A DNA stretch of 64,000 nt from Thermoanaerobaculia bacterium. Its GTDB lineage: Bacteria > Acidobacteriota > Thermoanaerobaculia > Multivoradales > JAHEKO01. Each line of letters begins with the position of its first letter. Positions within the stretch are counted from its first letter, which is position 1. This document shows positions 1 to 64,000 of this stretch, piece by piece. The notes below the pieces were generated by a model that had not been told where the DNA came from, made no database searches, and saw nothing but the letters and a program-made list of their open reading frames with translations. Location: assembly GCA_945787635.1 (NCBI GenBank), contig CALZIK010000054.1:1-64000 (forward strand), given 5' to 3'. The position numbers and the translations under genes are program-made.

Positions 1-191
1 CCATCGACCGCTCGCGGAGCGATCCGCTGGCTATCGCGGTCGCCTGGGAGAGCACCCATCTCCTGGCCTGGGTCAATCTCTATCTCGAGCGGCTGCGCAC
101 CGACGGCACCGCCGAGCGGCTGTACGCGAAGTGGTTTTCGGGTGACGGGGTCGAGCCGGCCGGCGGTGGCGACGGCGGAGAGTCGGAGTGA
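1..191 (+). CDS. Periplasmic solute-binding protein, C-terminal fragment (SBP_bac_3-like)
   Basis: The frame is open from the window edge to TGA at 189-191 and gives the last 62 residues of a protein that starts upstream. The tail has the pattern of the last helices of family-3 solute-binding proteins: a helix with NLYLERLRTDGT, then a short helix ending in the typical KWF, then a disordered Gly/Glu-rich tail. Such proteins capture amino or organic acids in the periplasm. The stop overlaps the GTG start of the following symporter (GTGA), so the two are translationally coupled and probably work together. The family call rests only on the C-terminal pattern. Confidence 0.55.
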   Translation, partial: IDRSRSDPLAIAVAWESTHLLAWVNLYLERLRTDGTAERLYAKWFSGDGVEPAGGGDGGESE

Positions 192-1573
192 GCGGCGCGG
201 AGCCCCGCGCCGGCTGGGGGAGCCTGCGGAGGCTGATCCCGATCGTCATCGCCGTGGGCGCGGGAGTCGCGCTGGGGACCTGGAACGAGCCGGTCGGCAA
301 CTTCCTCGGGCCGTTCGGTCGGCTCTACCTGTCGCTGCTGCTCATGTGCGTGATTCCGATCATCGGTGCCGCGGTCGTGTCGAGCCTCGGGCGTTTGGTG
401 GCGGATCACAAGCTAGGCCGGAACCTGGTGGTCATCGTCCTGGTGTTCTGGATTGGGATGCTACTGGCGGCGGCGATCGGCACGACCGCCGGCTGGGCGA
501 CCGGAGTCGGTCGCGATCTGCAGATGTCGCCTGCCCTCGGTGCCCTGCTGCTCGAGATGGAGTCGACCTCGGGAGGCGGAGTGCTGGGCGATCCGTCGGC
601 GCCGGGAGCTGAGGAGGCGCGCTACGTCGAGCTCTTCGAGGGCCCTGGGAGCCTCGGTCGCCGCTTAGCCGACTCGGGTCCTCGATCTCCCGGCAATGAG
701 GTCGAAGAGAACCCGCGCCTTCTGACCTATCTCGAGAAACTCATTCCGGGCAACCTCATCGAGGCGTATCTGGAAGACAACTACCTGGCGGTGCTGTTCT
801 TCTCCGTGCTCCTGGGCGTCGCCCTCGGGTTCGTGCCCGCCGCCACCCGGGACGTGGCGCTGGGCGTCGTCGAGGCGCTCTTCGACTCGCTGCTCCGGAT
901 CATCTCGTGGGTCATCTGGCTCCTGCCGGCGGGGCTGTTGTGCATCGTCGCCGGCCAGGTCGCGGGCGGTGGCCTCGAGTTCGTGTCGGTTTTTCGGAAG
1001 GTGATTGTGGTGAGCCTCGTGACGACGCTGGCCACAATGGGGCTCTTTACGCTCACGATTTGGAGAATCCGAGGTGTTGCGCCCCTGCGGGTGCTCCGCG
1101 AGCTTCGCGAGCCTCTCCTGGTCGCGTTTGCCACGTCTTCGAGCTTCGCCTCGATTCCCGCTGCGATGGTGGCCTTGAAGCGGGGTCTCGGTCTCAGGAA
1201 GGAGAACGTCAACCTCTTCCTGCCTCTCGGCATCACGCTCAATCCGATCGGAAGCGCCCTGTTTTTCAGCTTGTCGTCGATTTTCGCGGTCCAGCTGCAC
1301 AGTGGACCCGAAACGGCATTCGGCCCGACCGCGGCCTTCGCCCTGATCTTCGGCTCGGTTCTGGCCGGGCTCGCGGCGATGGGCCTTCCCGGGGTGAGCG
1401 CCCTGTGGATGCTCGGGCTGGTCCTCGAGCCGATCGGGGTGCCGCCCGAGGTCGGCATTGTCGCGCTGCTCGCGGTTGCGCCGATCATCGATCCGCTCTT
1501 TACCATGGTCAACGTTTTCGGCAACTGCACGGCGACCTGCGTTCTGGATCGGGTACTCTCCGACTCGGGCTGA
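188..1573 (+). CDS. Dicarboxylate/amino acid:cation symporter (SDF/DAACS family), divergent
   Basis: 461 residues with about eight hydrophobic segments, GTG start overlapping the previous stop. The SDF serine-rich loop is recognisable as TSSSFASIP (about residue 316) and the last half has [10 protein letters not shown] (351-360) and [15 protein letters not shown] (about 434-448). In characterised members these correspond to the NMDGT motif and to the TM8 segment whose Arg and Asp bind the substrate; here NMDGT reads NPIGS, and the TM8 Arg and Asp positions are not conserved (DPLFT; GN instead of GD). A 70-residue loop (about 110-185) is inserted between early helices. I infer secondary transport of an unusual, possibly not dicarboxylic, substrate delivered by the adjacent binding protein. 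Confidence 0.8.
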
Positions 1574-1581
1574 CCGTCCCG

Positions 1582-2090
<509 letters not shown>

Positions 2091-2094
<4 letters not shown>

Positions 2095-2474
2095 CGCCCG
2101 CCTGCGCCCATGACCAGAAAGGCGCCGGTTACGTAGGCGACCAGCCACCAACCGTAGGCGAGTCGCGAGTAGTTGTGGAGCCATCCGGGCACCTCGTCGT
2201 CGCCGTGCGCGGAGCGATGGCGCCAGGCGAGCGAGGTCTCGACGACCATGGCCGCGAGCGACGAGAAGCCCAAGAGCGCGTGGGCGGTGAGGCCGCGGCT
2301 CGAGCCGGCGATCATGCAGGCGGTCGCGGTGATGTCGAGGATTACGCCGAGGCGCAGCCAGTTGAGGGTCGCTCGCCCTACGCGGTGGCTTCGCTGCTCG
2401 GAGAGGATGCCGATGGTGTAGCTCACCAGGGCCAGGTTGACGATGATCACGCCGGCGAGGAGTACGGGGGTCAT
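2091..2474 (-). CDS. Small four-helix membrane protein of unknown function
   Basis: 127 residues with four predicted membrane segments (about 5-24, 40-60, 68-86 and 105-123). No recognised catalytic motif. It is the last gene of the minus-strand export operon: its ATG overlaps the stop of the ABC ATPase gene by 4 bases, so the two are translationally coupled. It may be an accessory subunit of the exporter or a passenger; I do not recognise the family with certainty (a DUF420-like fold is possible). Its end overlaps the convergent NUDIX gene by 4 bases. Confidence 0.65.
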
Positions 2475-3211
2475 TTCGAGTGGCTGTCCTGGGTGATGCG
2501 GCCGTCGTGCAGCTCGATCCGGCGTTTGGTGCGCTGGGCAAGGGCCAGATCGTGGGTGATCACGACCATCGTGTGTCCCTGCCGCCAGAGCTCCTCGAAC
2601 AGGGTCATGATATCCCCGCCCGAGCTCGAATCGAGGTTGCCGGTGGGCTCGTCGGCCAGAAGCAGCGCCGGCCTCATGGCCAAGGCTCGGGCGATCGCCA
2701 CCCGCTGCATCTGACCGCCCGAAAGCTCGGTCGGCTTGTGCTCGCCCCGGTCGGCGAGGCCGACCTTCTCGAGCAGCTCCTCGACCCGTTCGCGCCGCTG
2801 TTTCTTGCCGACGCGGCCGAAGAGCAGCGGCATCTCGACGTTCTCCCAGGTCGAGATCTGAGGGATGAGGTTGAAGTTCTGAAAGACGAACCCGATCCGG
2901 CGGTTTCTGACGTCGGCCAGCTCGGTCCGGGTCATCCCCGAGACCGGCTCGCCCTGCAGCTCGTAGGTCCCGGCCGTGGGCGTGTCGAGGCAGCCGATCA
3001 GGTTCATCAGGGTCGACTTGCCCGAGCCGGACGGCCCCACGATCGAGAGGAACTCGCCGTTGCGAACGTCGAGGTCGATGTCGAGCAGGGCCTCGACCTG
3101 GATCTTGCCGGTGTCGTAGATCTTGCTGATGCCGCTCATGTGAATGAGCGGCTGGGTGTCCGGCTCCGTGGCTCGCGCCGCGGCGCCGGTCGGTGTCTGC
3201 GGCTCACTCAT
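2471..3211 (-). CDS. ABC transporter ATP-binding protein, MacB/LolD type
   Basis: 246 residues. All ABC motifs are present: Walker A GPSGSGKS, signature LSGGQMQRVAIARA, Walker B LLLADEPTGNLDS and the H-loop ITHD. The Q-loop context FVFQNFNLIPQISTWENVE is typical of the LolD/MacB subfamily. It supplies ATP hydrolysis for the two permeases immediately upstream in the operon; its start overlaps the end of the second permease by 8 bases. An unusual N-terminal stretch of about 25 residues precedes the domain. Substrate unknown: macrolides, peptides, lipids or lipoproteins are all handled by relatives. Confidence 0.92.
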   Translation of the reverse strand: MSEPQTPTGAAARATEPDTQPLIHMSGISKIYDTGKIQVEALLDIDLDVRNGEFLSIVGPSGSGKSTLMNLIGCLDTPTAGTYELQGEPVSGMTRTELADVRNRRIGFVFQNFNLIPQISTWENVEMPLLFGRVGKKQRRERVEELLEKVGLADRGEHKPTELSGGQMQRVAIARALAMRPALLLADEPTGNLDSSSGGDIMTLFEELWRQGHTMVVITHDLALAQRTKRRIELHDGRITQDSHSK

Positions 3212-4457
3212 AGCGAAGGGTCTCCGCGGGATCCACCAGTGAGGCCCGGCGCGCCGGGAAGTACGCCGCCAGAAGGCCGATCAGGCCGAGAATCGCGGCG
3301 GTGGCGATCGCGATCGGGAGCGAGAGCGTCGGCTTGCCGAGAAACTCGAGCGCTTCGTTGCCGCCGGTCGGCAGCAGCTCGAGCAGCGCGACCACTCCGG
3401 TCGCCATGATCAGCCCCAGCACGCCGCCCAGCAGCGTATAGGTAAGGCCTTCGAGCACCAGCGGGCCGGTGACCCAGCGGCTGCGGGCACCGAGCGCCAT
3501 CTTGACGCCGATCTCCTTGGTGCGCTCTTTGACCACGGCGTACATGATGTTGGCGACGCCGATTCCGCCGACGAACAGAGTCAGCCCGCCGATGATGCCG
3601 AGAAAGAGCTGGATGCCGAGCAGCATGTTGCCCATGATGGCCGCGCCTTCGACCGTGTTCCAGGTAGGCAGCGCCCGTTCATCTTCCGGATCGAAGCCGT
3701 ACTTGGCGGCGAGCACCTCGCGCACCCCTTCGAGGACCGCGGTCATGCTTTCGGGCCGGTCCGCCTGGACCACCAGGTTGCTCAGGAAGTCCCGCCCGAA
3801 TTGGGTCTTGAAGGTCGTGATCGGGATGACCGCGTGATCCTCGTCGGGACCGCCATAGGCTCCCATCTGGAGCTTCTCCTCCATCACGCCGACCACGGTG
3901 TAGGGCACATCGTCGACCAGAAGAGTGCGCCCCACCGGGTCTTCCTCGCCGTAGAGATCCTCGGCCAGCGTCCAGCCGAGGAAGATCACCCGGCGCCGGA
4001 GCTTCTCGTCCAGGATGTTGAGAAAGCGGCCGCCGGAAGCCGCCAGGTGATTGCGCAGTTCCCCGTAGGCGAGGCTCGCGCCGGTCACGCGTCCGTTGAT
4101 GGTGGTGCGTCCGTAGGTCAGCGGCGCGCGGTAGTTGGTCATCTCGCCGCTCACGCCGCTCACGTGCTCCACCCGCTCGGCGAGCATCTCGACGTCCTCG
4201 AGCCGGGGCCGGATCGGCCGCCCCGCGGGCAGGCCTTCCCACGGAAGAGTGGTCTCACCCGGCCACATGATGGCGATGTCGGTGCCCAGGCCGGCCTGGG
4301 CGCGGGTGAGCTGCCGCTTCATGCCTTCACCGAAGGCGAGCAGTAGGACCAGCGAAAGCGACCCCCAGGCGATCGCCGCCACGGTCAGGAACGCGCGCTT
4401 CTTCTGTACCCGGGACGAGCGCAGAAAAAGCTGAAAAACGAGCCAGGGCTTGAACAT
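3204..4457 (-). CDS. ABC transporter permease, MacB-like (second of two)
   Basis: 417 residues. A first membrane helix near residues 22-45 is followed by a MacB_PCD-type periplasmic domain (about 50-250) and an FtsX domain with three helices. The hallmark GVANIMYAVVKERTKEIGVK and KMALGA motif is present. It is paralogous to the permease encoded just upstream (4464-5696), with which it could form a heterodimer. The gene is 6 bases from its upstream neighbour and overlaps the ATPase gene. Located in the inner membrane. Confidence 0.9.
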   Translation of the reverse strand: MFKPWLVFQLFLRSSRVQKKRAFLTVAAIAWGSLSLVLLLAFGEGMKRQLTRAQAGLGTDIAIMWPGETTLPWEGLPAGRPIRPRLEDVEMLAERVEHVSGVSGEMTNYRAPLTYGRTTINGRVTGASLAYGELRNHLAASGGRFLNILDEKLRRRVIFLGWTLAEDLYGEEDPVGRTLLVDDVPYTVVGVMEEKLQMGAYGGPDEDHAVIPITTFKTQFGRDFLSNLVVQADRPESMTAVLEGVREVLAAKYGFDPEDERALPTWNTVEGAAIMGNMLLGIQLFLGIIGGLTLFVGGIGVANIMYAVVKERTKEIGVKMALGARSRWVTGPLVLEGLTYTLLGGVLGLIMATGVVALLELLPTGGNEALEFLGKPTLSLPIAIATAAILGLIGLLAAYFPARRASLVDPAETLRYE

Positions 4458-4463
4458 CGTGGG

Positions 4464-5696
4464 TTACATCTTCATCGCCACGACCGGGTCGAGGTCGGCT
4501 GCGGTCTTGGCGGGAAAGTAGCCCGCGATCAGGCCGATCAGTCCGAGCAGGCCGACGGTGCCGAACGCCAGCGCCGGCGTCAGGTTGGGGTCGCCGACAT
4601 ACTCGGTGACTCCGAAGGCCGGAAACAACGAGCACAGTCCGATGGTGATGGCGAGTCCCAGGCCGCCGCCGACGGCAGTGATCAGCAGGGTCTCCATCAG
4701 GAACTGGCCGAGGATGCCGCCCGGGCGAGCGCCGAGTGCCATCTTGATGCCGATCTCGCGAGTGCGCTCCTCGACCGCTACGTTCATGATGTTCGACACG
4801 CCGATGCCGCCGACTACCAGGGTGAGCGACCCGACGATGCCCAGAAAAAGCCGGAAAGCCAGCATGAAGGTGTCGAGGAACTTCGCCATGTCGGAGGTGT
4901 CCCAGACCGAAAGGGCTTCCTTGTCCTCGGGGTCGAAGCGATGCTTGGCGGCCACGATCCGGAGCACCTCGGCGGTGGCCTGCTCGGTGCGGGCGACGTC
5001 CTTGGCCGTAAAGACGAAATTGTTCATGTACTTCTGCCCGGTGAGCGCCCGCATCGTAGTCGCGGGAATCACCGCCATGTCCTTGTCCCGGAACCGGTAC
5101 GAGGAGTCCTGGGTCTTCTTCTTGAGCACCCCGATGACCGTGAACGGAGAACCGTGGAGGCGCAGGGTCTGGCCCACGGGATCGCCGGTGCCGAATAGGT
5201 TTTCGGCCAGCTCGTTGCCGAGAAACACCACCCGCCGTTTGTCGCGCATGTCGAACGGGTCGATGAAGCGTCCGCCCGCTTGCGGAATCATGTTGCGCAT
5301 CTCGCCGAAGATGGGGTGCGCGCCGACGGTGTCGACGGCCAGCGTCTTGGTGCCGAGCTGGAGCTTCAAGGTGTTGGCGTACTCACTCGAGACCCAGCCC
5401 AGCTCCTGCGCGCTCGCCCGGATGAGCTCGACGTCGCTTTCGTCGAGCCGGATCGGCCGGCCCTTGCCGAGTCCTTCGAAGGGCATCGAGGTCAGCGACG
5501 GCCAGGCGATGACGATGCCGTTGCCCAGGCCCGCGGAGTTCTTCTTGATCTGATGATGAAAGCCGTCGCCGAAGGCCAGCAGCAGGCTCACCGCGACCGT
5601 TCCCCAGACCAGGCCGAGGGTGGTCAGGAACGTCCGCAGCCGCTGGGCGCGAAGGTCCCGAAAGAACTGCTTGAGGAGGTTGGCGATCCGGTCCAC
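4464..5696 (-). CDS. ABC transporter permease, MacB-like (first of two)
   Basis: 410 residues from a GTG start at 5696. I chose this start because GGAGG lies 8 bases upstream on the minus strand and the protein then begins with the usual short amphipathic segment before the first helix; the frame stays open far upstream, but that extension is low-complexity and antisense to the adaptor gene. Domain order is TM helix, periplasmic MacB_PCD domain, then three-helix FtsX domain with GVSNIMNVAVEERTREIGIK. Probably pairs with the downstream permease and the ATPase at 2471-3211. Confidence 0.9.
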   Translation of the reverse strand: MDRIANLLKQFFRDLRAQRLRTFLTTLGLVWGTVAVSLLLAFGDGFHHQIKKNSAGLGNGIVIAWPSLTSMPFEGLGKGRPIRLDESDVELIRASAQELGWVSSEYANTLKLQLGTKTLAVDTVGAHPIFGEMRNMIPQAGGRFIDPFDMRDKRRVVFLGNELAENLFGTGDPVGQTLRLHGSPFTVIGVLKKKTQDSSYRFRDKDMAVIPATTMRALTGQKYMNNFVFTAKDVARTEQATAEVLRIVAAKHRFDPEDKEALSVWDTSDMAKFLDTFMLAFRLFLGIVGSLTLVVGGIGVSNIMNVAVEERTREIGIKMALGARPGGILGQFLMETLLITAVGGGLGLAITIGLCSLFPAFGVTEYVGDPNLTPALAFGTVGLLGLIGLIAGYFPAKTAADLDPVVAMKM

Positions 5697-5715
5697 GGTG
5701 TGAGTCCTCCGAGCT

Positions 5716-6825
5716 CTAGCCGAACACGTCCCGGGGCGGTCTCTGGATGACCTCGGCGCCCTCGTCGAGGCCGGAGACGACCTCGATGTTGAGGCCGTCC
5801 GAGAGGCCGGTCTGAATCTCGACCTTCTTTGGCTCGGCTTCCGGCCCCTCGCCGGGGATCTCGACGAAGGTCTTGGCGCCGTCGTCCTCGAAGAGCACCA
5901 GGCGCTCGGGAACGAGGAGGATGTCCTGCTTCTCGCGGATGATGAGGTCGGCGTTGGCCGAGTACCCGGCGCGCAGCACGACTCCATCGGCAGGGTCGAG
6001 CTCGATCTCGACGTCGAAGAGCCGTGCGCCTTCCTCTTCCTTCGCCTGCGGAGCGATTCTCGAGAGCCGGCCGGTGACCTCCACTCCGGGCAGCGCGCCG
6101 ACCTTCAGCCTGGCGGTCACCCCGTGCTCGAGCTTGCCGACGTCGATCTCGTCCACCGTGCCGCGAAAGATGAGATCCCTCATGTCGGCGATGGTCGCGA
6201 GCTCGGTGCCCTCCTGAAACGACGTCAACGGCACCACCGGATCTCCGGGATCCACCGCGCGCGCCAGCACGATGCCGGCCGCCGGGGCCCTGATGACCGA
6301 CTCCATCGAGCGGCCGCGACCCGCGATCCGGCCCTTGCGGATCAGCTCGAGGTTGTCCTGGGCGCTGTCGAGCTCGATCTTGGCCTGCTCGAAAGCCTCT
6401 CGTTTGATGTCGAGCTCGTCGGCCGGCGTGATGCCTTGAGCGGCGAGCTCTTCGGCCCGCTTCCAGGCGGCCTCCGCGCGGGTATGGGCGGAGCGCGACG
6501 CGTCCAGGCGGCGCTGGGCCTCGACCAGCTCGCTCGGCGTGGGATCGGGCACGATCTCGAACAGGGCGTCGCCGGCCTGGACCGAGTCGCCCACCTCGAC
6601 CGCGCAGCGCTTGACGATCCCCGAGATCTTGGATTTCACCTTGAACTCGAAGCGCGGCTCGATCTGGCCTATGCCGACGGCCTTTTCGACGATCGTCCCG
6701 CGCTCGATCGCCACCAGTTTGAACTCCTCGTCATTCGAGCCCCGATTCTTGAACCAGGCGTAGCCGGCGCCGCCGAGACCGGCGACGAGAACCAGGACGA
6801 GGAAAATCTTGAGAATTCTCTTCAC
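5716..6825 (-). CDS. Periplasmic adaptor subunit (MacA/HlyD membrane-fusion family)
   Basis: 369 residues from GTG 6825 (GAGG about 7 bases upstream). The N-terminus VKRILKIFLVLVLVAGLGG is a membrane anchor. Then come a split barrel-sandwich domain (KVKSKISGIVKRCAVEVGDS and later VIRAPAAGIVLARAVDPGDPV), a coiled-coil hairpin (about residues 120-190) and a beta-barrel domain. This is the architecture of adaptors that link inner-membrane ABC permeases to an outer-membrane channel. It is the first gene of the five-gene export operon. No outer-membrane factor gene is present in the window. Confidence 0.92.
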   Translation of the reverse strand: MKRILKIFLVLVLVAGLGGAGYAWFKNRGSNDEEFKLVAIERGTIVEKAVGIGQIEPRFEFKVKSKISGIVKRCAVEVGDSVQAGDALFEIVPDPTPSELVEAQRRLDASRSAHTRAEAAWKRAEELAAQGITPADELDIKREAFEQAKIELDSAQDNLELIRKGRIAGRGRSMESVIRAPAAGIVLARAVDPGDPVVPLTSFQEGTELATIADMRDLIFRGTVDEIDVGKLEHGVTARLKVGALPGVEVTGRLSRIAPQAKEEEGARLFDVEIELDPADGVVLRAGYSANADLIIREKQDILLVPERLVLFEDDGAKTFVEIPGEGPEAEPKKVEIQTGLSDGLNIEVVSGLDEGAEVIQRPPRDVFG

Positions 6826-7014
6826 TCGAGGCCTCGCTTTCGGAGAGTGCGGGGCCGGCCGCGTCTCTGAGGGCGAGCCGGCCTCCCCTTTCACTACGTA
6901 GCCACTATTGTGTTTGTTCCGCTCGCCCTGCGCTCCACCCCCAGGGGCGGGTAGGGCGGATGCTGGAAGGGAGAGAGTTCTTCTCTGCCGCCGCTCCAGC
7001 GCTCCCACGGACGC
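6826..7014. promoter_or_regulatory. Divergent intergenic region between export operon and cell-surface gene
   Basis: 189 bases separating the adaptor start (minus) from the repeat-protein start (plus). It must hold the promoter of the export operon, and of the surface protein if the start at 7015 is right. I saw no strong sigma-70-type boxes or clear operator. Frames upstream of 7015 stay open and hydrophobic patches exist in other frames, which matters for the missing signal peptide of the next gene. Confidence 0.35.
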
Positions 7015-9156
7015 ATGGTAACTTTTCGAGGGACGCGCGCGCAGGCTCCGGCCAACGACACCTGCGCCGGCGCGACGCCGATCGGTAATGGTGTCTTCGC
7101 GGGAGATGGCTCGATGGCCGGCAGCGAGGGCGCCACCGCCTGCACGCTGGGCTCCACCGAGGGGCCCGACGTCTGGTTCAAGTACACCGCTCCGGTGACG
7201 GCGACGATCAATTTCAATACGAAGCGCCTGGGCCCGGCCGTTCTTTCCCTGCACAGCGGCTGCCCGGGAACGGAAGCCAACGAGCTGGCCTGCAATCGCG
7301 TTCTCGGCGGCCTCCGATCGACCGTCAGCCTGGCCATGACGGTGGGCCAGATGGTCTGGGTCCGTGTTGCTCCGCCCGGAACGTTCGAGCTCGAGACCGG
7401 ACTGGCCGGGAGTCTCATGGGGAGAATCGAGGACGCGACGAACGGCTCCGGCGTCTCGGGAGCCGTGGTGATCCTGGCTCTCGAAGGGACGAGCGCTCTC
7501 GCACTGCCGGTCAGCGCAGCGGCCGACGGTTCGTATTCGGTCGGCGGCCTGCCCCCGGGCACCTTCTTGGCCGGCGCCCGGGACACCATCGGCGCCTACC
7601 TGAGCGAGATCTTCGAGAATCAGCACGTCCCGGCCTTTGGCGTCTTCGACCTGGCGGTGGGCCTACCGGTAACGGTGTCGGCCGGGGTCACGACGACCCT
7701 CGATTTTGCGCTGGATCCGGCCGGCAGGATTGCCGGCAAGGTGACAGAGGCCGGCAGCGGCACTCCTATCGGAAATGCCCACGTCACTGCTACCGACATC
7801 TACGGAACCACGTGGGCTTCGGCCAACACGCTCGGCGACGGAACCTACGATATCGGTAGCTTGCGAACCGGCACCTACTACGTCGATGCACGCAAGCCGT
7901 TCTCGCATCTGGCCAGGCTCCATTCGAACCGACCCTGCTCCGGGCCATGCCAACCCACAAAGGGTGAGCTCGTGGCCGTCACGACCGGTGGAGTTACCGG
8001 AGGAATCGACTTTGAGCTCGAGCCGCGTCTGAACGGCTCGATCGCCGGCAGGGTCACGGACGGCGTTGCGGGCCTCCAAGAGACGGTGCGTTTCTTTTCC
8101 ATCAGGGGAGATTTCGTGGCCTCGGCTTTCCCCGATGCCGGCGGCAACTACGTCAACAACGATCTGGAGCCCGGGACACATTACGTTGGCGCCGGTGCCA
8201 CAGGCAGCTACATCGGGGAGATCTACGACGGCGGGTCGGGATTGCCCTGCCGCAAGCTCGACTGTGATCCGACCGAGGGCGCGCCGGTGACCGTGCCCAA
8301 TGGCGGGGCGGTCACGGGTATCGACCTCGAGCTCGAGTTGGGTGGGGCGATCGACGGTACCATCGTCAAGCCGGGTTTTCTGCCGTTCGGAACGGGCGTC
8401 CAGGTGTACGACACCGGGGGCGTCTTGGTGGCGTCCAACGCGTTCCCTGACGGAATCGGCGGCGGCTTTCCGGTCGAACAGGTCCCGGCCGGCAACTACA
8501 CTGTTGTCGCCGGGGGTGGCAGCCCCTTCTTTGTTCCCGAGCTCTACGACGGTGGCAGTGGGATACCTTGCGTCAATTGCGACCCGACCCTGGGGCAAGT
8601 CGTGGGTGTCACTGCGGGAGCGACCACTGGCGGGGTCGATTTCGAGCTGGCGGTCGGGGCCGGCGTCTCGGGGCGGCTCAGACGCCTGGGCACCGACCTC
8701 ATACCGGACGCATCCGGGGTCTCGATCTTCGACGCTGCGGGTGATTTCGTCGCTTCCGCCACGGCGTCGCTCTACGGATACGAGCTGACGGGGCTCGTCC
8801 CCGGAAGCTACACCGTGGTCGCGAACTCCGACTCCCCGAGCATCGTGGAGGATTTGTACATCAGCGGACCGTGCGGCTTGCTCTGCGAGCCACAGAGCGG
8901 CGATCAGGTGTTGGTCTCCGGAACCGAAATAACCACCGGGATCGACTTCGATCTCGAGCCTTGCCCGGGCGGCAAGCACCCGACCTACAGCGCCGACAAC
9001 CACATCGATATCGCGGCGACGGTGGAAACCTGCGTCGACATGAGGATCGTGGATGGCTTCCATGTCTCGGCGACCGGACAGGGGACCCTAGTCTCTCCGG
9101 TGGTTGTGTTCGAGGGCGGGCGGGTCGACGGCGAGCTGATCGTGAAGCACCCGTAG
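7015..9156 (+). CDS. Large repeat protein with carboxypeptidase-regulatory-like domains, probably secreted
   Basis: 713 residues. Residues about 12-135 form a domain beginning ANDTCAGATPIGNG and containing PDVWFKYTAP, as seen at the N-terminus of mature secreted proteins. Then come five Ig-like carboxypeptidase-regulatory repeats, each opening with G(S/R/A)IAG(K/R)V or similar, near residues 140, 240, 345, 440 and 545. The C-terminus (about 650-713, with TVETCVDMRIVDGF and a final GELIVK) resembles the coathanger-like domain of the next gene. No signal peptide follows the ATG at 7015 although the protein looks extracellular: the true start may lie upstream, or a frameshift has removed it. Role: probably adhesion or surface structure. 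Confidence 0.75.
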   Translation: MVTFRGTRAQAPANDTCAGATPIGNGVFAGDGSMAGSEGATACTLGSTEGPDVWFKYTAPVTATINFNTKRLGPAVLSLHSGCPGTEANELACNRVLGGLRSTVSLAMTVGQMVWVRVAPPGTFELETGLAGSLMGRIEDATNGSGVSGAVVILALEGTSALALPVSAAADGSYSVGGLPPGTFLAGARDTIGAYLSEIFENQHVPAFGVFDLAVGLPVTVSAGVTTTLDFALDPAGRIAGKVTEAGSGTPIGNAHVTATDIYGTTWASANTLGDGTYDIGSLRTGTYYVDARKPFSHLARLHSNRPCSGPCQPTKGELVAVTTGGVTGGIDFELEPRLNGSIAGRVTDGVAGLQETVRFFSIRGDFVASAFPDAGGNYVNNDLEPGTHYVGAGATGSYIGEIYDGGSGLPCRKLDCDPTEGAPVTVPNGGAVTGIDLELELGGAIDGTIVKPGFLPFGTGVQVYDTGGVLVASNAFPDGIGGGFPVEQVPAGNYTVVAGGGSPFFVPELYDGGSGIPCVNCDPTLGQVVGVTAGATTGGVDFELAVGAGVSGRLRRLGTDLIPDASGVSIFDAAGDFVASATASLYGYELTGLVPGSYTVVANSDSPSIVEDLYISGPCGLLCEPQSGDQVLVSGTEITTGIDFDLEPCPGGKHPTYSADNHIDIAATVETCVDMRIVDGFHVSATGQGTLVSPVVVFEGGRVDGELIVKHP

Positions 9157-9455
9157 TAGGCGGGTCGAGCGCCCCGTTTCCGGACTCGTCGCGCTCTGAG
9201 GCCTTCGCCCTCCAGATCGCCCGCAAGAGGTCTTCGGGAATCTCTCCTTCCGCCCACCGCCCCGGCTCGCCGTGCCTACCCTTTTGGGCGTTGCCGAGTA
9301 TCGTTTCCTGGCCCTAGCATCAACCTGTTAGACAAGTCCGCGCGGTGACCCGAGGCTGCTCCGAGAAGAGAAGCCGAGGGAGAAGGCCATTGGGCCGCTG
9401 CGCCCGGAAGTCAGAAGGGAAACCAGCGCTCTTCTGACTCGCAGAGGAGAGGATC
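9157..9455. other. Non-coding gap between two surface-protein genes
   Basis: 299 bases with no convincing reading frame on either strand. The end of the gap is purine-rich and supplies GGAGAGGATC as ribosome-binding site just before the ATG at 9456. I saw no strong terminator or promoter boxes. Confidence 0.4.
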
Positions 9456-11303
9456 ATGCGAGGAGAGCCCGACCAGCGGAAGCGAGTTCGGTGTCCTTGG
9501 TTTCCACCGCTTGCGGGGGCGCCGCGCTATCGAGCGCTGTGTCTGGGACTGTCTGTTCTCCCGCTCCTGCTCACGCCACCGCTCGGGGCGGCGGTGATCA
9601 CGGTCAACAAGCTCGACAGCTCGACGGTGGAGGACGGTCTCTGTGCCCTGCGCGAAGCGATCCTCGCCGCCAACGGGGACCTCCCGGCAGGGGGCTGCCC
9701 GGCGGGCTCGGGGGCAGACACGATCGTGCTGACCGGGGACGTCACGCTGGACCTCGTGGACTCGTTCGATACCGGAACGCCGCGGTTGACCAGCGAGGTC
9801 ACGATTCGCGGGAACGGGCACACTATCGAGCGCTCGAGCGTCGCCGGCACACCCAAGTTTCGGATCTTCTGGGTGAGGCCCGCCGGCGACCTGACGATCA
9901 AGGACACCACCATCCGCAACGGCTTTGCCCCGCTGTCGTCTGACGGCGGCGGCATCTACAACGAAGGAAAGCTGAGCCTTGTGCACAGCATCCTGGCTTC
10001 CAACACGGCAGAACAGGTGGGCGGCGCCATCTACTCCGGGACCAGCGCCACGCTCCTTCTGGTGGGCAGCGGAGTCGAGTCCAACACCGCTGTCGTCTTC
10101 GGGGGTGGGATCATGAACTACGGCGCTGCAACCATCATTGACAGCTACGTCTCTCTGAACAGGAGCTCGTTCGGTGGAGGTGTGCTCTTGAACCTTCTCG
10201 GCGAGATGACTTTGGTCCGAACTTTGGTGACATTCAACGAACCGGTCGGGATCGAGCTTCAGGGAGGAACGCTGCACCTGACCAATGGCGCAATCGCCCG
10301 CAACTTCGGACTCGGTTTGAGCAACAGCGGAGGAACGGCAACGTTGCTCCACAGCACCATTGCAGGCAACTGGAACGGCGCTCTTGTGAACGCCACTTCC
10401 GGCGGCACCCTGACCGTGACTGGGTCGATCGTTGCTGAGAATACTGGATCAAACTGCTCCGGGACGATCACCGACGCCGGCAGCAACCTGGTCGACGACG
10501 CGACCTGTGCTCCCATGCCGCCCACCCCGCCGGCGCAATTGAACCTCGACCCGGTAACCCTTTACCTATACTCCCCGAGCGTTGCCATCAACGCCGCCGG
10601 CGACTGCGGCCTGCTGACGGACGGGCGGGGCGCGCTGCGGGACGCTTCCTGCGACATTGGCGCCTACGAGTACGGCGCCGACGACCAGTACGAGATCTCG
10701 GGCTCGGAAGGCAGCGACGACACCTGCTACGGGCACGCGGTCGGGTTCGGCCGCGGTGAGCGCCACCTCCATACGGCCGACTTCAGCGACTGGGTGTGGT
10801 TTCAGCCGGTCGAGGGAGCGACCTACGAGATCGAGACCAGCAACCTGTTCGGCGGCTCGGACACGGTGCTCGAGCTGTGGAGCGACTGCACGCCTCCGCA
10901 GCTGGACGAGGATGACGACGGGGGCACGGGCCTGGCTTCGAAGATCGCCTATACGGCCACCGTGAACGACGAGCAGACGGGCCTCGACGTCCTCATCCGG
11001 GACTTCAGCGGACAGGCCGACAACCGAGGCTACGACGTGACGGTGACCTGTGTGACTGACTGCCCTTCGTGTCCTCTGGGTGGAGGAGTCGACTTCGTTC
11101 TCCGCGACGAGATGATCGTCATCTACCGGGAGATCGAGGCCTGCAACTCGATCACGGCGTTCGACACGGTGGTGGCGTCCGGCGTCAAGGCGGTCCTGCG
11201 GGCGGGGAGCTCGGTCGGGCTGGGTAACGGCTTCGCGGTTCCCGGGGGAGCCGAGCTCGTCATCGATATCGACCCGGACCTGCAGAACCTGGGACCGCCG
11301 TAG
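9456..11303 (+). CDS. Secreted CSLREA-type right-handed beta-helix protein with C-terminal coathanger-like domain
   Basis: 615 residues. A basic N-terminus and hydrophobic stretch (about 30-48, ending PPLGAA) form a signal peptide. It is followed by the CSLREA-like motif CALREAILAAN, which commonly opens exported beta-helix proteins. Residues about 130-330 contain Asn/Gly-rich parallel beta-helix rungs (GGGIYNEG, GGAIYSG, GGGIMNYG). After a linker a beta-sandwich domain with DWVWFQPVEGATYEI follows, and the end has AGSSVGLGNGFAVPGGAEL, the pattern of the 3-coathanger stack domain. Likely an extracellular carbohydrate-binding or adhesin protein. No catalytic residues are evident. Confidence 0.85.
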   Translation: MRGEPDQRKRVRCPWFPPLAGAPRYRALCLGLSVLPLLLTPPLGAAVITVNKLDSSTVEDGLCALREAILAANGDLPAGGCPAGSGADTIVLTGDVTLDLVDSFDTGTPRLTSEVTIRGNGHTIERSSVAGTPKFRIFWVRPAGDLTIKDTTIRNGFAPLSSDGGGIYNEGKLSLVHSILASNTAEQVGGAIYSGTSATLLLVGSGVESNTAVVFGGGIMNYGAATIIDSYVSLNRSSFGGGVLLNLLGEMTLVRTLVTFNEPVGIELQGGTLHLTNGAIARNFGLGLSNSGGTATLLHSTIAGNWNGALVNATSGGTLTVTGSIVAENTGSNCSGTITDAGSNLVDDATCAPMPPTPPAQLNLDPVTLYLYSPSVAINAAGDCGLLTDGRGALRDASCDIGAYEYGADDQYEISGSEGSDDTCYGHAVGFGRGERHLHTADFSDWVWFQPVEGATYEIETSNLFGGSDTVLELWSDCTPPQLDEDDDGGTGLASKIAYTATVNDEQTGLDVLIRDFSGQADNRGYDVTVTCVTDCPSCPLGGGVDFVLRDEMIVIYREIEACNSITAFDTVVASGVKAVLRAGSSVGLGNGFAVPGGAELVIDIDPDLQNLGPP

Positions 11304-11418
11304 AAAGAAGCGAACAGGCACATCTTCCCCGAGATCACTCGGCCCAGCACGCACCACCATGACGCTCCCCGGCAGGTGGTCGCGTCCAACGACAAGCGCC
11401 TCCCCGGTTTCGGGCCTC

Positions 11419-11446
11419 TTGACATATAACCCATTTGGTATATATT
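11419..11446 (+). promoter_or_regulatory. Sigma-70-type promoter of first ArsR-SRPBCC module
   Basis: TTGACA at 11419-11424 and TATATT at 11441-11446 with a 16-base spacer. The stretch between contains ATAACC and GGTATAT, an imperfect inverted repeat around the -10 that would suit an ArsR autorepressor site. The ATG at 11454 is only seven bases beyond the -10, so the transcript would be leaderless or nearly so. Confidence 0.6.
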
Positions 11447-11453
11447 GGTCGGC

Positions 11454-11792
11454 ATGCGAGCCGAGGCACCCGCCGAAGACGTCTACCTGGCGATCGCGGA
11501 TCCGACCCGCCGCGCGCTGCTGCTGCGGCTGGCCGAGGAGGGCGAGCGCAGCGTGAACGAGCTGCTCGAGCCGCTCCCGATCAGCCAGCCGGCGGTCTCG
11601 AAGCACTTACGCATCCTGCGCGAGGCGGGGCTCGCTCGCAGCCGCAAGCAGGGGCGCCGGCGGCTCTACGCGATCGAGCCCGCCCGCCTGCGGCAGGTGT
11701 TCGACTGGGTCGCCCACTTCGAGAGGTTCTGGGACGCGAAGCTCGACGCGCTGGGGGACTACCTGGACACGAAGGCGGCCCGGAGGAACTGA
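11454..11792 (+). CDS. ArsR-family winged-helix transcriptional regulator
   Basis: 112 residues from ATG 11454 (an in-frame TTG at 11445 lies inside the -10 box and is less likely). It has the ArsR hallmark IADPTRRALLLRLAEEGE, then the recognition helix region SQPAVSKHLRILREAGL and the wing RKQGRRRLYAIEP. No metal-binding CVCDL motif is present, so this belongs to the non-metal-sensing subgroup that is typically paired with an SRPBCC/AHSA1 gene, as it is here 12 bases downstream. Predicted autorepressor of this small operon. Confidence 0.9.
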   Translation: MRAEAPAEDVYLAIADPTRRALLLRLAEEGERSVNELLEPLPISQPAVSKHLRILREAGLARSRKQGRRRLYAIEPARLRQVFDWVAHFERFWDAKLDALGDYLDTKAARRN

Positions 11793-11804
11793 GGACGGTC
11801 GACG

Positions 11805-12332
11805 ATGGTCTCACGCAAGCCGATCACGATCCGCAAGGAGCGCTTTTACGCCCACCCCCCCGCCGACGTGTGGACGGCGATTACCGACCCGCACGCCCTG
11901 GCGGAGTGGTTCGAGCCGAACAACCACGAGGCCGTCGTCGGCCACGAGTTTCAGTTCGTCTGCGACCCCGGCATTTGCGGCGACGCCGTGAGCGAGTGCC
12001 GGGTCGTCGAGGCGGAACCGCCGCGAAAGCTGGTGTGGAGCTGGGTCCACGTGCCGCGCAAGGCCGGCAAGGCCCCCTCCGGCCCGATGACGATCACCTG
12101 GATGCTGACTCCCGAGTCGGGCGGCACGCGCCTGGCCCTCGAGCACTCCGGCGCGGAGAACATCGGCTGGCTCCAGCGCAACATGATGCGCGTCGGTTGG
12201 GGCTATATGATGAAAAACTTGATCCCCAAGGTGCTCGGTAACGTCACGGGCGGGCGCTTCACGCCCGGGGCGATCCTCCTGAGCAAACGAGCCTACAGCT
12301 GCAAAACAGTACCCACGCGATACGTCCGTTGA
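11805..12332 (+). CDS. SRPBCC (AHSA1/START-like) domain protein
   Basis: 175 residues. The START/AHSA1 pattern is clear: RFYAHPPADVWTAITDPHAL at the start, WFEP soon after, the central VVEAEPPRKLVWSWV strand and the late GGTRLALEHSG. These small helix-grip proteins bind hydrophobic ligands in a deep cavity; specific function in ArsR-paired members is not established. The C-terminus is longer than usual by about 25 residues (RFTPGAILLSKRAYSC...), which may reflect a readthrough into formerly non-coding DNA. Confidence 0.85.
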   Translation: MVSRKPITIRKERFYAHPPADVWTAITDPHALAEWFEPNNHEAVVGHEFQFVCDPGICGDAVSECRVVEAEPPRKLVWSWVHVPRKAGKAPSGPMTITWMLTPESGGTRLALEHSGAENIGWLQRNMMRVGWGYMMKNLIPKVLGNVTGGRFTPGAILLSKRAYSCKTVPTRYVR

Positions 12333-12364
12333 CGACGCCCCCGAGGACTGGAAAGGAGACCAAC

Positions 12365-12727
12365 ATGGGAGTCCCGATCGTTCACTTCGAAATCGGCTGC
12401 AGGGATAACGAGAAGACCAAGCAGTTCTATTGCGAGCTCTTCGACTGGACCATCGAGCAGATGGGACCGGCCGGGGTGATCACGACCGGCGCTGGAAGTG
12501 GAATTGGTGGTCACATTACGGCGCTCGGACACGAACCGCACCACTACGTGACCGTCTATGCCGAGGTCGATGACATACCCGCTTACCTCCAAAAGGCCGA
12601 GAGCCTTGGCGGAAGCACCGTGGTCCCGGAAACTGAGGTCCCGGGACAGGGGGCCTTCGCGTGGCTGAAGGACCTCGACGGCAACACTATCGGCCTGTGG
12701 AAGACGGCCGCCGGGGTAACAGGCTGA
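12365..12727 (+). CDS. VOC superfamily (glyoxalase/bleomycin-resistance-like) protein
   Basis: 120 residues with AAGGAG eight bases ahead of the ATG. The betaalphabeta-beta-beta-beta module pattern is visible: PIVHFEIGCRDNEKTKQFYC at the N-terminus, a HYVTVYAEVDDI strand-helix junction mid-way, and PGQGAFAWLKDLDGNTIGLW near the end. The usual metal ligands of glyoxalase I (His/Glu) are only partly obvious (H7, late region DGNTIGLW lacks the Glu). Binding role is possible. Sits between the ArsR module and the AlkD-like gene in the same direction. Confidence 0.8.
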   Translation: MGVPIVHFEIGCRDNEKTKQFYCELFDWTIEQMGPAGVITTGAGSGIGGHITALGHEPHHYVTVYAEVDDIPAYLQKAESLGGSTVVPETEVPGQGAFAWLKDLDGNTIGLWKTAAGVTG

Positions 12728-12758
12728 GACGGTTGATCCCGGACCGAGAGGCACGACC

Positions 12759-13460
12759 ATGAACAAGACCCAGGTCCTCGCGCTCCTGAAGGAGAACCGC
12801 AACGAGCGGGGCATCGCCAACTGGAAGAAGGGCGGCCACGGTGACGGTGGGCTGAAGAGTTTCGGCATCGGCCTGACCGTTCTGCGCAAGCTCGCCAAGC
12901 AGGTCGGCCGGGACCCCGCGCTGGCCCGCAAGCTCTGGGAGACGGACGTCTACGACGCCAAGGTCCTGGGACTGCTGGTCGACGACCCCAAGCAGCTCAC
13001 GCGAGAGCAGGCGGAGGAGCAGGTCGAAGACCTCGAAGGCGGGATGCTGGCCCACGTCTTCTCGTCCTGCGACGCGACGCTCGCCAAGGCGCCCATCGCC
13101 TTCGAGCTCGCCTGCGCCTGGATCGAGAGCCGGCACGAGATGCGCAAGCGCTGCGGCTGGGGGCTGCTCTACGAGCTCTCCAAGAAGGAACCCGAGGGGA
13201 TGGACGACGCTTTCCTCCTGGGGTGCATCGACCGCGTGGGCGAGGAGATCGACGGCGAGCCGACCTGGGTCCGGATGGCGATGGCCGGCGCCCTGGTCGG
13301 GATTGGCAAGCGCAACAGGAAGCTCAACCGGGCCGCCGTCCGGGTCGCGAGGCAGGTCGGCGTGATCGACTTCAACGACGGCAGCGGGAGCAAGTGCGAT
13401 CCCTTCGATCCGCACAAGCACCTGACCAGCGAGCACGTGAAGAAGAAGCTGGAGCGCTAG
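12759..13460 (+). CDS. DNA alkylation repair-like HEAT-repeat protein (AlkD-related)
   Basis: 233 residues. The alternation of helices with WIESRHEMRKRCGWGLLYEL and PTWVRMAMAGALVGIGKRN matches the COG4912/AlkD-like ALPHA-HEAT family, whose characterised members are DNA glycosylases that release N3- and N7-alkylpurines. The family's catalytic Asp/Trp positions cannot be assigned with confidence here, and many members of this branch (about 230 residues, alongside VOC and SRPBCC genes) have no known activity. Start ATG 12759 is preceded by GAGAGG. Confidence 0.75.
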   Translation: MNKTQVLALLKENRNERGIANWKKGGHGDGGLKSFGIGLTVLRKLAKQVGRDPALARKLWETDVYDAKVLGLLVDDPKQLTREQAEEQVEDLEGGMLAHVFSSCDATLAKAPIAFELACAWIESRHEMRKRCGWGLLYELSKKEPEGMDDAFLLGCIDRVGEEIDGEPTWVRMAMAGALVGIGKRNRKLNRAAVRVARQVGVIDFNDGSGSKCDPFDPHKHLTSEHVKKKLER

Positions 13461-13496
13461 CGGACGCCTGGTCAATCAGCTGGTAGCTTCACTTGA

Positions 13497-13790
13497 CAGT
13501 ACTCCTACGCCTGTGGGGGTGTTACATGCGTGAGAGGCATGCTGGGTCTGGCGCAGCGGAAGCAGGATCTGGACGAGATGCGGCCACTGCTAGAAAAAGA
13601 GCTCGCGAGGCTCGAGGAGCAGAAGCGCCGCCTGGTCGACGCCTACGTCTACGAGCAGGCCATCGAACCCCGGTAACCACTTCACACTCAAACGGAGATC
13701 GCGGACCTGCGCTACGTGGTGGAGTTGGCCAGCCGATATCGGACCCGGCTACAGTTACCCCAAGAGTTACCAACTCAGGCTGTGAAGCTC
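13497..13790 (+). pseudogene. Decayed frame, possibly the C-terminal tail of a serine recombinase
   Basis: One frame runs from 13497 to TAA 13674-13676 and continues open after it to about 13790. It includes a short ORF from ATG 13539 encoding 45 residues whose core EKELARLEEQKRRLVDAYVY is a coiled coil like those at the end of large serine recombinases, and upstream residues contain CGGVTC, a possible zinc-ribbon remnant. Beyond the stop the same frame encodes TEIADLRYVVELASRYR. The reading is consistent with a decayed mobile-element gene, but the match is short and the call tentative. Confidence 0.3.
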
Positions 13791-13792
13791 GA

Positions 13793-13981
13793 CTACTCCT
13801 GGCGCCCGCGACCGCCGTCGGTGACGCTCTGGACCGAGTTCCAGCCGTCCGCCCACGACAGGTAGTCTTCGCTACCTTCCTCGTAGGGATTGTCAGAGAC
13901 AGGCTTGCCTTTCTGGGCCGCTTGCGCGCCCTCTAGATAGCACTCGTCTGCTGGTTTCTTGTCTAGTCCTTTGGTAACCAT
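13793..13981 (-). CDS. Small RMF-like protein (ribosome modulation factor/CrpP-like superfamily)
   Basis: 62 residues from ATG 13981 with AGGAG five bases ahead. The pattern A..CYLEGAQAAQKGK, then DNPYEE and LSWADGWN matches the RMF superfamily signature: a helix with G-x-x-A-A-x-x-G, then (C/N)PY, then W-x-x-GW. E. coli RMF (55 residues) dimerises 70S ribosomes in stationary phase; other small members have unrelated proposed roles such as CrpP. Function here is inferred only from the signature. It stands alone between decayed DNA segments. Confidence 0.6.
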   Translation of the reverse strand: MVTKGLDKKPADECYLEGAQAAQKGKPVSDNPYEEGSEDYLSWADGWNSVQSVTDGGRGRQE

Positions 13982-14048
13982 GGTCGCTCCTATTCCCTCG
14001 AGGCGGGTCGTTTGAGTCCATGCCTGTCTGACTTCTCTGCGCTCGAGT

Positions 14049-14228
14049 CTATCGCCTTGCCCCACCATCCTGCATGCTCGAGCTGACGTGTGGCGTGTTC
14101 GCGCCGTGCTCGACGCGCGGGGCGATCGCTTCGTCGGTGAGCTCGGTGATGAAGTCCGCCTTCCAGCAGTGCTGCATGCCCTTCGGGACGGCATCGTCGA
14201 AGAGACGGTTGAGAGCCGGAAGGGGCAT
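14049..14228 (-). pseudogene. Remnant of a FAD-binding (BBE-type) oxidoreductase
   Basis: On the minus strand from about 14228 to TAG at 14049-14051 the frame gives 59 residues that closely resemble the late part of berberine-bridge-type FAD oxidases: MPLPALNRLFDDAVPKGMQ, then CWKADFITELTDEAI and VEHGANTPHVS. Intact proteins of this family are about 450-480 residues. Upstream the frame loses similarity, and the stop comes right after the matched segment. The parent gene has been largely deleted. Confidence 0.55.
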
Positions 14229-14425
14229 GACAGGTGACCAACACAGTAGAGGTCCCCGACCCGATCTTCGGAGAGGAACGGCAGGGGCGGCGCCGATCTG
14301 CCAGCCGAAGGAGCATCCGAGCGTCTCGGGCGCGTGACCGCCTTCGAGCTTCTGAGAGAGCCGTTGGCTGAGTCTCGGAGGCCGTCATTTCGCATTGCCA
14401 GCTCCGCGGTTCTAGCGGCCAGGGC

Positions 14426-14454
14426 TTGACACGCTCACCTGCGGCCATTATATT
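14426..14454 (+). promoter_or_regulatory. Sigma-70-type promoter of second ArsR-SRPBCC module
   Basis: TTGACA at 14426-14431 and TATATT at 14449-14454, spacer 17 bases: a near-consensus promoter, rare in this GC-rich window. The start codon at 14470 is only about 15 bases after the -10, so the leader is about 9 bases at most and has no Shine-Dalgarno of its own apart from AAGGATG. Confidence 0.7.
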
Positions 14455-14471
14455 CACCCAAAAGGATGAAT
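14452..14471. promoter_or_regulatory. Inverted-repeat operator overlapping -10 and start codon
   Basis: ATTCACCC at 14452-14459, spacer AAAA, then GGATGAAT at 14464-14471: arms match at 7 of 8 positions. The repeat overlaps the -10 box and the first bases of the ArsR gene, the usual place for an ArsR-family autorepressor site. Confidence 0.6.
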
Positions 14472-14850
14472 GATGACGATGCCGGCCATGAGATCCGACC
14501 TGGACCACACCCTGGGTGCTCTGGCGGACCCGACGCGGCGAGCGCTCCTCCAGCACCTCTCCCGTGGGGACGCGCGGGTCACCGATCTCGCCCGTCCCTT
14601 CGCCATCTCCCTCAACTCGGTCTCGAAACACATACGCCGCCTCGAGCGCGCAGGCCTGGTTCGGCGCCACCGCTCCGGCCGCGAGCACATCCTGTCCTTG
14701 AACCCCGAGCCCCTGGAAGACGCCGCCGCCTGGCTGAACCGCCAGCACAACCTGTGGACCGCGCGGCTGGACGCGTTGGACGAGCTGCTCCGGGCCGAGG
14801 AGAAGGCGCAGCCTCCGCCCGGCCCCAGAGAGAAAGGAAGAACCCGATGA
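14470..14850 (+). CDS. ArsR-family winged-helix transcriptional regulator
   Basis: 126 residues. HTLGALADPTRRALLQHLSR is the ArsR helix-1 hallmark, with the recognition helix in SLNSVSKHIRRLERAGLV and the wing RHRSGREHILSL. Like the copy at 11454 it lacks metal-site cysteines and is followed by an SRPBCC gene, here with an ATGA overlap. The tail (about residues 100-126) is Pro/Lys/Arg-rich. Probably represses its own operon via the inverted repeat at 14452-14471. Start ATG 14470 chosen; an ATG at 14466 is out of frame. Confidence 0.9.
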   Translation: MMTMPAMRSDLDHTLGALADPTRRALLQHLSRGDARVTDLARPFAISLNSVSKHIRRLERAGLVRRHRSGREHILSLNPEPLEDAAAWLNRQHNLWTARLDALDELLRAEEKAQPPPGPREKGRTR

Positions 14851-15275
14851 TTGCCGAAGCACTTGTCAAAGTTCGCGTCACCCGCCGCTTCAGCGCCCCG
14901 CCCGAGCGCGTCTTCGACGCTTGGCTCGACCCCGACAAGGCGGGCAGGTTCCTGTACGCCACCGACGAGGGCGAGATGGTGCGGGTCGAGATCGACCCGC
15001 AGGTGGGCGGCCGCTACACGATCGTCGAGCGCCGCGACGGCCGGGACGTGGAGCACACCGGCGAGTACCTGGAGATCGACCGTCCCCGGCGCCTCGTCTT
15101 CACCCTCCAGGTCCCCCTCTACTCGGAGCAGGCGGACCGGGTGACGGTCGAGATCGAGCCCGAGGACGGCGGCAGCGAGCTCACCCTCATCCACGAGACG
15201 ACCAAGCAGTGGGCGGACCAGTCCGGGGAGGGCTGGAAGATGATCCTCGACAGCTTGGCCAACGTCCTTCCGTAG
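14847..15275 (+). CDS. SRPBCC (AHSA1/START-like) domain protein
   Basis: 142 residues. TRRFSAPPERVFDAWLDPDK, RYTIVERRDGRDVEHTGEYL and the late GSELTLIHETTKQW followed by GWKMILDSL are the standard AHSA1-type strand/helix signatures. Start ATG 14847 overlaps the ArsR stop (ATGA), so the pair is cotranslated. It is not closely similar to the SRPBCC protein at 11805, arguing for two independent acquisitions rather than a recent duplication. Ligand unknown. Confidence 0.88.
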   Translation: MIAEALVKVRVTRRFSAPPERVFDAWLDPDKAGRFLYATDEGEMVRVEIDPQVGGRYTIVERRDGRDVEHTGEYLEIDRPRRLVFTLQVPLYSEQADRVTVEIEPEDGGSELTLIHETTKQWADQSGEGWKMILDSLANVLP

Positions 15276-15307
15276 CCGGCGGAATCGGTAGATAGGGAAA
15301 CCGCCGG
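15276..15307. terminator. Possible hairpin between convergent genes
   Basis: CCGGCGG at 15276-15282 and CCGCCGG at 15301-15307 form a perfect 7-base stem with an 18-base loop immediately after the SRPBCC stop. There is no T-run, so intrinsic termination is uncertain. Confidence 0.3.
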
Positions 15308-15398
15308 ACAAGGGAGGCTTCGATGGATCTCGACCGAATTCTCGTTCTCTCTGTCTGCATGATCGCACTGGCTTCGGGGGGCGGGCCTTCCCCGTCGC

Positions 15399-17606
15399 TC
15401 ATCGGGCGGCGCGGGAGAGAGGCAGGTAGGCGCGCTCGAGATAGTCGCGGACCATGCGGTCGGAGGAGAAGCCTTGACCGACGCTCACGATCGAACGTTT
15501 CATGCGGGTGATCCAATCGGTGGGCAGGCCGTCTTCGCCGCGCCGGTAGTACTCGGGGACGATCTCTTCTTCGAGGGTACGGTAGAGAGACTGGGCGTCG
15601 AGTTGGTCCTGCTGCCACTCCTCGGCGGCGCCCTGGTCGGGGTCGCCGATCACCCAGCCGTTCCCGCCGTCATATCCCTCCGGCCACCAACCGTCGGCGA
15701 TCGAGAGGTTGAGCGCGCCGTTGATGGCCGCCTTCATGCCGCTCGTGCCGCTCGCCTCGAGCGGGCGGCGCGGCGTGTTCAGCCAGACATCGCAGCCCTG
15801 GACCATCATGCGGGCGACGCGCATGTCGTAGTTCTCGAGAAACACTACCCGGCCGCGCAGGTCGCCCGAGCGGCTGAGGTGGAAGATGCTCTGGATGAGC
15901 TCCTGGCCCGGCCGGTCGGCGGGGTGGGCCTTGCCGGCGAGGATGATCTGCACCGGCCGCTCGGCGTGATGGACCAGTGTCCGCACCCGATGGAGATCGC
16001 TGAAGAGGAGCCCCGCGCGCTTGTAGGTCGCGAAGCGGCGGGCGAAGCCGATGGTCAGGACGTCGGGATCGAGGAACTCGGAGAGTGATCGAAGCTCGTT
16101 GGGGGACTGCCCGTGACGGCCGTACTGTTCGCGCAGTCGCGCGCGGGCGAAGCGGCAAAGCCGTTCCTTCTGGGCGCGGTGTGCGTTCCAGATGTCTTTT
16201 GCCGGAGCTTCGAGCAGAGCCTGCCAGCCATCGGCCTCGAGCACCGCCTCCGTCCAGTTGGCTCCGACGATGCGAGCAAGCAGAGCCGCCGTCTCGAGGC
16301 CCATCCAACTCGGAAGATGCACCCCGTTGGTGATTGAGTGAATGGCGCGCTCTCCCTCGGGCAGGTCTCGAAAGACGTGTCGCCACATCCGGTCGGCGAT
16401 CTCGCCGTTGAGACGGCTGACCCCGTTGGCCCAGGCGCTGGTCTTGAGCGCCAGCGCGGTCAGGTTGAGCGGCTGGTCGGGCTCCCCGTGATCGGCCTCC
16501 CCGAGCCGCAAGATCTTGTCGGTGTCGACCTTGAGGGACTCGGCCCAGCCGTCGAGGTAGTCGCGAGCCATCGGGCGGTCGAACTTCTCGTTGCCGGCCG
16601 GCACCGGGGTGTGGGTGGTGAAGGTCGTGTTGCGGCGGACGACCGCGAGCGCTTCATCCCAGTTGCTGCCGTGCTCGGCCATCTGCCGGCGCGCCCGTTC
16701 GAGCTGGAGGAGCGCGCTGTGACCCTCGTTGATATGCCAGACGGCGGGCTCGACGCCCAGGGCAGCCAGGGCCTTCACGCCGCCTATTCCGAGCACGGCC
16801 TCCTGCGAGAGGCGCATCTGCCGGCCGCGGACGTAGAGGACGGTCGCGATCGGCCGATCGGAGGGGTCGTTTTGGGGCACGTCGGTGTCGAGCAGGAGAA
16901 GCGGTGCCCGGCCCACCTGGGCCAGCCAGACCTTGGCGGCGACGTCTCTGCCCGGGAACGGCACCTTGACCACCAGCTCGCGGCCCTGGGGATCGAGCGC
17001 CACCCGCAGCGGCAGGCGGTGAAAGTCGTACTCGGTGTAGGTGTGCTGCTGGAAGCCGTCGGCATCGATGGTCTGCTGGAAGTAGCCGCGCTGGTAGAGA
17101 AGACCCACGGCGACGAACGGCAGTCCGAGGTCGCTGGCGCTCTTGGTGTGATCGCCCGAGAGAACGCCGAGGCCTCCCGAGTAGATCGCGAGCGCCTGGT
17201 GGATGCCGTACTCGGTCGAGAAGTACGCGATCGGCCGGTCAATGTCCGGTAGGGAGTCGGTTCCTTCCCGCGACCTCACCTCTCGCTCGAACCAGGTCTC
17301 GCGGCCGGGATCCATGTAATCGTCGAGCGCCGCAATGACCCTGGTGTAGGTGGACATGAAGTCGTCGTCGTGGATCAGCGTCTCCAGATGCTCGCTGTCG
17401 ATGTTGAGAAGCAGCTCCACCGGATTGCGGTAGCGAGCCCAGCTCGCCGGGTCGGCGGCGGCAAAGAGCCGTCGGGCCTCGCCGTTCCACGCCCACCAGA
17501 GATTGAAGGCGAGGTCGTTGAGTCGGGCGACCTCGTCGGGCAGCCGGATCTCGGTGACCTGCAGACCAGGTATGCGAAGGAGTCCGTTCGAGTTGGATGG
17601 GCTCAT
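15399..17606 (-). CDS. glgP: Glycogen (alpha-glucan) phosphorylase
   Basis: 735 residues from ATG 17606; the reading frame extends 60 bases further but begins better at MSPSNSN. Releases glucose-1-phosphate from the non-reducing ends of glycogen using pyridoxal phosphate. Belongs to the short-form alpha-glucan phosphorylases: N-terminal FNLWWAWNGEARRLF, a central YFSTEYGIHQALAIYSGGLG, WHINEGHSALL and the PLP-lysine region EASGTSGMKAAINGALNLS with Lys near residue 625. It faces malQ-glgX divergently (185 bases apart), grouping the breakdown enzymes of glycogen together. Confidence 0.95.
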   Translation of the reverse strand: MSPSNSNGLLRIPGLQVTEIRLPDEVARLNDLAFNLWWAWNGEARRLFAAADPASWARYRNPVELLLNIDSEHLETLIHDDDFMSTYTRVIAALDDYMDPGRETWFEREVRSREGTDSLPDIDRPIAYFSTEYGIHQALAIYSGGLGVLSGDHTKSASDLGLPFVAVGLLYQRGYFQQTIDADGFQQHTYTEYDFHRLPLRVALDPQGRELVVKVPFPGRDVAAKVWLAQVGRAPLLLLDTDVPQNDPSDRPIATVLYVRGRQMRLSQEAVLGIGGVKALAALGVEPAVWHINEGHSALLQLERARRQMAEHGSNWDEALAVVRRNTTFTTHTPVPAGNEKFDRPMARDYLDGWAESLKVDTDKILRLGEADHGEPDQPLNLTALALKTSAWANGVSRLNGEIADRMWRHVFRDLPEGERAIHSITNGVHLPSWMGLETAALLARIVGANWTEAVLEADGWQALLEAPAKDIWNAHRAQKERLCRFARARLREQYGRHGQSPNELRSLSEFLDPDVLTIGFARRFATYKRAGLLFSDLHRVRTLVHHAERPVQIILAGKAHPADRPGQELIQSIFHLSRSGDLRGRVVFLENYDMRVARMMVQGCDVWLNTPRRPLEASGTSGMKAAINGALNLSIADGWWPEGYDGGNGWVIGDPDQGAAEEWQQDQLDAQSLYRTLEEEIVPEYYRRGEDGLPTDWITRMKRSIVSVGQGFSSDRMVRDYLERAYLPLSRAAR

Positions 17607-17790
17607 GCTGTGGGGAGGTGGTGCGCTGCGCGCGCGCTGTTTTCTACCACACCGGCCGGGCCTCTCCAACCGGGTTTCGGCCAGCGTTTCGAATTAGGTT
17701 TCGACCGACGATTCGGCCGGCCTGGCCCCTTTTGAACGATCCCCAGGCGCGCGCACTCCGATAGGTCGGACGAGCGCGTACAATCTGGCG

Positions 17791-19362
17791 ATGCAAGGGC
17801 GATCGGCGGGCGTGCTTCTCCATCCGACCGCTCTGCCCGACGGCTACGGCATCGGCGACCTGGGGCCGGCTTCCCGGGCTCTTCTGGATTGGCTCGAGAG
17901 CGCCGGCCAGTCGGTGTGGCAGATCCTGCCGCTCGGGCCTCCGGGCCTGGGCGATACGCCCTATGGAGCCATGTCGGCCTTTGCCGGCAACCCGCTCCTG
18001 ATCTCGCCCGAGGATCTGGTCGCGGATAACCTCTTGCCGGCGTCGGCGCTCGAAGGATTGGCTCGGGAGACCGGCGATCGGGTGGACTTCCACGCCACGC
18101 GGATGTTGAAAGACGCGCTTCTTCGCGAATCCTGGCGCCACGCTCGGGGAGAGGACGGCCACCCGGCGTTGGCCGAGCTCGAGGCGTTCTCGAGCGACCC
18201 GAGCCGGCGCTCGTGGCTCGCGGATTGGACGCTCTATGCCGCCCTCAAGGGCCGCTTCGACCAGACCAGCTGGACGGATTGGCCGGTCGAGCTCCGCTTG
18301 CGGGAGCCGGCGGCTTTGGCTGACGCCGAGCGCGAGCTGGCTGACGAGATGCGCTACCAGAGCTGGGTCCAGTACCTTTTTCACCGGCAGTGGAGCCGGT
18401 TGCGCTCCGAGGCCGCCGCGCGGGGCGTGAGGCTTTTCGGCGACGTTCCGATCTACGTGATCAACGACAGCGCCGACGTCTGGGCTCGGCAGGAGCTCTT
18501 CGCGCTCGATGGTGACGGCCGGGCGACCGAGCTCTCGGGCTGCCCGCCGGACGCCTTCACCGAGGACGGCCAGCTCTGGGGGCAACCGCTCTACCGATGG
18601 GATCGAATGCGGGAGGAGGGGTACGCCTGGTGGCTGGCGCGGATGCGTGCGGCCTTCGAGCTCGTCGATATCGTTCGGCTCGATCATTTCCGGGGCTTCG
18701 CCGGCTACTGGAGCGTGCCGGCCTCTGCCGAGACCGCTCGGGAGGGCGAGTGGAAGACGGGCCCGGGCGTCGAGCTCTTCGAGGCGTTCGCGGCCGGCCT
18801 GGGCGAGGTCGAGATCGTCGCCGAAGACCTGGGCGTCATCACGCCGGACGTCGTCGAGCTGCGCAAGCGCTTCGATCTGCCGGGAATGAAGGTGCTTCAC
18901 TTCGCCTTCTGGGAGGTGGACAGCCCGCACCTGCCGCATCGCCACAACCAGCACACCGTGGCCTATTCCGGAACCCACGACAACGACACCAGCCGCGGAT
19001 GGTACGCTGAGCTCGACGCCGAGTCGCGCGAGCGCCTGCACGACTATCTGGGAATCGACGGCTCCGACATCGCCTGGGACCTGATCAGGGCGGCGCTCGA
19101 GTCGGTGGCCGGGATGGCGATCGTGCCGCTCCAGGACGTGCTCGACCTCGGCGCCGAGGCTCGCTTCAACACGCCGGGACGCGCCGACGGCAACTGGGCC
19201 TGGAAGCTCCGGCAGCTTCCAGGCGATCAAGGAGCGGCCCGGCTGCGGCGGCTGACCGAGCTGTCCGGACGGTTGTCTCCCGAGCGGACGGCCGAAGCCA
19301 TTGATTCAAAAGATCCCGCGCCAGAGCCTCTCTCGGTCTCTGCGGCCGAATCTTCTGGATGA
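17791..19362 (+). CDS. malQ: 4-alpha-glucanotransferase (amylomaltase)
   Basis: 523 residues. GH77 signatures: N-terminal SAGVLLHPTALPDGYGIGDL, WQILPLGPPGLGDTPYGAMS, the nucleophile in VRLDHFRGFAGYW, the acid/base Glu in EIVAEDLGVITPDV and the third carboxylate in YSGTHDNDTSRGW. Transfers alpha-1,4-glucan segments, feeding short maltodextrins back to phosphorylase. Its stop overlaps glgX (ATGA), so the two are cotranslated. Confidence 0.96.
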   Translation: MQGRSAGVLLHPTALPDGYGIGDLGPASRALLDWLESAGQSVWQILPLGPPGLGDTPYGAMSAFAGNPLLISPEDLVADNLLPASALEGLARETGDRVDFHATRMLKDALLRESWRHARGEDGHPALAELEAFSSDPSRRSWLADWTLYAALKGRFDQTSWTDWPVELRLREPAALADAERELADEMRYQSWVQYLFHRQWSRLRSEAAARGVRLFGDVPIYVINDSADVWARQELFALDGDGRATELSGCPPDAFTEDGQLWGQPLYRWDRMREEGYAWWLARMRAAFELVDIVRLDHFRGFAGYWSVPASAETAREGEWKTGPGVELFEAFAAGLGEVEIVAEDLGVITPDVVELRKRFDLPGMKVLHFAFWEVDSPHLPHRHNQHTVAYSGTHDNDTSRGWYAELDAESRERLHDYLGIDGSDIAWDLIRAALESVAGMAIVPLQDVLDLGAEARFNTPGRADGNWAWKLRQLPGDQGAARLRRLTELSGRLSPERTAEAIDSKDPAPEPLSVSAAESSG

Positions 19363-21428
19363 CCGGTCGCGCGCAGGACCGGTCGGGCCTCGGGGCGACG
19401 CTGGAGCCGGATGGAGCGCTCTTTCGGTTGCGCGCGCCGCAAGCGACGGGCGTCGAGCTGTGCCTGTTCGACGAGCCCGCCGGTCCCGAGATCGAGCGCG
19501 TGCGACTCGAGCCCGCAGGAGGCGCGCACTGGATGGCCCGTGTGCCGGGAGTCACCGCCGGGCAGCTCTACGGTTACCGGGTGGACGGTCCGTACCGGCC
19601 CTTCGAAGGGCACCGCTTCAACCCGGCCAAGCTCGTGATGGACCCTCGCGCGGGAGCGATCGCCGGAACCGTCACCTGGAGCGAGTCTGTGCGTGGGGGC
19701 ACGAGCGGTCCGGATGGCATTCGGGATCCGAGCGACAGCGCTCCGCAGGTCGCCCGATCGGTAGTCATCGCTCCCGCCTTCGACTGGCGGGGCGATCGCC
19801 CACCGGAGCGACCGTGGGGCGAGACCGTGATCTACGAGTGTCACGTACGGGGGATGACCATGCTGCATCCCGAGGTGCCTGAGGAGCTTCGAGGCACCTA
19901 CCTGGGCCTGGCATCGCCGGCGGTGGTCGAGCACCTGCTAGGTCTCGGGGTGACGGCGGTGGAGCTCATGCCGGTCCAGCAGTCCGCGAGCGAACGGCAT
20001 CTGATGGAGCGCGGCCTCGTTAACTACTGGGGCTACAGCCCGCTCGCCTGGTTCGCGCCGCACAACGGCTACGGAAGTCAGGGCGCGGCCGGTCGCGGCC
20101 GGCAGGTCACCGAGTTCCAGACGATGGTGCGTGAGCTTCACCGCGCCGGTCTCGAGGTCATTCTCGACGTCGTCTTCAATCACACCGTCGAGGGCGACGA
20201 AAGCGGGCCCACTCTGTCTTTGCGGGGTATCGACAACTGGGGTTTCTACCTTCTCGAACGCGAGAACGCGAGCCGCTACGTGGACTACACCGGTTGCGGA
20301 AACACGATCGACGCCGGGTCCACGGCGGTGCGCGAGCTCATCGTCGACTGCCTGCGCTACTGGGTCGAGACGATGCACGTGGACGGCTTCCGCTTCGATC
20401 TCGCGACCACCCTGGCGCGAGAGAACGGAGTCGTCGGATTGCGCTCGTCGCTTCTCGAAGCGATCGGCCGGGATCCGGTGCTCTCCACGGTCAAGCTCAT
20501 CGCCGAGCCCTGGGACATCGGCCCAGGCGGGTACCGGTTGGGATCCTTTCCGCCCGGCTGGGCCGGTTGGAACGACCGCTATCGAGACACGGTGCGGTCT
20601 TTCTGGCGGGGCGATCCGAACCGCCGGGCGGATCTCGCCACCCGGATCGCCGGGAGCCGAGATCTTCTTTCCGCCAAGCGACGAGGGCCTCTGGGAGGGA
20701 TCAACTACGTGACGTCCCACGACGGGTTCACGCTCGAAGACCTGGTCTCCTACGACGGGAAGCACAACGAAGCGAATCTCGAAGACAACCGGGACGGCCG
20801 GGACGGGAGCCTTAGCCGCAACTGGGGCATCGAGGGCCCGACCGACTCGGCGGAGATTCTCGCGCTGCGCGATCGAGCCAAGCGCAGCCTGATGGCGACT
20901 CTGGCGTTCTCGTTCGGCGTGCCGATGATCGGACACGGCGACGAGCTGGGGCGCACACAAGGCGGCAACAACAACGCCTACTGCCAGGACGGCCCGGTGA
21001 CCTGGGTGAACTGGGAGACCGACCGACGTGGCACCGAGTTTCTCGACTTCGTGCGCCATGTGCTCCGCGTGCGACGCGAGATGGGGGTCTTCGGCGAAGA
21101 GCGCTTTCCGAACGCCGAGGATCTCGCGTGGTTCGGGAGCGACGGCCTGCCCTTGAGCGAGGACGGTTGGCGCGAGACCGAGGATCGGGTTCTGGGTGTC
21201 GGTTGGCGACGATCCGAGTCCGGCCGGTGGCTTCTCTATCTCAATGGCAGTGAGGAGGAACGAACCGTTCGCTTGCCGGCGCGCGAGCTCGGGGACCGAT
21301 GGCGGCAGCTCGTCAACACCGCGGCACCGGGAGGCTCGGGCATCCGCCGAGAGGTTCCGGACGAGGACTTCGAGCTTCCGGCCCACGCCCTGGTTCTCCT
21401 GCAAAGCTGGCCCGGCTCGGTAGCTTGA
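19359..21428 (+). CDS. glgX: Glycogen debranching enzyme (isoamylase type)
   Basis: 689 residues. An N-terminal CBM48-like domain (FRLRAPQATGVELCLFDEP ... YGYRVDGPYRPFEGHRFNP) precedes a GH13_11 barrel with DVVFNHTVEGDE, nucleophile Asp in GFRFDLATTLAREN, acid Glu in LIAEPWDIGPGGYRLG and THDGFTL-like VTSHDGFTLEDLVSYDGKHN. Hydrolyses alpha-1,6 branches left by glgP. Coupled to malQ; ends 15 bases before the convergent GH13 gene. Confidence 0.95.
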   Translation: MTGRAQDRSGLGATLEPDGALFRLRAPQATGVELCLFDEPAGPEIERVRLEPAGGAHWMARVPGVTAGQLYGYRVDGPYRPFEGHRFNPAKLVMDPRAGAIAGTVTWSESVRGGTSGPDGIRDPSDSAPQVARSVVIAPAFDWRGDRPPERPWGETVIYECHVRGMTMLHPEVPEELRGTYLGLASPAVVEHLLGLGVTAVELMPVQQSASERHLMERGLVNYWGYSPLAWFAPHNGYGSQGAAGRGRQVTEFQTMVRELHRAGLEVILDVVFNHTVEGDESGPTLSLRGIDNWGFYLLERENASRYVDYTGCGNTIDAGSTAVRELIVDCLRYWVETMHVDGFRFDLATTLARENGVVGLRSSLLEAIGRDPVLSTVKLIAEPWDIGPGGYRLGSFPPGWAGWNDRYRDTVRSFWRGDPNRRADLATRIAGSRDLLSAKRRGPLGGINYVTSHDGFTLEDLVSYDGKHNEANLEDNRDGRDGSLSRNWGIEGPTDSAEILALRDRAKRSLMATLAFSFGVPMIGHGDELGRTQGGNNNAYCQDGPVTWVNWETDRRGTEFLDFVRHVLRVRREMGVFGEERFPNAEDLAWFGSDGLPLSEDGWRETEDRVLGVGWRRSESGRWLLYLNGSEEERTVRLPARELGDRWRQLVNTAAPGGSGIRREVPDEDFELPAHALVLLQSWPGSVA

Positions 21429-21443
21429 GGTTGGGTCCGGCTG

Positions 21444-24400
21444 TCAGGACCGCAGGCGAGCCAGAACCGGCTCGAGCTTCGAGTCGGCTTCGGCCACCGC
21501 ATCGCGCAGCCGCTCTAGAACGTCGCACCAGCCGACCACGGCGTCGGCGCTCGACTCGCCGCGAGGCACGCCCGAGCTTCGCACGGCGAGCCAGCTCAAG
21601 GCCGCGGCGATGGCTCTCCAGATGAAGAGGCTGTCGAGACGCTCGACGGCGACGGTTCCAGCTTCCGTGTCATAACCGAGCAGGGTCGCCGCGTCGTCCC
21701 GACCGCTGGCGCCAGAGAGCAGTCGTTCCGCTTCGGCGCGTCCGGGGGGAGGCTGGCTGACCATCCAGTTTCCAACCGACACCAGTTCCAGAAGCGCCGC
21801 GAGCTCATCGAGCCTCTCCTGCGGCACGTTCCGCTCGGCCAGTACCCGATGAGCCGCCCGACCGGGCTCGAGCGCTACAGCAGCGGCGTCGCCCCAGCGC
21901 CGGTCCACGTAGCCGAGCAGAGCCAAGGCCGACAGCATGAACCGGGCGTCGGGTTGTTTCTCGGCGCCGGCGAGCAGCCGCTGGTGAGCGCCCAGCATAC
22001 GTTCGGTGCGGGGCCAGTCGAGCGCATGCTCGACGGCCGCCAGCCCCGAGATGGCTTCGAGCCAGGCGTCGAGACCCGAAGCCACCGAGTCGTGCTGGAC
22101 GGGAGACGTGACCGCTTCATGGCCGAGGACCTCCTGCAGCCGGCGATCGAGCTCCTCCAGTTGGGTCTCGACGGCGAGCATCGCGGGCGCCGACGCCGGT
22201 GTCGCCAGGGAGAGTGTTGCGAGTACCTCGACGAACGCGGTTTGCGCGTCTTCGAGACTTACGTCGTGGAGTTCTTGCTCGAGGCTCGGCACACCCCGCG
22301 TGCCGAGGCGTTGTCGCAACCGGGTGTAGACGCCGTCCGGATCCGCGAGCTCTCGAAACTCCACCAGAACGACCGACTCGAAGGGAGCCAGGTCGAGCTC
22401 CAGCCCCTGGTCGTGGATTGCCGCCGAGGCGCGCAGAAACCGGCGCTCCGAAAGGCGGTCGCGAAAGGTAGCGATCCGGCCGACGCGGCCGGAGATGCCC
22501 ACGTCGCGATCGAGTCGCAAAACGCCGCGCGCCGGCGCTGGTTGATTGTTGAAGATGATGATCGCCGTGCCGACTCCAGCTGTGGTGTCCACTCCGGCGC
22601 CGTGCGAGAAGGCGAGCACGTTCTCGTTTCTCTTCCCCCCGGATCCGACGAAGTCGTGCATCGCGAATCCTTCGACGTCGGCGAAACGGCGGCGCTCGCG
22701 CAGGAGTGGAAAGATCTGGCGCTCGTGGCGCTCTAACAGGCCGCGGTTCGGCGTCTCCTCGGAATAGGCTCGTCGGTACTCCATGCCGTAGCGCTCGCGC
22801 AGGCCCTCGAGCTGGCCGTGCGCGATCATCGGCAGTCCAGGCATTGTGGCGAGCAGCAGGCAGGCGCCGAAATAACGATCGCCTTCGCCGAACTGTTCGA
22901 TCGCGGTGCGCTCGTCCGGGTTCGAGAGGAAGTTGACGTAGCGTCGAAGGATCTCCGGGTCAAACGCGAGCGACTCCCGGATTAATTTGCGATAGCCCCG
23001 GTTGTCGCGGTCGCGCAGCATGTTCATGAAAGCGCTGTTGTAGACGCGATGCAGCCCCAGGTTTCGGACGAAGTAGCCCTCCATCAGCCAGAACGCCTCC
23101 GCCAGGAGGAGCGTGTCGGGGGTCTCTTGCTCGGCGCGGTCGACCACGTCGCGCCAGAACTCGCGAGGCATGAGTGAGTCGAACTTCGTGTTGCTTAGGG
23201 TGTGCTCGGCGCGGGACGGGATGGCGCCGGCGCTCCCGGGCTCGGGGTGCCAGAGGCGGCGAACGTGGCGCTTAGCCAGGGTCATCGCGGCGTCGAAACG
23301 AATGATCGGAAACCTGCGCGCGACGTCGAGGATGGTGCCGGTTACCGCCGCCCGGGTCTTCGGATTGAGGTAGTCGAGCTGGGCGGTGTCGTTCCACGGC
23401 GTGCTGGTGCCATCGTTGCCGTGGTAGACGAAGCGGACGCGACCGGTGCGCTTGTCCACTCGTTTGAAGACCACGGCGGCGTCGCTGCGGTCGAAGTAGT
23501 GGTCCTCGATAAAGATAGCGACCCGGGGGTCGGGGGAGAGGTCGGGTCCGTTGAAGGTATAGCTCGGAAAGGGGCAGACCGGCACCGACAAGAAGTACTC
23601 CGGATGCTCGATCAGCCAATCCGAATCGATGGCGGTGTGATTCGGCACCATGTCCGCCGAGAGCCGAATCCCAAACCGGGCGGCTCTTCGGGACAGATTG
23701 TCGAGAGCCGGATCGCCGCCGAGCTCATCGGCGATCCGGTAATCGGCCACGGAGTACGCGGAGCCGAGCGCTTCGGGATTGCCACACAGCTGCTTGATGC
23801 GGCGGGAGGCCCGGCTGCGTTGCCAGATGCCGATCAGCCATAGGCCGGTGATGCCGCTGTCCGCGAGCTTCTCGAGCTCCGCGTCGGGAATCTGGTCGAG
23901 CCGGGTGATCTTCTGCTCGTGCCGCCGGGACAACTGGTGAAGCCAGACGTAGCTGTTCTTGGCGGCCAGAACCAGACTCGACATCCACTGGCGATCGGAG
24001 CCGTAGCGCACGTCGGCGTCATCGAGATGGTCGAAGGCCGGCGCCTCCGGCGGTCCCGCCCCGGGGGGGAACCGCGGTGCGGTCTCCTCGCTGATGAGGT
24101 CGAGTGCCGCGACGAGTTGCGGCTCGAGCTCGGGCGCGAGGTCGCTCCAGTTCTCGAGCATCCAGCTCAGTTGTCCGGAGATCGAATCCGGGGACGCGTC
24201 GATCGGCCGGCGAAGGCCTCGTATCAGGCTCGCGTCCCCGTTGTGAAGCCCAGGCGCCCGATCGAGGATCTCATGCAGGGCGCCGATCACCGATCCGTAG
24301 TCGGGGTCCTTGATCAGCGCGCCGGAGTGGAGCCATTCAAAGACCCGAGCTCCGGCCGGATTCGTGTGGGCGATCGAGAAGATCAAAAGCTCGGCCAACA

Positions 24401-24854
24401 GTTCGCGGCGCCGGCTCGGTTCAATGCCCTCTGCGGGTGCTGCCGGTGCCGCGGGCGTGGCTCCAGCTGATTCGGCGGGCGCGACCGCTCCGAGTGATTG
24501 GGTGGGCTCGGGCGAGAAGTCCCGCTCGAAGGCGATGAGCAGGCGATCGACAGTGGCGCTGCCGAAGCGGTGGTCGAGCACGGCAAGCGCCGCGAGCAGG
24601 CCCTCCGGACCGCGGCGGCTCAAGAACCGCTCGAGATAGGCGGCAAGCCCTCGCTCGAGCCGGCCGAGACCGTAGAGGTCGCCTGCCGATACCGTCGAGG
24701 CGCCGTCCGCCATTAGCGTGCCGAGCCGCTCGGCCAGCACCCGCGCGTCCAAAAAGCTCTGCGACAGCGGCTCGCGACTCTTTTCATGCGGTCGATCCGA
24801 GGCCGATTCCGGCAGAAGCTCCCGCCGAGCCTCGCGGGACAAAAACAGGTGCAT
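21444..24854 (-). CDS. Large GH13 alpha-amylase-superfamily enzyme with long flanking regions
   Basis: 1,136 residues. The barrel occupies about 330-690: region I DMVPNH (401-406), nucleophile D521 in IIRFDAAMTLAKRH, acid E586 in LLLAEAFW and region IV as NPDE (D648). In ordinary amylases region IV has an invariant His before the Asp; here it is Pro, as in GlgE-type maltosyltransferases (NTPD), which also share LAEAF. An Ala/Pro linker (about 125-145) separates an N-terminal helical domain (1-125), and a helical C-terminal region of about 300 residues follows the barrel's beta-domain. Activity may be glucan transfer rather than hydrolysis. It follows an ATP-grasp gene by 59 bases on the same strand. 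Confidence 0.8.
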   Translation of the reverse strand: MHLFLSREARRELLPESASDRPHEKSREPLSQSFLDARVLAERLGTLMADGASTVSAGDLYGLGRLERGLAAYLERFLSRRGPEGLLAALAVLDHRFGSATVDRLLIAFERDFSPEPTQSLGAVAPAESAGATPAAPAAPAEGIEPSRRRELLAELLIFSIAHTNPAGARVFEWLHSGALIKDPDYGSVIGALHEILDRAPGLHNGDASLIRGLRRPIDASPDSISGQLSWMLENWSDLAPELEPQLVAALDLISEETAPRFPPGAGPPEAPAFDHLDDADVRYGSDRQWMSSLVLAAKNSYVWLHQLSRRHEQKITRLDQIPDAELEKLADSGITGLWLIGIWQRSRASRRIKQLCGNPEALGSAYSVADYRIADELGGDPALDNLSRRAARFGIRLSADMVPNHTAIDSDWLIEHPEYFLSVPVCPFPSYTFNGPDLSPDPRVAIFIEDHYFDRSDAAVVFKRVDKRTGRVRFVYHGNDGTSTPWNDTAQLDYLNPKTRAAVTGTILDVARRFPIIRFDAAMTLAKRHVRRLWHPEPGSAGAIPSRAEHTLSNTKFDSLMPREFWRDVVDRAEQETPDTLLLAEAFWLMEGYFVRNLGLHRVYNSAFMNMLRDRDNRGYRKLIRESLAFDPEILRRYVNFLSNPDERTAIEQFGEGDRYFGACLLLATMPGLPMIAHGQLEGLRERYGMEYRRAYSEETPNRGLLERHERQIFPLLRERRRFADVEGFAMHDFVGSGGKRNENVLAFSHGAGVDTTAGVGTAIIIFNNQPAPARGVLRLDRDVGISGRVGRIATFRDRLSERRFLRASAAIHDQGLELDLAPFESVVLVEFRELADPDGVYTRLRQRLGTRGVPSLEQELHDVSLEDAQTAFVEVLATLSLATPASAPAMLAVETQLEELDRRLQEVLGHEAVTSPVQHDSVASGLDAWLEAISGLAAVEHALDWPRTERMLGAHQRLLAGAEKQPDARFMLSALALLGYVDRRWGDAAAVALEPGRAAHRVLAERNVPQERLDELAALLELVSVGNWMVSQPPPGRAEAERLLSGASGRDDAATLLGYDTEAGTVAVERLDSLFIWRAIAAALSWLAVRSSGVPRGESSADAVVGWCDVLERLRDAVAEADSKLEPVLARLRS

Positions 24855-24913
24855 GGATGGAGACTAACTCGGAAGTCGCGGTCGCCGCGTCGCGACCCCT
24901 GGAAAACCGGCGG

Positions 24914-26134
24914 CTAGCGCGCGAAGACCTTGACCGTCTGGCCCACCGTGTCGAGGATGTGGCGCAGCTCGTCGTAGTCGTCGTGGCGCATGCGGATCCA
25001 GGCGTTCGCCATGTAGCCGGCTTCGACCGGTTGAGTGGGAGTGCCAGGAGGCGGCAGATGGCTGTCGAGGACCGACGATCCGAAGCGTTGGTGAATCTCC
25101 TCGAGGCCGCGGTAGCCGGCGATGTGTCCGTCGCGGTCCGGTCGCAGGTTGATGATGCCGGTCGAATACCGGCGTGACGGCTGCGTCTCGGTGCGGCCGT
25201 TGACGATCGCCGAGGCCCATTCCCGGAAGATGTCCATGTCGTTGGCCGCCGAATAGAGGTCCCAGGCGCCGACGCCCGGCGGCCGGCAGCCGATCTCGGA
25301 GAACTTGAGCCCTTTCGATCCGAAGAACCATTCCATGTGGGTGGCGGAGGTCTCGATGCCCAAGACCTCGATCACCTTCTTGCCCATCGCGCGGACCTCG
25401 TCATAGGAGTCGGCATCGACGCGATTGGTGGTCAGAAAGTACGGCGAGATCCACCGCGTCCGCATGGCTTCGAGAACTCCCGGGTAGTAATGCGAGATGA
25501 ACTGGTGCGTGATCCGGCCGTCGATGGTGAGGGTGTCGTAGAATGCCTCGTGCCCTTCGATGAACTCTTCCGCCGCGGTCGAGGCTCCGCGATCGATGCC
25601 GCACGCTCGAATCGCGGTCTCTAGCTCGGCGTCGTTGTCCACCCGGTAGGTACCGGCAGCGCCGGCGGAGCTGCGTGGTTTGAGGATGATCGGGTAGCCG
25701 ACCCGCTGGGCGAAAGCGCGGGTCTCTTCCGGCGACGAGACGCCGGCGGACTGGGCGCACGAGACGCCGGCCTCGCGCAGGGCCTCTTTCATAGCCGGCT
25801 TGTCGCGGCACAGAAACGCCGTCCGAACCGAGGTGCCCGGAATCTTGCAAGCCTCCCGGACGCGAGCGACCGGCAGGATGTGCGCCTCGACCGTGGCTTC
25901 GAGCCGATCCACCCAGCCACGGCCCTGGATGCGCCGCACCGTCGCGAGCATCTCCTCCTCGTGGCAAACCGAGCCGACTTGTTCGTAGGCGTGGAGGCTG
26001 CGCTTGACCCGGTCCGGCAGCGCATCCCTGGGCGCTTCGCCGATGCCGGTTACGGTGGCGCCGACCTCGGCCAACGCGCGCACGAACTCCGCCTGATTGC
26101 GGGGAAAGCAGGGCTCGACAAAGATGACGTGCAT
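24914..26134 (-). CDS. ATP-grasp ligase, paralogue 1
   Basis: 406 residues. N-terminal pre-ATP-grasp Rossmann-like segment MHVIFVEPCFPRNQAEFVRA, then the ATP-grasp core: phosphate loop and lysine in GYPIILKPRSSAGAAGTYRV (about 165-185), AEEFIEGHEAFYDTLTIDG, HMEWFFG and the metal-binding FSEIGCRPPG (about 288-297). This is the carbamoyl-phosphate-synthase/biotin-carboxylase-like branch, ligating a carboxylate to an amine or thiol via an acyl phosphate. Homologous along its length to the products at 33455 and 34696. Divergent from the S51-like gene with 49 bases between starts; the GH13 gene follows in the same direction. Substrates unknown. Confidence 0.85.
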   Translation of the reverse strand: MHVIFVEPCFPRNQAEFVRALAEVGATVTGIGEAPRDALPDRVKRSLHAYEQVGSVCHEEEMLATVRRIQGRGWVDRLEATVEAHILPVARVREACKIPGTSVRTAFLCRDKPAMKEALREAGVSCAQSAGVSSPEETRAFAQRVGYPIILKPRSSAGAAGTYRVDNDAELETAIRACGIDRGASTAAEEFIEGHEAFYDTLTIDGRITHQFISHYYPGVLEAMRTRWISPYFLTTNRVDADSYDEVRAMGKKVIEVLGIETSATHMEWFFGSKGLKFSEIGCRPPGVGAWDLYSAANDMDIFREWASAIVNGRTETQPSRRYSTGIINLRPDRDGHIAGYRGLEEIHQRFGSSVLDSHLPPPGTPTQPVEAGYMANAWIRMRHDDYDELRHILDTVGQTVKVFAR

Positions 26135-26168
26135 CGGACTCCCTTTTCAAAGACGGGGTCAAATGCAT

Positions 26169-26174
26169 TATAAC
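26169..26174 (+). promoter_or_regulatory. Possible -10 element of the S51-like/esterase/ATP-grasp operon
   Basis: TATAAC within the AT-rich stretch 26161-26174, ten bases ahead of the start codon at 26184; that spacing suggests a leaderless transcript. No convincing -35 is visible, so this is weak. Confidence 0.3.
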
Positions 26175-26183
26175 TGTGCGGTC

Positions 26184-27158
26184 ATGGGACCGATCCTTCT
26201 ACTTGGACCCCAACGGCTGCGACCGATTCTCGACCGCGTGATGGCGGATCTGGGAATCGAGGGGCGGATCGCCGCGATTACCGCCGGCTGGCAGGAGCGC
26301 GAGGCAGAGGACGACGAGCTCGCCGAGCACCTGAGCGGTCGGACCGTCAATCTCGCGTTGTATCGCCGCGCCGAACAGGTGTTCGAGTCGGATCCCGAGC
26401 TGGCGGCCGCCTCCCACGAGCGCCAAGGCCTGCTCAAACGGGCCCAGGAGCTCTACCGCTTGCGTCTGGACCACTCGATGGCGGCCGTCCGCCAGCTGAT
26501 GCAGCGAGCCGAAGAAACCGAGCTTCTCGAGGAGGAGGTGAGCGCCGCATTCGAGGTCGTACGAAGGCTCGACGACGGACATCTCGAGCGGGTCCGGAAG
26601 ATCCACTCGGGGTTTGAAGAGATGTGGATGCCGCTCGAGCGGCCGTCGGTCGCCGAGCAGCGAACGGAGTTGGTCGAAGTGCTTTCCGAGTGTGATGCCG
26701 TCGCCGTGGCCGGCGGTCACGTCGCGGTGCTGCTCAATCGCCTGAGACTCTTCGGCTTTGGTGAACTGGTCGGGGAGCTGCCGATCGTGGCCTGGTCGGC
26801 CGGCGCAATGGCACTGGCGGAGCGTGTGGTTCTGTTTCACGATTCGCCCCCACAGGGTTTCGGCAACGCCGAGATGCTGGAATCGGGGCTCGGGCTCTAC
26901 GGCCAGATCCTGCCGATGCCGCACGCGCGCCGGCGGCTCCGGCTGCAGGACCCCAACCGGGTGACCGAGCTCGCTCGCCGATTCGCTCCGCGGGTCTGCG
27001 TGCCGATGGATGACGGGGACTATCTGAGGATCGACGGCCCCGCGGCGTGGGCCGAGGCGCCGGTCAGGAGGCTCACCGCCGAGGGGAAGATCGAACGGCT
27101 CGGGGCGGCGGACGAAGGGCGGCGAACGCGGGGCAGCCGCAGCCGGAGAGCGGAATGA
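26184..27158 (+). CDS. S51-like (cyanophycinase/dipeptidase E-like) serine hydrolase
   Basis: 324 residues. The C-terminal half has the class-I-amidotransferase-like fold pattern: CDAVAVAGGHVAVLLNRLRL (about 170-188), as in S51 enzymes where GG precedes the active site, and IVAWSAGAMALAE with candidate nucleophile S205 in the S-A-G-A motif. Residues 70-150 form a helical insert or N-terminal extension unusual for the family. Characterised S51 members cleave aspartyl dipeptides or cyanophycin. Start ATG 26184 preferred; ATG 26163 also in frame. First of four same-strand genes with overlaps or short gaps; stop overlaps the esterase start (ATGA). Confidence 0.6.
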   Translation: MGPILLLGPQRLRPILDRVMADLGIEGRIAAITAGWQEREAEDDELAEHLSGRTVNLALYRRAEQVFESDPELAAASHERQGLLKRAQELYRLRLDHSMAAVRQLMQRAEETELLEEEVSAAFEVVRRLDDGHLERVRKIHSGFEEMWMPLERPSVAEQRTELVEVLSECDAVAVAGGHVAVLLNRLRLFGFGELVGELPIVAWSAGAMALAERVVLFHDSPPQGFGNAEMLESGLGLYGQILPMPHARRRLRLQDPNRVTELARRFAPRVCVPMDDGDYLRIDGPAAWAEAPVRRLTAEGKIERLGAADEGRRTRGSRSRRAE

Positions 27159-28294
27159 GCCTTGCGATCCGCGCCTTCGAGAAGGCGTACACGGGTGAGC
27201 CCGCCGAGATCGACCGGTTTCTCGACGGGCGGAGCTTTCCTCTGCAAGAGGGCACCACGACCACATTTGTCTATCGCGGCGAGGCCGAGGAGGTGCGCCT
27301 GCGGCACTGGATCTTCGGACTCGAGTCCTCGCTCGCATTCACGCGCCTGAAGGACAGCGATCTCTGGTACCTGGTTCTCGAGCTACCCGAGTTGTCGCGG
27401 GTCGAGTACAAGCTCGACCTGTTTCGGCACGGAAAGCACAAGTGGATCCGCGATCCCCGCAATCCGCTCGTCGCCCATGATCCGTTCGGAGCCAACTCGG
27501 TGTTTCAGGGCGTCGGCTACGAGACGCCCGAGTGGACCAGGCCCGACGAGGAAGCGCGGCGCGGCGAGATCGAGGAGTTCACTCTGGAGAGCTCGGCCTT
27601 CGGCGAGGAGCGCACCGTCAAGGTGTACGTGCCGGCTCGTTTTCGCAAGAGCCGGCGCTATCCGGTGCTGGTCGTTCACGACGGCTCCGACTACCTTCGA
27701 TACGCGGGCCTCCGGGCGGTGCTGGACAACCTGATCGACCGGCTCGAGATTCCCGAGCTGATCGTGGCGATGACCGATTCGGGAGACCGCCTGGCCGAGT
27801 ACACCTCCAACCCACTACACGATCGCTTCATCGCGGAGGAGGTTCCGGCCGAGCTCGAGAAGCGCTTTCCGATCGACTCGGATCCCTCGGCGTGGGGCCT
27901 CATGGGGGCCAGTCTAGGCGCCGTGGCGACCCTGTCGGCGGCATGGAGCCACCCCGGTCGCTTCGGCAAGCTCCTGCTCCAGTCAGGGTCGTTCGTCTTC
28001 ACCGACATCGGCGACCGGAACTGGCGAGGGGAGCAGTGGGACGAGGTGGTCAGCTTCATGAACACCTTCAGGGAAGCCCCGGGACTTCCGGCCGAGAGCT
28101 TGTTCGTGAGCTGCGGCATCTACGAGTCGCTCATCTACGAGAACCGGTCCCTCCTACCGATTCTCCAGGCGACCGGGATGGACGTCCGTTACGCCGAGGC
28201 CAGGGACGGACACAACTGGGAGAATTGGCGCGACCGCCTACGAGTCGGCCTGTCCTGGCTTTTCAAGGGCCCACTCTGGATGGTGTACGAATGA
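27155..28294 (+). CDS. Esterase-D/enterochelin-esterase-like alpha/beta hydrolase with N-terminal E-set domain
   Basis: 379 residues. Residues about 35-115 form an E-set/CBM48-like domain (FVYRGEAEEVRLRHWIFG). The catalytic domain (150-379) has VKVYVPARFRKSRRYPVLVV, the nucleophile elbow GASLGA with S253, and the catalytic His in DGHNWENWRDR (H353). Relatives cleave ester bonds of enterobactin or trehalose/mycolyl esters. An E-set domain next to glycogen genes raises the possibility that the protein contacts a glucan. Coupled to the S51-like gene; 24 bases precede the ATP-grasp gene. Confidence 0.85.
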   Translation: MSLAIRAFEKAYTGEPAEIDRFLDGRSFPLQEGTTTTFVYRGEAEEVRLRHWIFGLESSLAFTRLKDSDLWYLVLELPELSRVEYKLDLFRHGKHKWIRDPRNPLVAHDPFGANSVFQGVGYETPEWTRPDEEARRGEIEEFTLESSAFGEERTVKVYVPARFRKSRRYPVLVVHDGSDYLRYAGLRAVLDNLIDRLEIPELIVAMTDSGDRLAEYTSNPLHDRFIAEEVPAELEKRFPIDSDPSAWGLMGASLGAVATLSAAWSHPGRFGKLLLQSGSFVFTDIGDRNWRGEQWDEVVSFMNTFREAPGLPAESLFVSCGIYESLIYENRSLLPILQATGMDVRYAEARDGHNWENWRDRLRVGLSWLFKGPLWMVYE

Positions 28295-28318
28295 GACCTC
28301 GCTATACTCGCGGGTCTT

Positions 28319-29590
28319 ATGGCTGAAGTTACCCGCAAGATAGGACTCTCGCTGGGCGCCGACGTCGATTGGCCGATTTCCTTCGAGCGCATCGTCGAGA
28401 AGCTCGATCTGGCGTTGCCGATCGAGGGAGACACCGTTCGCTTCGAAGTTGAACGGCTCACCATCGAGCCGTTCAACCTGCGCCAGCCGTGCCGGTACGA
28501 TCTGATTCTCGATCGGGTGACCCACTGGTACCACTCGAGCCGCGAGTGGATCAAGAAGGCAATCATCCTCGACGATCTCTACGTTCTCAACAATCCGTGG
28601 TCGCTCCAGTCGATGGAAAAGCACACCAGCTACTGCGCCATGATGAGGCTCGGTCTGCCGGTGCCCGACACGTGGATGATTCCGCAGAAAGAGTACGAGC
28701 CGAGCCCGGACCTGCAGACCACCCTCGAGCGCTACGCTCGTCATTTTGATCTTGGCGAAGTCGGCGAGAAGATCGGTTATCCGCTCTTTATCAAGCCCTA
28801 CGACGGCGGCGGCTGGGTCGGGGTCAGCCGGATCGACAGCGCCGAGGCGCTGCGCGTCGCTTACGAGATGAGCGGCAAGCGCCTGCTTCATCTGCAGAAG
28901 GCGGTCGATCCCTTCGACCTCTTTGTTCGCTGCATTGGGATGGGCCCGCAGGTGCGTTGCGTCCGCTACAACCCAAGCGCGGCGCTTCACGAGCGCTATC
29001 AGGTGGCCTTCAACTTCCTGACCGTCGAGGAGGCCAGCCTGCTCGACGACATGACGCTGACCATCAACAGCTTCTTCGGTTGGGACTTCAACTCGTGCGA
29101 GGCGTTGCGGGCAGACGGCGTCTTTCATCCCATCGACTTCGCCAACGCCTGTCCGGATTCCCAGGTCACCTCGCTGCACTACCACTTCCCTTGGCTGGTC
29201 AAGGCGGCGGTGCGCTGGTCGATCTTCTGCGCGGCGACGCGGCGCAAGATGCGGCGCACCGTCGATTGGGATCCCTACTACGAGATTGCCGACAGCGATC
29301 GTTCGTATCGCGAAAAGCTCGCCGCCTACGCGGCAATCGCCCGAGAGCGACTCGAGGCCGATCGTTTCGAGGAGTTTTGCGCGACCCACCTGGCCCATTT
29401 GGATGAGGTTGCCTGGGAGTTCTTCGGGTCCGATGCCGCCAAGGAGGCGGTTCGGCTCAAGGTCGAGTCGCTCTTCCCGCGCCACGAGGTCGACGAGTTC
29501 ACCGAACACTTCTGGGGGATGCTCAAGTTCTGGCGCAAGACCGAGGGCGAGCGGCTCGGGCTCGTCAGTGCGCCGGGAGAAGGCTCGTGA
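28319..29590 (+). CDS. ATP-grasp domain protein, type 2 (not a paralogue of the other three)
   Basis: 423 residues. The ATP-grasp core is visible as SLQSMEKHTSYCAMMRLGLP (adenine-side helix), IGYPLFIKPYDGGGWVGVSR (about 155-175, lysine and glycine-rich loop) and FHPIDFANACPD, where the usual metal-binding Glu/Asn pair is replaced by D and N. A Trp-rich C-terminal helical region follows. The N-terminus (ISFERIVEKLDLALPIEGDT) has a pre-ATP-grasp character. Substrate unknown; RimK-like or D-Ala-D-Ala-like ligases are the nearest known groups. Sits between two esterases; its TGA overlaps the next GTG. Confidence 0.75.
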   Translation: MAEVTRKIGLSLGADVDWPISFERIVEKLDLALPIEGDTVRFEVERLTIEPFNLRQPCRYDLILDRVTHWYHSSREWIKKAIILDDLYVLNNPWSLQSMEKHTSYCAMMRLGLPVPDTWMIPQKEYEPSPDLQTTLERYARHFDLGEVGEKIGYPLFIKPYDGGGWVGVSRIDSAEALRVAYEMSGKRLLHLQKAVDPFDLFVRCIGMGPQVRCVRYNPSAALHERYQVAFNFLTVEEASLLDDMTLTINSFFGWDFNSCEALRADGVFHPIDFANACPDSQVTSLHYHFPWLVKAAVRWSIFCAATRRKMRRTVDWDPYYEIADSDRSYREKLAAYAAIARERLEADRFEEFCATHLAHLDEVAWEFFGSDAAKEAVRLKVESLFPRHEVDEFTEHFWGMLKFWRKTEGERLGLVSAPGEGS

Positions 29591-30315
29591 AGACCATCTC
29601 CCGCTGGCACTCGCCGCGAGTTCAGCAGGAGGTCACGGTCGCTCGCTGGGGCAACTACGGCGTGCCGGTGCTCTGGTTCGCTACCGCCGGCGGCGATGCC
29701 GAGGAGCCCGAGCGCTTTCTGATGATCAAAGTGCTGGGCCCGCTGATCGAACAGGGTCGGATCAAGTTCTACTCCTGCGACAGCGTTGCCGGGCGGGCCT
29801 GGACGAGTGGCGAGGGGTCGCCGCGCCACCGCTCGTGGCTGCAGAACCAGTTCGACGACTTCATCTACAACGAGGTAGTGCCCGCGATCCGGCAGGACTG
29901 CGGCGGCAGCGTGCCGGAGATCATCACGACCGGAGCCTCGATCGGCGCTTTCAACGCTCTGGCCTCGGTGTGCCGTCACCCCGACGTCTTCAGCCGTGCG
30001 ATCTGCATGAGCGGAACCTACGATCTGAGCAAGTGGTTGGATGGCGACTGGAACGACGACTTCTACTTCTCTTCACCACTTCACTTCCTGCCCGATCTGG
30101 GGGACGGTGCCCATCTCGAGACCCTTCGCAAGCGGTTCATCCTCATGCCCACGGGTGAAGGCCGCTGGGAAGATCCCGGCGAGTCCTGGCGCATGGCCCA
30201 GGTGCTCGGCTCCAAGGGCATTCCCAACCGCGTCGATGGGTGGGGCGCCCAGTGGGACCACGACTGGCCCACATGGCGCGAGATGCTGCCGAAGTACCTC
30301 GACGACTGGGTCTAG
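29587..30315 (+). CDS. Esterase-D-like alpha/beta hydrolase
   Basis: 242 residues from GTG 29587 overlapping the previous stop (GTGA). Nucleophile elbow GASIGAFNA with S118 and a C-terminal DHDWPTWRE with candidate His 225 align with the GASLGA and GHNWENW motifs of the esterase at 27155, so the two are homologous catalytic domains; this one lacks the E-set domain. Probably hydrolyses an ester or thioester made or used by the neighbouring ATP-grasp enzymes. Last gene of the four-gene operon; followed by a long imperfect palindrome. Confidence 0.85.
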   Translation: MKTISRWHSPRVQQEVTVARWGNYGVPVLWFATAGGDAEEPERFLMIKVLGPLIEQGRIKFYSCDSVAGRAWTSGEGSPRHRSWLQNQFDDFIYNEVVPAIRQDCGGSVPEIITTGASIGAFNALASVCRHPDVFSRAICMSGTYDLSKWLDGDWNDDFYFSSPLHFLPDLGDGAHLETLRKRFILMPTGEGRWEDPGESWRMAQVLGSKGIPNRVDGWGAQWDHDWPTWREMLPKYLDDWV

Positions 30316-30316
30316 C

Positions 30317-30428
30317 GCGGCAGCGGAAATGCCTGAAGCCAAAGCGTTATGCTTCCTCGGCGTACTTCGAGCACGCCTGCGTCTGCCTCGGTCGCAAGCC
30401 TCGTATCTCCAGGCATTTGCGGCGCCGC
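30317..30428. repeat. 112-base imperfect palindrome between convergent esterase and glgA genes
   Basis: Outer arms 30317-30335 (GCGGCAGCGGAAATGCCTG) and 30410-30428 (reverse complement matches at 16 of 19 positions) enclose about 74 bases. Two bases from the esterase stop and about 44 from the glgA stop, so it would be transcribed from both sides. It could be a bidirectional transcription end point or a short mobile/REP-type repeat; no T-tract. Confidence 0.5.
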
Positions 30429-30472
30429 ACAGTGAAGCGCCCGCGAAGAGATCAGGTTAGCGAGAGAGTTCT

Positions 30473-31942
30473 TCAGCGCCCGATGAGTGCTCGATAGAGC
30501 TTGACGTAGAGGGCGCCCTGGCGGTCCCAGGAGAAATCGCGGGCCATGCCGTTGAGCATCAGCCGCTCCCAGGACTCCCGGTCCTGGTAGCTCGCCAGCG
30601 CGTAGCCAAGCGCCCAGCGGAAGGCGTCGGGCGAAAAGTGGTCGAAAACGAAGCCGGTTCCCTCTCCGGTCGCCGAATCGTATAGATCGACGGCGTCGGC
30701 GAGGCCCCCGGTCCGCCGCACGATCGGCACCGTGCCGTACTTCAGGCTGTACATCTGGTTGAGTCCCGACGGCTCGAACTTCGAAGGCATGAGAAAGATG
30801 TCGGCGGCGGCCTCGATCAGGTGGGCGAGCTCCTCGTTGTAGCCGCGGTGGAAGACGGCTCGGCCGGGGAAGGCGCGCTGGAGGTCCCGGAAGGCGGATT
30901 CGTAGCGCGATTCGCCGGTACCCAGGGCGATGAGCTGCGCGCGGCCGGCCCCTAGAGCCTCGCGCAACGGCTCGAACACAACCTCGAAGCCCTTCTGGGC
31001 GGTAAGTCGCGAGACCACACCCAGCAACGGGATTTTCGCGTTGGTGTCGAGGCCGACGCGGCCGGTGACCGCCAGCTTGGTCTTGCGTTTGCCGCCGAGG
31101 TCGGCCGGCGAATAGGAATGCTCGAGGAAGCGATCGGTGCTCGGGTTCCACTCGCCATAGTCGACGCCATTGAGGATCCCGACCAGATGATCGCTTCGCC
31201 TGCGCAGCAGACTCTGCAGCCCCATACCGTATTCATCGGTCTGGAGCTCGAAGGCGTGGGTGGGGCTGACGGTGGTCAGCACATCGGCGTAGAGGATTCC
31301 GGTCTTGAGAAAGCTCAAGGCGCCGGCCTCGAGATCTTCCTGGTGGAGCAGGGCGAGGTCGCCCCCGAGCCCAACCTGCTCGCAGACCTCCGCCGAGAAC
31401 GTGCCCTGGTAACCGATGTTGTGGATGGTCAAGACCGTGCGGCTCTTCTGGAAGAGCCGGTCCCACTCGAAAGTTCGTTTCAGGTAGAGCGGGGTGAGAG
31501 CCGTATGCCAGTCATTGCAGTGGAAGATGTCGGGCGACCAGCCCATGTGCTGGCAGCAGACGATCGCGGCGCGGGACAGAAAGGCGAAGCGGATGGCTTC
31601 ATCGCCACCGTCGGTGTAGATGCCGGGCCGATCGTAGAGCGCCGGGCAGTAGACCAGATAGACAGGGGGTCCGCCGCCGGAAATCGAGGTGGTGAACACG
31701 GTGAAGGTCAGCCGATGGGGGCCGATCTCGAGCTCGATGTCGCGGAGGAAGTCGACCGCGGTGATCCGATGCCCGCGGGTGTCGATGCTCGAGTAAAAAG
31801 GCAGAAAGACGCGGATGTCATGGCCGGCGTCGTGGAGATAACGCGGAAGAGCGGCGCTGACGTCGCCGAGCCCGCCGGTCTTGGCGAACGGCGCGACTTC
31901 GGACGAGGTCCAGCAGATCCGGAGAGGTATTGAAGGATGCAT
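30473..31942 (-). CDS. glgA: Glycogen synthase (ADP-glucose dependent)
   Basis: 489 residues from ATG 31942. GT5 hallmarks: the ADP-glucose loop KTGGLGDV (about 21-28), DIFHCNDWHTALTPLYLKRT, TIHNIGYQGTFS and the C-terminal KFEPSGLNQMYSLKYGT. Elongates alpha-1,4-glucan from ADP-glucose supplied by glgC, which lies upstream on the same strand. No good Shine-Dalgarno precedes the ATG; the 167-base inverted-repeat element ends 14 bases upstream of the start, so translation initiation may have been altered by its insertion. Confidence 0.96.
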   Translation of the reverse strand: MHPSIPLRICWTSSEVAPFAKTGGLGDVSAALPRYLHDAGHDIRVFLPFYSSIDTRGHRITAVDFLRDIELEIGPHRLTFTVFTTSISGGGPPVYLVYCPALYDRPGIYTDGGDEAIRFAFLSRAAIVCCQHMGWSPDIFHCNDWHTALTPLYLKRTFEWDRLFQKSRTVLTIHNIGYQGTFSAEVCEQVGLGGDLALLHQEDLEAGALSFLKTGILYADVLTTVSPTHAFELQTDEYGMGLQSLLRRRSDHLVGILNGVDYGEWNPSTDRFLEHSYSPADLGGKRKTKLAVTGRVGLDTNAKIPLLGVVSRLTAQKGFEVVFEPLREALGAGRAQLIALGTGESRYESAFRDLQRAFPGRAVFHRGYNEELAHLIEAAADIFLMPSKFEPSGLNQMYSLKYGTVPIVRRTGGLADAVDLYDSATGEGTGFVFDHFSPDAFRWALGYALASYQDRESWERLMLNGMARDFSWDRQGALYVKLYRALIGR

Positions 31943-31956
31943 CCGATCCGATGGAC

Positions 31957-32123
31957 TAGTGGCCTGTATCACCCCAAGCGATACTACCTGGCCGGCCCCC
32001 GTCGCCGAATGTCTGCGCTGCGCCTCCTCGACACAGGCACCGCTATGACTGCGTCGGCGCGCCTTGACCTCGACGACGAATGGCTCGGCCATCCAGTATC
32101 GCTTCGAGTGTTACAGGCCACTA
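31957..32123. mobile_element. MITE-like element with 37-bp terminal inverted repeats, between glgC and glgA
   Basis: Left arm 31957-31993 begins TAGTGGCCTGTA; right arm 32087-32123 ends TACAGGCCACTA. The reverse complement of one matches the other at about 31 of 37 positions without gaps. The 93-base interior encodes nothing recognisable. Both outer ends are TA, which would suit an IS630/Tc1-type target TA, but no flanking duplication beyond that is visible. The right arm contributes the TAG stop of glgC (32121-32123 on the minus strand), and the left arm ends 14 bases from the glgA ATG. Confidence 0.6.
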
Positions 32124-33389
32124 AATGACCGTGCCGGGCTCGAGAACCGCGCCCTTTGGCACGACAATGATGCCGCCGCGGATGCAGTAGTTCTCCCCGT
32201 CGGCTTCCTCGACGCCGTCTTGGTTGATCAGGACCGAGTCGTGTCCGATCCTGGCATCGAGATCGATGATCGCGCGGCGGATCTCGCAATTGGGGCCGAT
32301 CCCCAGAGGCACTCGCGAACCCTCTTCGCTGGGGGTCACGAAATGGGTAGCGCCCATAACTACGGTCTGGTCGATCTCGGAGCCCGAGCGGACGATGCCG
32401 CGAATGCCGATGATCGAGTTGGAGATGTGGCTGCCAGAGATGATCGTCCCGTCCGAAAGGATCGCGCGGGTGATCTCACAGCGATCGATCTTGCTACCGG
32501 GCAAGAAGCGCGGGTGGGTGAAGATCGGGAAATCGGGATTGTAGAGGTTGAGCGCCGGTACCGGTACGGTGAGCTCGAGGTTGGCCTGATGAAATGCCGG
32601 GATCGTTCCGATGTCGCGCCAGTATCCCGTCTCCACGTAGCTGAAGACCCGGAAGTTGTCGATCGAGCCCGGGATGACCTCCTTGCCGAAGTCGGTGGCG
32701 CTGGTGCCGGACAGGAGCTTATCGAGGACCTCCGGCCGGAAGGCGTAAATTCCCATGCTCGCGAGGAGCATTCCCGGCTCGGCCTTGATGCGGAGCTTGT
32801 CGATGGTCGTCTGGTCCAGGGTCAGGCTGTCGAGAATGTCCGGATCGTCCGGTTTCTCGACAAAGCGCACGATCCGACCGTCGCGATCGATCCGCATGAT
32901 GCCGAGTCCCGGCGCCTCGTTTCGCGACACCGGCTTGACCGCGATGGTGATGTCCGCGTCATTCTCGCGATGGCTCTTCTCGATGAATTCGCGCAGGTTC
33001 ATCAGGTAGAGCTGGTCGCCCGAGAGAATCAGGATCTCTGAAGGGTTGAGGCTCAGCAGCCGATTCAAGTTCTGTCGCACCGCGTCGGCGGTGCCCTGGT
33101 ACCAGTCGCGGTTCTCGATGCCCTGTTCGGCGGCCAGGATGTTGACGAAGCCCTCGCGGAAGACGTCGAAGCGGTAGCTCTGCGCGATGTGCCGGTGCAG
33201 ACTTACGCTGTTGAACTGGGTCAGAACGAAGATCCGGAAGATGCCCGCCTGCAGGCTGTTGGAGATCGGAATGTCGATCAACCGGAACTTGCCCGCAACC
33301 GGCACCGCCGGCTTGGCGCGGTGGCGGGTCAGCGGCGCGAGCCGTGCGCCCTGCCCGCCCCCCAGAATCGCTGTGACGACGTTTCTCAC
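32121..33389 (-). CDS. glgC: Glucose-1-phosphate adenylyltransferase (ADP-glucose pyrophosphorylase)
   Basis: 422 residues from GTG 33389. N-terminal nucleotidyltransferase motif AILGGGQGARLAPLTRHRAK, substrate-site FVEKPDDPD, GIYAFRPEVLDKLL and the C-terminal left-handed beta-helix (ILSDGTIISGSHISNSIIGI). Makes ADP-glucose for GlgA, the committed and usually allosterically regulated step of glycogen synthesis. GTG 33389 chosen because the homologous N-terminus begins VRNVVTAILGG; no clear ribosome-binding site. Its last codon abuts the inverted-repeat element. Divergent from the ATP-grasp gene at 33455. Confidence 0.95.
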   Translation of the reverse strand: MRNVVTAILGGGQGARLAPLTRHRAKPAVPVAGKFRLIDIPISNSLQAGIFRIFVLTQFNSVSLHRHIAQSYRFDVFREGFVNILAAEQGIENRDWYQGTADAVRQNLNRLLSLNPSEILILSGDQLYLMNLREFIEKSHRENDADITIAVKPVSRNEAPGLGIMRIDRDGRIVRFVEKPDDPDILDSLTLDQTTIDKLRIKAEPGMLLASMGIYAFRPEVLDKLLSGTSATDFGKEVIPGSIDNFRVFSYVETGYWRDIGTIPAFHQANLELTVPVPALNLYNPDFPIFTHPRFLPGSKIDRCEITRAILSDGTIISGSHISNSIIGIRGIVRSGSEIDQTVVMGATHFVTPSEEGSRVPLGIGPNCEIRRAIIDLDARIGHDSVLINQDGVEEADGENYCIRGGIIVVPKGAVLEPGTVI

Positions 33390-33454
33390 GGGAGCGTGGA
33401 TGCTAGCAGGGTGCCCCGGTCGCGACGCGATCAAACGCGGATACAATCCCGGGA

Positions 33455-34699
33455 ATGCACGGCGTCGTTTTCGTGGCTCCGTTCTTTCTCGAGACAACGT
33501 TGCGTTTCCTGGACGCGACCTTGGATCTCCCTGGCGCTCAGGTCGGTCTGGTCAGCCAGGAACCGCTGGAGAAGCTTCCCAGAGGACTCGAGGCGAAGCT
33601 CGCGGCGCACTACCGGGTCGGCGACGCACTCGACACCGGGCAGCTCTCCCACGCGACGCGGACTCTCTCCGAGAAGTTGGGCTCGGTGGACGCGCTGATT
33701 GGCGTCCTCGAGCACTTGCAGGTTCAGCTGGCCGAGGTGCGCGCCGAGCTGGGGATCCCGGGCGTCGATCCGGAGACCGCCCGGAACTTTCGCGACAAGG
33801 CGCGGATGAAGTCGGTGCTGCGAGCGGCGGGCCTGCCGTGTGCCGGCCACCACCTGGCGTCCTCGGCGGCGACGGCGCGCGAATTCGCCCGAGCGGCCGG
33901 CTACCCTCTGGTGATCAAGCCGCCCGCGGGCGCCGGCGCCAAGGGCACCCATCGCATCAACGCGGACTCGGAGCTCGACCAGGCGCTGGCTCTCTACAAC
34001 CCCCGGCCCGGCGCTGAGCTGCTCCTCGAAGAGTTCGTCTCCGGCGACGAGTACTCGTTCGACAGCATTGTCGTAGAGGGTCGGCCGCTCTGGCACTCGT
34101 TCTCGAGATATTTGCCCTCGCCGCTTCAGGTGCTCGAGAACGACTGGATCCAGTGGTGCGTACTGCTGCCGCGCGAAATCGCCGGGCCGCCGTTCGAGAA
34201 ATTCCGGGAAACCGGCATTCGCGCGGTGCGGGCGCTCGGGCTCGAGACCGGCTTGAGCCACATGGAGTGGTTCGATCGCGGCGAGCGGGGCGTCGCGGTC
34301 TCCGAGGTCGGTGCCCGGCCGCCCGGAGCCCGGATCACGACGCTGCTCTCCTATGCCCACGATTTTGATTTCTATCGGGGCTGGGCGCGCCTCATGGTCT
34401 TTGGCGAGTTCGATCCACCGGAGCGTTCCTTCGCCGCCGGTGCCGCCTATCTGAGAGCGCAGAGGAGCGGGCCGGAACTTGCGGGCCGGCCGGGAAGGGT
34501 CGCTGCGATCCAGGGGCTCGACCGGGCACAAGCCGAGCTGGGCGAGCTGGTCGTCGAAGCTCGCCTTCCGGAGCCGGGCCAGCCGATCGGCGACAGCTAC
34601 GAAGGCGAGGGCTATGTGATCCTGAGGCACCCCGACACCGAGGTGGTCGAAGCGGGGCTACGGCGGCTGATTTCGCTGGTGCGGGTCGAGGCGGACTAG
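33455..34699 (+). CDS. ATP-grasp ligase, paralogue 2
   Basis: 414 residues. Same architecture as the product of 24914: N-terminal MHGVVFVAPFFLETTLRFLD, ATP-grasp core with ARMKSVLRAAGLPC, GYPLVIKPPAGAGAKGTHRI (about 150-169), LLEEFVSGDEYSFDSIVVEG, SHMEWFDRG and VSEVGARPPGAR (metal-binding Glu). Carboxylate-amine/thiol ligase of unknown substrate. Starts 66 bases from glgC on the opposite strand and overlaps the convergent paralogue 3 by 4 bases. Confidence 0.85.
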   Translation: MHGVVFVAPFFLETTLRFLDATLDLPGAQVGLVSQEPLEKLPRGLEAKLAAHYRVGDALDTGQLSHATRTLSEKLGSVDALIGVLEHLQVQLAEVRAELGIPGVDPETARNFRDKARMKSVLRAAGLPCAGHHLASSAATAREFARAAGYPLVIKPPAGAGAKGTHRINADSELDQALALYNPRPGAELLLEEFVSGDEYSFDSIVVEGRPLWHSFSRYLPSPLQVLENDWIQWCVLLPREIAGPPFEKFRETGIRAVRALGLETGLSHMEWFDRGERGVAVSEVGARPPGARITTLLSYAHDFDFYRGWARLMVFGEFDPPERSFAAGAAYLRAQRSGPELAGRPGRVAAIQGLDRAQAELGELVVEARLPEPGQPIGDSYEGEGYVILRHPDTEVVEAGLRRLISLVRVEAD

Positions 34700-35913
34700 C
34701 CGGCGAAGATCTGCAGATCGGTGCCGACGCGGTCGGCCATCTCCAGGGTCGCCGCGAGATCCGGATGGCGGACGATCAGGTTGCCGTCCGAGCGCAGCGT
34801 CTGTTTCCAGTCGCGGCGCTGGGCGCCGATCGGCAGGAGATCGATCTCGACGACATGGGGACCGAAGCGCTGGAGAAGCGAGTGCAGACCCTCGATGCGC
34901 TGAATCCGCCCTTGGCCGAGTGCGCGCTTGAAGATGACCGCAGCGTTGTAGCGCCGCTCGAGAGGCTGCGAGAGCCGGCCGTGGCAGACCGCCTCCGCCC
35001 AACCGGAAAAGACATCGAAATCGCTCGCGTAGTTCATGATGTCCACCGACCGTGCTCCCGGGGGTCGCGCGCCGATCTCTCCGAAGACGGCCTCGCCGTC
35101 GTGCTTGCGAAACCACTCCATGTGGGTGAACCCGGTGCGGTAGTCGAGTGCCTTGAGCACCTCTTTTCCCATGCCAAGGCCGCCCGCGAGCTCCGGAGCG
35201 TCGGGATTGCGCAGGGAAACGGTCTGCGGGCTGATCCACTCGTTCGAGCGGCCGAGCAGGGGGCTCGGCCGATACCAGGCGATGTTGTAGTAGAGGATCT
35301 TGCCGCCCGCGCAGATCGTGTCGAAGGTGTACTCCTCACCGTCAATGAACTCCTCGACGCTCACCTCCGGAACGTGACGGATTCGCGGCAGCACGTCTTC
35401 GAGACCTTTTTCGCCGTCGACGCGATAGGTGTCGGCGCTGCCCGCTCCGGCGATCGGCTTGACGATGAGCGGAAACCCGATGTGCTCGGCCGCCTGCCGG
35501 CACTCGGCCGCGGTCGTGGCGCGCGCGTGACGCGGGGTGCGTATGCCGTTGCGGTCCAGCACCCGTTTCATCTCCTCTTTGTCCCGGAAAGGCACGGTCT
35601 GCCCGAGGGTCATGCCGGGAAGACCGAGTTTCTCGCGCAGGCTGGCGGCCAGGAGCATGCCCGGTTCCCAAAGGCATTCGACGCGATCGATGCCAACCCG
35701 GTCGGCCAGGCCGCGCACCGTGGCGAGAATCGCGGGCTCGTCCCACAGCGATTCGACCCGCTCGTAGTAGGCAAGAGCGTTGCGCGCGGTGTCGGGCATC
35801 GCTTCGAGCGGCTGATCTCCGATGCCGATCACTCGCGCCCCGACCTCGGCCAGACCGCGGACGAAATGAGGCATCTCCGCGGGAAAGCCCGGCGAGAAGA
35901 ACAGAACGTTCAT
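34696..35913 (-). CDS. ATP-grasp ligase, paralogue 3
   Basis: 405 residues from ATG 35913. MNVLFFSPGFPAEMPHFVRG at the N-terminus is nearly the same motif as in paralogue 1 (24914). Core: PFRDKEEMKRVLDRNGIRTP, GFPLIVKPIAGAGSADTYRV (about 150-170), VEEFIDGEEYTFDTICAGG, THMEWFRKHD and FGEIGARPPGAR. All three paralogues share the order Lys-loop, EEFI/V-G-E, HMEWF and G(A/C)RPPG, so they likely act on related substrates. It follows the HMG-CoA synthase gene by 23 bases in the same direction. Confidence 0.85.
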   Translation of the reverse strand: MNVLFFSPGFPAEMPHFVRGLAEVGARVIGIGDQPLEAMPDTARNALAYYERVESLWDEPAILATVRGLADRVGIDRVECLWEPGMLLAASLREKLGLPGMTLGQTVPFRDKEEMKRVLDRNGIRTPRHARATTAAECRQAAEHIGFPLIVKPIAGAGSADTYRVDGEKGLEDVLPRIRHVPEVSVEEFIDGEEYTFDTICAGGKILYYNIAWYRPSPLLGRSNEWISPQTVSLRNPDAPELAGGLGMGKEVLKALDYRTGFTHMEWFRKHDGEAVFGEIGARPPGARSVDIMNYASDFDVFSGWAEAVCHGRLSQPLERRYNAAVIFKRALGQGRIQRIEGLHSLLQRFGPHVVEIDLLPIGAQRRDWKQTLRSDGNLIVRHPDLAATLEMADRVGTDLQIFAG

Positions 35914-35936
35914 GACACGCAAACGATCGAGGCGGA

Positions 35937-37034
35937 CTATTCGCGAGATCGGCTGTAGGTCGCGCCGTCGATCGACCGGCGTTGGCTCAAATCTGCCTCG
36001 ATGTCGGAAGCCCAGTCGCCGGCGGCAGCTCTGGGGCCGGCCTCGAGGGTCAACAGCTCGGCACCGAATCCGGATCCGTAGGAGAACGCCGCGATTCGCT
36101 GCCCGGCCGACAGGCCCTTGAGCGCGTTGGCCACCGAGATCCAGAGGCTCGCCGTATAGGCGTTGCCGCAAAGCCGGTTCCAGACCATGGTCGGATTCAC
36201 CTTCTCGAGAAAGAAGCGCTCGATTCTTTCCGCATCCCACGAGAAGAATTCTCCGACTCGAACCACGGCCTTCTTGACCATCTTCGGAAAGGGAACGTGG
36301 AAACAGATCGCGGCCAGCTCCGAGAGCACCTGCTCGGGGTTTTTTGTTCCGACCAGCGCCTTGAAGCAATTCTCCGCCGCGCGGCGATAACAGTCCAGAC
36401 TCAGGGGTCCGTCGACTCGGGGATAGCTCTCGCCGACGGGCCGCCAGAAATCAAATTGCGGCTCGCTCCACGGATAGGAGACGCTGTCGATCGTCGCCAC
36501 CTCGGGCTCGTCGATCACCATGGCGACCGCGCCCGCGCCCTGGGTCGGCTCGCCGGGATCGCCGGGCTCGTAGAGCGCCTCGTCGGCGGCAATCACCAGG
36601 GCCGCCTGATCGCCGGCCGCTCCCGACATCCGCCACTCCGTCGCCTGGCGCACCGCCAGGGTGCCGCCGTAGCATGCGTGCTTGACCTCGTAGGAGCGCA
36701 CGGCTCCGCTCAGACCGAGCTTGTCGGCCACCCAGGCGGAAAGCGGTCTGCTCATATCGAACGCGGTTTCGGTACCCACGGCGAGCATTCCGATCCGATC
36801 GCGATCGCCGCTCCAGCGATCGAGAGCGCGGCGTGCCGCCTCGGTGGCGAGCTCGACCACCCCGTACTCCGGGGTACACAGAGACATCGAGTCGCAGCCC
36901 AGCCCTAGACGGTATTTCTTCGGATCTTCCCCGCGAAGCGGTGCCAGCTCCTCGACCGACATGGCGAGTGGCGGAAGATTCAAGCCGATCGACGCGATTC
37001 CGGTCGGACGCATGGCGAGTGCCGTTGAAGTCAT
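35937..37034 (-). CDS. Hydroxymethylglutaryl-CoA synthase
   Basis: 365 residues from ATG 37034, preceded by AGGGGG at 5 bases. Catalytic triad residues are in place: Glu 89 in VGTETAFDMSRP, Cys 121 in KHACYGGTLAVRQ and His 246 in CFHVPFPKMVKK. Condenses acetyl-CoA with acetoacetyl-CoA to HMG-CoA for mevalonate synthesis or for a related branching reaction. No mevalonate genes are nearby; the nearest partner is the ATP-grasp gene 23 bases downstream. A mevalonate role and a role in modifying a carrier-bound acyl group cannot be told apart here. Confidence 0.9.
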   Translation of the reverse strand: MTSTALAMRPTGIASIGLNLPPLAMSVEELAPLRGEDPKKYRLGLGCDSMSLCTPEYGVVELATEAARRALDRWSGDRDRIGMLAVGTETAFDMSRPLSAWVADKLGLSGAVRSYEVKHACYGGTLAVRQATEWRMSGAAGDQAALVIAADEALYEPGDPGEPTQGAGAVAMVIDEPEVATIDSVSYPWSEPQFDFWRPVGESYPRVDGPLSLDCYRRAAENCFKALVGTKNPEQVLSELAAICFHVPFPKMVKKAVVRVGEFFSWDAERIERFFLEKVNPTMVWNRLCGNAYTASLWISVANALKGLSAGQRIAAFSYGSGFGAELLTLEAGPRAAAGDWASDIEADLSQRRSIDGATYSRSRE

Positions 37035-37143
37035 CTGGACCCCCTGTCGTGAGAGGTAAGTGGCGAAGGCTAGCACGAACGGGCTCGCGCGGCCCCGAGG
37101 ACCCGCGGAACCGGGTGCGAGTTCGCCGATCGCCGGCCGATCG

Positions 37144-38172
37144 CTAGGACTTTTCGGTCGCGCCCAGCTCGAGCTGCAGGACGCCTTCGACCATGGACTC
37201 GTCCGAAGCCCCGTCTCCACCTTCGAAGGATCCCAGGTACATGTACCGGCCAAGCCCACGGAGATACCGAAAGCCGCTTTGGCGAAGCGAAGCCTGGCGA
37301 AGCTGTGCCAGCTTGGCATCCAGGTTGTCGATCATGTGCAAGGCGACTGCTTCGGCCGTGCGTGGCTCCACAGGCGAGCCGTACTCCAGCCGGCCCTGAT
37401 GGGAGAGCACCAGATGCTCGAGATGGAGGCGCGATGCCTCCGGAAACTCCGGGATCTCGGAGCAGCGCTCCCGGAGGAGGTCGCGACCGATGGCGACGTG
37501 GCCAACGAGCTGGCCGACGTCGGTGTAGTCATTGGCGGGCATGGCTCCGATCTCGAGGAGTTTCCCCAGGTCGTGAAAGAGCACTCCGAGCAAAAGCAGA
37601 TCGCGGTCGAGCTCGGGGTAATGCCCGGCCACCGCCGAGGCCAGTTCGGCCATCGAGACTACGTGCTCGAGCAAGCCGCCGCGATAGGCGTGGTGGATGG
37701 TCTTGGCCGCCGGATGCTCTTTCAACGCTTGGCCGTGGGTCGCCAGGGTCTCGCGCGCCAGCCGGGCGAGATGAGGCTCACCGAGCGTTTGGTACACGGA
37801 CTCGAGGCGTCGCCAGAGGTCTTCCGGGTCCTCGGGGGTCGAGGGAATGAGCTTGGCTTCGTCGAAGCCCCGTTCACGGTCTTCGTCGCCCGCGCGGCGG
37901 CATTGATCCACGCTGAGCTGGACCTGATCCCTGAAACTTTTGACCAGTCCGCGAAACGCGACGAAGTCGTGGGCGTCGAAATCGGCGTCGATCGCAGGGC
38001 TGTCGGCCCAGATTTTCGCGAAGATCGTAGCGGTATTGTCGGTCAGCTCGAGGTCGACGTAGTCGCGAGCGTTGCGATCCTGGCGGCGCTCCTTGCGCGA
38101 AACCAGGGCGAAGCCGGCCACGGAGTCGCCCGGCAGCCATTCGGCGATAGGGATGTTTTGGCGCGTCGGCAT
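37144..38172 (-). CDS. OB-fold/HD-domain 3'-5' exoribonuclease-like protein (YhaM family)
   Basis: 342 residues starting at MPTRQNIPI (ATG 38172). An N-terminal OB-fold (about 15-100; DYVDLELTDNTATIFAKIW) precedes an HD domain with HHAYRGGLLEHVVSM, LGVLFHDLGKLLEIG and a late Asp, the order seen in YhaM-type 3'-5' exonucleases, which degrade RNA or process DNA. Metal ligands H, HD and D are all identifiable. Single gene, divergent from the VWFA gene 41 bases away. Confidence 0.85.
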   Translation of the reverse strand: MPTRQNIPIAEWLPGDSVAGFALVSRKERRQDRNARDYVDLELTDNTATIFAKIWADSPAIDADFDAHDFVAFRGLVKSFRDQVQLSVDQCRRAGDEDRERGFDEAKLIPSTPEDPEDLWRRLESVYQTLGEPHLARLARETLATHGQALKEHPAAKTIHHAYRGGLLEHVVSMAELASAVAGHYPELDRDLLLLGVLFHDLGKLLEIGAMPANDYTDVGQLVGHVAIGRDLLRERCSEIPEFPEASRLHLEHLVLSHQGRLEYGSPVEPRTAEAVALHMIDNLDAKLAQLRQASLRQSGFRYLRGLGRYMYLGSFEGGDGASDESMVEGVLQLELGATEKS

Positions 38173-38213
38173 GAGTCGAGGTCCGAAGATCTGCAACTAT
38201 ACGGCGTCTGGCA

Positions 38214-40817
38214 ATGCCCTTGCACTCTCGCCTCAAGATGACACCAGGAAAGTCGGCCATCGAACGGGTCGCGAAGGCAACGGCAGCAGCCGGCGCGCTG
38301 GCATTTGGCATCTTGGCGGTGGTCGCGGTGGCGACGGCGGCCGGCACCGAGGACAGCCCCGTCCTCTGGCCGGAGCCGGAGCGCGCTTTCTTCAGCGACG
38401 GTCCCGCTCTTCTTTTGACCAGAGGCGAACGGGACGCTCTCGTCCAACGCGGCCCGGAGGCCAGGGCGGAGTGGATCACCACCTTTCTCGAGACCGATCC
38501 GGTTCCCGAAACGCCGGTCAATGAGCTAGTCGAGGCGATCGACAGGCGTAGAGAGCTGGCGTTCTCCGAGCTCAACAGTTTTCTCGACGAACGGGCCCGG
38601 ACCCTGTTTCTGCACGGATCGCCAACGGAGCGTCGCCAGGTCGAATGCGGGCAGACCTTTCGGCCGATCGAGGTTTGGACGTATCCGGAGTCGGTGAGCC
38701 GCCATCGATTGCTCTTCTACAGGCGAGCTCCCGAAGCGCCGTTTCGGCTCTGGATCCCGCTGGATTCGAAACGATCTCTCTACAACGACGACATGGCCTA
38801 CTGGCTTCAGCAGTTCGAGGAACTGCGGCGGTTTATCCGCGGAAAGCGGTTCGACATTCAAGCGTGTCCCGACGCGCTCTTTATCGACGAGGTCACCGGG
38901 GTTGAAGGCCTGCGGGGGTTCCAGAAGGGCCGTCCGTCCAACGAAGAGCTGCTCGATCTCTTGAACGCTCCCGGGGACCTCGCTTCCTGGGCCCGAACCG
39001 CCGCCGCTACGGTGCTTCCCGAGAGGCCGGCCGAACTTCCGATCAGCGCCGGCGAGCTGCTCTTTCCGGAGCGCCGGGGTCAGAGAATTGTCTCGAGAAC
39101 GTTGCTCACGATTGCTCCCGACACTCCGCTCGGCCTCTTCGAGGAGGAGGACGGGACGAAGAAGTTCAGGCTGACGGTCGAGGGTGTGATCGAGCAGGAG
39201 GGGGCCCTGTTCGAGGAATACCGTATGCGTTTTCAATTGGCGCCGCCCGCCAAGGACGTGCCGATTGCACTGGCGGTGGACCGGGCACTGCGCCCGGACC
39301 GGGTCTACCTGCTCAGGTTCAAGGTCATCGACGAGGTGTCGGGCGCAGAGATGCGACTGGCCCGGGGCGTGCGTATGCCGTCCGAGGCCCGGCCCTTGCC
39401 GGTGATCCCGGTCCCCGACGGCGTGATCGTCGAGATGGAGGAAGAGCTCGCGCTCGGCCCGATCGCTGGCGCCGACAGTCTGCTGCTGGCGCCGCCGGAT
39501 GGGCGCCTGGCGCTCGGAAGCTGGCGTGCCGACGTGCTGGTCTCCGGGACGAGGATCGTGGAGGTGGTTTTTTCGGTGGACGGCCGGCCGCAGATGCGGC
39601 GCAAGCAACCTCCATTCACGGCAGACTTGCGGTTATCGGAGTTTCCCACCGAGCAGGTCGTGCGGGCCGAGGGTTTCGACGCCGAGGGAGCTCTGGTGGC
39701 CTACGACGAGGTGGTGCTGAATCAGCCGCGGGGCTCGTTTTCGGTGCGCATCACCTCGCCGGGCAAGGATGAGAAGGTCACGGGCAGAGTGCCGGTGCGC
39801 GCCGAGGTGGTGATTCCCGAGGAGCGTCGGATCGAGAAAGTCGATTTCTTGCTCAACGACGAGCTGTTGACGTCGCTCTCGGATGATCCGTGGCAGGCGA
39901 TGCTCGACGTGCCGGCCGAGTCGGAGGTGGAGACGGCGTATGTAACCGTCGTTGCGACGCTCGACGACGGCAGTCGGGCCGAGGCGGTGCGTTTCGTCAA
40001 TTCACCGCAGTTCGTCGAGAATCTGGAAGTCAATCTGGTCGAGATGCTGGCCACTGTTCTGGACAAGAACAACCGGCCGGTGCCCGGTCTCGGACAAGAG
40101 GACTTCTCCGTGCTCGAGGACGGTCGCGCCCAGTTGATCGACCGTTTCGAGAGGGTGGAGGATTTGCCCCTCTCGATCGGCATCACGATCGATACCTCGG
40201 GTTCCATGGCGACGGCGCTGCCCGAGGCGCAGAAGGCCGCAGTGGGCTTTTTGCGAAGCGTGATGTCGCCGAGAGATCGCGCGTTTGTCGTCAGCTTCGC
40301 GCGCGAGGCGGCACTTCTGGTGCCGCCCACCGATGATCTACGGGCGATCGAGGCCTCGCTCGAGGATCTGCAGTCGATCGGCTGGACTGCCCTGCATGAC
40401 GCGGTGGTCACGAGTCTTTACTACTTCCGCGGCTTTCGTGGGCAAAGGGCCCTGATCCTGCTCTCGGATGGCGACGACTCGGCGAGCCACTACGCTTTCC
40501 GGGAAGCGCTCGAGTACGCGCGGCGAAGCGGCGTCGTGATCTACACGGTCGGGCTCGACGTGGGGTCGCTGAAGTCGGGTATTCGAGGCAAGCTCAACCA
40601 GCTCGCGAACGAGACCGGGGGCCGCAGCTTCTACATCAGGCAGGCCGAAGAGCTCGAGGCCGTCTACAAGGAGATCGAGGAAGAGCTTCGCAGCCAGTAC
40701 TTTCTGGCGTACAGCTCCGACAACGCCGGTACCGACGATGCGTTTCGAACCATCGAGCTGGTGGTTCAGGAGGGGCGGTTGAGGGCGAGATCGCTTCGCG
40801 GGTACTATCCCAAATAA
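38214..40817 (+). CDS. Exported VWFA-domain protein with GWxTD domain (acidobacterial type)
   Basis: 867 residues. A signal anchor lies at about 20-45. Residues about 80-180 contain a GWxTD-like domain (WITTFLETDPVPETPVNEL ... TLFLHGSPTERRQVECG ... PIEVWTYPE), followed by a long beta-rich region and an Ig-like segment. The C-terminal VWFA domain (about 655-867) has the MIDAS pattern DTSGS, T in IGWTALHDAV and SDGDD, matching the VWFA-related domain that is abundant in Acidobacteriota. It could bind divalent cation and a partner protein at the cell surface. Its stop overlaps the next gene (TAATG). Confidence 0.85.
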   Translation: MPLHSRLKMTPGKSAIERVAKATAAAGALAFGILAVVAVATAAGTEDSPVLWPEPERAFFSDGPALLLTRGERDALVQRGPEARAEWITTFLETDPVPETPVNELVEAIDRRRELAFSELNSFLDERARTLFLHGSPTERRQVECGQTFRPIEVWTYPESVSRHRLLFYRRAPEAPFRLWIPLDSKRSLYNDDMAYWLQQFEELRRFIRGKRFDIQACPDALFIDEVTGVEGLRGFQKGRPSNEELLDLLNAPGDLASWARTAAATVLPERPAELPISAGELLFPERRGQRIVSRTLLTIAPDTPLGLFEEEDGTKKFRLTVEGVIEQEGALFEEYRMRFQLAPPAKDVPIALAVDRALRPDRVYLLRFKVIDEVSGAEMRLARGVRMPSEARPLPVIPVPDGVIVEMEEELALGPIAGADSLLLAPPDGRLALGSWRADVLVSGTRIVEVVFSVDGRPQMRRKQPPFTADLRLSEFPTEQVVRAEGFDAEGALVAYDEVVLNQPRGSFSVRITSPGKDEKVTGRVPVRAEVVIPEERRIEKVDFLLNDELLTSLSDDPWQAMLDVPAESEVETAYVTVVATLDDGSRAEAVRFVNSPQFVENLEVNLVEMLATVLDKNNRPVPGLGQEDFSVLEDGRAQLIDRFERVEDLPLSIGITIDTSGSMATALPEAQKAAVGFLRSVMSPRDRAFVVSFAREAALLVPPTDDLRAIEASLEDLQSIGWTALHDAVVTSLYYFRGFRGQRALILLSDGDDSASHYAFREALEYARRSGVVIYTVGLDVGSLKSGIRGKLNQLANETGGRSFYIRQAEELEAVYKEIEEELRSQYFLAYSSDNAGTDDAFRTIELVVQEGRLRARSLRGYYPK

Positions 40818-41500
40818 TGTCGAAGTCATATCGTCTCGGCGCGGTTGTCCTGCTTGCGGCTTTCGGCGTGGCGTCCTCGTTGCCGGCCCTGGCGCCGGGC
40901 GTGGATTTCACGTTCGAGCGCGCGTACGGCACCTACGAGGACCTCGACGTCGAAGCTCTCCCGGTCAAAAGCGGCGCTCTCGACGTGGTGCTGTCGTCAC
41001 CGGACAATACCGTCACTCTCGAAGCCGGATCCCTGCATCTGGAGCCCGCCGAGGACGGGTTGCACAAAGTGCTCCTGGACGTGACCTTCTCCGGCGAGGG
41101 GCAGCTCATCACCGTGGTCAAGCTCGGCGCACTGCCGGCGCGTTTCGAGGACGACGTGCGGTTTCCGCGCCAGCAGCGCTCGGTCGTGGGATGGGTGTCG
41201 ATCGAGGCAGTCGAAGACGGCTATCGGGTGGTGACCCGAGAGCTACCTGAGGTGGTGCAGATCGAGCTCGAAAGCGCCCTGGCCGGCGATCTGGTGGGCT
41301 TCTGCCGGAAGATGTCGCTGTTTACCGCCGGCGACGCGGGGTGCGACAGCTTGGAGGGCCTGCTCTCTAATCCCAAGCTGCCCTTGCCGAAACCCGGTTC
41401 CGAGTTCCTGGTGCGGGGCTCGGCTCTGACCGAAACCGAGCGGCAGCGGTTGGATCTCTATCTCGAAGGCGCGCGGCTCATGAGCGCGCTCACTCCGTAG
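40817..41500 (+). CDS. Exported protein of unknown function, partner of the VWFA protein
   Basis: 227 residues. Signal peptide near residues 6-28 (LGAVVLLAAFGVASSLPALA). The remainder is beta-rich with acidic loops and two cysteines that could form a disulfide (CRKMSLFTAGDAGCDS). I do not recognise the family. Overlap with the VWFA stop (TAATG) makes cotranslation likely and suggests that the two act together at the surface. Ends 10 bases inside the convergent P-loop/TPR gene. Confidence 0.7.
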   Translation: MSKSYRLGAVVLLAAFGVASSLPALAPGVDFTFERAYGTYEDLDVEALPVKSGALDVVLSSPDNTVTLEAGSLHLEPAEDGLHKVLLDVTFSGEGQLITVVKLGALPARFEDDVRFPRQQRSVVGWVSIEAVEDGYRVVTRELPEVVQIELESALAGDLVGFCRKMSLFTAGDAGCDSLEGLLSNPKLPLPKPGSEFLVRGSALTETERQRLDLYLEGARLMSALTP

Positions 41501-44500
41501 AGGTCAAGCCCTTACGGGTCGCCGAATCGACGATCTCCTGGTTGTTGGGTATCTGAAAGAGGTAGCGCTGGCGAAGGTCCTGGCTGAGGTTGGCTGCCTT
41601 CTTCATCACGGACTGGTAAGCGCGCGCCAGAAAGGAGGCCGGGTTGCCGACCTTGAACCCGTTTTCGGATAGCCACTCCAGACCGCGGTAGATCCGGAAG
41701 TCCAGGATCTCGGCCTGGTCTGGCGGCGGCAGTTTCTTGAGGCTGTTCTTGAGCTCGGCGGTGAAGTTGCGAACCGCGTCGGCGTCCTCCTGAGCCACGC
41801 TCACTTCGATCAAGTAGGCCAGAACGAAGCTCGCGTCCCGCGCTTTCTTCAACTTGCGAAATCGCTCGAGCGACTCTTCGAACCGACGCCGCGCGTCGGA
41901 ATGGCGTCGTTGCCGCAGATGGATCAGACCCATCGTCTTCTCGGTCTCGGCGAGTTGTTCCTCGGCGGACGACATGGTGAGCTGAAAGCGCGCCTTTCGC
42001 GCCTCTTCGAGGGCGGCGTCGAGCTGGCCCAAATCGGCGTAGTTCATGGCCACCGCGAGGCGGGCGATTGCCTCGCCCGCGGAGTCGTCTCGGTTCTCAC
42101 GAAGCTCGAGAGCGCGGCGAGCGGGCTTGGTCGCCGCATTGAAATCGCCGATCCGGGTGTAGGCGCGGGCCAGTCCTAGCAGGGCAAACGCGTCGTCGCC
42201 TCCCTTTTTGTGTTTCCGGAAAAGCTCGAGTGACCGGCGGTAGTAGTCGAGCGACTGGGGGTAGTGACCCTGAGCGGTCGCGACCGCGCCGAGCGCCGAC
42301 AGTGAAGTGCCGGCGGCGCGAAACAGTCTGTGCTCGTTGCGCTGTTCGAAAGCTGCGAGGTGATAGGCGTGCGCTGATTCGAGGTCGCCCAGGTGAAGCG
42401 CGACGTTGCCCAGAAAGAAACGGCAGGTCGCCGAGATGGCGGAGGTCTCGCCGTCTTCGAGCGCCTTGAGCAGATTGGAGAAGAGCAGCTCGGCTTCGTC
42501 GAAGCGGTTCTGACGCAGAAACAGCCGACCGAGCTGGACCAGCAAGAGAGCTTTGTGGCGGGCTTCGAGTCCGCCTGCCGCTCGCAGCGCGAACTGGATC
42601 GTGCTCTCCGCCTCTTGAAAGCGGCCGGCCTCTTGATCGTGGTCTGCCTTGATGCTCGCCAGGCCCAAGAGACGCTGCGGCTGGCTCGCGCTGAGCTCGA
42701 CGCCGCGTGCGAGATCGACCTCGTGGGTGCTGAGCCTGCCCAGGCGGCGGGCAATGGGCAACATGCGCCAGAGGAGCTCGAGCTCGACCGAGTCTGTGGT
42801 GCCGTCGTTCTCGTCGAGGTTCTCGGAGTCGGCTGTCTGCGCGCGCTCGCGCAACGAGGCGAGCTCGCGCACCAGAGCGTCGAGGAGCTCTTCGGCCGGG
42901 ATGTCCTTGACGTACTTGGTTTTGAAGAGTTTGAGCAAGGGCTCGATCGCCTCGGGCATTCCGGCGAGCAGCCGGTAGGAAAGCCAGTGGCTCTCGCCGC
43001 CCGCGCCACCGAAGGAGAGAAGCTCTCCCAGAGCCTGGCGGGCTTCGGTCGCCCGCTCCTGGGGAAGGCTGTGCGAGAGGGCTCGTTGATTGACCGGAGA
43101 GATGATCCTTACGGCCCGCCCCCAGGCCGAAGGCACGGTGTCCAGGATCCGGGCCTCGATGAAAGGCTCTTCCCATCCGGGCTCGACCGTGAGACCCAGG
43201 ATGGAAGCCGCCGATGCCAGCTCCGAGGGCGGCACCGGATGCTGGGTGGCAGCGAGTAGCCGGAGAGGGAATGGCTCGCCAAGCCTCGAGACTTCGGCCT
43301 CGACGTGGCGCACGAGTCGTGATGAGGGTTGATACTCGATGTCCTCATCGCCGCCGAAAAAGAAGCTGCCGTAGATCCGCCTCAGGTGTCGCTCGTGAAC
43401 CAGGGCGAAAAGCCCTTCTTCGAAGGCGAACGGGTAGCCTAGGGTCGCGGCGAGAAAACGTCGCTTGATGGCCTCCGGGAGCGAGAGACCTGCGATCAAG
43501 TTGGTGGCGAGCTGCTCCATTTCGGGGTCTTCGAGAGGCGGGACGTCGAGAATCGGAAACGGCTCGAGGGACTCGGGCCAGGGACTACCGTTGCGACCGA
43601 TGAGCACAAAGCGGAAAACCGTCAGATCCACCGTTTCGAGGAGGTGCTTCACGAAGGAGAAATCATGTGGGCTGATCTGATGGAAGTCGTCGATCACGAT
43701 CCAGATCGCCTGGTTCGCGGTGCGTGCCAGGTAGCCGAGCGCCGCCGTAGCGCGCTCGTTGAGCAAGCGGATCTCGGCTTCGGTTCGTCGTCCGCCGCGC
43801 TTGTCGAGGGCCTCCCGGATCAGCTTGGCGTCGGTCTCGGTTTCGAGCCGAGGGTGGAGCGGGTCGGTTGTCTGAAGGTCGGAAGGCGTCAAGAGCTGGG
43901 TGAGGATCTGCTCGCTCAGAATCGGCGCCTCGATCCGAGGTGGACGGGCTCGGAGCCAGAGTCGAAGCCCGTGCCGGCGGGCGATCGCCTGCCAAGCGAG
44001 CCGCGTCTTGCCGCAGCCGAGGGGACCTGAGACCCGGGTCACGGTTTCGTCAAGGAGCGCCGAGAGGCTGTCGGCGAGCGGCTCTCTCTCGACCCAGTGG
44101 GTCTTTTGCCCGAGAACCTCGGAATTGCGCCAGGGCAGATGGTCGTATTGAGGGCCGTCGAACCGCACCAGAGGCAGCGCCTTGCCGGACAGACCCTGGT
44201 AGGACCCGCCCGGCGTCAATGCGGGGATGTACTCGAGCATCTTCGCCGACCGGCCGGTCAAATAGATGCCCGGATCGACCTGGGGCTTTTCGTTGCTCAA
44301 GTCGCTGTCCAGGTCGTCGTCTTCGAGGTCGGCGGTTCCGGCGCGCAAACGGACAACGCCCGGGTAGATGACCGCGAGCGGAGTGGGACCGTCAGCGCGG
44401 CTGCCCGCGTCGTTTCGCGTCTCGATCTCGAGGTGCCGCGCCCAGTCGGTGGCGGCGTCGAAGATCGCGGGGTCACCGCCCCAGGGCACCACCGCGAAGG

Positions 44501-44651
44501 CGCCCCGACCCACCGGGTAGATCCCCGGAGGCCTGTCGTGCGCGCTTTCGAGCTCTTGATTCGGTGCTCGGACCTTGCCCTTGGCATCCAGCCACCAGAG
44601 CCGCAGCACGGCGCAGGGCAGGCGGGACTCGAGCTGCGCGGGTGGCGTCAT
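41490..44651 (-). CDS. Large P-loop ATPase with TPR repeats (STAND/AAA-like)
   Basis: 1,053 residues from ATG 44651. Residues 1-190 are a domain I do not recognise with two GIY.xxGR motifs (PPGIYPVGRG, DPGIYLTGRS). Walker A GPLGCGKT lies at 209-216 and Walker B IWIVIDDFHQIS follows near 325; the nucleotide domain resembles AAA/STAND ATPases. From about 690 to the end there are roughly ten TPR-like helical pairs (for example HKALLLVQLGRLFLRQNRFD, NYADLGQLDAALEEARKA). No HTH, TIR, nuclease or protease effector is visible. STAND proteins sense a ligand through the repeats and oligomerise. Could be regulatory; evidence for defence is lacking. Confidence 0.8.
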   Translation of the reverse strand: MTPPAQLESRLPCAVLRLWWLDAKGKVRAPNQELESAHDRPPGIYPVGRGAFAVVPWGGDPAIFDAATDWARHLEIETRNDAGSRADGPTPLAVIYPGVVRLRAGTADLEDDDLDSDLSNEKPQVDPGIYLTGRSAKMLEYIPALTPGGSYQGLSGKALPLVRFDGPQYDHLPWRNSEVLGQKTHWVEREPLADSLSALLDETVTRVSGPLGCGKTRLAWQAIARRHGLRLWLRARPPRIEAPILSEQILTQLLTPSDLQTTDPLHPRLETETDAKLIREALDKRGGRRTEAEIRLLNERATAALGYLARTANQAIWIVIDDFHQISPHDFSFVKHLLETVDLTVFRFVLIGRNGSPWPESLEPFPILDVPPLEDPEMEQLATNLIAGLSLPEAIKRRFLAATLGYPFAFEEGLFALVHERHLRRIYGSFFFGGDEDIEYQPSSRLVRHVEAEVSRLGEPFPLRLLAATQHPVPPSELASAASILGLTVEPGWEEPFIEARILDTVPSAWGRAVRIISPVNQRALSHSLPQERATEARQALGELLSFGGAGGESHWLSYRLLAGMPEAIEPLLKLFKTKYVKDIPAEELLDALVRELASLRERAQTADSENLDENDGTTDSVELELLWRMLPIARRLGRLSTHEVDLARGVELSASQPQRLLGLASIKADHDQEAGRFQEAESTIQFALRAAGGLEARHKALLLVQLGRLFLRQNRFDEAELLFSNLLKALEDGETSAISATCRFFLGNVALHLGDLESAHAYHLAAFEQRNEHRLFRAAGTSLSALGAVATAQGHYPQSLDYYRRSLELFRKHKKGGDDAFALLGLARAYTRIGDFNAATKPARRALELRENRDDSAGEAIARLAVAMNYADLGQLDAALEEARKARFQLTMSSAEEQLAETEKTMGLIHLRQRRHSDARRRFEESLERFRKLKKARDASFVLAYLIEVSVAQEDADAVRNFTAELKNSLKKLPPPDQAEILDFRIYRGLEWLSENGFKVGNPASFLARAYQSVMKKAANLSQDLRQRYLFQIPNNQEIVDSATRKGLTSTE

Positions 44652-44795
44652 CGGCGGGTTGGAGCACAGCTGTCGTGACCGCGCCCAACGGTGGATTTTA
44701 CGGGACTTCCGGGTAGAATGCAGGCGGCGCCGCCGTCCCGGGGGTCGCCCCACCGACTCTAATCCAGCCTACCAGGACCCTGAGGGGGACTTCCG

Positions 44796-45344
44796 ATGTC
44801 ACGAAGACGACTGATGAATCGACTCACCTACTTCACGATCGAAGACGAAAGCATGTTGGCTGAGGCCTTTGCCGAGTTCGACGAGGACATTCTTGCGGTG
44901 ACCTACAAGGTCGACGGGACCGAAGACGTTTTCGTTACCACCGCCGAGACGCGAGAAGCCATGGACCGCAACGATGTGCCGTACAACCTCTTGGCGGAGG
45001 AGGATTCGAGCAAGATCGCGATCTATCACACCTTGCTCTCCAAGGAAGAGTTGGGCGACTACGAGGACGCGATCCGAGCCCTGGCGCTGGCCTACCAAGG
45101 AGTGGCGATCGCCTGCATCGGAGTCAACGGCGAGACCGATCTCGGTTTCGACTTGAGCGATGGCGCCAAGGGCTACACTTATTTTACGGCGCCGGCGGGG
45201 CACACGTTCATTTGGCGAGTTTTCAAGACTCGTGACGACGCCATGGATTTCTTGAGCAAGTTGAGCCTCAACGATAAGACCGTGGTGGCCTGGGTCAAGG
45301 CGATTCCACTGGGTTCGTCGGCCGAGTTGACCAGCTATCACTAG
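44796..45344 (+). CDS. Conserved-looking cytosolic protein of unknown function
   Basis: 182 residues, acidic, no signal or membrane segment. GAGGGGG precedes the ATG at 7 bases, a strong ribosome-binding site. Features a sequence with many Asp/Glu and an ILAVTYKVDGTEDVFVTT strand. I do not recognise the family. It is divergent from the P-loop/TPR gene and lies before xseA; there is no operon evidence with either. Confidence 0.6.
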   Translation: MSRRRLMNRLTYFTIEDESMLAEAFAEFDEDILAVTYKVDGTEDVFVTTAETREAMDRNDVPYNLLAEEDSSKIAIYHTLLSKEELGDYEDAIRALALAYQGVAIACIGVNGETDLGFDLSDGAKGYTYFTAPAGHTFIWRVFKTRDDAMDFLSKLSLNDKTVVAWVKAIPLGSSAELTSYH

Positions 45345-45424
45345 AGCGAGTTCCACGTTGCCGGTGCCTCGATGGAAGTAGAGCTGCGATCGGCGGCCGG
45401 CGGTCTCGGGTCCGGAGAGCTGGG

Positions 45425-46789
45425 CTGAAGCTGCCGTTCGAAGAGAAGACCTACCGGGTTTCCGAGTTCGCCTCGGAAGTGCGAGACGCGCTTCGCTCGC
45501 GGCTGCCTTCCGCGTGGTTGAGCGGCGAGGTGCAGCGGCTGCGCCGCAGCGGCCGCGGGCATCTTTACTTCGAGCTGGTGGAGAAGGGGTCGGGCGACGA
45601 CATCGTCGCCAAGCTCGAGGCGGTCGTGTGGCGCAGCGACCTCGAGCAGATCGAAAGGGAACTAGGGCGCCAGGAACAGACCCTCGCCGACGGCGTCGAA
45701 ATTCGTTGCCGTGCGCAGGTTGATTTCTACCCTCCCTTTGGCCGCCTTCAGCTGGTTGTCCGCAGAGTGGATCCGGATTTCACGCTGGGACTGATCAGCC
45801 GCCGCCGCCGAGAGACGCTCAAGCAGCTCGCCGCCGCGGGCCTGCTGGATCTGAACAAGACGCTCGAGCTGAGTCAGGTCCCATTGCGGGTCGGGCTCGT
45901 GACCTCCTTCGACAGCGCTGCCTACCACGATTTCGTGAGCACTCTTCGCAAGAGCGGCTTCGGCTTCGAGGTCGAGCTTTTCCATTCGGCGGTGCAGGGT
46001 CAGAGCGCCGAGCGCGAGCTCGAGGCCGCGCTTGCGCGCGCAAGCGCGGTGCCTCTTGATTGTCTGGTTGTGGTCCGGGGGGGTGGCTCGCGAACCGATC
46101 TGGCGGTGTTCGACAGCAGGCGGCTCGCCGAGATTCTGGCCCGCTTTCGGGTTCCGGTCATCACCGGCCTCGGCCATGAGATCGACGAAGCAGTCGCGGA
46201 TCTCGTGGCTCACACCCGAACCAAGACTCCGACCGAAGCCGGAGAGTTCCTGGTGCGGCAGATGCAGGACGCCGAGGCCCGCGTTGCGCGGATCGGCGAT
46301 CGGGTTCTGGCGAGCGCGCAGGGTCGGCTGGCGGCATCGAGGGGGATCCTCGGGACGCTCGGCCGTGAACTGGGTCTGGTCCGCTTTCGGGTGAGCGCCG
46401 CCGGCACGAGGCTGGGCTCTCTGGGCGAGAGGCTCGCCGCGAGCGCCGGCGGACGTCTCGAGTCGGCTGACGGTCGGCTTGGTGCGCGAGCTTCCCAGTT
46501 TCGCGCCCTGGCCATGGTTCGGGTGCGTGAGGCGGCGGGTCGGATCGAACAGCTGGTGGTTCGCGCCGCGAGATCGTCGAGCGTCGACCTGCGAAGGCAG
46601 GCAAAGCATCTGAGCGGCCTCGAACGGCTGTGCAGGCAGCTTTCACCCGAGCGCACCCTCCGACGCGGTTTCTCGATCACGCGCACCGAAGAGGGTAAGG
46701 TATTGCGATCCTCGGCACGGGCCGTTGCCGGAAGCCGGCTCACGACGGAGCTCGCCGAGGGAGTTGTCCGGAGTCGAGTGGAGCGCTGA
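45425..46789 (+). CDS. xseA: Exodeoxyribonuclease VII large subunit
   Basis: 454 residues if the start is CTG 45425. The family N-terminus (TYRVSEFASEVRDAL, LPSAWLSGEVQRLRRSG) needs codons upstream of the nearest in-frame GTG (45479), and the only plausible start with a Shine-Dalgarno is this CTG (GGAG seven bases ahead). The OB-fold (about 20-110) is followed by the catalytic domain with VRGGGSRTDLAVFD, then a coiled-coil region (about 280-410). Cuts single-stranded DNA in both directions; needs XseB, whose gene overlaps its stop. Length matches E. coli (456). Confidence 0.9.
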   Translation: MKLPFEEKTYRVSEFASEVRDALRSRLPSAWLSGEVQRLRRSGRGHLYFELVEKGSGDDIVAKLEAVVWRSDLEQIERELGRQEQTLADGVEIRCRAQVDFYPPFGRLQLVVRRVDPDFTLGLISRRRRETLKQLAAAGLLDLNKTLELSQVPLRVGLVTSFDSAAYHDFVSTLRKSGFGFEVELFHSAVQGQSAERELEAALARASAVPLDCLVVVRGGGSRTDLAVFDSRRLAEILARFRVPVITGLGHEIDEAVADLVAHTRTKTPTEAGEFLVRQMQDAEARVARIGDRVLASAQGRLAASRGILGTLGRELGLVRFRVSAAGTRLGSLGERLAASAGGRLESADGRLGARASQFRALAMVRVREAAGRIEQLVVRAARSSSVDLRRQAKHLSGLERLCRQLSPERTLRRGFSITRTEEGKVLRSSARAVAGSRLTTELAEGVVRSRVER

Positions 46790-47037
46790 TGAAAGATGAA
46801 GCCAAGAACGAGTCCGAGCTGAGCTTCGGGGACGCCCTTGCCCAGCTCGAAGAGATCCTGGAGCGGATCGAAGCCGAGGAGACCGACATCGATGAGCTTG
46901 CCGGACAGCTCAAGCGGGCCGCGGGCCTGCTCGATCTTTGCCGGGTCAAGATCCACAAAGCCGAAACCGAGGTCAAGCAGATCGTCGCCGACCTCGAGAA
47001 GGACGATGCACCCGCTCCCGAGGAGGAGGGCGGCTAG
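46789..47037 (+). CDS. xseB: Exodeoxyribonuclease VII small subunit
   Basis: 82 residues. SFGDALAQLEEILERIEAEE and DIDELAGQLKRAAGLLDLC are the usual two helices, with an acidic tail. XseB binds several to one XseA and is needed for activity. Start ATG 46789 overlaps the xseA stop, so they are translationally coupled. The rhomboid gene begins directly after its stop. Confidence 0.92.
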   Translation: MKDEAKNESELSFGDALAQLEEILERIEAEETDIDELAGQLKRAAGLLDLCRVKIHKAETEVKQIVADLEKDDAPAPEEEGG

Positions 47038-47895
47038 GTGTTGTCCAGGCAGACCAGCGGATCCGTCGTCTGCCCGTCGTGCGCGCGTCTGGTCGGCGTG
47101 CGTGAGGAGGTCTGCCCGCACTGCGGACGAAGCAACCCCGGGATGTGGGGCTTTGCAGGAGTCCTGCGCAAGCTTGATCTCGAGGAGAGCTCGACCCAGC
47201 TGATCGTTTGGGGCTGTGTTGGGCTGTACGTGCTGAGTCTCGCTCTCCAGCCTGCGGCGATCTCGTTAGGCGGCGGCCTCTTTGGGCTGCTGTCGCCGGG
47301 GCGCGAGGCGCTGGTGCGGTTGGGGGCGAGCGGTGCGCTTCCGGTCGTTGCCGCCGGTCGGTGGTGGACGGTTCTGACCGCCGGCTGGCTGCACGGCGGG
47401 CTGCTCCACATCTTCTTCAACCTGATGTGGGTGCGCCAGCTCGGCCCGGCGACGACCCACCTCTACGGGCCGGGCCGGATGCTCCTCATCTACTTGATCT
47501 CGTCTGTGGTCGGCTTTTTGGCGAGTTCCCTGGGTGGCGCCTATCTGTACCCGTTGTCTTTTTTGATGGGAGGCTCGCCCTACGCCATCAGCGTCGGCGC
47601 GTCGGCTGCGGTTTTCGGACTCCTCGGCGCGATGGTCTACGCCGGCCGCCGCGGAGTCGGCAGTCACCTGGGCCGTCAGGCGTGGGGCTACGCCGTGGCA
47701 CTCTTCATCTTCGGCCTGATCGTTCCGGGCGTGGACAACTGGGCCCACCTCGGAGGGTTCGTGGGCGGCTACATCCTCGGACGGATCCTGGATCCGGTGC
47801 GGCCCGAGAAACTCGACCACACGGTCGGGGCGGCCGCGCTGCTCCTGGCCACGTTGGCCGCGATCGCTCTGTCTCTTGCCGTCGGCATACGCTAG
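47038..47895 (+). CDS. Rhomboid intramembrane serine protease with N-terminal zinc ribbon
   Basis: 285 residues from GTG 47038, immediately after the xseB stop. Residues 12-30 form a CPSC..CPHCG zinc ribbon. The rhomboid core then has HIFFNLMWVRQLG, the active-site Ser 189 in SVGASAAVFGLLG and His 237 in DNWAHLGGFVGG, so the catalytic dyad is intact. Cleaves transmembrane segments in the membrane. Its 3' end overlaps the JAMM gene start by up to 20 bases. Confidence 0.92.
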   Translation: MLSRQTSGSVVCPSCARLVGVREEVCPHCGRSNPGMWGFAGVLRKLDLEESSTQLIVWGCVGLYVLSLALQPAAISLGGGLFGLLSPGREALVRLGASGALPVVAAGRWWTVLTAGWLHGGLLHIFFNLMWVRQLGPATTHLYGPGRMLLIYLISSVVGFLASSLGGAYLYPLSFLMGGSPYAISVGASAAVFGLLGAMVYAGRRGVGSHLGRQAWGYAVALFIFGLIVPGVDNWAHLGGFVGGYILGRILDPVRPEKLDHTVGAAALLLATLAAIALSLAVGIR

Positions 47896-48319
47896 AAGCC
47901 TGCATTTGCCGGGGCGGATCTGCTCTGCTCTGGCCCGCCATGCGGCCGAAAGCTGGCCGGAGGAGTGCTGCGGGGTTCTGGTCGGATCCGAGACCCGACC
48001 CGGCAGGACCGATGTGAAGATCGCGCTGCCCGGCGACAACCTGAGCCCGGAGCCGACGCGGAGGTTCGTCGTCTCTCCGGCCTCGATTCTCGAAGCCCAG
48101 CGGCATGCCCGGGCGCAGGAGCTCGCGGTGGTGGGCTACTATCATTCGCATCCGGGCGGCTCCGGTCGTCCGAGCGATCTCGATCGGCGGGACGCCTGGC
48201 CGGATACGAGTTATGTCATTCTGGGCCTCGATGGAACCGAGGTGGCATCGGCCCGGAGCTGGCGGCTCGACGGTTCGGTTTTCGTCGAAGAGGTCGTTGT
48301 GACCGATTCAGACCCCTGA
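47876..48319 (+). CDS. JAMM (Mov34/MPN, M67-type) metallopeptidase
   Basis: 147 residues from TTG 47876, or shorter by 10 if TTG 47906 is used. All JAMM residues are present: Glu 30 in PEECCGVLVG, then YYHSHPGGSGRPSDLD with His 90, His 92, Ser 100 and Asp 103 (zinc site). Bacterial members cleave ubiquitin-like or sulfur-carrier proteins next to their C-terminal Gly-Gly, and several sit with ThiS/MoaD/CysO genes. Its stop overlaps the E1-like gene by one base pair (TGATG). Confidence 0.9.
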   Translation: MPSAYARSLHLPGRICSALARHAAESWPEECCGVLVGSETRPGRTDVKIALPGDNLSPEPTRRFVVSPASILEAQRHARAQELAVVGYYHSHPGGSGRPSDLDRRDAWPDTSYVILGLDGTEVASARSWRLDGSVFVEEVVVTDSDP

Positions 48320-49491
48320 TGACGACAGCAGCTCAAGAACTCCTGACCCACGCGGAGATCCGGCGCTACGGTCGGCATCTCATCCTCCCCGAGGTGGGCA
48401 CCTCCGGCCAGGAAAAGCTCAAGCAATCGCGGGTGCTGCTGATTGGAGCCGGTGGATTGGGCTCGCCCGCCGCGCTCTATCTCGCGGCCGCCGGCGTTGG
48501 CACGATCGGTCTCGCCGAGTTCGACACCGTCGACGAAACCAATCTGCAGCGCCAGATCCTGTACTCGAGCGGTGATGTCGGCCGATCCAAGATTTCAGCC
48601 GCCGTCGAGCGGCTGCGAGACATCAATCCCCACGTCGCGATCGAGCCCCACGAGCTGCGCGTCGACGTATCCAACGCCCTCGATCTGATCTCGGGCTTCG
48701 ATCTGGTGGTCGATGGCAGCGACAACTTCTCGACGCGCTATCTGATCAACGACGCGTGTGTCCTAGCCGGCAAGCCCGACGTCTTCGGCTCCATCTTCCG
48801 CTTCGAAGGGCAGGTCTCGGTCTTTTGCACTCCGGACGGTCCCTGTTACCGGTGTCTGTTTCCGGAGCCGCCACCTCCGGGCTCCGTGCCGTCGTGCGCC
48901 GAGGCCGGCGTCCTCGGCGTGCTGCCCGGCATCATCGGTTCCCTCCAGGCCAACGAAGCCCTGAAGCTTCTGCTCGGTCGGGGAGAACCGCTCATCGGGC
49001 GCCTTCTTCTCTTCGACGCGCTGGCCTGCGGCTTTCGCGAGTTGACCCTGCCCAGGGACGTCGGATGCTCGGTCTGCGGCGACCATCCGACGCGAACGCG
49101 TCTCGAGCAGTACGACGAAGCTTGCGCGGCGCCCGAGGCCGAGGCGGGGCCGACCGGGAGCGCTCTGGCAGGCGGCATCGACATCGGTCCGAAGGAGCTC
49201 GAGAAATGGCTCCGCAAGGGAGCCGAAGTGAAGCTCATCGACGTGCGTACGCCGGTGGAGGTCCAGATCTGCCGCCTGGAGCCGGCGTCCTGGATTCCGA
49301 TGAGCGAGATCGGCGCCAGATGGGAGGAGCTCGATCCCGGTGAGCGTCTGGTCGTCTACTGCCACCACGGGACACGATCGGCTCAGGTCGTCCGTTTCCT
49401 GCGCTCGCAGGGTCTTTCTGACGTGTGGAATCTGGCCGGCGGCATCGATCGATGGAGCCTGGAGATCGATCCGAGACTGCCCCGGTACTAG
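48319..49491 (+). CDS. E1-like adenylyltransferase fused to rhodanese domain (MoeB/ThiF type)
   Basis: 390 residues. N-terminal ThiF domain: nucleotide motif GAGGLGS (43-49), DNFSTRYLINDACV, catalytic Cys 193 in SVPSCAEAGVLG, and zinc cysteines CYRC (176-179) with CSVC (about 250-253). The C-terminal rhodanese domain (about 290-390) has active-site Cys 348 in VVYCHHGTRSAQ. This architecture adenylates the C-terminal Gly of a sulfur carrier (MoaD or ThiS) and transfers sulfur to it. The JAMM gene directly before it and the MoaD-MoaE fusion at 50835 make a coherent set. Confidence 0.93.
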   Translation: MTTAAQELLTHAEIRRYGRHLILPEVGTSGQEKLKQSRVLLIGAGGLGSPAALYLAAAGVGTIGLAEFDTVDETNLQRQILYSSGDVGRSKISAAVERLRDINPHVAIEPHELRVDVSNALDLISGFDLVVDGSDNFSTRYLINDACVLAGKPDVFGSIFRFEGQVSVFCTPDGPCYRCLFPEPPPPGSVPSCAEAGVLGVLPGIIGSLQANEALKLLLGRGEPLIGRLLLFDALACGFRELTLPRDVGCSVCGDHPTRTRLEQYDEACAAPEAEAGPTGSALAGGIDIGPKELEKWLRKGAEVKLIDVRTPVEVQICRLEPASWIPMSEIGARWEELDPGERLVVYCHHGTRSAQVVRFLRSQGLSDVWNLAGGIDRWSLEIDPRLPRY

Positions 49492-49506
49492 GCTCGGCGC
49501 CTCGAC

Positions 49507-50910
49507 GTGCGACGAGACCTCTTCGGCCCCCTCTTCCTGATCGTGTTGATCGTGATGGCGGCCGGCCTGGCCGGGGTGACCCGCTTTCCCGACGCGGCCT
49601 GGGTTCAAGCGGTTTCGCGCGCCGCGGTGTTCGGCCCCTGGATCGCTCGGCTGGCCGAGCTCTACCGGCGGCCGGCCAAGGAGAGCCTGGCGCCTGAAGA
49701 CCCCGGCGATGAGGCGGGCGGTCCGGAGATCGTCTATCGGTTGGATCTCGAGCGGTTCGAAGCCAGGCCCCAGGTCTGGGTACCCGAGGGCACGGGGCTC
49801 TTTGCGGAGCCCGGGCAAGCCTCGTCGCGTCTGGCTACGCTCCGCGCGACCGCCAATCTGAATGTCTTCGACCGGCAGGGCGACTGGTACATGGTTCGCT
49901 ACGAAGAGGAGAAGGGCTGGGTTCGCCTTGCGGATCTCGTGGAGTCGACGACCCCTCCCCTCGGCAGCGCGCCGGAGCCACCGTTACCGCTGCCGGCGCG
50001 ACCACCGGATCCAGAGGTTTTGGCATCGGCGAGGGCTCTTCTGGGAGAGCCCTCGGAGGTCGACTCGCTGGGTCCCTACCGTTTGTACACCGACGTTCGG
50101 GATCGCGCTTTACTGTCGAACCTTGCCGGGCTTGCCGACCAACTCGAGCCGGCGTATAGCGAACGCTACGGCCTCGAACCGCTGCCCGGTGCGGCTGAGG
50201 CGGTGGTCTTGTTCGAGTCGCCCGAGAGCTATCAGCGCTTCCGACATGCCGATCCCGAGACCCGCGCGGTGCGAGTGCCCGGCTTGGTTCGCCGTGGCGT
50301 GGTCGCCACCTATGCGGGCGATCGCAGCTACGGTGAGATCGCCGCCACCGTGGTTCACGAGCTCACCCATCTGCTCAATCGGCGCGCTCTCGGGCCGGCA
50401 TTGCCGCCATGGCTCGACGAGGGGCTGGCCGACGACCTGGGACAATCCCGCATCGAAGGCCGGCGGCTGACGCCGGGGAGGCTCGGGGGTTCCTTTCGGC
50501 GAAGCGGTAACCGGATCGACTACGGGGGCGGCCGGGCGGCCGCGATCGAGCTTCAAAGGGCTCTCAGTGCCGACTCCCTGCCGACGATCGAAGAGCTGGT
50601 GCGGCTCGACTGGGCCGAGTTTCGAACCGCCGAAGGGCGGGCTTTGCGCTACGGTCAGTCGTCGTTTTTTGTTCGCTGGCTGCTCGACGCTGCCGATCCC
50701 GAACTGGCTTCCGGCTTTCGCGCGTTTCTCAGAGACGTCTCCGAGGGCCGTGCGCTCACTCCCGAGGCGCTCGGCGAGCGCCTCGACCGGCCCTGGAGCT
50801 TGCTCGATCGCCGGTTGGCGTCGTTCGTGAAGCTTCAGGCCATCGACGAGGGCGCGCCGTCGGGCGAGAGCGGCTCTTCTTCGCGCCAGGCCATCGATCC
50901 GTCGTCGTAA
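49507..50910 (+). CDS. Membrane-anchored gluzincin-type metallopeptidase with SH3-like domain
   Basis: 467 residues. An N-terminal helix (about 7-25) anchors the protein outside; residues about 85-140 form an SH3-like domain (GLFAEPGQASSRLATL, YMVRYEEEKGWVRL). The peptidase domain has HELTH (VVHELTHLLN, near 283-290) and a downstream WLDEGLAD, the pattern of gluzincins whose third ligand is the Glu after the first motif. Probable role in periplasmic proteolysis; substrate unknown. Sixteen bases after the E1-rhodanese stop. Confidence 0.85.
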   Translation: MRRDLFGPLFLIVLIVMAAGLAGVTRFPDAAWVQAVSRAAVFGPWIARLAELYRRPAKESLAPEDPGDEAGGPEIVYRLDLERFEARPQVWVPEGTGLFAEPGQASSRLATLRATANLNVFDRQGDWYMVRYEEEKGWVRLADLVESTTPPLGSAPEPPLPLPARPPDPEVLASARALLGEPSEVDSLGPYRLYTDVRDRALLSNLAGLADQLEPAYSERYGLEPLPGAAEAVVLFESPESYQRFRHADPETRAVRVPGLVRRGVVATYAGDRSYGEIAATVVHELTHLLNRRALGPALPPWLDEGLADDLGQSRIEGRRLTPGRLGGSFRRSGNRIDYGGGRAAAIELQRALSADSLPTIEELVRLDWAEFRTAEGRALRYGQSSFFVRWLLDAADPELASGFRAFLRDVSEGRALTPEALGERLDRPWSLLDRRLASFVKLQAIDEGAPSGESGSSSRQAIDPSS

Positions 50911-51524
50911 TGCTCGAGCTTCCAGATCGGCGTTTCCCGCTTGAGCCGCTCCAGGGCTCGAGCGCAGGCCTCGAAAGCCTCGCGCCGGTGGGGCGCACGC
51001 GCGGCGATGGCGACGCTCAACTCGCCGGTCGGCACGTCGCCCAGGCGGTGGACGATCTTGAGCCGGGCGCCGGACAGCGACAGATCCCGGCAGATCGTCC
51101 GGAGCCGGGCCTCGGCCATGGCCTCATAGCCCTCGTAGGTGATCTTGGTCACGCCGCGCCCGTGGCTGGTCTCGCGGACCCGGCCGAGGAAGAGGACCTC
51201 CGCTCCGCAGGCGGCATCGCCCACGGAAAGCTCGGCGGGATCGATCGGACGCGACACGAGCTCGACGACGGGGTCGGCCTCGCCACCCGAGACCGGCGGT
51301 AGCAGGGCCACTTCGGCGGAGTCCCGTAGAGTTCGATCGGTGGTTACGAGTTGTCCGTCGATGGCGACGGCGAGCCGCGCTCTGATCGGCGCAAGACCCG
51401 GGGCGCGCTGCTCGAGCCGGTCGAGAAGGTCACGCACCGAGGCGGGCTCGTCCAGCTCGATTTCGAGTTGGCGGCAACCCAGGGCTTCGGCCGCGGAGGC
51501 GAAGGCGAGGATCCGAATCTTCAC
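50835..51524 (-). CDS. MoaD-MoaE fusion (molybdopterin synthase, MoaX-like)
   Basis: 229 residues from GTG 51524. Residues 1-81 are a MoaD-like ubiquitin fold ending LLPPVSGG (Gly 80-81) immediately followed by EADP. Residues about 90-229 are MoaE, with HRLGDVPTGELSVAIA, APHRREAFEAC and the catalytic Lys region KRETPIWKLEHY. MoaD must expose its Gly-Gly end as a thiocarboxylate, so the fusion must be cut after Gly 81. A JAMM protease gene is 3 kb away. Gene symbol left blank because MoaX naming is lineage-specific. Its stop overlaps the peptidase gene by 76 bases in opposite orientation. Confidence 0.88.
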   Translation of the reverse strand: MKIRILAFASAAEALGCRQLEIELDEPASVRDLLDRLEQRAPGLAPIRARLAVAIDGQLVTTDRTLRDSAEVALLPPVSGGEADPVVELVSRPIDPAELSVGDAACGAEVLFLGRVRETSHGRGVTKITYEGYEAMAEARLRTICRDLSLSGARLKIVHRLGDVPTGELSVAIAARAPHRREAFEACARALERLKRETPIWKLEHYDDGSMAWREEEPLSPDGAPSSMA

Positions 51525-51597
51525 GACCGGAATGCTAGCAGCCGGCGGGCGTGGCAAGCGGCACTGATAGTGTTGCGCCGCTGGGAGAGCCGCGAGA

Positions 51598-53256
51598 ATG
51601 ATCGGAAGCCGTCTGACCAGAGATGCCGTCTACGACAAGCGCGATCGCTTCTGGCGACGGCGCCTGGCGGCTCTTGGCGAGCAGGAAGACACCCTGCGAC
51701 GAGGCGGCGGCGAAAAGCGGCTCGCCCGGCAGGCGGCCAAGGGCAAACTCAGTGCGCGCGAGCGAATCTCCACGCTTTGCGACCCCGGCTCCGCTTTTCT
51801 CGAGCTGGGACTGTGGGTGGCGCACGGCTTCTATCAGGAGCACGGCGGCGCGCCGGCGGCGGGGGTCGTGGTCGGCATCGGCACCGTGGCCGGTCATGAA
51901 GCGGTCATCGTCGCCAACGACGCGACCGTCAAGGCGGGAGCCTGGTTCCCGCTCACCTGCAAGAAGGTCCTGAGGGCGCAGGAGATCGCTCTCGAGAACC
52001 GCCTGCCGATCGTCTATCTGGTGGACTCGGCGGGCGTCTTTCTGCCAATGCAGGACGAGATCTTTCCCGACAAGGAGCACTTCGGCCGGGCCTTCTACAA
52101 CAACGCCAGGCTCTCGGCGGCCGGCGTCTTTCAGATGGCCGCGATCATGGGGCCGTGCGTCGCCGGCGGCGCGTATTTGCCGATCATGAGCGATGAGTCG
52201 CACATCGTCGAAGGCACCGGATCGATCTTCCTAGCGGGCTCGCACCTGGTCAGAGCCGCGATCGGTGAGCAGATCGACAATCAGGCGCTCGGTGGCGCCT
52301 TGATCCAATGCGATGTGTCCGGAGTGGTCGATCACCGGCATCCCGATGACAAGAGTTGTCTGGCCGCCATGCGACGTCAGTTCGCCCAACTCGCGACTCC
52401 GGAGCGGGCCCGCTTCGCCCGCAGGAGGGCGACCGCGCCCGCGCACGCGCCGGAGGAGATTCTCGGTGTCATGCCGGTCGATCGCACACGTCCCTATGAG
52501 GCCAGGGAGATTCTGGCTCGCCTGCTCGACGGCAGCGAGTTCGACGAGTTCAAGGCGAACTACGGCAAGACCCTGGTGTGCGGAACGGGCTGGATCGACG
52601 GCTGGGCGGTCGGCATCGTCGCCAACCAGCGCTCGATCGTGTCGCGCAAGACCGGCGGCGAGCACGGCGACAAGGAGTTGCAGATCGGCGGAGTCATCTA
52701 TTCCGACTCCGCCGACAAGGGCGCCCGGTTTGTCGAGCTCTGCAATCAAAAAGGCATTCCGCTGGTCTTTCTCCAGGATGTGACCGGTTTCATGGTCGGC
52801 GGCCGGGCGGAGCGCGGCGGCATCATCAAGGACGGAGCCAAGATGGTCAACGCCGTGGCCAATTCGGTGGTTCCCAAGATCACCGTGTTCATCGGCAACT
52901 CCTACGGGGCGGGAAACTACGCGATGTGCGGCAAGGCCTACGGCGCCAGGTTCGTCTACGCGTGGCCTTCGGCGGCGATTGCGGTCATGGGCGGTGAGCA
53001 GGCGTCGCAGACCCTGGCCTCGATCCAACTCAAGAACGGCGGAGACTCGGTCAGCGATGAAGAGAAGCAGCAGTTGTTGGACCGGATCCGGAAACGCTAC
53101 AGCGACGCCCTGGACCCACGATACGCAGCCGCCCGGCTTTGGGTGGACGCGATCATCGACCCGACCGAGACCCGGACGGTGGTTTCGCGCTCGCTGTCGG
53201 TGGCGGCGCACAATCCCGAGATGCCGGAGTTCAGGACCGGCGTGCTGCAGACTTAG
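51598..53256 (+). CDS. Acyl-CoA carboxylase carboxyltransferase subunit, methylcrotonyl-CoA type
   Basis: 552 residues. LSARERISTLCDPGSAFLEL, VVVGIGTVAGHEAVIVAND, then DSAGVFLPMQDEIFPDKEHF and the C-terminal half with TGGEHGDKEL, DVTGFMVGG and NSYGAGNYAMCGKAYGARF follow the methylcrotonyl-CoA carboxylase beta-subunit pattern. Carboxylates 3-methylcrotonyl-CoA in leucine breakdown. The biotin-carboxylase/BCCP alpha subunit is not in the window. The hydratase (55083) and HMG-CoA lyase-like gene (53304) complete the lower pathway. Confidence 0.9.
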   Translation: MIGSRLTRDAVYDKRDRFWRRRLAALGEQEDTLRRGGGEKRLARQAAKGKLSARERISTLCDPGSAFLELGLWVAHGFYQEHGGAPAAGVVVGIGTVAGHEAVIVANDATVKAGAWFPLTCKKVLRAQEIALENRLPIVYLVDSAGVFLPMQDEIFPDKEHFGRAFYNNARLSAAGVFQMAAIMGPCVAGGAYLPIMSDESHIVEGTGSIFLAGSHLVRAAIGEQIDNQALGGALIQCDVSGVVDHRHPDDKSCLAAMRRQFAQLATPERARFARRRATAPAHAPEEILGVMPVDRTRPYEAREILARLLDGSEFDEFKANYGKTLVCGTGWIDGWAVGIVANQRSIVSRKTGGEHGDKELQIGGVIYSDSADKGARFVELCNQKGIPLVFLQDVTGFMVGGRAERGGIIKDGAKMVNAVANSVVPKITVFIGNSYGAGNYAMCGKAYGARFVYAWPSAAIAVMGGEQASQTLASIQLKNGGDSVSDEEKQQLLDRIRKRYSDALDPRYAAARLWVDAIIDPTETRTVVSRSLSVAAHNPEMPEFRTGVLQT

Positions 53257-53303
53257 TTTCGACCCACCGTCGTCCGGTATCATGGTGACGGGATTTTGAA
53301 TTG

Positions 53304-54692
53304 ATGCCGGAGGTCAAGATCTGCGACGTTTCGCTTCGCGACGGCATGCAGATCATGAATCGGCACGCGGTGATTCCCCTCGAATCTCGCCTGCAGCTGG
53401 TCGAGGCGCTGGTCAGGGCGGGAGTTCCCTATATCGAGGTCGGTTCGTTCGTGAACCCGAAGGTCGTGCCCGCGATGGCGGACACCGCGGAGTTGTTGCG
53501 CGCGATGCCGGCCTACGACGGCCAGGTCGCCGCACTGGTGCCCAAGCTCGAGTACTACGAGCTTCTGCGCAGGGCGGAGCGGGTCAACACGGTGGCTCTC
53601 TTCGTGGCGGCGTCGGAGGCCTACTCAGAGGCGAATACCCGGATGAGCGTCAGCGAGGCGTTGGACGCGGCCGAAGAAATCGCGCGCGCGGCGGCGCGAG
53701 ACGGATATCGGTTGCGCGGATATCTCTCCTACGCGTTTCGCGACAAGAGTCAGCCGGGAGACGAGACGCCGGTGGAGTTGACCGAGTCGATCTGCCGGAG
53801 GCTTGTAGACATGGGGTGCGACGCGGTCGCGCTTTCGGACACCGATGGGCTGGCCACGCCGAAGGACATCGAACGGGTGCTCGGTTTCGTCGGAGATCGT
53901 CTCGGATTCGAACATCTCGGCGTCCACCTTCACGACCGGCGCGGCTTAGGCGTTACCAACGCCTACGTCGCCTACAAGGCGGGTGTTCGCATCTTTGACG
54001 CTTCGATCGGAGGCATAGGCGGCGCGATCACAGTCCGCCATTCGGTCGGCAACATCGCGACCGAGGAACTGGTCAGCATGTTCGAGAGCCTGGAGGTGGC
54101 AACCGGAATCGACGTCGGGCCGCTGGTGGAGGCCGGTTGCCGCGTCTCGCAGCTGGCCGACTTCGTTGGCGATCCGCCCCCGCCGAGCAAGATCATCTTG
54201 GACGAGCTGGCCATTCGCCGGGCCGAGATCGAGGCCTCCGAGGGACCGGAGGCCGACCTGGGCTTGAAGCAGCTGCTGCATTCGCTGGTCGGCCTGATCC
54301 CGCGAGGTGGGATGGAAGATGACCTGTCGGTGGGCGAGAGGATCGAGGAAGCAAGAGAGCAAGTCAGTCTGTTTCTGCACGCGCCAACGAATCGGGCCGC
54401 GGTTCTCTTCAGTCTCTTTTCCATGCTTCTCGCGACCGGCGTGGCGGCGCTCTTCGTTCGGGTGCTGCCGATCGCCTGGGTGGCTCGCGTCGAGGTCATT
54501 GTCATTACTTTGTTCAGTCTCGGCATGGTCATGCTGCTCGGAATCCTGCTGACGATGATCCAGGTATCGGGCGGTGTTCGGTTGCCGCGAGATCTCAATG
54601 AGCGCGAGCGTGAGATCTTGCGCGAAGCGCTTAGCGGCGTGGCCGAAGAACTGACCGCGCAAACCGGGTTCTCTCGGCATTACGAGGTGTAA
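53304..54692 (+). CDS. HMG-CoA lyase-like protein with a C-terminal two-helix membrane domain, Cys-less
   Basis: 462 residues from ATG 53304. The TIM-barrel (about 1-300) keeps SLRDGMQ (R12, D13), HLHDRRG (H208, H210) and the loop GGIGGAITVRHSVGNIATEE. Active HMG-CoA lyases have GGxGGCPYA..GN with a catalytic Cys; here position 241 is Ala. After a helical linker, two hydrophobic helices (about 364-386 and 395-420) and a charged tail (LNEREREILREALS) follow. Normally soluble lyases lack such a tail. It may still bind acyl-CoA, or be a membrane-tethered, altered enzyme. It sits between the carboxylase and a histone-fold membrane protein. Confidence 0.82.
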   Translation: MPEVKICDVSLRDGMQIMNRHAVIPLESRLQLVEALVRAGVPYIEVGSFVNPKVVPAMADTAELLRAMPAYDGQVAALVPKLEYYELLRRAERVNTVALFVAASEAYSEANTRMSVSEALDAAEEIARAAARDGYRLRGYLSYAFRDKSQPGDETPVELTESICRRLVDMGCDAVALSDTDGLATPKDIERVLGFVGDRLGFEHLGVHLHDRRGLGVTNAYVAYKAGVRIFDASIGGIGGAITVRHSVGNIATEELVSMFESLEVATGIDVGPLVEAGCRVSQLADFVGDPPPPSKIILDELAIRRAEIEASEGPEADLGLKQLLHSLVGLIPRGGMEDDLSVGERIEEAREQVSLFLHAPTNRAAVLFSLFSMLLATGVAALFVRVLPIAWVARVEVIVITLFSLGMVMLLGILLTMIQVSGGVRLPRDLNEREREILREALSGVAEELTAQTGFSRHYEV

Positions 54693-54703
54693 GGGAGAAA
54701 GCG

Positions 54704-55072
54704 ATGCGTGTACCGCTTCTCGGTGAAGAGCCTGACATCCGATTTCATGAGAACGCCCGGGACCTGGCGGTGCAGTACATGCGCCGTTACGGGGAGCGCG
54801 TCATCCGGGATGCGGTTGCCGCGGCGCGGGCTCGGGAGCACCCGATCGTTCTGAAGCAAGACGTGCAGTACGCGGCCCAGCGTCTGCGCGCGAGCGGCCG
54901 CAACCGGCGCAACGTGTTTCTGCAGTTCATCGGAGCCGGTCTGCTGGGCGTCTTCGTCCAGGGATTCACCGCCGAGATGCTCGGAGGCAGCCCCAATCCT
55001 TGGACCGCGGTCGTCTACGTGGTCATCGGTTTCGTCGGTATCTTCAGCGTGTTCTGGTCTCTGATCCGCTAG
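54704..55072 (+). CDS. Histone-fold-like protein with two C-terminal membrane helices
   Basis: 122 residues. Residues about 12-63 align without gaps to archaeal histones: AR near 18-19, a central G (about 30), DAVAAARA (compare EAIKLARH in HMfB) and VLKQDVQYAAQRL in the place of IKAEDIELAVRRF, including the loop-2 Asp 53. Helix lengths 14/27/10 fit a single histone fold. After a basic stretch (SGRNRRN) come two membrane helices (about 71-88, 101-120). Start ATG 54704 has GGAGA upstream. It lies 11 bases after the lyase-like gene and just before the enoyl-CoA hydratase-like gene. DNA binding by this membrane-anchored fold is inferred. Confidence 0.65.
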   Translation: MRVPLLGEEPDIRFHENARDLAVQYMRRYGERVIRDAVAAARAREHPIVLKQDVQYAAQRLRASGRNRRNVFLQFIGAGLLGVFVQGFTAEMLGGSPNPWTAVVYVVIGFVGIFSVFWSLIR

Positions 55073-55082
55073 GGAGAAGCTG

Positions 55083-55862
55083 CTGGCGAAGCTCAACGAA
55101 ACTCATGAAGGAGACCTGCTTCGGCTCGAGCTGGACGACCCGGAGAGGGCGAATGCGCTCTCACCGGAGCTGATCGGCGCGCTCACCGAAGCGTACGGTC
55201 GTGACCTGCGGTCCGACGGCATACGCGCGGTGCTCCTGACCGGAGCGGGAAAGCACTTCTCGGCCGGCGCGGATCTGGATCATCTGCGATCGTTGCGCGA
55301 CGCCGGACCGGAGGAGAATCTGGCCGATTCGCGGGCGATGAAAGAGCTTTTCGAGACCGTCCTGGGTCAGCCTGCGCTTACCATCGCGGCGGTGCAGGGC
55401 GCGTGCGTGGCGGGTGGCTGCGGCTTGGCCACCGCCCACGACTTCGTCGTCGCCGCCGACAACGCGCGCTTCATGTACAGCGAGGTCCGGATCGGCTTCG
55501 TCGCGGCGCTGGTCGCGACCTTCCTTCCGCTTCGACTCAAAGGATCGGACATCCGCGAAGTCTTGATCAACCCGGACTTCGTGTCGGCCTCGAGGGCCCT
55601 CGAGCTGGGTTTGGTCAACCGGGTCGTCGAGGCCGGGCGTCTGGCAGAGCAAGCCGAGGCTCTGGCGGTCGAGATTCTGGAGAGAGCGAGCTCCGAGTCG
55701 ATCGCGCGCACCAAGGCGCTTCTCCTCGAGATCCTCGGGATGCCGCTCACCGAGGCTCTGGAGACCGCCGCGCGAGCCAACGCCGCCGCTCGAGGCACCG
55801 CGGACTGTCGACGCGGAGTCGCGACGTTTCTCGAAACCAAGGCGCTGCCAAATTGGCGATAG
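55083..55862 (+). CDS. Enoyl-CoA hydratase/isomerase family, methylglutaconyl-CoA hydratase-like
   Basis: 259 residues if initiated at CTG 55083 (GGGAG six bases ahead), needed to include the normal N-terminus (RLELDDPERANALSPELI). Oxyanion-hole and core motifs: GKHFSAGADL, QGACVAGGCGLATAHDFVVA and MYSEVRIGFVAA (candidate Glu). The pattern SEVRIGF..A fits the LiuC/AUH-type branch. Hydrates 3-methylglutaconyl-CoA to HMG-CoA between the carboxylase and lyase steps of leucine breakdown. Ends overlapping the next HAD gene by 10 bases. Confidence 0.88.
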   Translation: MAKLNETHEGDLLRLELDDPERANALSPELIGALTEAYGRDLRSDGIRAVLLTGAGKHFSAGADLDHLRSLRDAGPEENLADSRAMKELFETVLGQPALTIAAVQGACVAGGCGLATAHDFVVAADNARFMYSEVRIGFVAALVATFLPLRLKGSDIREVLINPDFVSASRALELGLVNRVVEAGRLAEQAEALAVEILERASSESIARTKALLLEILGMPLTEALETAARANAAARGTADCRRGVATFLETKALPNWR

Positions 55863-56548
55863 CGACGCTCGTCCTCTTCGACATCGATGGCACGTTGCTG
55901 TCCATCGCCGAGCGTGAGCTGAACATCTTCGGTCAGGCTCTGGAGAAGGTCTTTGGTGACATCGGACCGCTGGACGGCTACAGCTTCGCGGGCAAGACCG
56001 ACCACCAGATCGTTGTTGATCTGCTGTCCCGAGTGGGGAAAAACGCCTCCGAGATCGAAGCCGGCCTGCCCGCGATGCAGGAGCACTATTTCGACATTCT
56101 GGACGGAATGCTCGCTCAGTCGAGCATGGCCGTGCTGCCGGGCGTGGTCGAGCTTCTGAACGGCCTGGCGGCCAGCCGCTCGGTGATCCTGGGTCTTCAA
56201 ACCGGCAACTGGCGGCGTGCCGCGGAGATCAAGCTGACTCGCTACGGGCTGGGCCACTATTTCGATGTGGGCGCGTTCGGAGACGGCCAGCTCGATCGTC
56301 TTGGCCTTCCGCCGTTGGCATGCCGCCGAGCAGTCGAAGCGACCGGCGAGACGATCGGCGCCGAGAATACCGTTATAATCGGCGACACCGCGCTTGACGT
56401 GGCCTGCGCTCGGAGTTCCGGCATGGTCTCGATAGGCGTGGCTACGGGGAGTACGGGCCGGGACGAGCTCGAAGAGGCAGGTGCCGATCTGGTTGTGTCA
56501 ACGCTGGCCGAGATCGACGCCGACGAACTGCTCGACCTGGCTCGGTAG
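55853..56548 (+). CDS. HAD-superfamily phosphatase (PGP-like)
   Basis: 231 residues from TTG 55853, which overlaps the hydratase stop. HAD motifs: I DIDGTLL (about 8-14), II LQTGN, III Lys in EIKLTRYGLGHYF, IV IIGDTALDVACARSSG. The cap sequence is phosphoglycolate-phosphatase/phosphonatase-like. Acts on a small phosphate ester in the cytosol; substrate not evident. The operon context is leucine catabolism, but the link may be loose. Confidence 0.88.
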   Translation: MAIATLVLFDIDGTLLSIAERELNIFGQALEKVFGDIGPLDGYSFAGKTDHQIVVDLLSRVGKNASEIEAGLPAMQEHYFDILDGMLAQSSMAVLPGVVELLNGLAASRSVILGLQTGNWRRAAEIKLTRYGLGHYFDVGAFGDGQLDRLGLPPLACRRAVEATGETIGAENTVIIGDTALDVACARSSGMVSIGVATGSTGRDELEEAGADLVVSTLAEIDADELLDLAR

Positions 56549-56551
56549 GAA

Positions 56552-56815
56552 TTGAACGACTATTCGATCACTGACAAAGTGAAGCGGCAGCTTGCCGCGA
56601 GCTTCGTCGAAGAGCGCGATTTCATCGACGGGATCCGCGAGCAGGCTGCAGTGCTACCGACCGATCGGCCCGAAGTGTTCGGTTTCACCTTCATGATGAC
56701 CCTGCGCCGGCCGGCGGACCTCGAAACGGCGGAGATCCGGCGGATCGACGTCCAGATGCGCCCCGCCTCCGGAGGCTTCGAGATCTTCCGGGTCGACGGT
56801 CTACCCGAGCCCTGA
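56552..56815 (+). CDS. Short hypothetical protein
   Basis: 87 residues from TTG 56552, 3 bases after the HAD gene. Soluble, charged N-terminus (ITDKVKRQLAASFVEERDFI) and a beta-rich second half (GFTFMMTLRRPADLETAEIR). No recognised family. Short gap implies cotranscription with the leucine-catabolism genes. Confidence 0.5.
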   Translation: MNDYSITDKVKRQLAASFVEERDFIDGIREQAAVLPTDRPEVFGFTFMMTLRRPADLETAEIRRIDVQMRPASGGFEIFRVDGLPEP

Positions 56816-56823
56816 GCCTGGGT

Positions 56824-57183
56824 TCAGGCCGCCTCGCGGCCGCTGTCCCAGGGCAGGCCGCGCCGGACCCACTCCAGAAGGCCGCCGGTGACTTCGACGA
56901 CTCGACGGGCCTTCAGCGTCTTGAGGGCGAGGGCCGCCTGTCGGACTCTGCCGTCTTTGTGATCGGCGCCGACGAGGAAGAACTCGGTTTTTTCGTCGGT
57001 TCCGGCAGGGAACGCTATGAGACTTGCGGCGTCGGCTCGAAGGCTGCCGGCGATACGACGACGCTCGCGTTCGCCTTTGGAGCGGACGTCGAGCACCGCA
57101 AAAGGAGGATGGGCATGCTCGAGTCGGCGCGCCAGCTCGTCGGCATAGGTGTGGAAAACGATGCCCTCAAAATGCATGTCCAT
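56824..57183 (-). CDS. Rhodanese-like domain protein lacking the catalytic cysteine
   Basis: 119 residues. FAVLDVRSKGERERRRIAGS matches the rhodanese strand-helix with the substrate-side Arg and Gly, and the helix VRQAALALKTLKA with GGLLEWVRRGLPW completes the fold. In active rhodaneses the loop is (V/L)YC..G.R; here it reads FFLVGADHKDGRVRQ with no Cys. So this is probably a non-catalytic rhodanese-fold protein. Convergent with the preceding gene. Confidence 0.75.
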   Translation of the reverse strand: MDMHFEGIVFHTYADELARRLEHAHPPFAVLDVRSKGERERRRIAGSLRADAASLIAFPAGTDEKTEFFLVGADHKDGRVRQAALALKTLKARRVVEVTGGLLEWVRRGLPWDSGREAA

Positions 57184-57227
57184 GGCAACTCCTCGGTTTC
57201 GGATTTCGGTTGGGGAACGTCGGGCGT

Positions 57228-58058
57228 CTAGTCGAGGTGCTGCCTCAGCCAGGTCTGGGTCGCGTTCATGGCTTCGATGAGCTGAGGGGTCGGCCCCGAG
57301 AATGGATGCGAAACGCCGAACGTATGCGAGGCGCCCGCGATGCGAAGCAATGAAGTCGGAGGTTGGGCCGCGGCGGCCAGGGTCTCGGCTTCGTCCACCG
57401 ACACGGTCTCGTCGTCTTCGCCGTGGACCAGCAGCCAGGGTGCGGTGCGCGAGCGGGCCGCGGCCTCGAGGTCGAGCGCCTCGCGGTTGGATCCGAGGTC
57501 ATCGAGGACCTCGGTGCCGAGGGAGAGCTCCTGGCCGGTCCTTGCGTTGACGACCGGGATCGACCCCTGGGCGCGCCAGTGAGCGTTCTCCTTGGAGCTC
57601 AAGCGGTCGAAGGTCGCGACCGCCGACCAGGTGACGAGAGCCTTGAGGGGGAGCTTTGCCGAGGTGAGCAACGCCGTGCCGCCGCCTCGGCTGTGGCCGA
57701 AGACCGCGACCCTTCGCGGGTCGGCGACGTGCGGGGCGATCTCCCTGCCGACCGCACTCACGATCGAACCGAGCTCCGCCAGGTCCTTGGAGAGGGTGGC
57801 CCCTCGGAAAGCCTCGGTGTCGGTCACCAACTCGTCGCCCGGCTTCATTCCCGAGCCCGAGAGGTTGAACCGGACCGCCACGTATCCCCGGGCGGCCAAG
57901 AGGTCGCCGAGGTGGGGGAAGAACCCCCAGTCCATGAAGCCCTTGAAGCCATGGCAGATGACAACCGCGGGCTTGAGACCTCGTCCGTCGGGCAGATGAA
58001 TGACGCCGTGGAGGTTGCGATCTTTGATGCGATGGCGAAAAAGCTCGGAAGACGGCAT
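57228..58058 (-). CDS. Alpha/beta hydrolase (dienelactone hydrolase/esterase type)
   Basis: 276 residues from ATG 58058. GVIHLPDGRGLKPAVVICHG with oxyanion HGFKGF, the nucleophile Ser in FGHSRGGGT, Asp in HGEDDETVSVDEAETL and His in ASHTFGVSHP make a complete triad. Likely an intracellular esterase or acyl hydrolase. The gene is followed by no partner on this strand; its neighbour ygfZ is divergent with 126 bases between starts. Confidence 0.88.
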   Translation of the reverse strand: MPSSELFRHRIKDRNLHGVIHLPDGRGLKPAVVICHGFKGFMDWGFFPHLGDLLAARGYVAVRFNLSGSGMKPGDELVTDTEAFRGATLSKDLAELGSIVSAVGREIAPHVADPRRVAVFGHSRGGGTALLTSAKLPLKALVTWSAVATFDRLSSKENAHWRAQGSIPVVNARTGQELSLGTEVLDDLGSNREALDLEAAARSRTAPWLLVHGEDDETVSVDEAETLAAAAQPPTSLLRIAGASHTFGVSHPFSGPTPQLIEAMNATQTWLRQHLD

Positions 58059-58184
58059 CGGAAATTCTCTCCTCCGGAGAGTCGGAAGCGATATCCTATC
58101 CTCTGCGTCGAGTGGCGTGAACTCGAGCCGACGTGACGACCCGTGCGCCCGGCTCACCCTTCCGGCAGACCTGACGAACTTTAC

Positions 58185-59198
58185 TTGAGCCCTCTCGTTT
58201 CGCATCCATCGGGCTACCATGAGTTACGAGGCGCAAGCGCCCTGGTCGCGCTCGACGCCGATTGGCTTCGACTCACCGGCCCCGACCGCGGGCGGTTTGC
58301 GAACGGCTTGGTGAGCTGCGACCTGAAATCGTTGTCCGCCGGATCGGGAACCTACGGATTCTTCACGACGCCCAGGGGCAGGGTCCTGGCCGACGCGGCA
58401 TTCCTGGAGACCGGTGAGGACCTTTGGGTCGAGCTCGCGCACGGTCTGGGTCCGGCGATTGCCGAGCACATGCTCAAGTACGTGGTCGCCGATCGGGTCG
58501 AGATCGAGGAGCCGGAGGGTTGGAACGCGCTGCGAGTCGCTGGACCGTCGGCAGGACGCCACCTGGTCGACGCTCTCGGGGTCGGTGACCTCGTGGCCGG
58601 TTGGCATGGCGGAGCCGTGGATGTGGGTGGCGAGCGGATACTGATCCGAGGCGACCTCCGACTGGGGGTCCCGACGATAGTCCTCGCGGGACCTCATGCG
58701 GCGGTCGCGGCCGCCGCCGAGACTCTCACGGCTTTGGGCCTCCTTCCGGCCTCCGAGGCCGCGGTATCGGCGGTTCGAATCGAGGACGGCATCCCGTGGT
58801 TCACGACCGAATTCGCTCCGACCTCGGGGCCGGGCGGTGACGACGACGAGGGATTCTTCCCTCAAGAGACCGGGCTCGAAGATCTGGCGGTGAGCTACGA
58901 AAAGGGCTGCTATCTCGGCCAGGAAGTGGTTGCGCGCATCCATTTCCGTGGCAAGGTGAACCGGGTGCTTCGGGGCCTGCTGTTCGAGCCCGGGTCGCGG
59001 CCCGAGCCGGGTGCACAGGCCTCCCTGGCCGGCGAGGTCGTGGGAGTCACGGGCGGCGTCGCCGCCTCACCGCGCTTCGAGCGCCCCATCGGTCTGTCGA
59101 TCGTGCACCGCAAAGCCGAGCCCGGAGCCCAGCTGGCGACCGCGCACGGTCCCTGCCGACTTGTCGAGCTGCCGTTCGAGTCCGAGTCTCAGCCCTAG
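58185..59198 (+). CDS. ygfZ: Folate-binding YgfZ family protein (GcvT-like)
   Basis: 337 residues from TTG 58185; GTG 58143 is also possible and gives a longer N-terminus. The family signature KGCYLGQEVVARIHFRGK (about residues 242-259) and a GcvT-like fold with DRGRFANGLVSCDL are clear. YgfZ uses tetrahydrofolate in the assembly or repair of certain Fe-S enzymes. The A-type Fe-S assembly gene lies next to it on the other strand, a logical grouping. Confidence 0.92.
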   Translation: MSPLVSHPSGYHELRGASALVALDADWLRLTGPDRGRFANGLVSCDLKSLSAGSGTYGFFTTPRGRVLADAAFLETGEDLWVELAHGLGPAIAEHMLKYVVADRVEIEEPEGWNALRVAGPSAGRHLVDALGVGDLVAGWHGGAVDVGGERILIRGDLRLGVPTIVLAGPHAAVAAAAETLTALGLLPASEAAVSAVRIEDGIPWFTTEFAPTSGPGGDDDEGFFPQETGLEDLAVSYEKGCYLGQEVVARIHFRGKVNRVLRGLLFEPGSRPEPGAQASLAGEVVGVTGGVAASPRFERPIGLSIVHRKAEPGAQLATAHGPCRLVELPFESESQP

Positions 59199-59221
59199 CG
59201 ACGCGGCCGGCGAGCCGCCTT

Positions 59222-59596
59222 TCAGACCGAAAACGAGGAGCCGCAGCCGCAGCTGCCGGTAGCCTTGGGATTGTTGAACTTGAAGCCCGATCCCGTCGGA
59301 CCCAGCACGTAGTCGATCTCGGTTCCGGTCAGGTACCGGGCGCTGACCGGATCGACGAAGATCGTCAATCCGTCGAATTCCTGGACCCAGTCCGTTTCTC
59401 GGGGCTCGAGCTCGAAATCGAGCGCGTACTCGAATCCGCTGCAGCCCCCGCCGCGGACTGCGATTCGCAGTCCGGAGCCCACGTCGAGCTTTTCTGCCTC
59501 ACGGGTCATCTTGACCATCTGCACCGCTTTCGGGGTGATTTGGATCGGAAAGCTGGGGGGAACCGTGGCGTCGGGGGTCGTTTGGCTAGTGTTCAT
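59222..59596 (-). CDS. A-type iron-sulfur cluster assembly protein (IscA/ErpA family)
   Basis: 124 residues from ATG 59596. VRGGGCSGFEYALDFE and the C-terminal SCGCGSSFSV carry the three conserved cysteines. Carries and delivers Fe-S clusters to apoproteins. N-terminus has a 20-residue extension (MNTSQTTPDATVPPSFPIQI) before the core. Convergent with ygfZ, 23 bases apart. Confidence 0.93.
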   Translation of the reverse strand: MNTSQTTPDATVPPSFPIQITPKAVQMVKMTREAEKLDVGSGLRIAVRGGGCSGFEYALDFELEPRETDWVQEFDGLTIFVDPVSARYLTGTEIDYVLGPTGSGFKFNNPKATGSCGCGSSFSV

Positions 59597-59779
59597 CGTT
59601 GATTCTCCGCTCGTTTTCGCCAGACCTTCGGTGCCTTGCCGGCCGAGGTCTCTCAAACCATAGCCAGGGCCCGTATTCAAGTCAACAGGCCCGGCCCCCT
59701 CGAGATTCCCCGTGAACGGGGGATTCGGTCGCTCCGGGCATGACAGAACCGCGAGCCTGCGATACATTGCCGCGCGGCC
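59597..59779. promoter_or_regulatory. Divergent region between the Fe-S carrier and thymidine kinase genes
   Basis: About 183 bases between two divergent starts. It should contain promoters for both. I see no strong promoter boxes. Confidence 0.3.
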
Positions 59780-60355
59780 ATGAATGTCCGAAAACTCCAC
59801 GATCGCTCCAGAGGCCGCATCGAGGTCATCGCCGGGGGCATGTTTTCCGGCAAGAGCGAGGAGCTCGTCAGGCGCCTGGTGAGGGCTCAGATCGCCCGCC
59901 AGAAGATCCAGGTTTTCAAGCCGATCACCGACTCGCGTCACCCGCCCGAGCTGTTGATCACGCGCGATTCCAGGGAGCTTGCCGCCGAGTCGGTCGCCGA
60001 CAGCGCCACATTGCGCCGGACCCTGGCGGACGACATCGAGGTCCTGGGCATCGACGAGGCGCAGTTCTTCGACTTGGGTCTGGTCGATCTGGTCACCGAG
60101 CTGGCCGACACCGGCGTGAGAGTCATCGTCGCCGGACTCGATCAGGACTACCTGCGCCGGCCGTTCGGCCCGATGCCGGCGCTCCTGGCAATTGCCGAGT
60201 TTGTGGACAAGACCCACGCGGTGTGTGTCCGGTGCGGGCTGGCGGCACACTACAGCCAGCGGATCGCTGGGGGCGACGACCAGGTCCTGGTCGGCGACGT
60301 GGAGGCCTACGAAGCCCGTTGCCGCGAGTGCTACGTTCCCTACGAGAGCGACTAG
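59780..60355 (+). CDS. tdk: Thymidine kinase
   Basis: 191 residues. Walker A GGMFSGKSEEL (about 19-29), the Asp/Glu DEAQFF lasso-region, and two zinc-binding pairs CVRC and CREC follow the bacterial type-II TK order, with length near the usual 190-200. Phosphorylates thymidine in salvage. Single-gene unit; the start codon follows ATACATTG-rich DNA. Confidence 0.95.
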   Translation: MNVRKLHDRSRGRIEVIAGGMFSGKSEELVRRLVRAQIARQKIQVFKPITDSRHPPELLITRDSRELAAESVADSATLRRTLADDIEVLGIDEAQFFDLGLVDLVTELADTGVRVIVAGLDQDYLRRPFGPMPALLAIAEFVDKTHAVCVRCGLAAHYSQRIAGGDDQVLVGDVEAYEARCRECYVPYESD

Positions 60356-60430
60356 CCCGACCTCGCCGGATTCGTGACGAGACGCGGCGTCGCAGTAGAA
60401 GGTCGGTCAGCAGGTCAGGCTGGAGCTCGG

Positions 60431-60826
60431 CTACTTGCGATCGATCGGTTTAGGGTTGCCGTCTCGATCGACGTGGACGTACACCACCTCGGCTTCGGTG
60501 ACCGTGACCTTCTTGTTGCCCCGGATCCGGCGTTCGGCCTCGACGACGACTTTCACCGTGATCGATGTTCTGCCGACCTTGAGCACATCGGAGTAGAAGC
60601 TCACCAGGTCTCCGACGAAGACCGGTTCGTGGAATTCCACCTCGTGCATGGCGATGGTCACGAGAATGCCCTTGGCGATCCGATGAGCTTCCACCGCTCC
60701 CGCCTGATCTATGTAGGACAGAATGATGCCGCCGAAGATGGTGCCCAGCGCGTTCGTATCGCGCGGCATCATCATCACCCGGATCGCCGGTTGCTGGTTT
60801 GGAGAGGGCTTTGAACTGCTGCTCAT
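60431..60826 (-). CDS. Acyl-CoA thioesterase, YciA-like hotdog fold
   Basis: 131 residues from ATG 60826. RVMMMPRDTNALGTIFGGII, then HEVEFHEPVFVGDLVSFYS and AEVVYVHVDRDGNP are the YciA-type hotdog motif order (Asn, Gly-rich turn, central strand). Hydrolyses CoA thioesters. Overlaps the LOG-like gene start by 4 bases at 60823-60826, so the two are translationally coupled. Confidence 0.92.
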   Translation of the reverse strand: MSSSSKPSPNQQPAIRVMMMPRDTNALGTIFGGIILSYIDQAGAVEAHRIAKGILVTIAMHEVEFHEPVFVGDLVSFYSDVLKVGRTSITVKVVVEAERRIRGNKKVTVTEAEVVYVHVDRDGNPKPIDRK

Positions 60827-61362
60827 GGCCGTGTCAGACGATGCTCGAATGCCAGGCTGACGGCTTCGGCCGCGGTCCGTGCCCGCAAGAGTAGCGGATC
60901 GCGACCGCCGTCGGGAAGGTCGAGCTCGAAACTGTCGAGAAGGACCACCGGAATGCGATATTTGAGCGCGAGACCGATCTCCGAGAGGGTTCCCCATTCG
61001 CCCGCCACGGCGATGACCGCTACCGCCGAAAGCACGATGACCTGGTTGCGGGCCTGGCCCAGGCCGGTGAAGATCTCGAAGCTCAGGAAGGGATTGGGCG
61101 CCTCGTCTGCTGGAACGCCGGGGAGAATACCGATCACGTCGCCGCCGGTGTCTCGCGCGCCCTTCGCCGCGTTCTCCATGACCCCGCCTCGCCCGCCACA
61201 AACCACCATCCCCCCTCTGCGGGCGATCTCGCTGCCCACCTCGAAGGCGAGGCGCAGGACCCCGGCAGTGGCGGTCCCGCTGCCGATGACGGCGATGGGC
61301 GGCGCCTTCGGATCGAGCATTTTTGCCATGCTATCGTAGCGAGCCGCGTCGCAATCACTCAT
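60823..61362 (-). CDS. LOG-like SLOG-superfamily nucleotide-binding protein (possible lysine decarboxylase family)
   Basis: 179 residues from ATG 61362 (AGGAAG-like site ahead); a shorter start at 61329 is possible. GGMVVCGGRGGVMENAAKG is the SLOG phosphate-binding loop and EWGTLSEIGLALKYR replaces the usual PGGxGTxxE loop, with Glu/Trp where PGG lies, so the cytokinin-LOG phosphoribohydrolase activity is not assured. Likely binds nucleotide or nucleotide-like ligand. Confidence 0.8.
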   Translation of the reverse strand: MSDCDAARYDSMAKMLDPKAPPIAVIGSGTATAGVLRLAFEVGSEIARRGGMVVCGGRGGVMENAAKGARDTGGDVIGILPGVPADEAPNPFLSFEIFTGLGQARNQVIVLSAVAVIAVAGEWGTLSEIGLALKYRIPVVLLDSFELDLPDGGRDPLLLRARTAAEAVSLAFEHRLTRP

Positions 61363-61957
61363 GAAATCTTCCGGCGAAACAACCCGTTCGGGTGCCGAGC
61401 CCCCCGAGGTCGAGCTCGTCCAACGCGCCGCCCGGGGCGATTCGGGGGCGCTGTCGATTCTCTACGACCGCTTCTCCGGAATGCTGTTGGGTTTGGCGAC
61501 CAAGATCCTGGGTGATCCAGCCGACGCGGAGGACGTCCTGCAGGAGGTCTTCGTTCAGGTCTGGAAACAGGCTGGCAGGTATCAGTCGAGCCGTTCCTCG
61601 GTGTCGACCTGGCTGGTCCTGATCACGCGCAGCCGGGCGATCGACAGGCTCAGAAGCCGCAACGTCAAGCTCCGAACCACGACCGAGGCACGGAGAGAAA
61701 ATCTCAATCCACATACATCCCCTGAGGGCATGCGCACCGTAATCCTGAAGGAGCGTCGCAAGCGGTTGGGAGAGGAGCTGGCGAATCTGCCACCGGAACA
61801 GAGGGACGTTCTCGAGATGGCTTACTACAAGGGGATGACACAGCGCGAAGTGGCCCAGGCGACCGGCATACCGCTCGGCACCGTCAAGACCAGAACCCTG
61901 CTCGCGATGAAAAAACTGCGCAGCGCTCTCGAGAGTGAGATCGAGGAATTGCTTTGA
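61361..61957 (+). CDS. RNA polymerase sigma-70 family ECF sigma factor
   Basis: 198 residues. Region 2 LSILYDRFSGMLLGLATKIL and DAEDVLQEVFVQVWKQ, then region 4 LPPEQRDVLEMAYYKGMTQREVAQ with HTH GIPLGTVKTRTLLAMKKLR: classic ECF order. Regulates a small regulon together with the anti-sigma factor directly downstream (start overlaps its TGA). Its ATG overlaps the LOG-like ATG in the opposite direction by two bases, see findings. Confidence 0.93.
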   Translation: MKSSGETTRSGAEPPEVELVQRAARGDSGALSILYDRFSGMLLGLATKILGDPADAEDVLQEVFVQVWKQAGRYQSSRSSVSTWLVLITRSRAIDRLRSRNVKLRTTTEARRENLNPHTSPEGMRTVILKERRKRLGEELANLPPEQRDVLEMAYYKGMTQREVAQATGIPLGTVKTRTLLAMKKLRSALESEIEELL

Positions 61958-62850
61958 ACGACAACCCAAGAAACGAATCAGACATCGATGATGCGGTGAT
62001 TCTCGAATGGCTGGAGGCGGCCGACCTGGACCGGGTACCAGGCTCCGACGCACTCGCGCCGTCCGACCGGCCGTCCGGCAGGCCTGATAACGAGGCGGGC
62101 AGCCGGGAGGACCGCCTGCGCCGCGAGTACCTGGAGGTGCTCGGGCTTCTCCCGTACGAGCTCGAGCCGGTTGCGCCGGCGGCCGAAACCAAACAGCGAA
62201 TTCTCGCCGCCGTCGGTGGGAGCTCGACCGAGGAGGGCCGGCCGGCGTCGGGCCCACGGGTCGCACGGGGCCCTCGGGTTGTCGCACCGGGCGGCCGCGG
62301 CTGGCTACTTCCGCTGGCCGCGAGTCTAGCGTTGGTTCTGATGGCGGTTTCGGGCTGGCTGGTGCTGCAGGTCCGCGCACAGCGCGTTTTGATCGCCGAC
62401 CTCTCGGCTCGGCTCGATCAGGGCCGCTCGACCGAGGCGGCTCTGGTGGCGTCGCGAGGCATGCTCGCCGAGGCACGCTCGAGGCTCGATATGATGACCG
62501 CTCCGGGCACGCAGTTTTGTGCACTGCGCCCGCCGGAGGGGAGCCTGGCCTCCGGTGCGTTGGGCGTAGTGGTCATGCATCCGGCCGGGGAGGACTGGTT
62601 CCTGCGCATCGAAGGCCTCGAGCCCTGCAGCCAAGGCCGCAAATATGTCGTCTGGTTTTCGACCGAGAGCGGCGAAGTGCCCGGTCCGGTGTTTGCCGTC
62701 AAGAACTCGGGAGAGACGGTCGAGCTGAGCCTGACCGACCAGCCGCCCGGTATCGAAGCGATCATGATCACTCTCGAGGCCGACCCGACTCCGCAGGCGC
62801 CGTCGATGAAGCCCCTGCTCTTCGGCGACGAGCGCACGCAGCTTCTTTAG
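61954..62850 (+). CDS. Anti-sigma factor (RskA-type)
   Basis: 298 residues from TTG 61954, overlapping the sigma stop. A cytosolic N-terminus of about 110 residues, one membrane helix (about 115-135; LLPLAASLALVLMAVSGW) and an external RskA-like domain with GALGVVVMHPAGEDWFLRIE and YVVWFSTESGEVPGP. No zinc HxxxCxxC motif is visible, so sigma binding is by another mode than classic ZAS proteins. Keeps the ECF sigma inactive until an envelope signal. Confidence 0.9.
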   Translation: MNDNPRNESDIDDAVILEWLEAADLDRVPGSDALAPSDRPSGRPDNEAGSREDRLRREYLEVLGLLPYELEPVAPAAETKQRILAAVGGSSTEEGRPASGPRVARGPRVVAPGGRGWLLPLAASLALVLMAVSGWLVLQVRAQRVLIADLSARLDQGRSTEAALVASRGMLAEARSRLDMMTAPGTQFCALRPPEGSLASGALGVVVMHPAGEDWFLRIEGLEPCSQGRKYVVWFSTESGEVPGPVFAVKNSGETVELSLTDQPPGIEAIMITLEADPTPQAPSMKPLLFGDERTQLL

Positions 62851-62905
62851 CTGCGTCGCCGGGGAATTTCCCGAGCGGCCGGGATCGTTGATACGGTCGA
62901 GGGCA

Positions 62906-62924
62906 CGGTTCGGAGTTCGAACCG
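62906..62924. other. Short perfect hairpin between anti-sigma and peptidase genes
   Basis: CGGTTCG at 62906-62912 and CGAACCG at 62918-62924, loop GAGTT. A 7-base stem without a T-run; could be a weak terminator or an operator. Confidence 0.3.
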
Positions 62925-62953
62925 GCACCCACCTAATTGAAGAGGAAACCGCC

Positions 62954-63652
62954 ATGGGTCTCTATTTGATGTTTCTGATTCCCCCGATGCTGCTGTCCCT
63001 GTGGGCGAGCTGGAAGACCAAAAGCGCTTTCGGCAAGTACTCCAAGGTAGCCACAGCGACCGGCCTGACCGGAGCCCAGGCGGCCAAGCGCCTGCTCGAG
63101 CGCGCCGGGATCACCGACGTTCAGGTGGTCAGCACAAGCGGTTACCTCTCCGATCACTACAATCCGACCAACAAGACCCTGGCGCTTTCGGAGCCGGTCT
63201 ATGGCTCGAACTCGATCGCCGCGGTCGGAGTCGCTTGTCACGAGGCCGGCCACGCGATCCAGCACGCCCGCAACTACGCGCCGCTGTGGCTGCGATCCGC
63301 GCTCGTACCGACCGCGAACATCGGCTCCAAACTCGGCTACTTCGTGATGCTCGGCGGGCTCATGCTTCTCTACGCGGGCGGCGCGCTCGGTATGAAGATC
63401 TTCATGGTGGGCGTGGTGATGTTCTCGGCCGTGCTCTTGTTTCAGCTAGTGACCCTGCCGGTCGAGTTCGACGCAACCGCGCGAGCCAAGCGGCTGGCGG
63501 TCGAGTACGGTGTCGTACTCGAACAGGAAAGGGTCGGAATGGACAGGGTTCTCAATGCCGCGGCCCTTACCTATATCGCCGCTGCGATCTCGACGTTGAT
63601 GACCCTGCTGTACTACTTGTACCGGGCCGGTCTGCTCGGCGGCCGTCGGTAG
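62954..63652 (+). CDS. Membrane-bound zinc metallopeptidase, YugP family
   Basis: 232 residues from ATG 62954, with GAGGAAACC ahead. An N-terminal helix, then GVACHEAGHAIQHARNY (HExxH zinc site), PVEFDATARAKRLAVEY and two or three C-terminal helices (LGYFVMLGGLMLLYAGG, IAAAISTLMTLLYYLYR) match the YugP family. Probably degrades or processes membrane proteins; no known substrate. Confidence 0.93.
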   Translation: MGLYLMFLIPPMLLSLWASWKTKSAFGKYSKVATATGLTGAQAAKRLLERAGITDVQVVSTSGYLSDHYNPTNKTLALSEPVYGSNSIAAVGVACHEAGHAIQHARNYAPLWLRSALVPTANIGSKLGYFVMLGGLMLLYAGGALGMKIFMVGVVMFSAVLLFQLVTLPVEFDATARAKRLAVEYGVVLEQERVGMDRVLNAAALTYIAAAISTLMTLLYYLYRAGLLGGRR

Positions 63653-63678
63653 CCAGCGGTAGCCGGCGGGCACCAGGC

Positions 63679-64000
63679 CTAGACCGGCGTTCCGAGCATA
63701 TCCTCGAGCTCTGCGCGCCGGCGGTCCAGGTCGGCGTCGTTGGCCGCCTCGAGAACCAGCCTCAAGTACGGTTCGGTATTCGACGGCCGGACATTGAACC
63801 ACCAATCCGGGTACTGCACCGTGATGCCATCGAGGTAGTCGATCTCGCCGTCGGAGTACCTGTCCGCAAGCTCGGCCATCTTGCCTGCCTTGTCTTCGAC
63901 CGTGAAGTTGATCTCTGGGCTCTTGGCGTAGCGCAGAAGGGGCTCGACCACTTTCGACATCGGGACCTTCTGTTCGCGGAGCAGGTTCAACATCTCGACT
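63679..64000 (-). CDS. Phosphohexomutase (phosphomannomutase/phosphoglucomutase), C-terminal part
   Basis: About 106 C-terminal residues; the gene continues beyond 64,000. WWFNVRPSNTEPYLRLVLEA is the phosphate-binding loop of domain 4 in phosphomannomutase/phosphoglucomutase (RPSNTEP), the late domain of alpha-D-phosphohexomutases. Interconverts hexose-1- and -6-phosphate; would supply glucose-1-phosphate to glgC if it prefers glucose, though this gene is far from the glycogen cluster. Confidence 0.85.
   Translation of the reverse strand, partial: VEMLNLLREQKVPMSKVVEPLLRYAKSPEINFTVEDKAGKMAELADRYSDGEIDYLDGITVQYPDWWFNVRPSNTEPYLRLVLEAANDADLDRRRAELEDMLGTPV

Follow-up and report, generated by a model that had tools for sequence, protein, structure and literature searches.

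Within the window, by which we mean the whole stretch of 64,000 nucleotides that was analyzed, a group of ligase and hydrolase genes lies among genes of glycogen metabolism. Four of them form an operon on the plus strand: an S51-fold protein with a long helical insert (26184-27158), the PF00756 esterase EstA, which is similar to enterochelin esterase Fes (27155-28294), AG2, a divergent ATP-grasp protein with a helical C-terminal extension (28319-29590), and EstB, a small PF00756 esterase (29587-30315). The S51 and EstA genes share a 4-base ATGA overlap, EstA and AG2 are 24 bases apart, and AG2 and EstB share a 4-base GTGA overlap. AG1, an ATP-grasp protein resembling the L-amino acid ligases of the BacD/RizA group, is encoded on the minus strand (24914-26134) and diverges from the operon across a gap of 49 bases. 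An earlier note on this DNA had described the four co-directional genes (starting at 26184, 27155, 28319 and 29587) with their overlaps and 24-base gap, and the ATP-grasp gene diverging from them by 49 bases; all of these coordinates were confirmed. Pfam supports the families that it named (ATP-grasp, S51 and two esterases), AG2 being recognized as an ATP-grasp protein through its fold.

Beyond EstB lie glgA, encoding glycogen synthase (30473-32092, minus strand), and glgC, encoding ADP-glucose pyrophosphorylase (32121-33497, minus strand). Immediately past glgC are two paralogues of AG1, the ATP-grasp proteins AG3 (33455-34699, plus strand; ∼33% identity) and AG4 (34696-35916, minus strand; ∼36% identity), with the start of AG4 set by homology at MNVLFFSPGFP. 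These two were absent from the gene set originally described, and both belong to the same conserved set. The flanking of the locus by glycogen genes was also borne out, with glgP, malQ and a glgX-like gene present in the window in addition to glgA and glgC. Between glgX and AG1 sits a gene for a GH13-like protein of 1136 aa whose amylase core is weak (21444-24854, minus strand); this gene occurs near the module in just two other loci, both from Acidobacteriota (L033 and L036). An HMG-CoA-synthase-like gene (35937-37319, minus strand) lies immediately upstream of AG4 and shares its strand; it was found near the module in none of 80 loci.

Named genomes were searched with AG2, and the 80 loci that were kept span seven phyla: Myxococcota, Planctomycetota, Acidobacteriota, Pseudomonadota, Actinomycetota, Gemmatimonadota, and Candidatus Eiseniibacteriota. 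EstA lies directly before AG2 in the same direction in 75 of them, AG2 is followed by an adjacent EstB in 69, S51 by an adjacent EstA in 62, and AG1 precedes S51 in 31. Since the same gene order is found in seven phyla, it is confirmed that the order S51-EstA-AG2-EstB occurs far above chance expectation. Furthermore, glgA precedes AG1 co-directionally in 25 of the 80 loci with a median gap of 23 bases, and gene distances correlate over the loci, both for AG1 and glgA (rho 0.70) and for EstA and glgA (rho 0.72). In the 33 loci whose flanks extend for 8 kb or more on each side, AG1 is present in 23, AG4 in 18, AG3 in 17, and glgA in 16. The unit is the S51-EstA-AG2-EstB operon with AG1 divergent, and with AG3, AG4, and glgA as further members. 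Median pairwise identity across phyla is 64% for AG2, 63% for AG1, and 45% for S51, the least conserved member. Other genes join the module in some groups: EstB has a GCS2-CBS gene after it in 26 of the 80 loci, and formylglutamate-amidohydrolase-like, aspartoacylase-like, and GCS2-CBS genes (L054:4283-5206, L103:14036-15247, L075:4402-6507) join mostly in Myxococcota, GCS2-CBS doing so in Actinomycetota too.

The earlier note had proposed a neighborhood comparison with the glg genes and had taken scattering of the four genes in related genomes as the outcome that would speak against a unit. The quartet proved syntenic in most of the 80 loci with glgA as a frequent neighbor, and its genes remain clustered over seven phyla. 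That the arrangement reflects chance, or hitchhiking within the glycogen locus of one lineage, is scarcely credible: although glgP, malQ, glgX, and the 1136-aa GH13 gene truly are lineage-specific neighbors, the recurrence of the quartet with AG1, AG3, AG4, and glgA in seven phyla refutes this explanation for the quartet, and members that are not linked on a contig still co-occur by genome.

This co-occurrence was followed in 59 genomes of the order, where AG2 and S51 agree in 57 (35 with both, 22 with neither; Fisher 3e-14) and AG2 and AG1 agree in 55. Exceptions to the joint presence of AG2, S51, and AG1 are few, mostly in incomplete assemblies. Matches of AG3 or AG4 grade are found in the module-bearing genomes of the order and not in the module-less ones, some of which keep glgA and have only weak ATP-grasp matches. 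EstB is weaker as a strict co-member, as in many genomes of the order the only EstB-like gene is more divergent and lies elsewhere. Within one of the families of the order, each genome has two or three copies of AG1 with high scores (G024, G032, G038). Across the phylum, full-score AG2 is present in just 8 of 217 genomes, a patchy distribution. EstA at E ≤ 1e-60 is rare outside a few groups, being found once in the 274 genomes that were sampled from the class to which the Granulosicoccus genome belongs, and none of the plasmid records searched encodes AG2. Elsewhere in the phylum, a remote AG2-like family (130-180 bits) is found beside genes for EstB-like and GCS2 proteins (L124:7756-11316, L127:6850-8552, L128:6981-9085, L123:5589-9182), and the last of these loci also has a circularly permuted ATP-grasp-like gene. 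This suggests an older, possibly ancestral, core of ligase and esterase without glgA.

As regards glycogen, the module is linked to synthesis and not to breakdown. In the genome of the window, glgA is the only match above the TIGR02095 cut-off (525 bits against 328). Within the order, glgA exceeds this cut-off in 45 of the 59 genomes, including all 35 with AG2; ten genomes have glgA without AG2, two of them retaining S51 and AG1, and 14 lack both. As there is a single copy in nearly all glgA-containing genomes of the order, the module-linked gene encodes the glycogen synthase of the organism, as opposed to a surplus paralogue. It is also the conserved glycogen partner, since glgA is near the module in 16 of the 33 long-flank loci as against none for glgP, three for malQ, and two for glgX; these breakdown genes are local neighbors only, and glgC is near the module in 5 of 33 loci. 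Of the make-and-break unit in a glycogen locus that had been suggested for this DNA, a conserved set of ligases and hydrolases tied to glycogen synthesis stands, and the link to breakdown genes does not hold generally.

Because 17 of the 33 long-flank loci are without a nearby glgA, this gene may be merely co-regulated with the module. In this respect, the module could make a free small peptide or amino acid conjugate, a nitrogen store or an osmolyte, that is never placed on a glucan, with glgA as a neighbor through joint regulation of carbon and nitrogen reserves. The three paralogous ATP-grasps of L-amino acid ligase type suggest amino acid chemistry, and the GCS2-CBS gene of 26 loci and the formylglutamate- or aspartoacylase-like hydrolases of some also favor such a product. 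However, the tight glgA-AG1, NFGA-glgA, and AG3-glgA operons that recur over phyla exceed what loose co-regulation would give, every AG2-containing genome in the order sample has glgA, and the two esterases are left needing a role. We regard a free conjugate as possible but on balance unlikely.

ATP-grasp enzymes of the grade seen here use ATP to link a carboxylate with an acceptor, which is an amine or a related group. A Pfam ATP-grasp match among the ligases reaches 40.5 bits, and the best PDB matches of an AG1 profile are the L-amino acid ligase 4wd3 (1.3e-14) and BacD. AG1 directly adjoins glgA in many other genomes. AG3 has a weak match to the LAL_C2 domain. In AG2, where mean column identity is 72% in a cross-phylum alignment of 28 rows, the Pfam domain Dala_Dala_lig_C scores 21.5 bits, below its cut-off of 24. 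The predicted model of AG2 (pLDDT 85) clearly has the fold of the ATP-grasp ligases in a structural search; its top match is ArgX bound to LysW, with VanA, Ddl, and RimK (RimK-RpsF) scoring similarly, so that the ranking is not discriminating.

Enzymes of the PF00756 family hydrolyse or transfer acyl groups. EstA and EstB match this family at 84.1 and 36.0 bits, and both have the domain and its catalytic Ser and His, which are invariant as Ser253 and His353 of EstA (30-row alignment) and as Ser118 and His225 of EstB (29-row alignment). The best PDB match of an EstA profile is the enterochelin esterase Fes (2b20, 5.7e-24). An E-set domain claimed earlier for one esterase, EstA, is no more than hinted at by the sequence, with Enterochelin_N at 18.5 bits and its cut-off at 27.1. 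The resemblance to Fes, together with S51 relatives that can inactivate peptidyl-nucleotide antibiotics (PMC9239234), would fit a siderophore- or antibiotic-like specialized metabolite pathway or a detoxification set. This is very doubtful, given that clustering of the neighborhoods gave no recurrent transporter or NRPS family and that the genes are strongly conserved, mostly single copy, and tied to glgA, a gene of primary metabolism.

The S51 protein scores above the cut-off for Peptidase_S51 (PF03575; 26.3 bits against 23.9), and in Foldseek its predicted model (pLDDT 86) matches peptidase E and cyanophycinase, apart from additional long helices around residues 71-168. In the profile alignment, Ser205 corresponds to the Ser, and His247 to the PHA His region, of a solved peptidase E. 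In PepE, Ser120 and His157 are both needed, and MccG lost its activity when the corresponding His was changed to Ala (PMC9239234). In the window copy, Ser205, Asp220, and His247 are all present. Such residues are not general in its clade: among 118 S51 copies, 17 have C, A, G, or T in place of Ser205, and 44 have D, Q, N, or another residue at the position aligned with His247. A simple degradative peptidase is ruled out for many lineages by this loss, and the bond-breaking role given to S51 in the earlier note does not extend to a generally conserved peptidase. Arg251 is kept in 117 of the 118 copies and Arg266 in all 118, with Met209 and Pro246 nearly invariant, and where catalytic residues are lost the C-terminal tail described below is present in every readable EstA partner. 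Because Ser, His, or both are lost in many lineages while the two Arg residues are kept, S51 probably binds the C-terminus of EstA instead of cleaving peptides there, and we infer that what the S51 copies have in common is binding rather than cleavage. The window copy may be catalytic, since its Ser, Asp, and His are intact.

In the window, EstA ends in GPLWMVYE (28268-28291, plus strand), the last residue directly preceding the stop codon. Across 141 copies, some of them near-duplicates, the C-terminus is exactly (V/I)Y(E/D/L)-COOH, with Y-E in 136, Y-D in 3, Y-L in 2, and few variants of the residue before Y. Tail-less EstA is found in 15 genomes, of which 14 are without any S51 match and one has a remote, unlinked match of 73 bits. 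Named loci without S51 have a tail-less EstA except for two, whose EstA sat at a contig end. It was predicted in advance, and then confirmed by whole-genome searches for S51, that the two tailed genomes would have S51 off the contig and the others none. In a second genome set, every tailed genome has S51, three tail-less genomes have none, and one has only the remote 73-bit match. On the best EstA tree, built after removing the tail columns, the tail changes at least four times, and tail-less EstA is placed basally and again within tailed groups (Acidimicrobiia and two Gemmatimonadota). In evolutionary terms, the pairing of the tail with S51 is obligate. It is exact genome by genome, and the independent events behind it are few, because tail and S51 change together on about four branches, two of them forced by well-supported branching. 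The Y-D and Y-L tails coincide with the degenerate S51 motifs AWAGG, AWSGG, GRAAG, and ACAGG (L142, L143, L145, L146). Acidimicrobiia EstA without the YE tail (L073, L081, L092, L110) have a longer proline-rich extension with an acidic stretch and a terminal Gly, ending in EETHG, EETDG, GEING, or EERYG.

It is known that ArgX and LysX ligate amino acids onto LysW, and RimK onto ribosomal protein S6. A Tyr-Glu or Tyr-Asp conserved exactly at the stop codon, the ArgX-LysW complex as the top fold match of AG2 with RimK-RpsF also high, and a partner from a peptidase family could together indicate that EstA is a carrier or tagged protein, to whose C-terminal Glu an ATP-grasp enzyme adds amino acids that S51 removes. 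We consider this improbable. The idea of a LysW-like carrier was downgraded because tail-less genomes retain the ligases, AG1 to AG4 persisting independently of the tail in the Acidimicrobiia loci; moreover, the S51 nucleophile and His are gone in many tailed lineages, and fold ranking does not discriminate among the ATP-grasps.

Taken together, these observations lead us to propose, tentatively, what the locus may well be: a conserved module for biosynthesis and turnover that is attached to glycogen synthase, and in which ligases and esterases handle an amino-acid-derived conjugate and S51 docks EstA. AG1, AG3, and AG4, of L-amino acid ligase type, and AG2, with its RimK/ArgX/D-Ala-D-Ala-ligase fold, would join amino-acid-like units successively with ATP, and the resulting unit would be esterified to a glucan or another hydroxyl compound. 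EstA and EstB would transfer or hydrolyse the product ester, plausibly on a glucan or glucosyl compound from GlgA. S51 would be the docking subunit that holds the carboxyl terminus of EstA, its ancestral peptidase pocket reused and catalysis dispensable in many lineages. A more specific form of this proposal, is unlikely as it stands: a new covalent modification of glycogen or a glucan precursor with amino acid or peptide units, which four ATP-grasps would make and which would be handled by an esterase anchored at its C-terminus to an S51 fold that has changed its function and often lost catalysis. The customary view of glycogen is that of a simple polymer of glucose, served by few enzymes. 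A module that is conserved in at least seven phyla, that in the sampled order is found only in glgA-bearing genomes, and that is often operonic with glgA would imply an unrecognized modified or primed glucan, or an amino acid store coupled to glucan. If this is true, the EstA tail and S51 would illustrate well how a peptidase fold can become a reader of a C-terminus.

Several known systems share parts of this gene set. The cyanophycin system was rejected: TIGR02068, whose cut-off is 850, gives 29-36 bits for AG1, AG3, and AG4, no module protein is CphA, and the explanation by cyanophycin with cphA, against which the earlier note had weighed its proposal, falls away. The S51 protein shares its Pfam domain and fold with cyanophycinase and peptidase E, but it differs in its long helical insert, the frequent loss of Ser and His, its constant EstA partner, and the lack of CphA among the module proteins. 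L-amino acid ligases such as BacD, RizA, and BL00235 are similar to AG1 in the ATP-grasp domain and best PDB match, whereas a module ligase scores 40 bits against the BacD equivalog cut-off of 850, and the module has three paralogues per genome linked to glgA. EstA shares with Fes and the esterase D family its match to 2b20 and the retained Ser and His; unlike them, it adds a (V/I)Y(E/D) tail, and siderophore genes are not recurrent nearby. With ArgX/LysX-LysW and RimK there are in common the ATP-grasp fold of AG2 and a module protein (EstA) that ends in a conserved Glu, but the EstA tail tracks S51 and not the ligases, no LysW gene was seen, and neighborhood clustering of the loci, which left out ORFs under 90 aa, gave no family of LysW-type carriers.

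We found no description of this gene set, under any name, in the open-access papers searched, in agreement with the earlier note; as the search covered open-access papers only, the absence is a weak one. The closest theme is that of linked peptide-ligase operons, which the amidoligase survey of Iyer et al. (Mol BioSyst, 2009) is said to treat as well. In these operons, ATP-grasp enzymes are found with COOH-NH2 ligases, GNATs, and peptidases (PMC4431377). As in the module, several distinct ATP-grasp ligases are operonic with hydrolases, and successive ligations are the usual inference. The module differs in its tie to glgA, in its fixed complement of three LAL-type ATP-grasps with AG2 and two PF00756 esterases, and in the pairing of the EstA tail with S51. 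Operons with several ATP-grasp ligases are thus already known; what is new here is the EstA-tail/S51 pairing and, as far as the papers searched show, the set itself.
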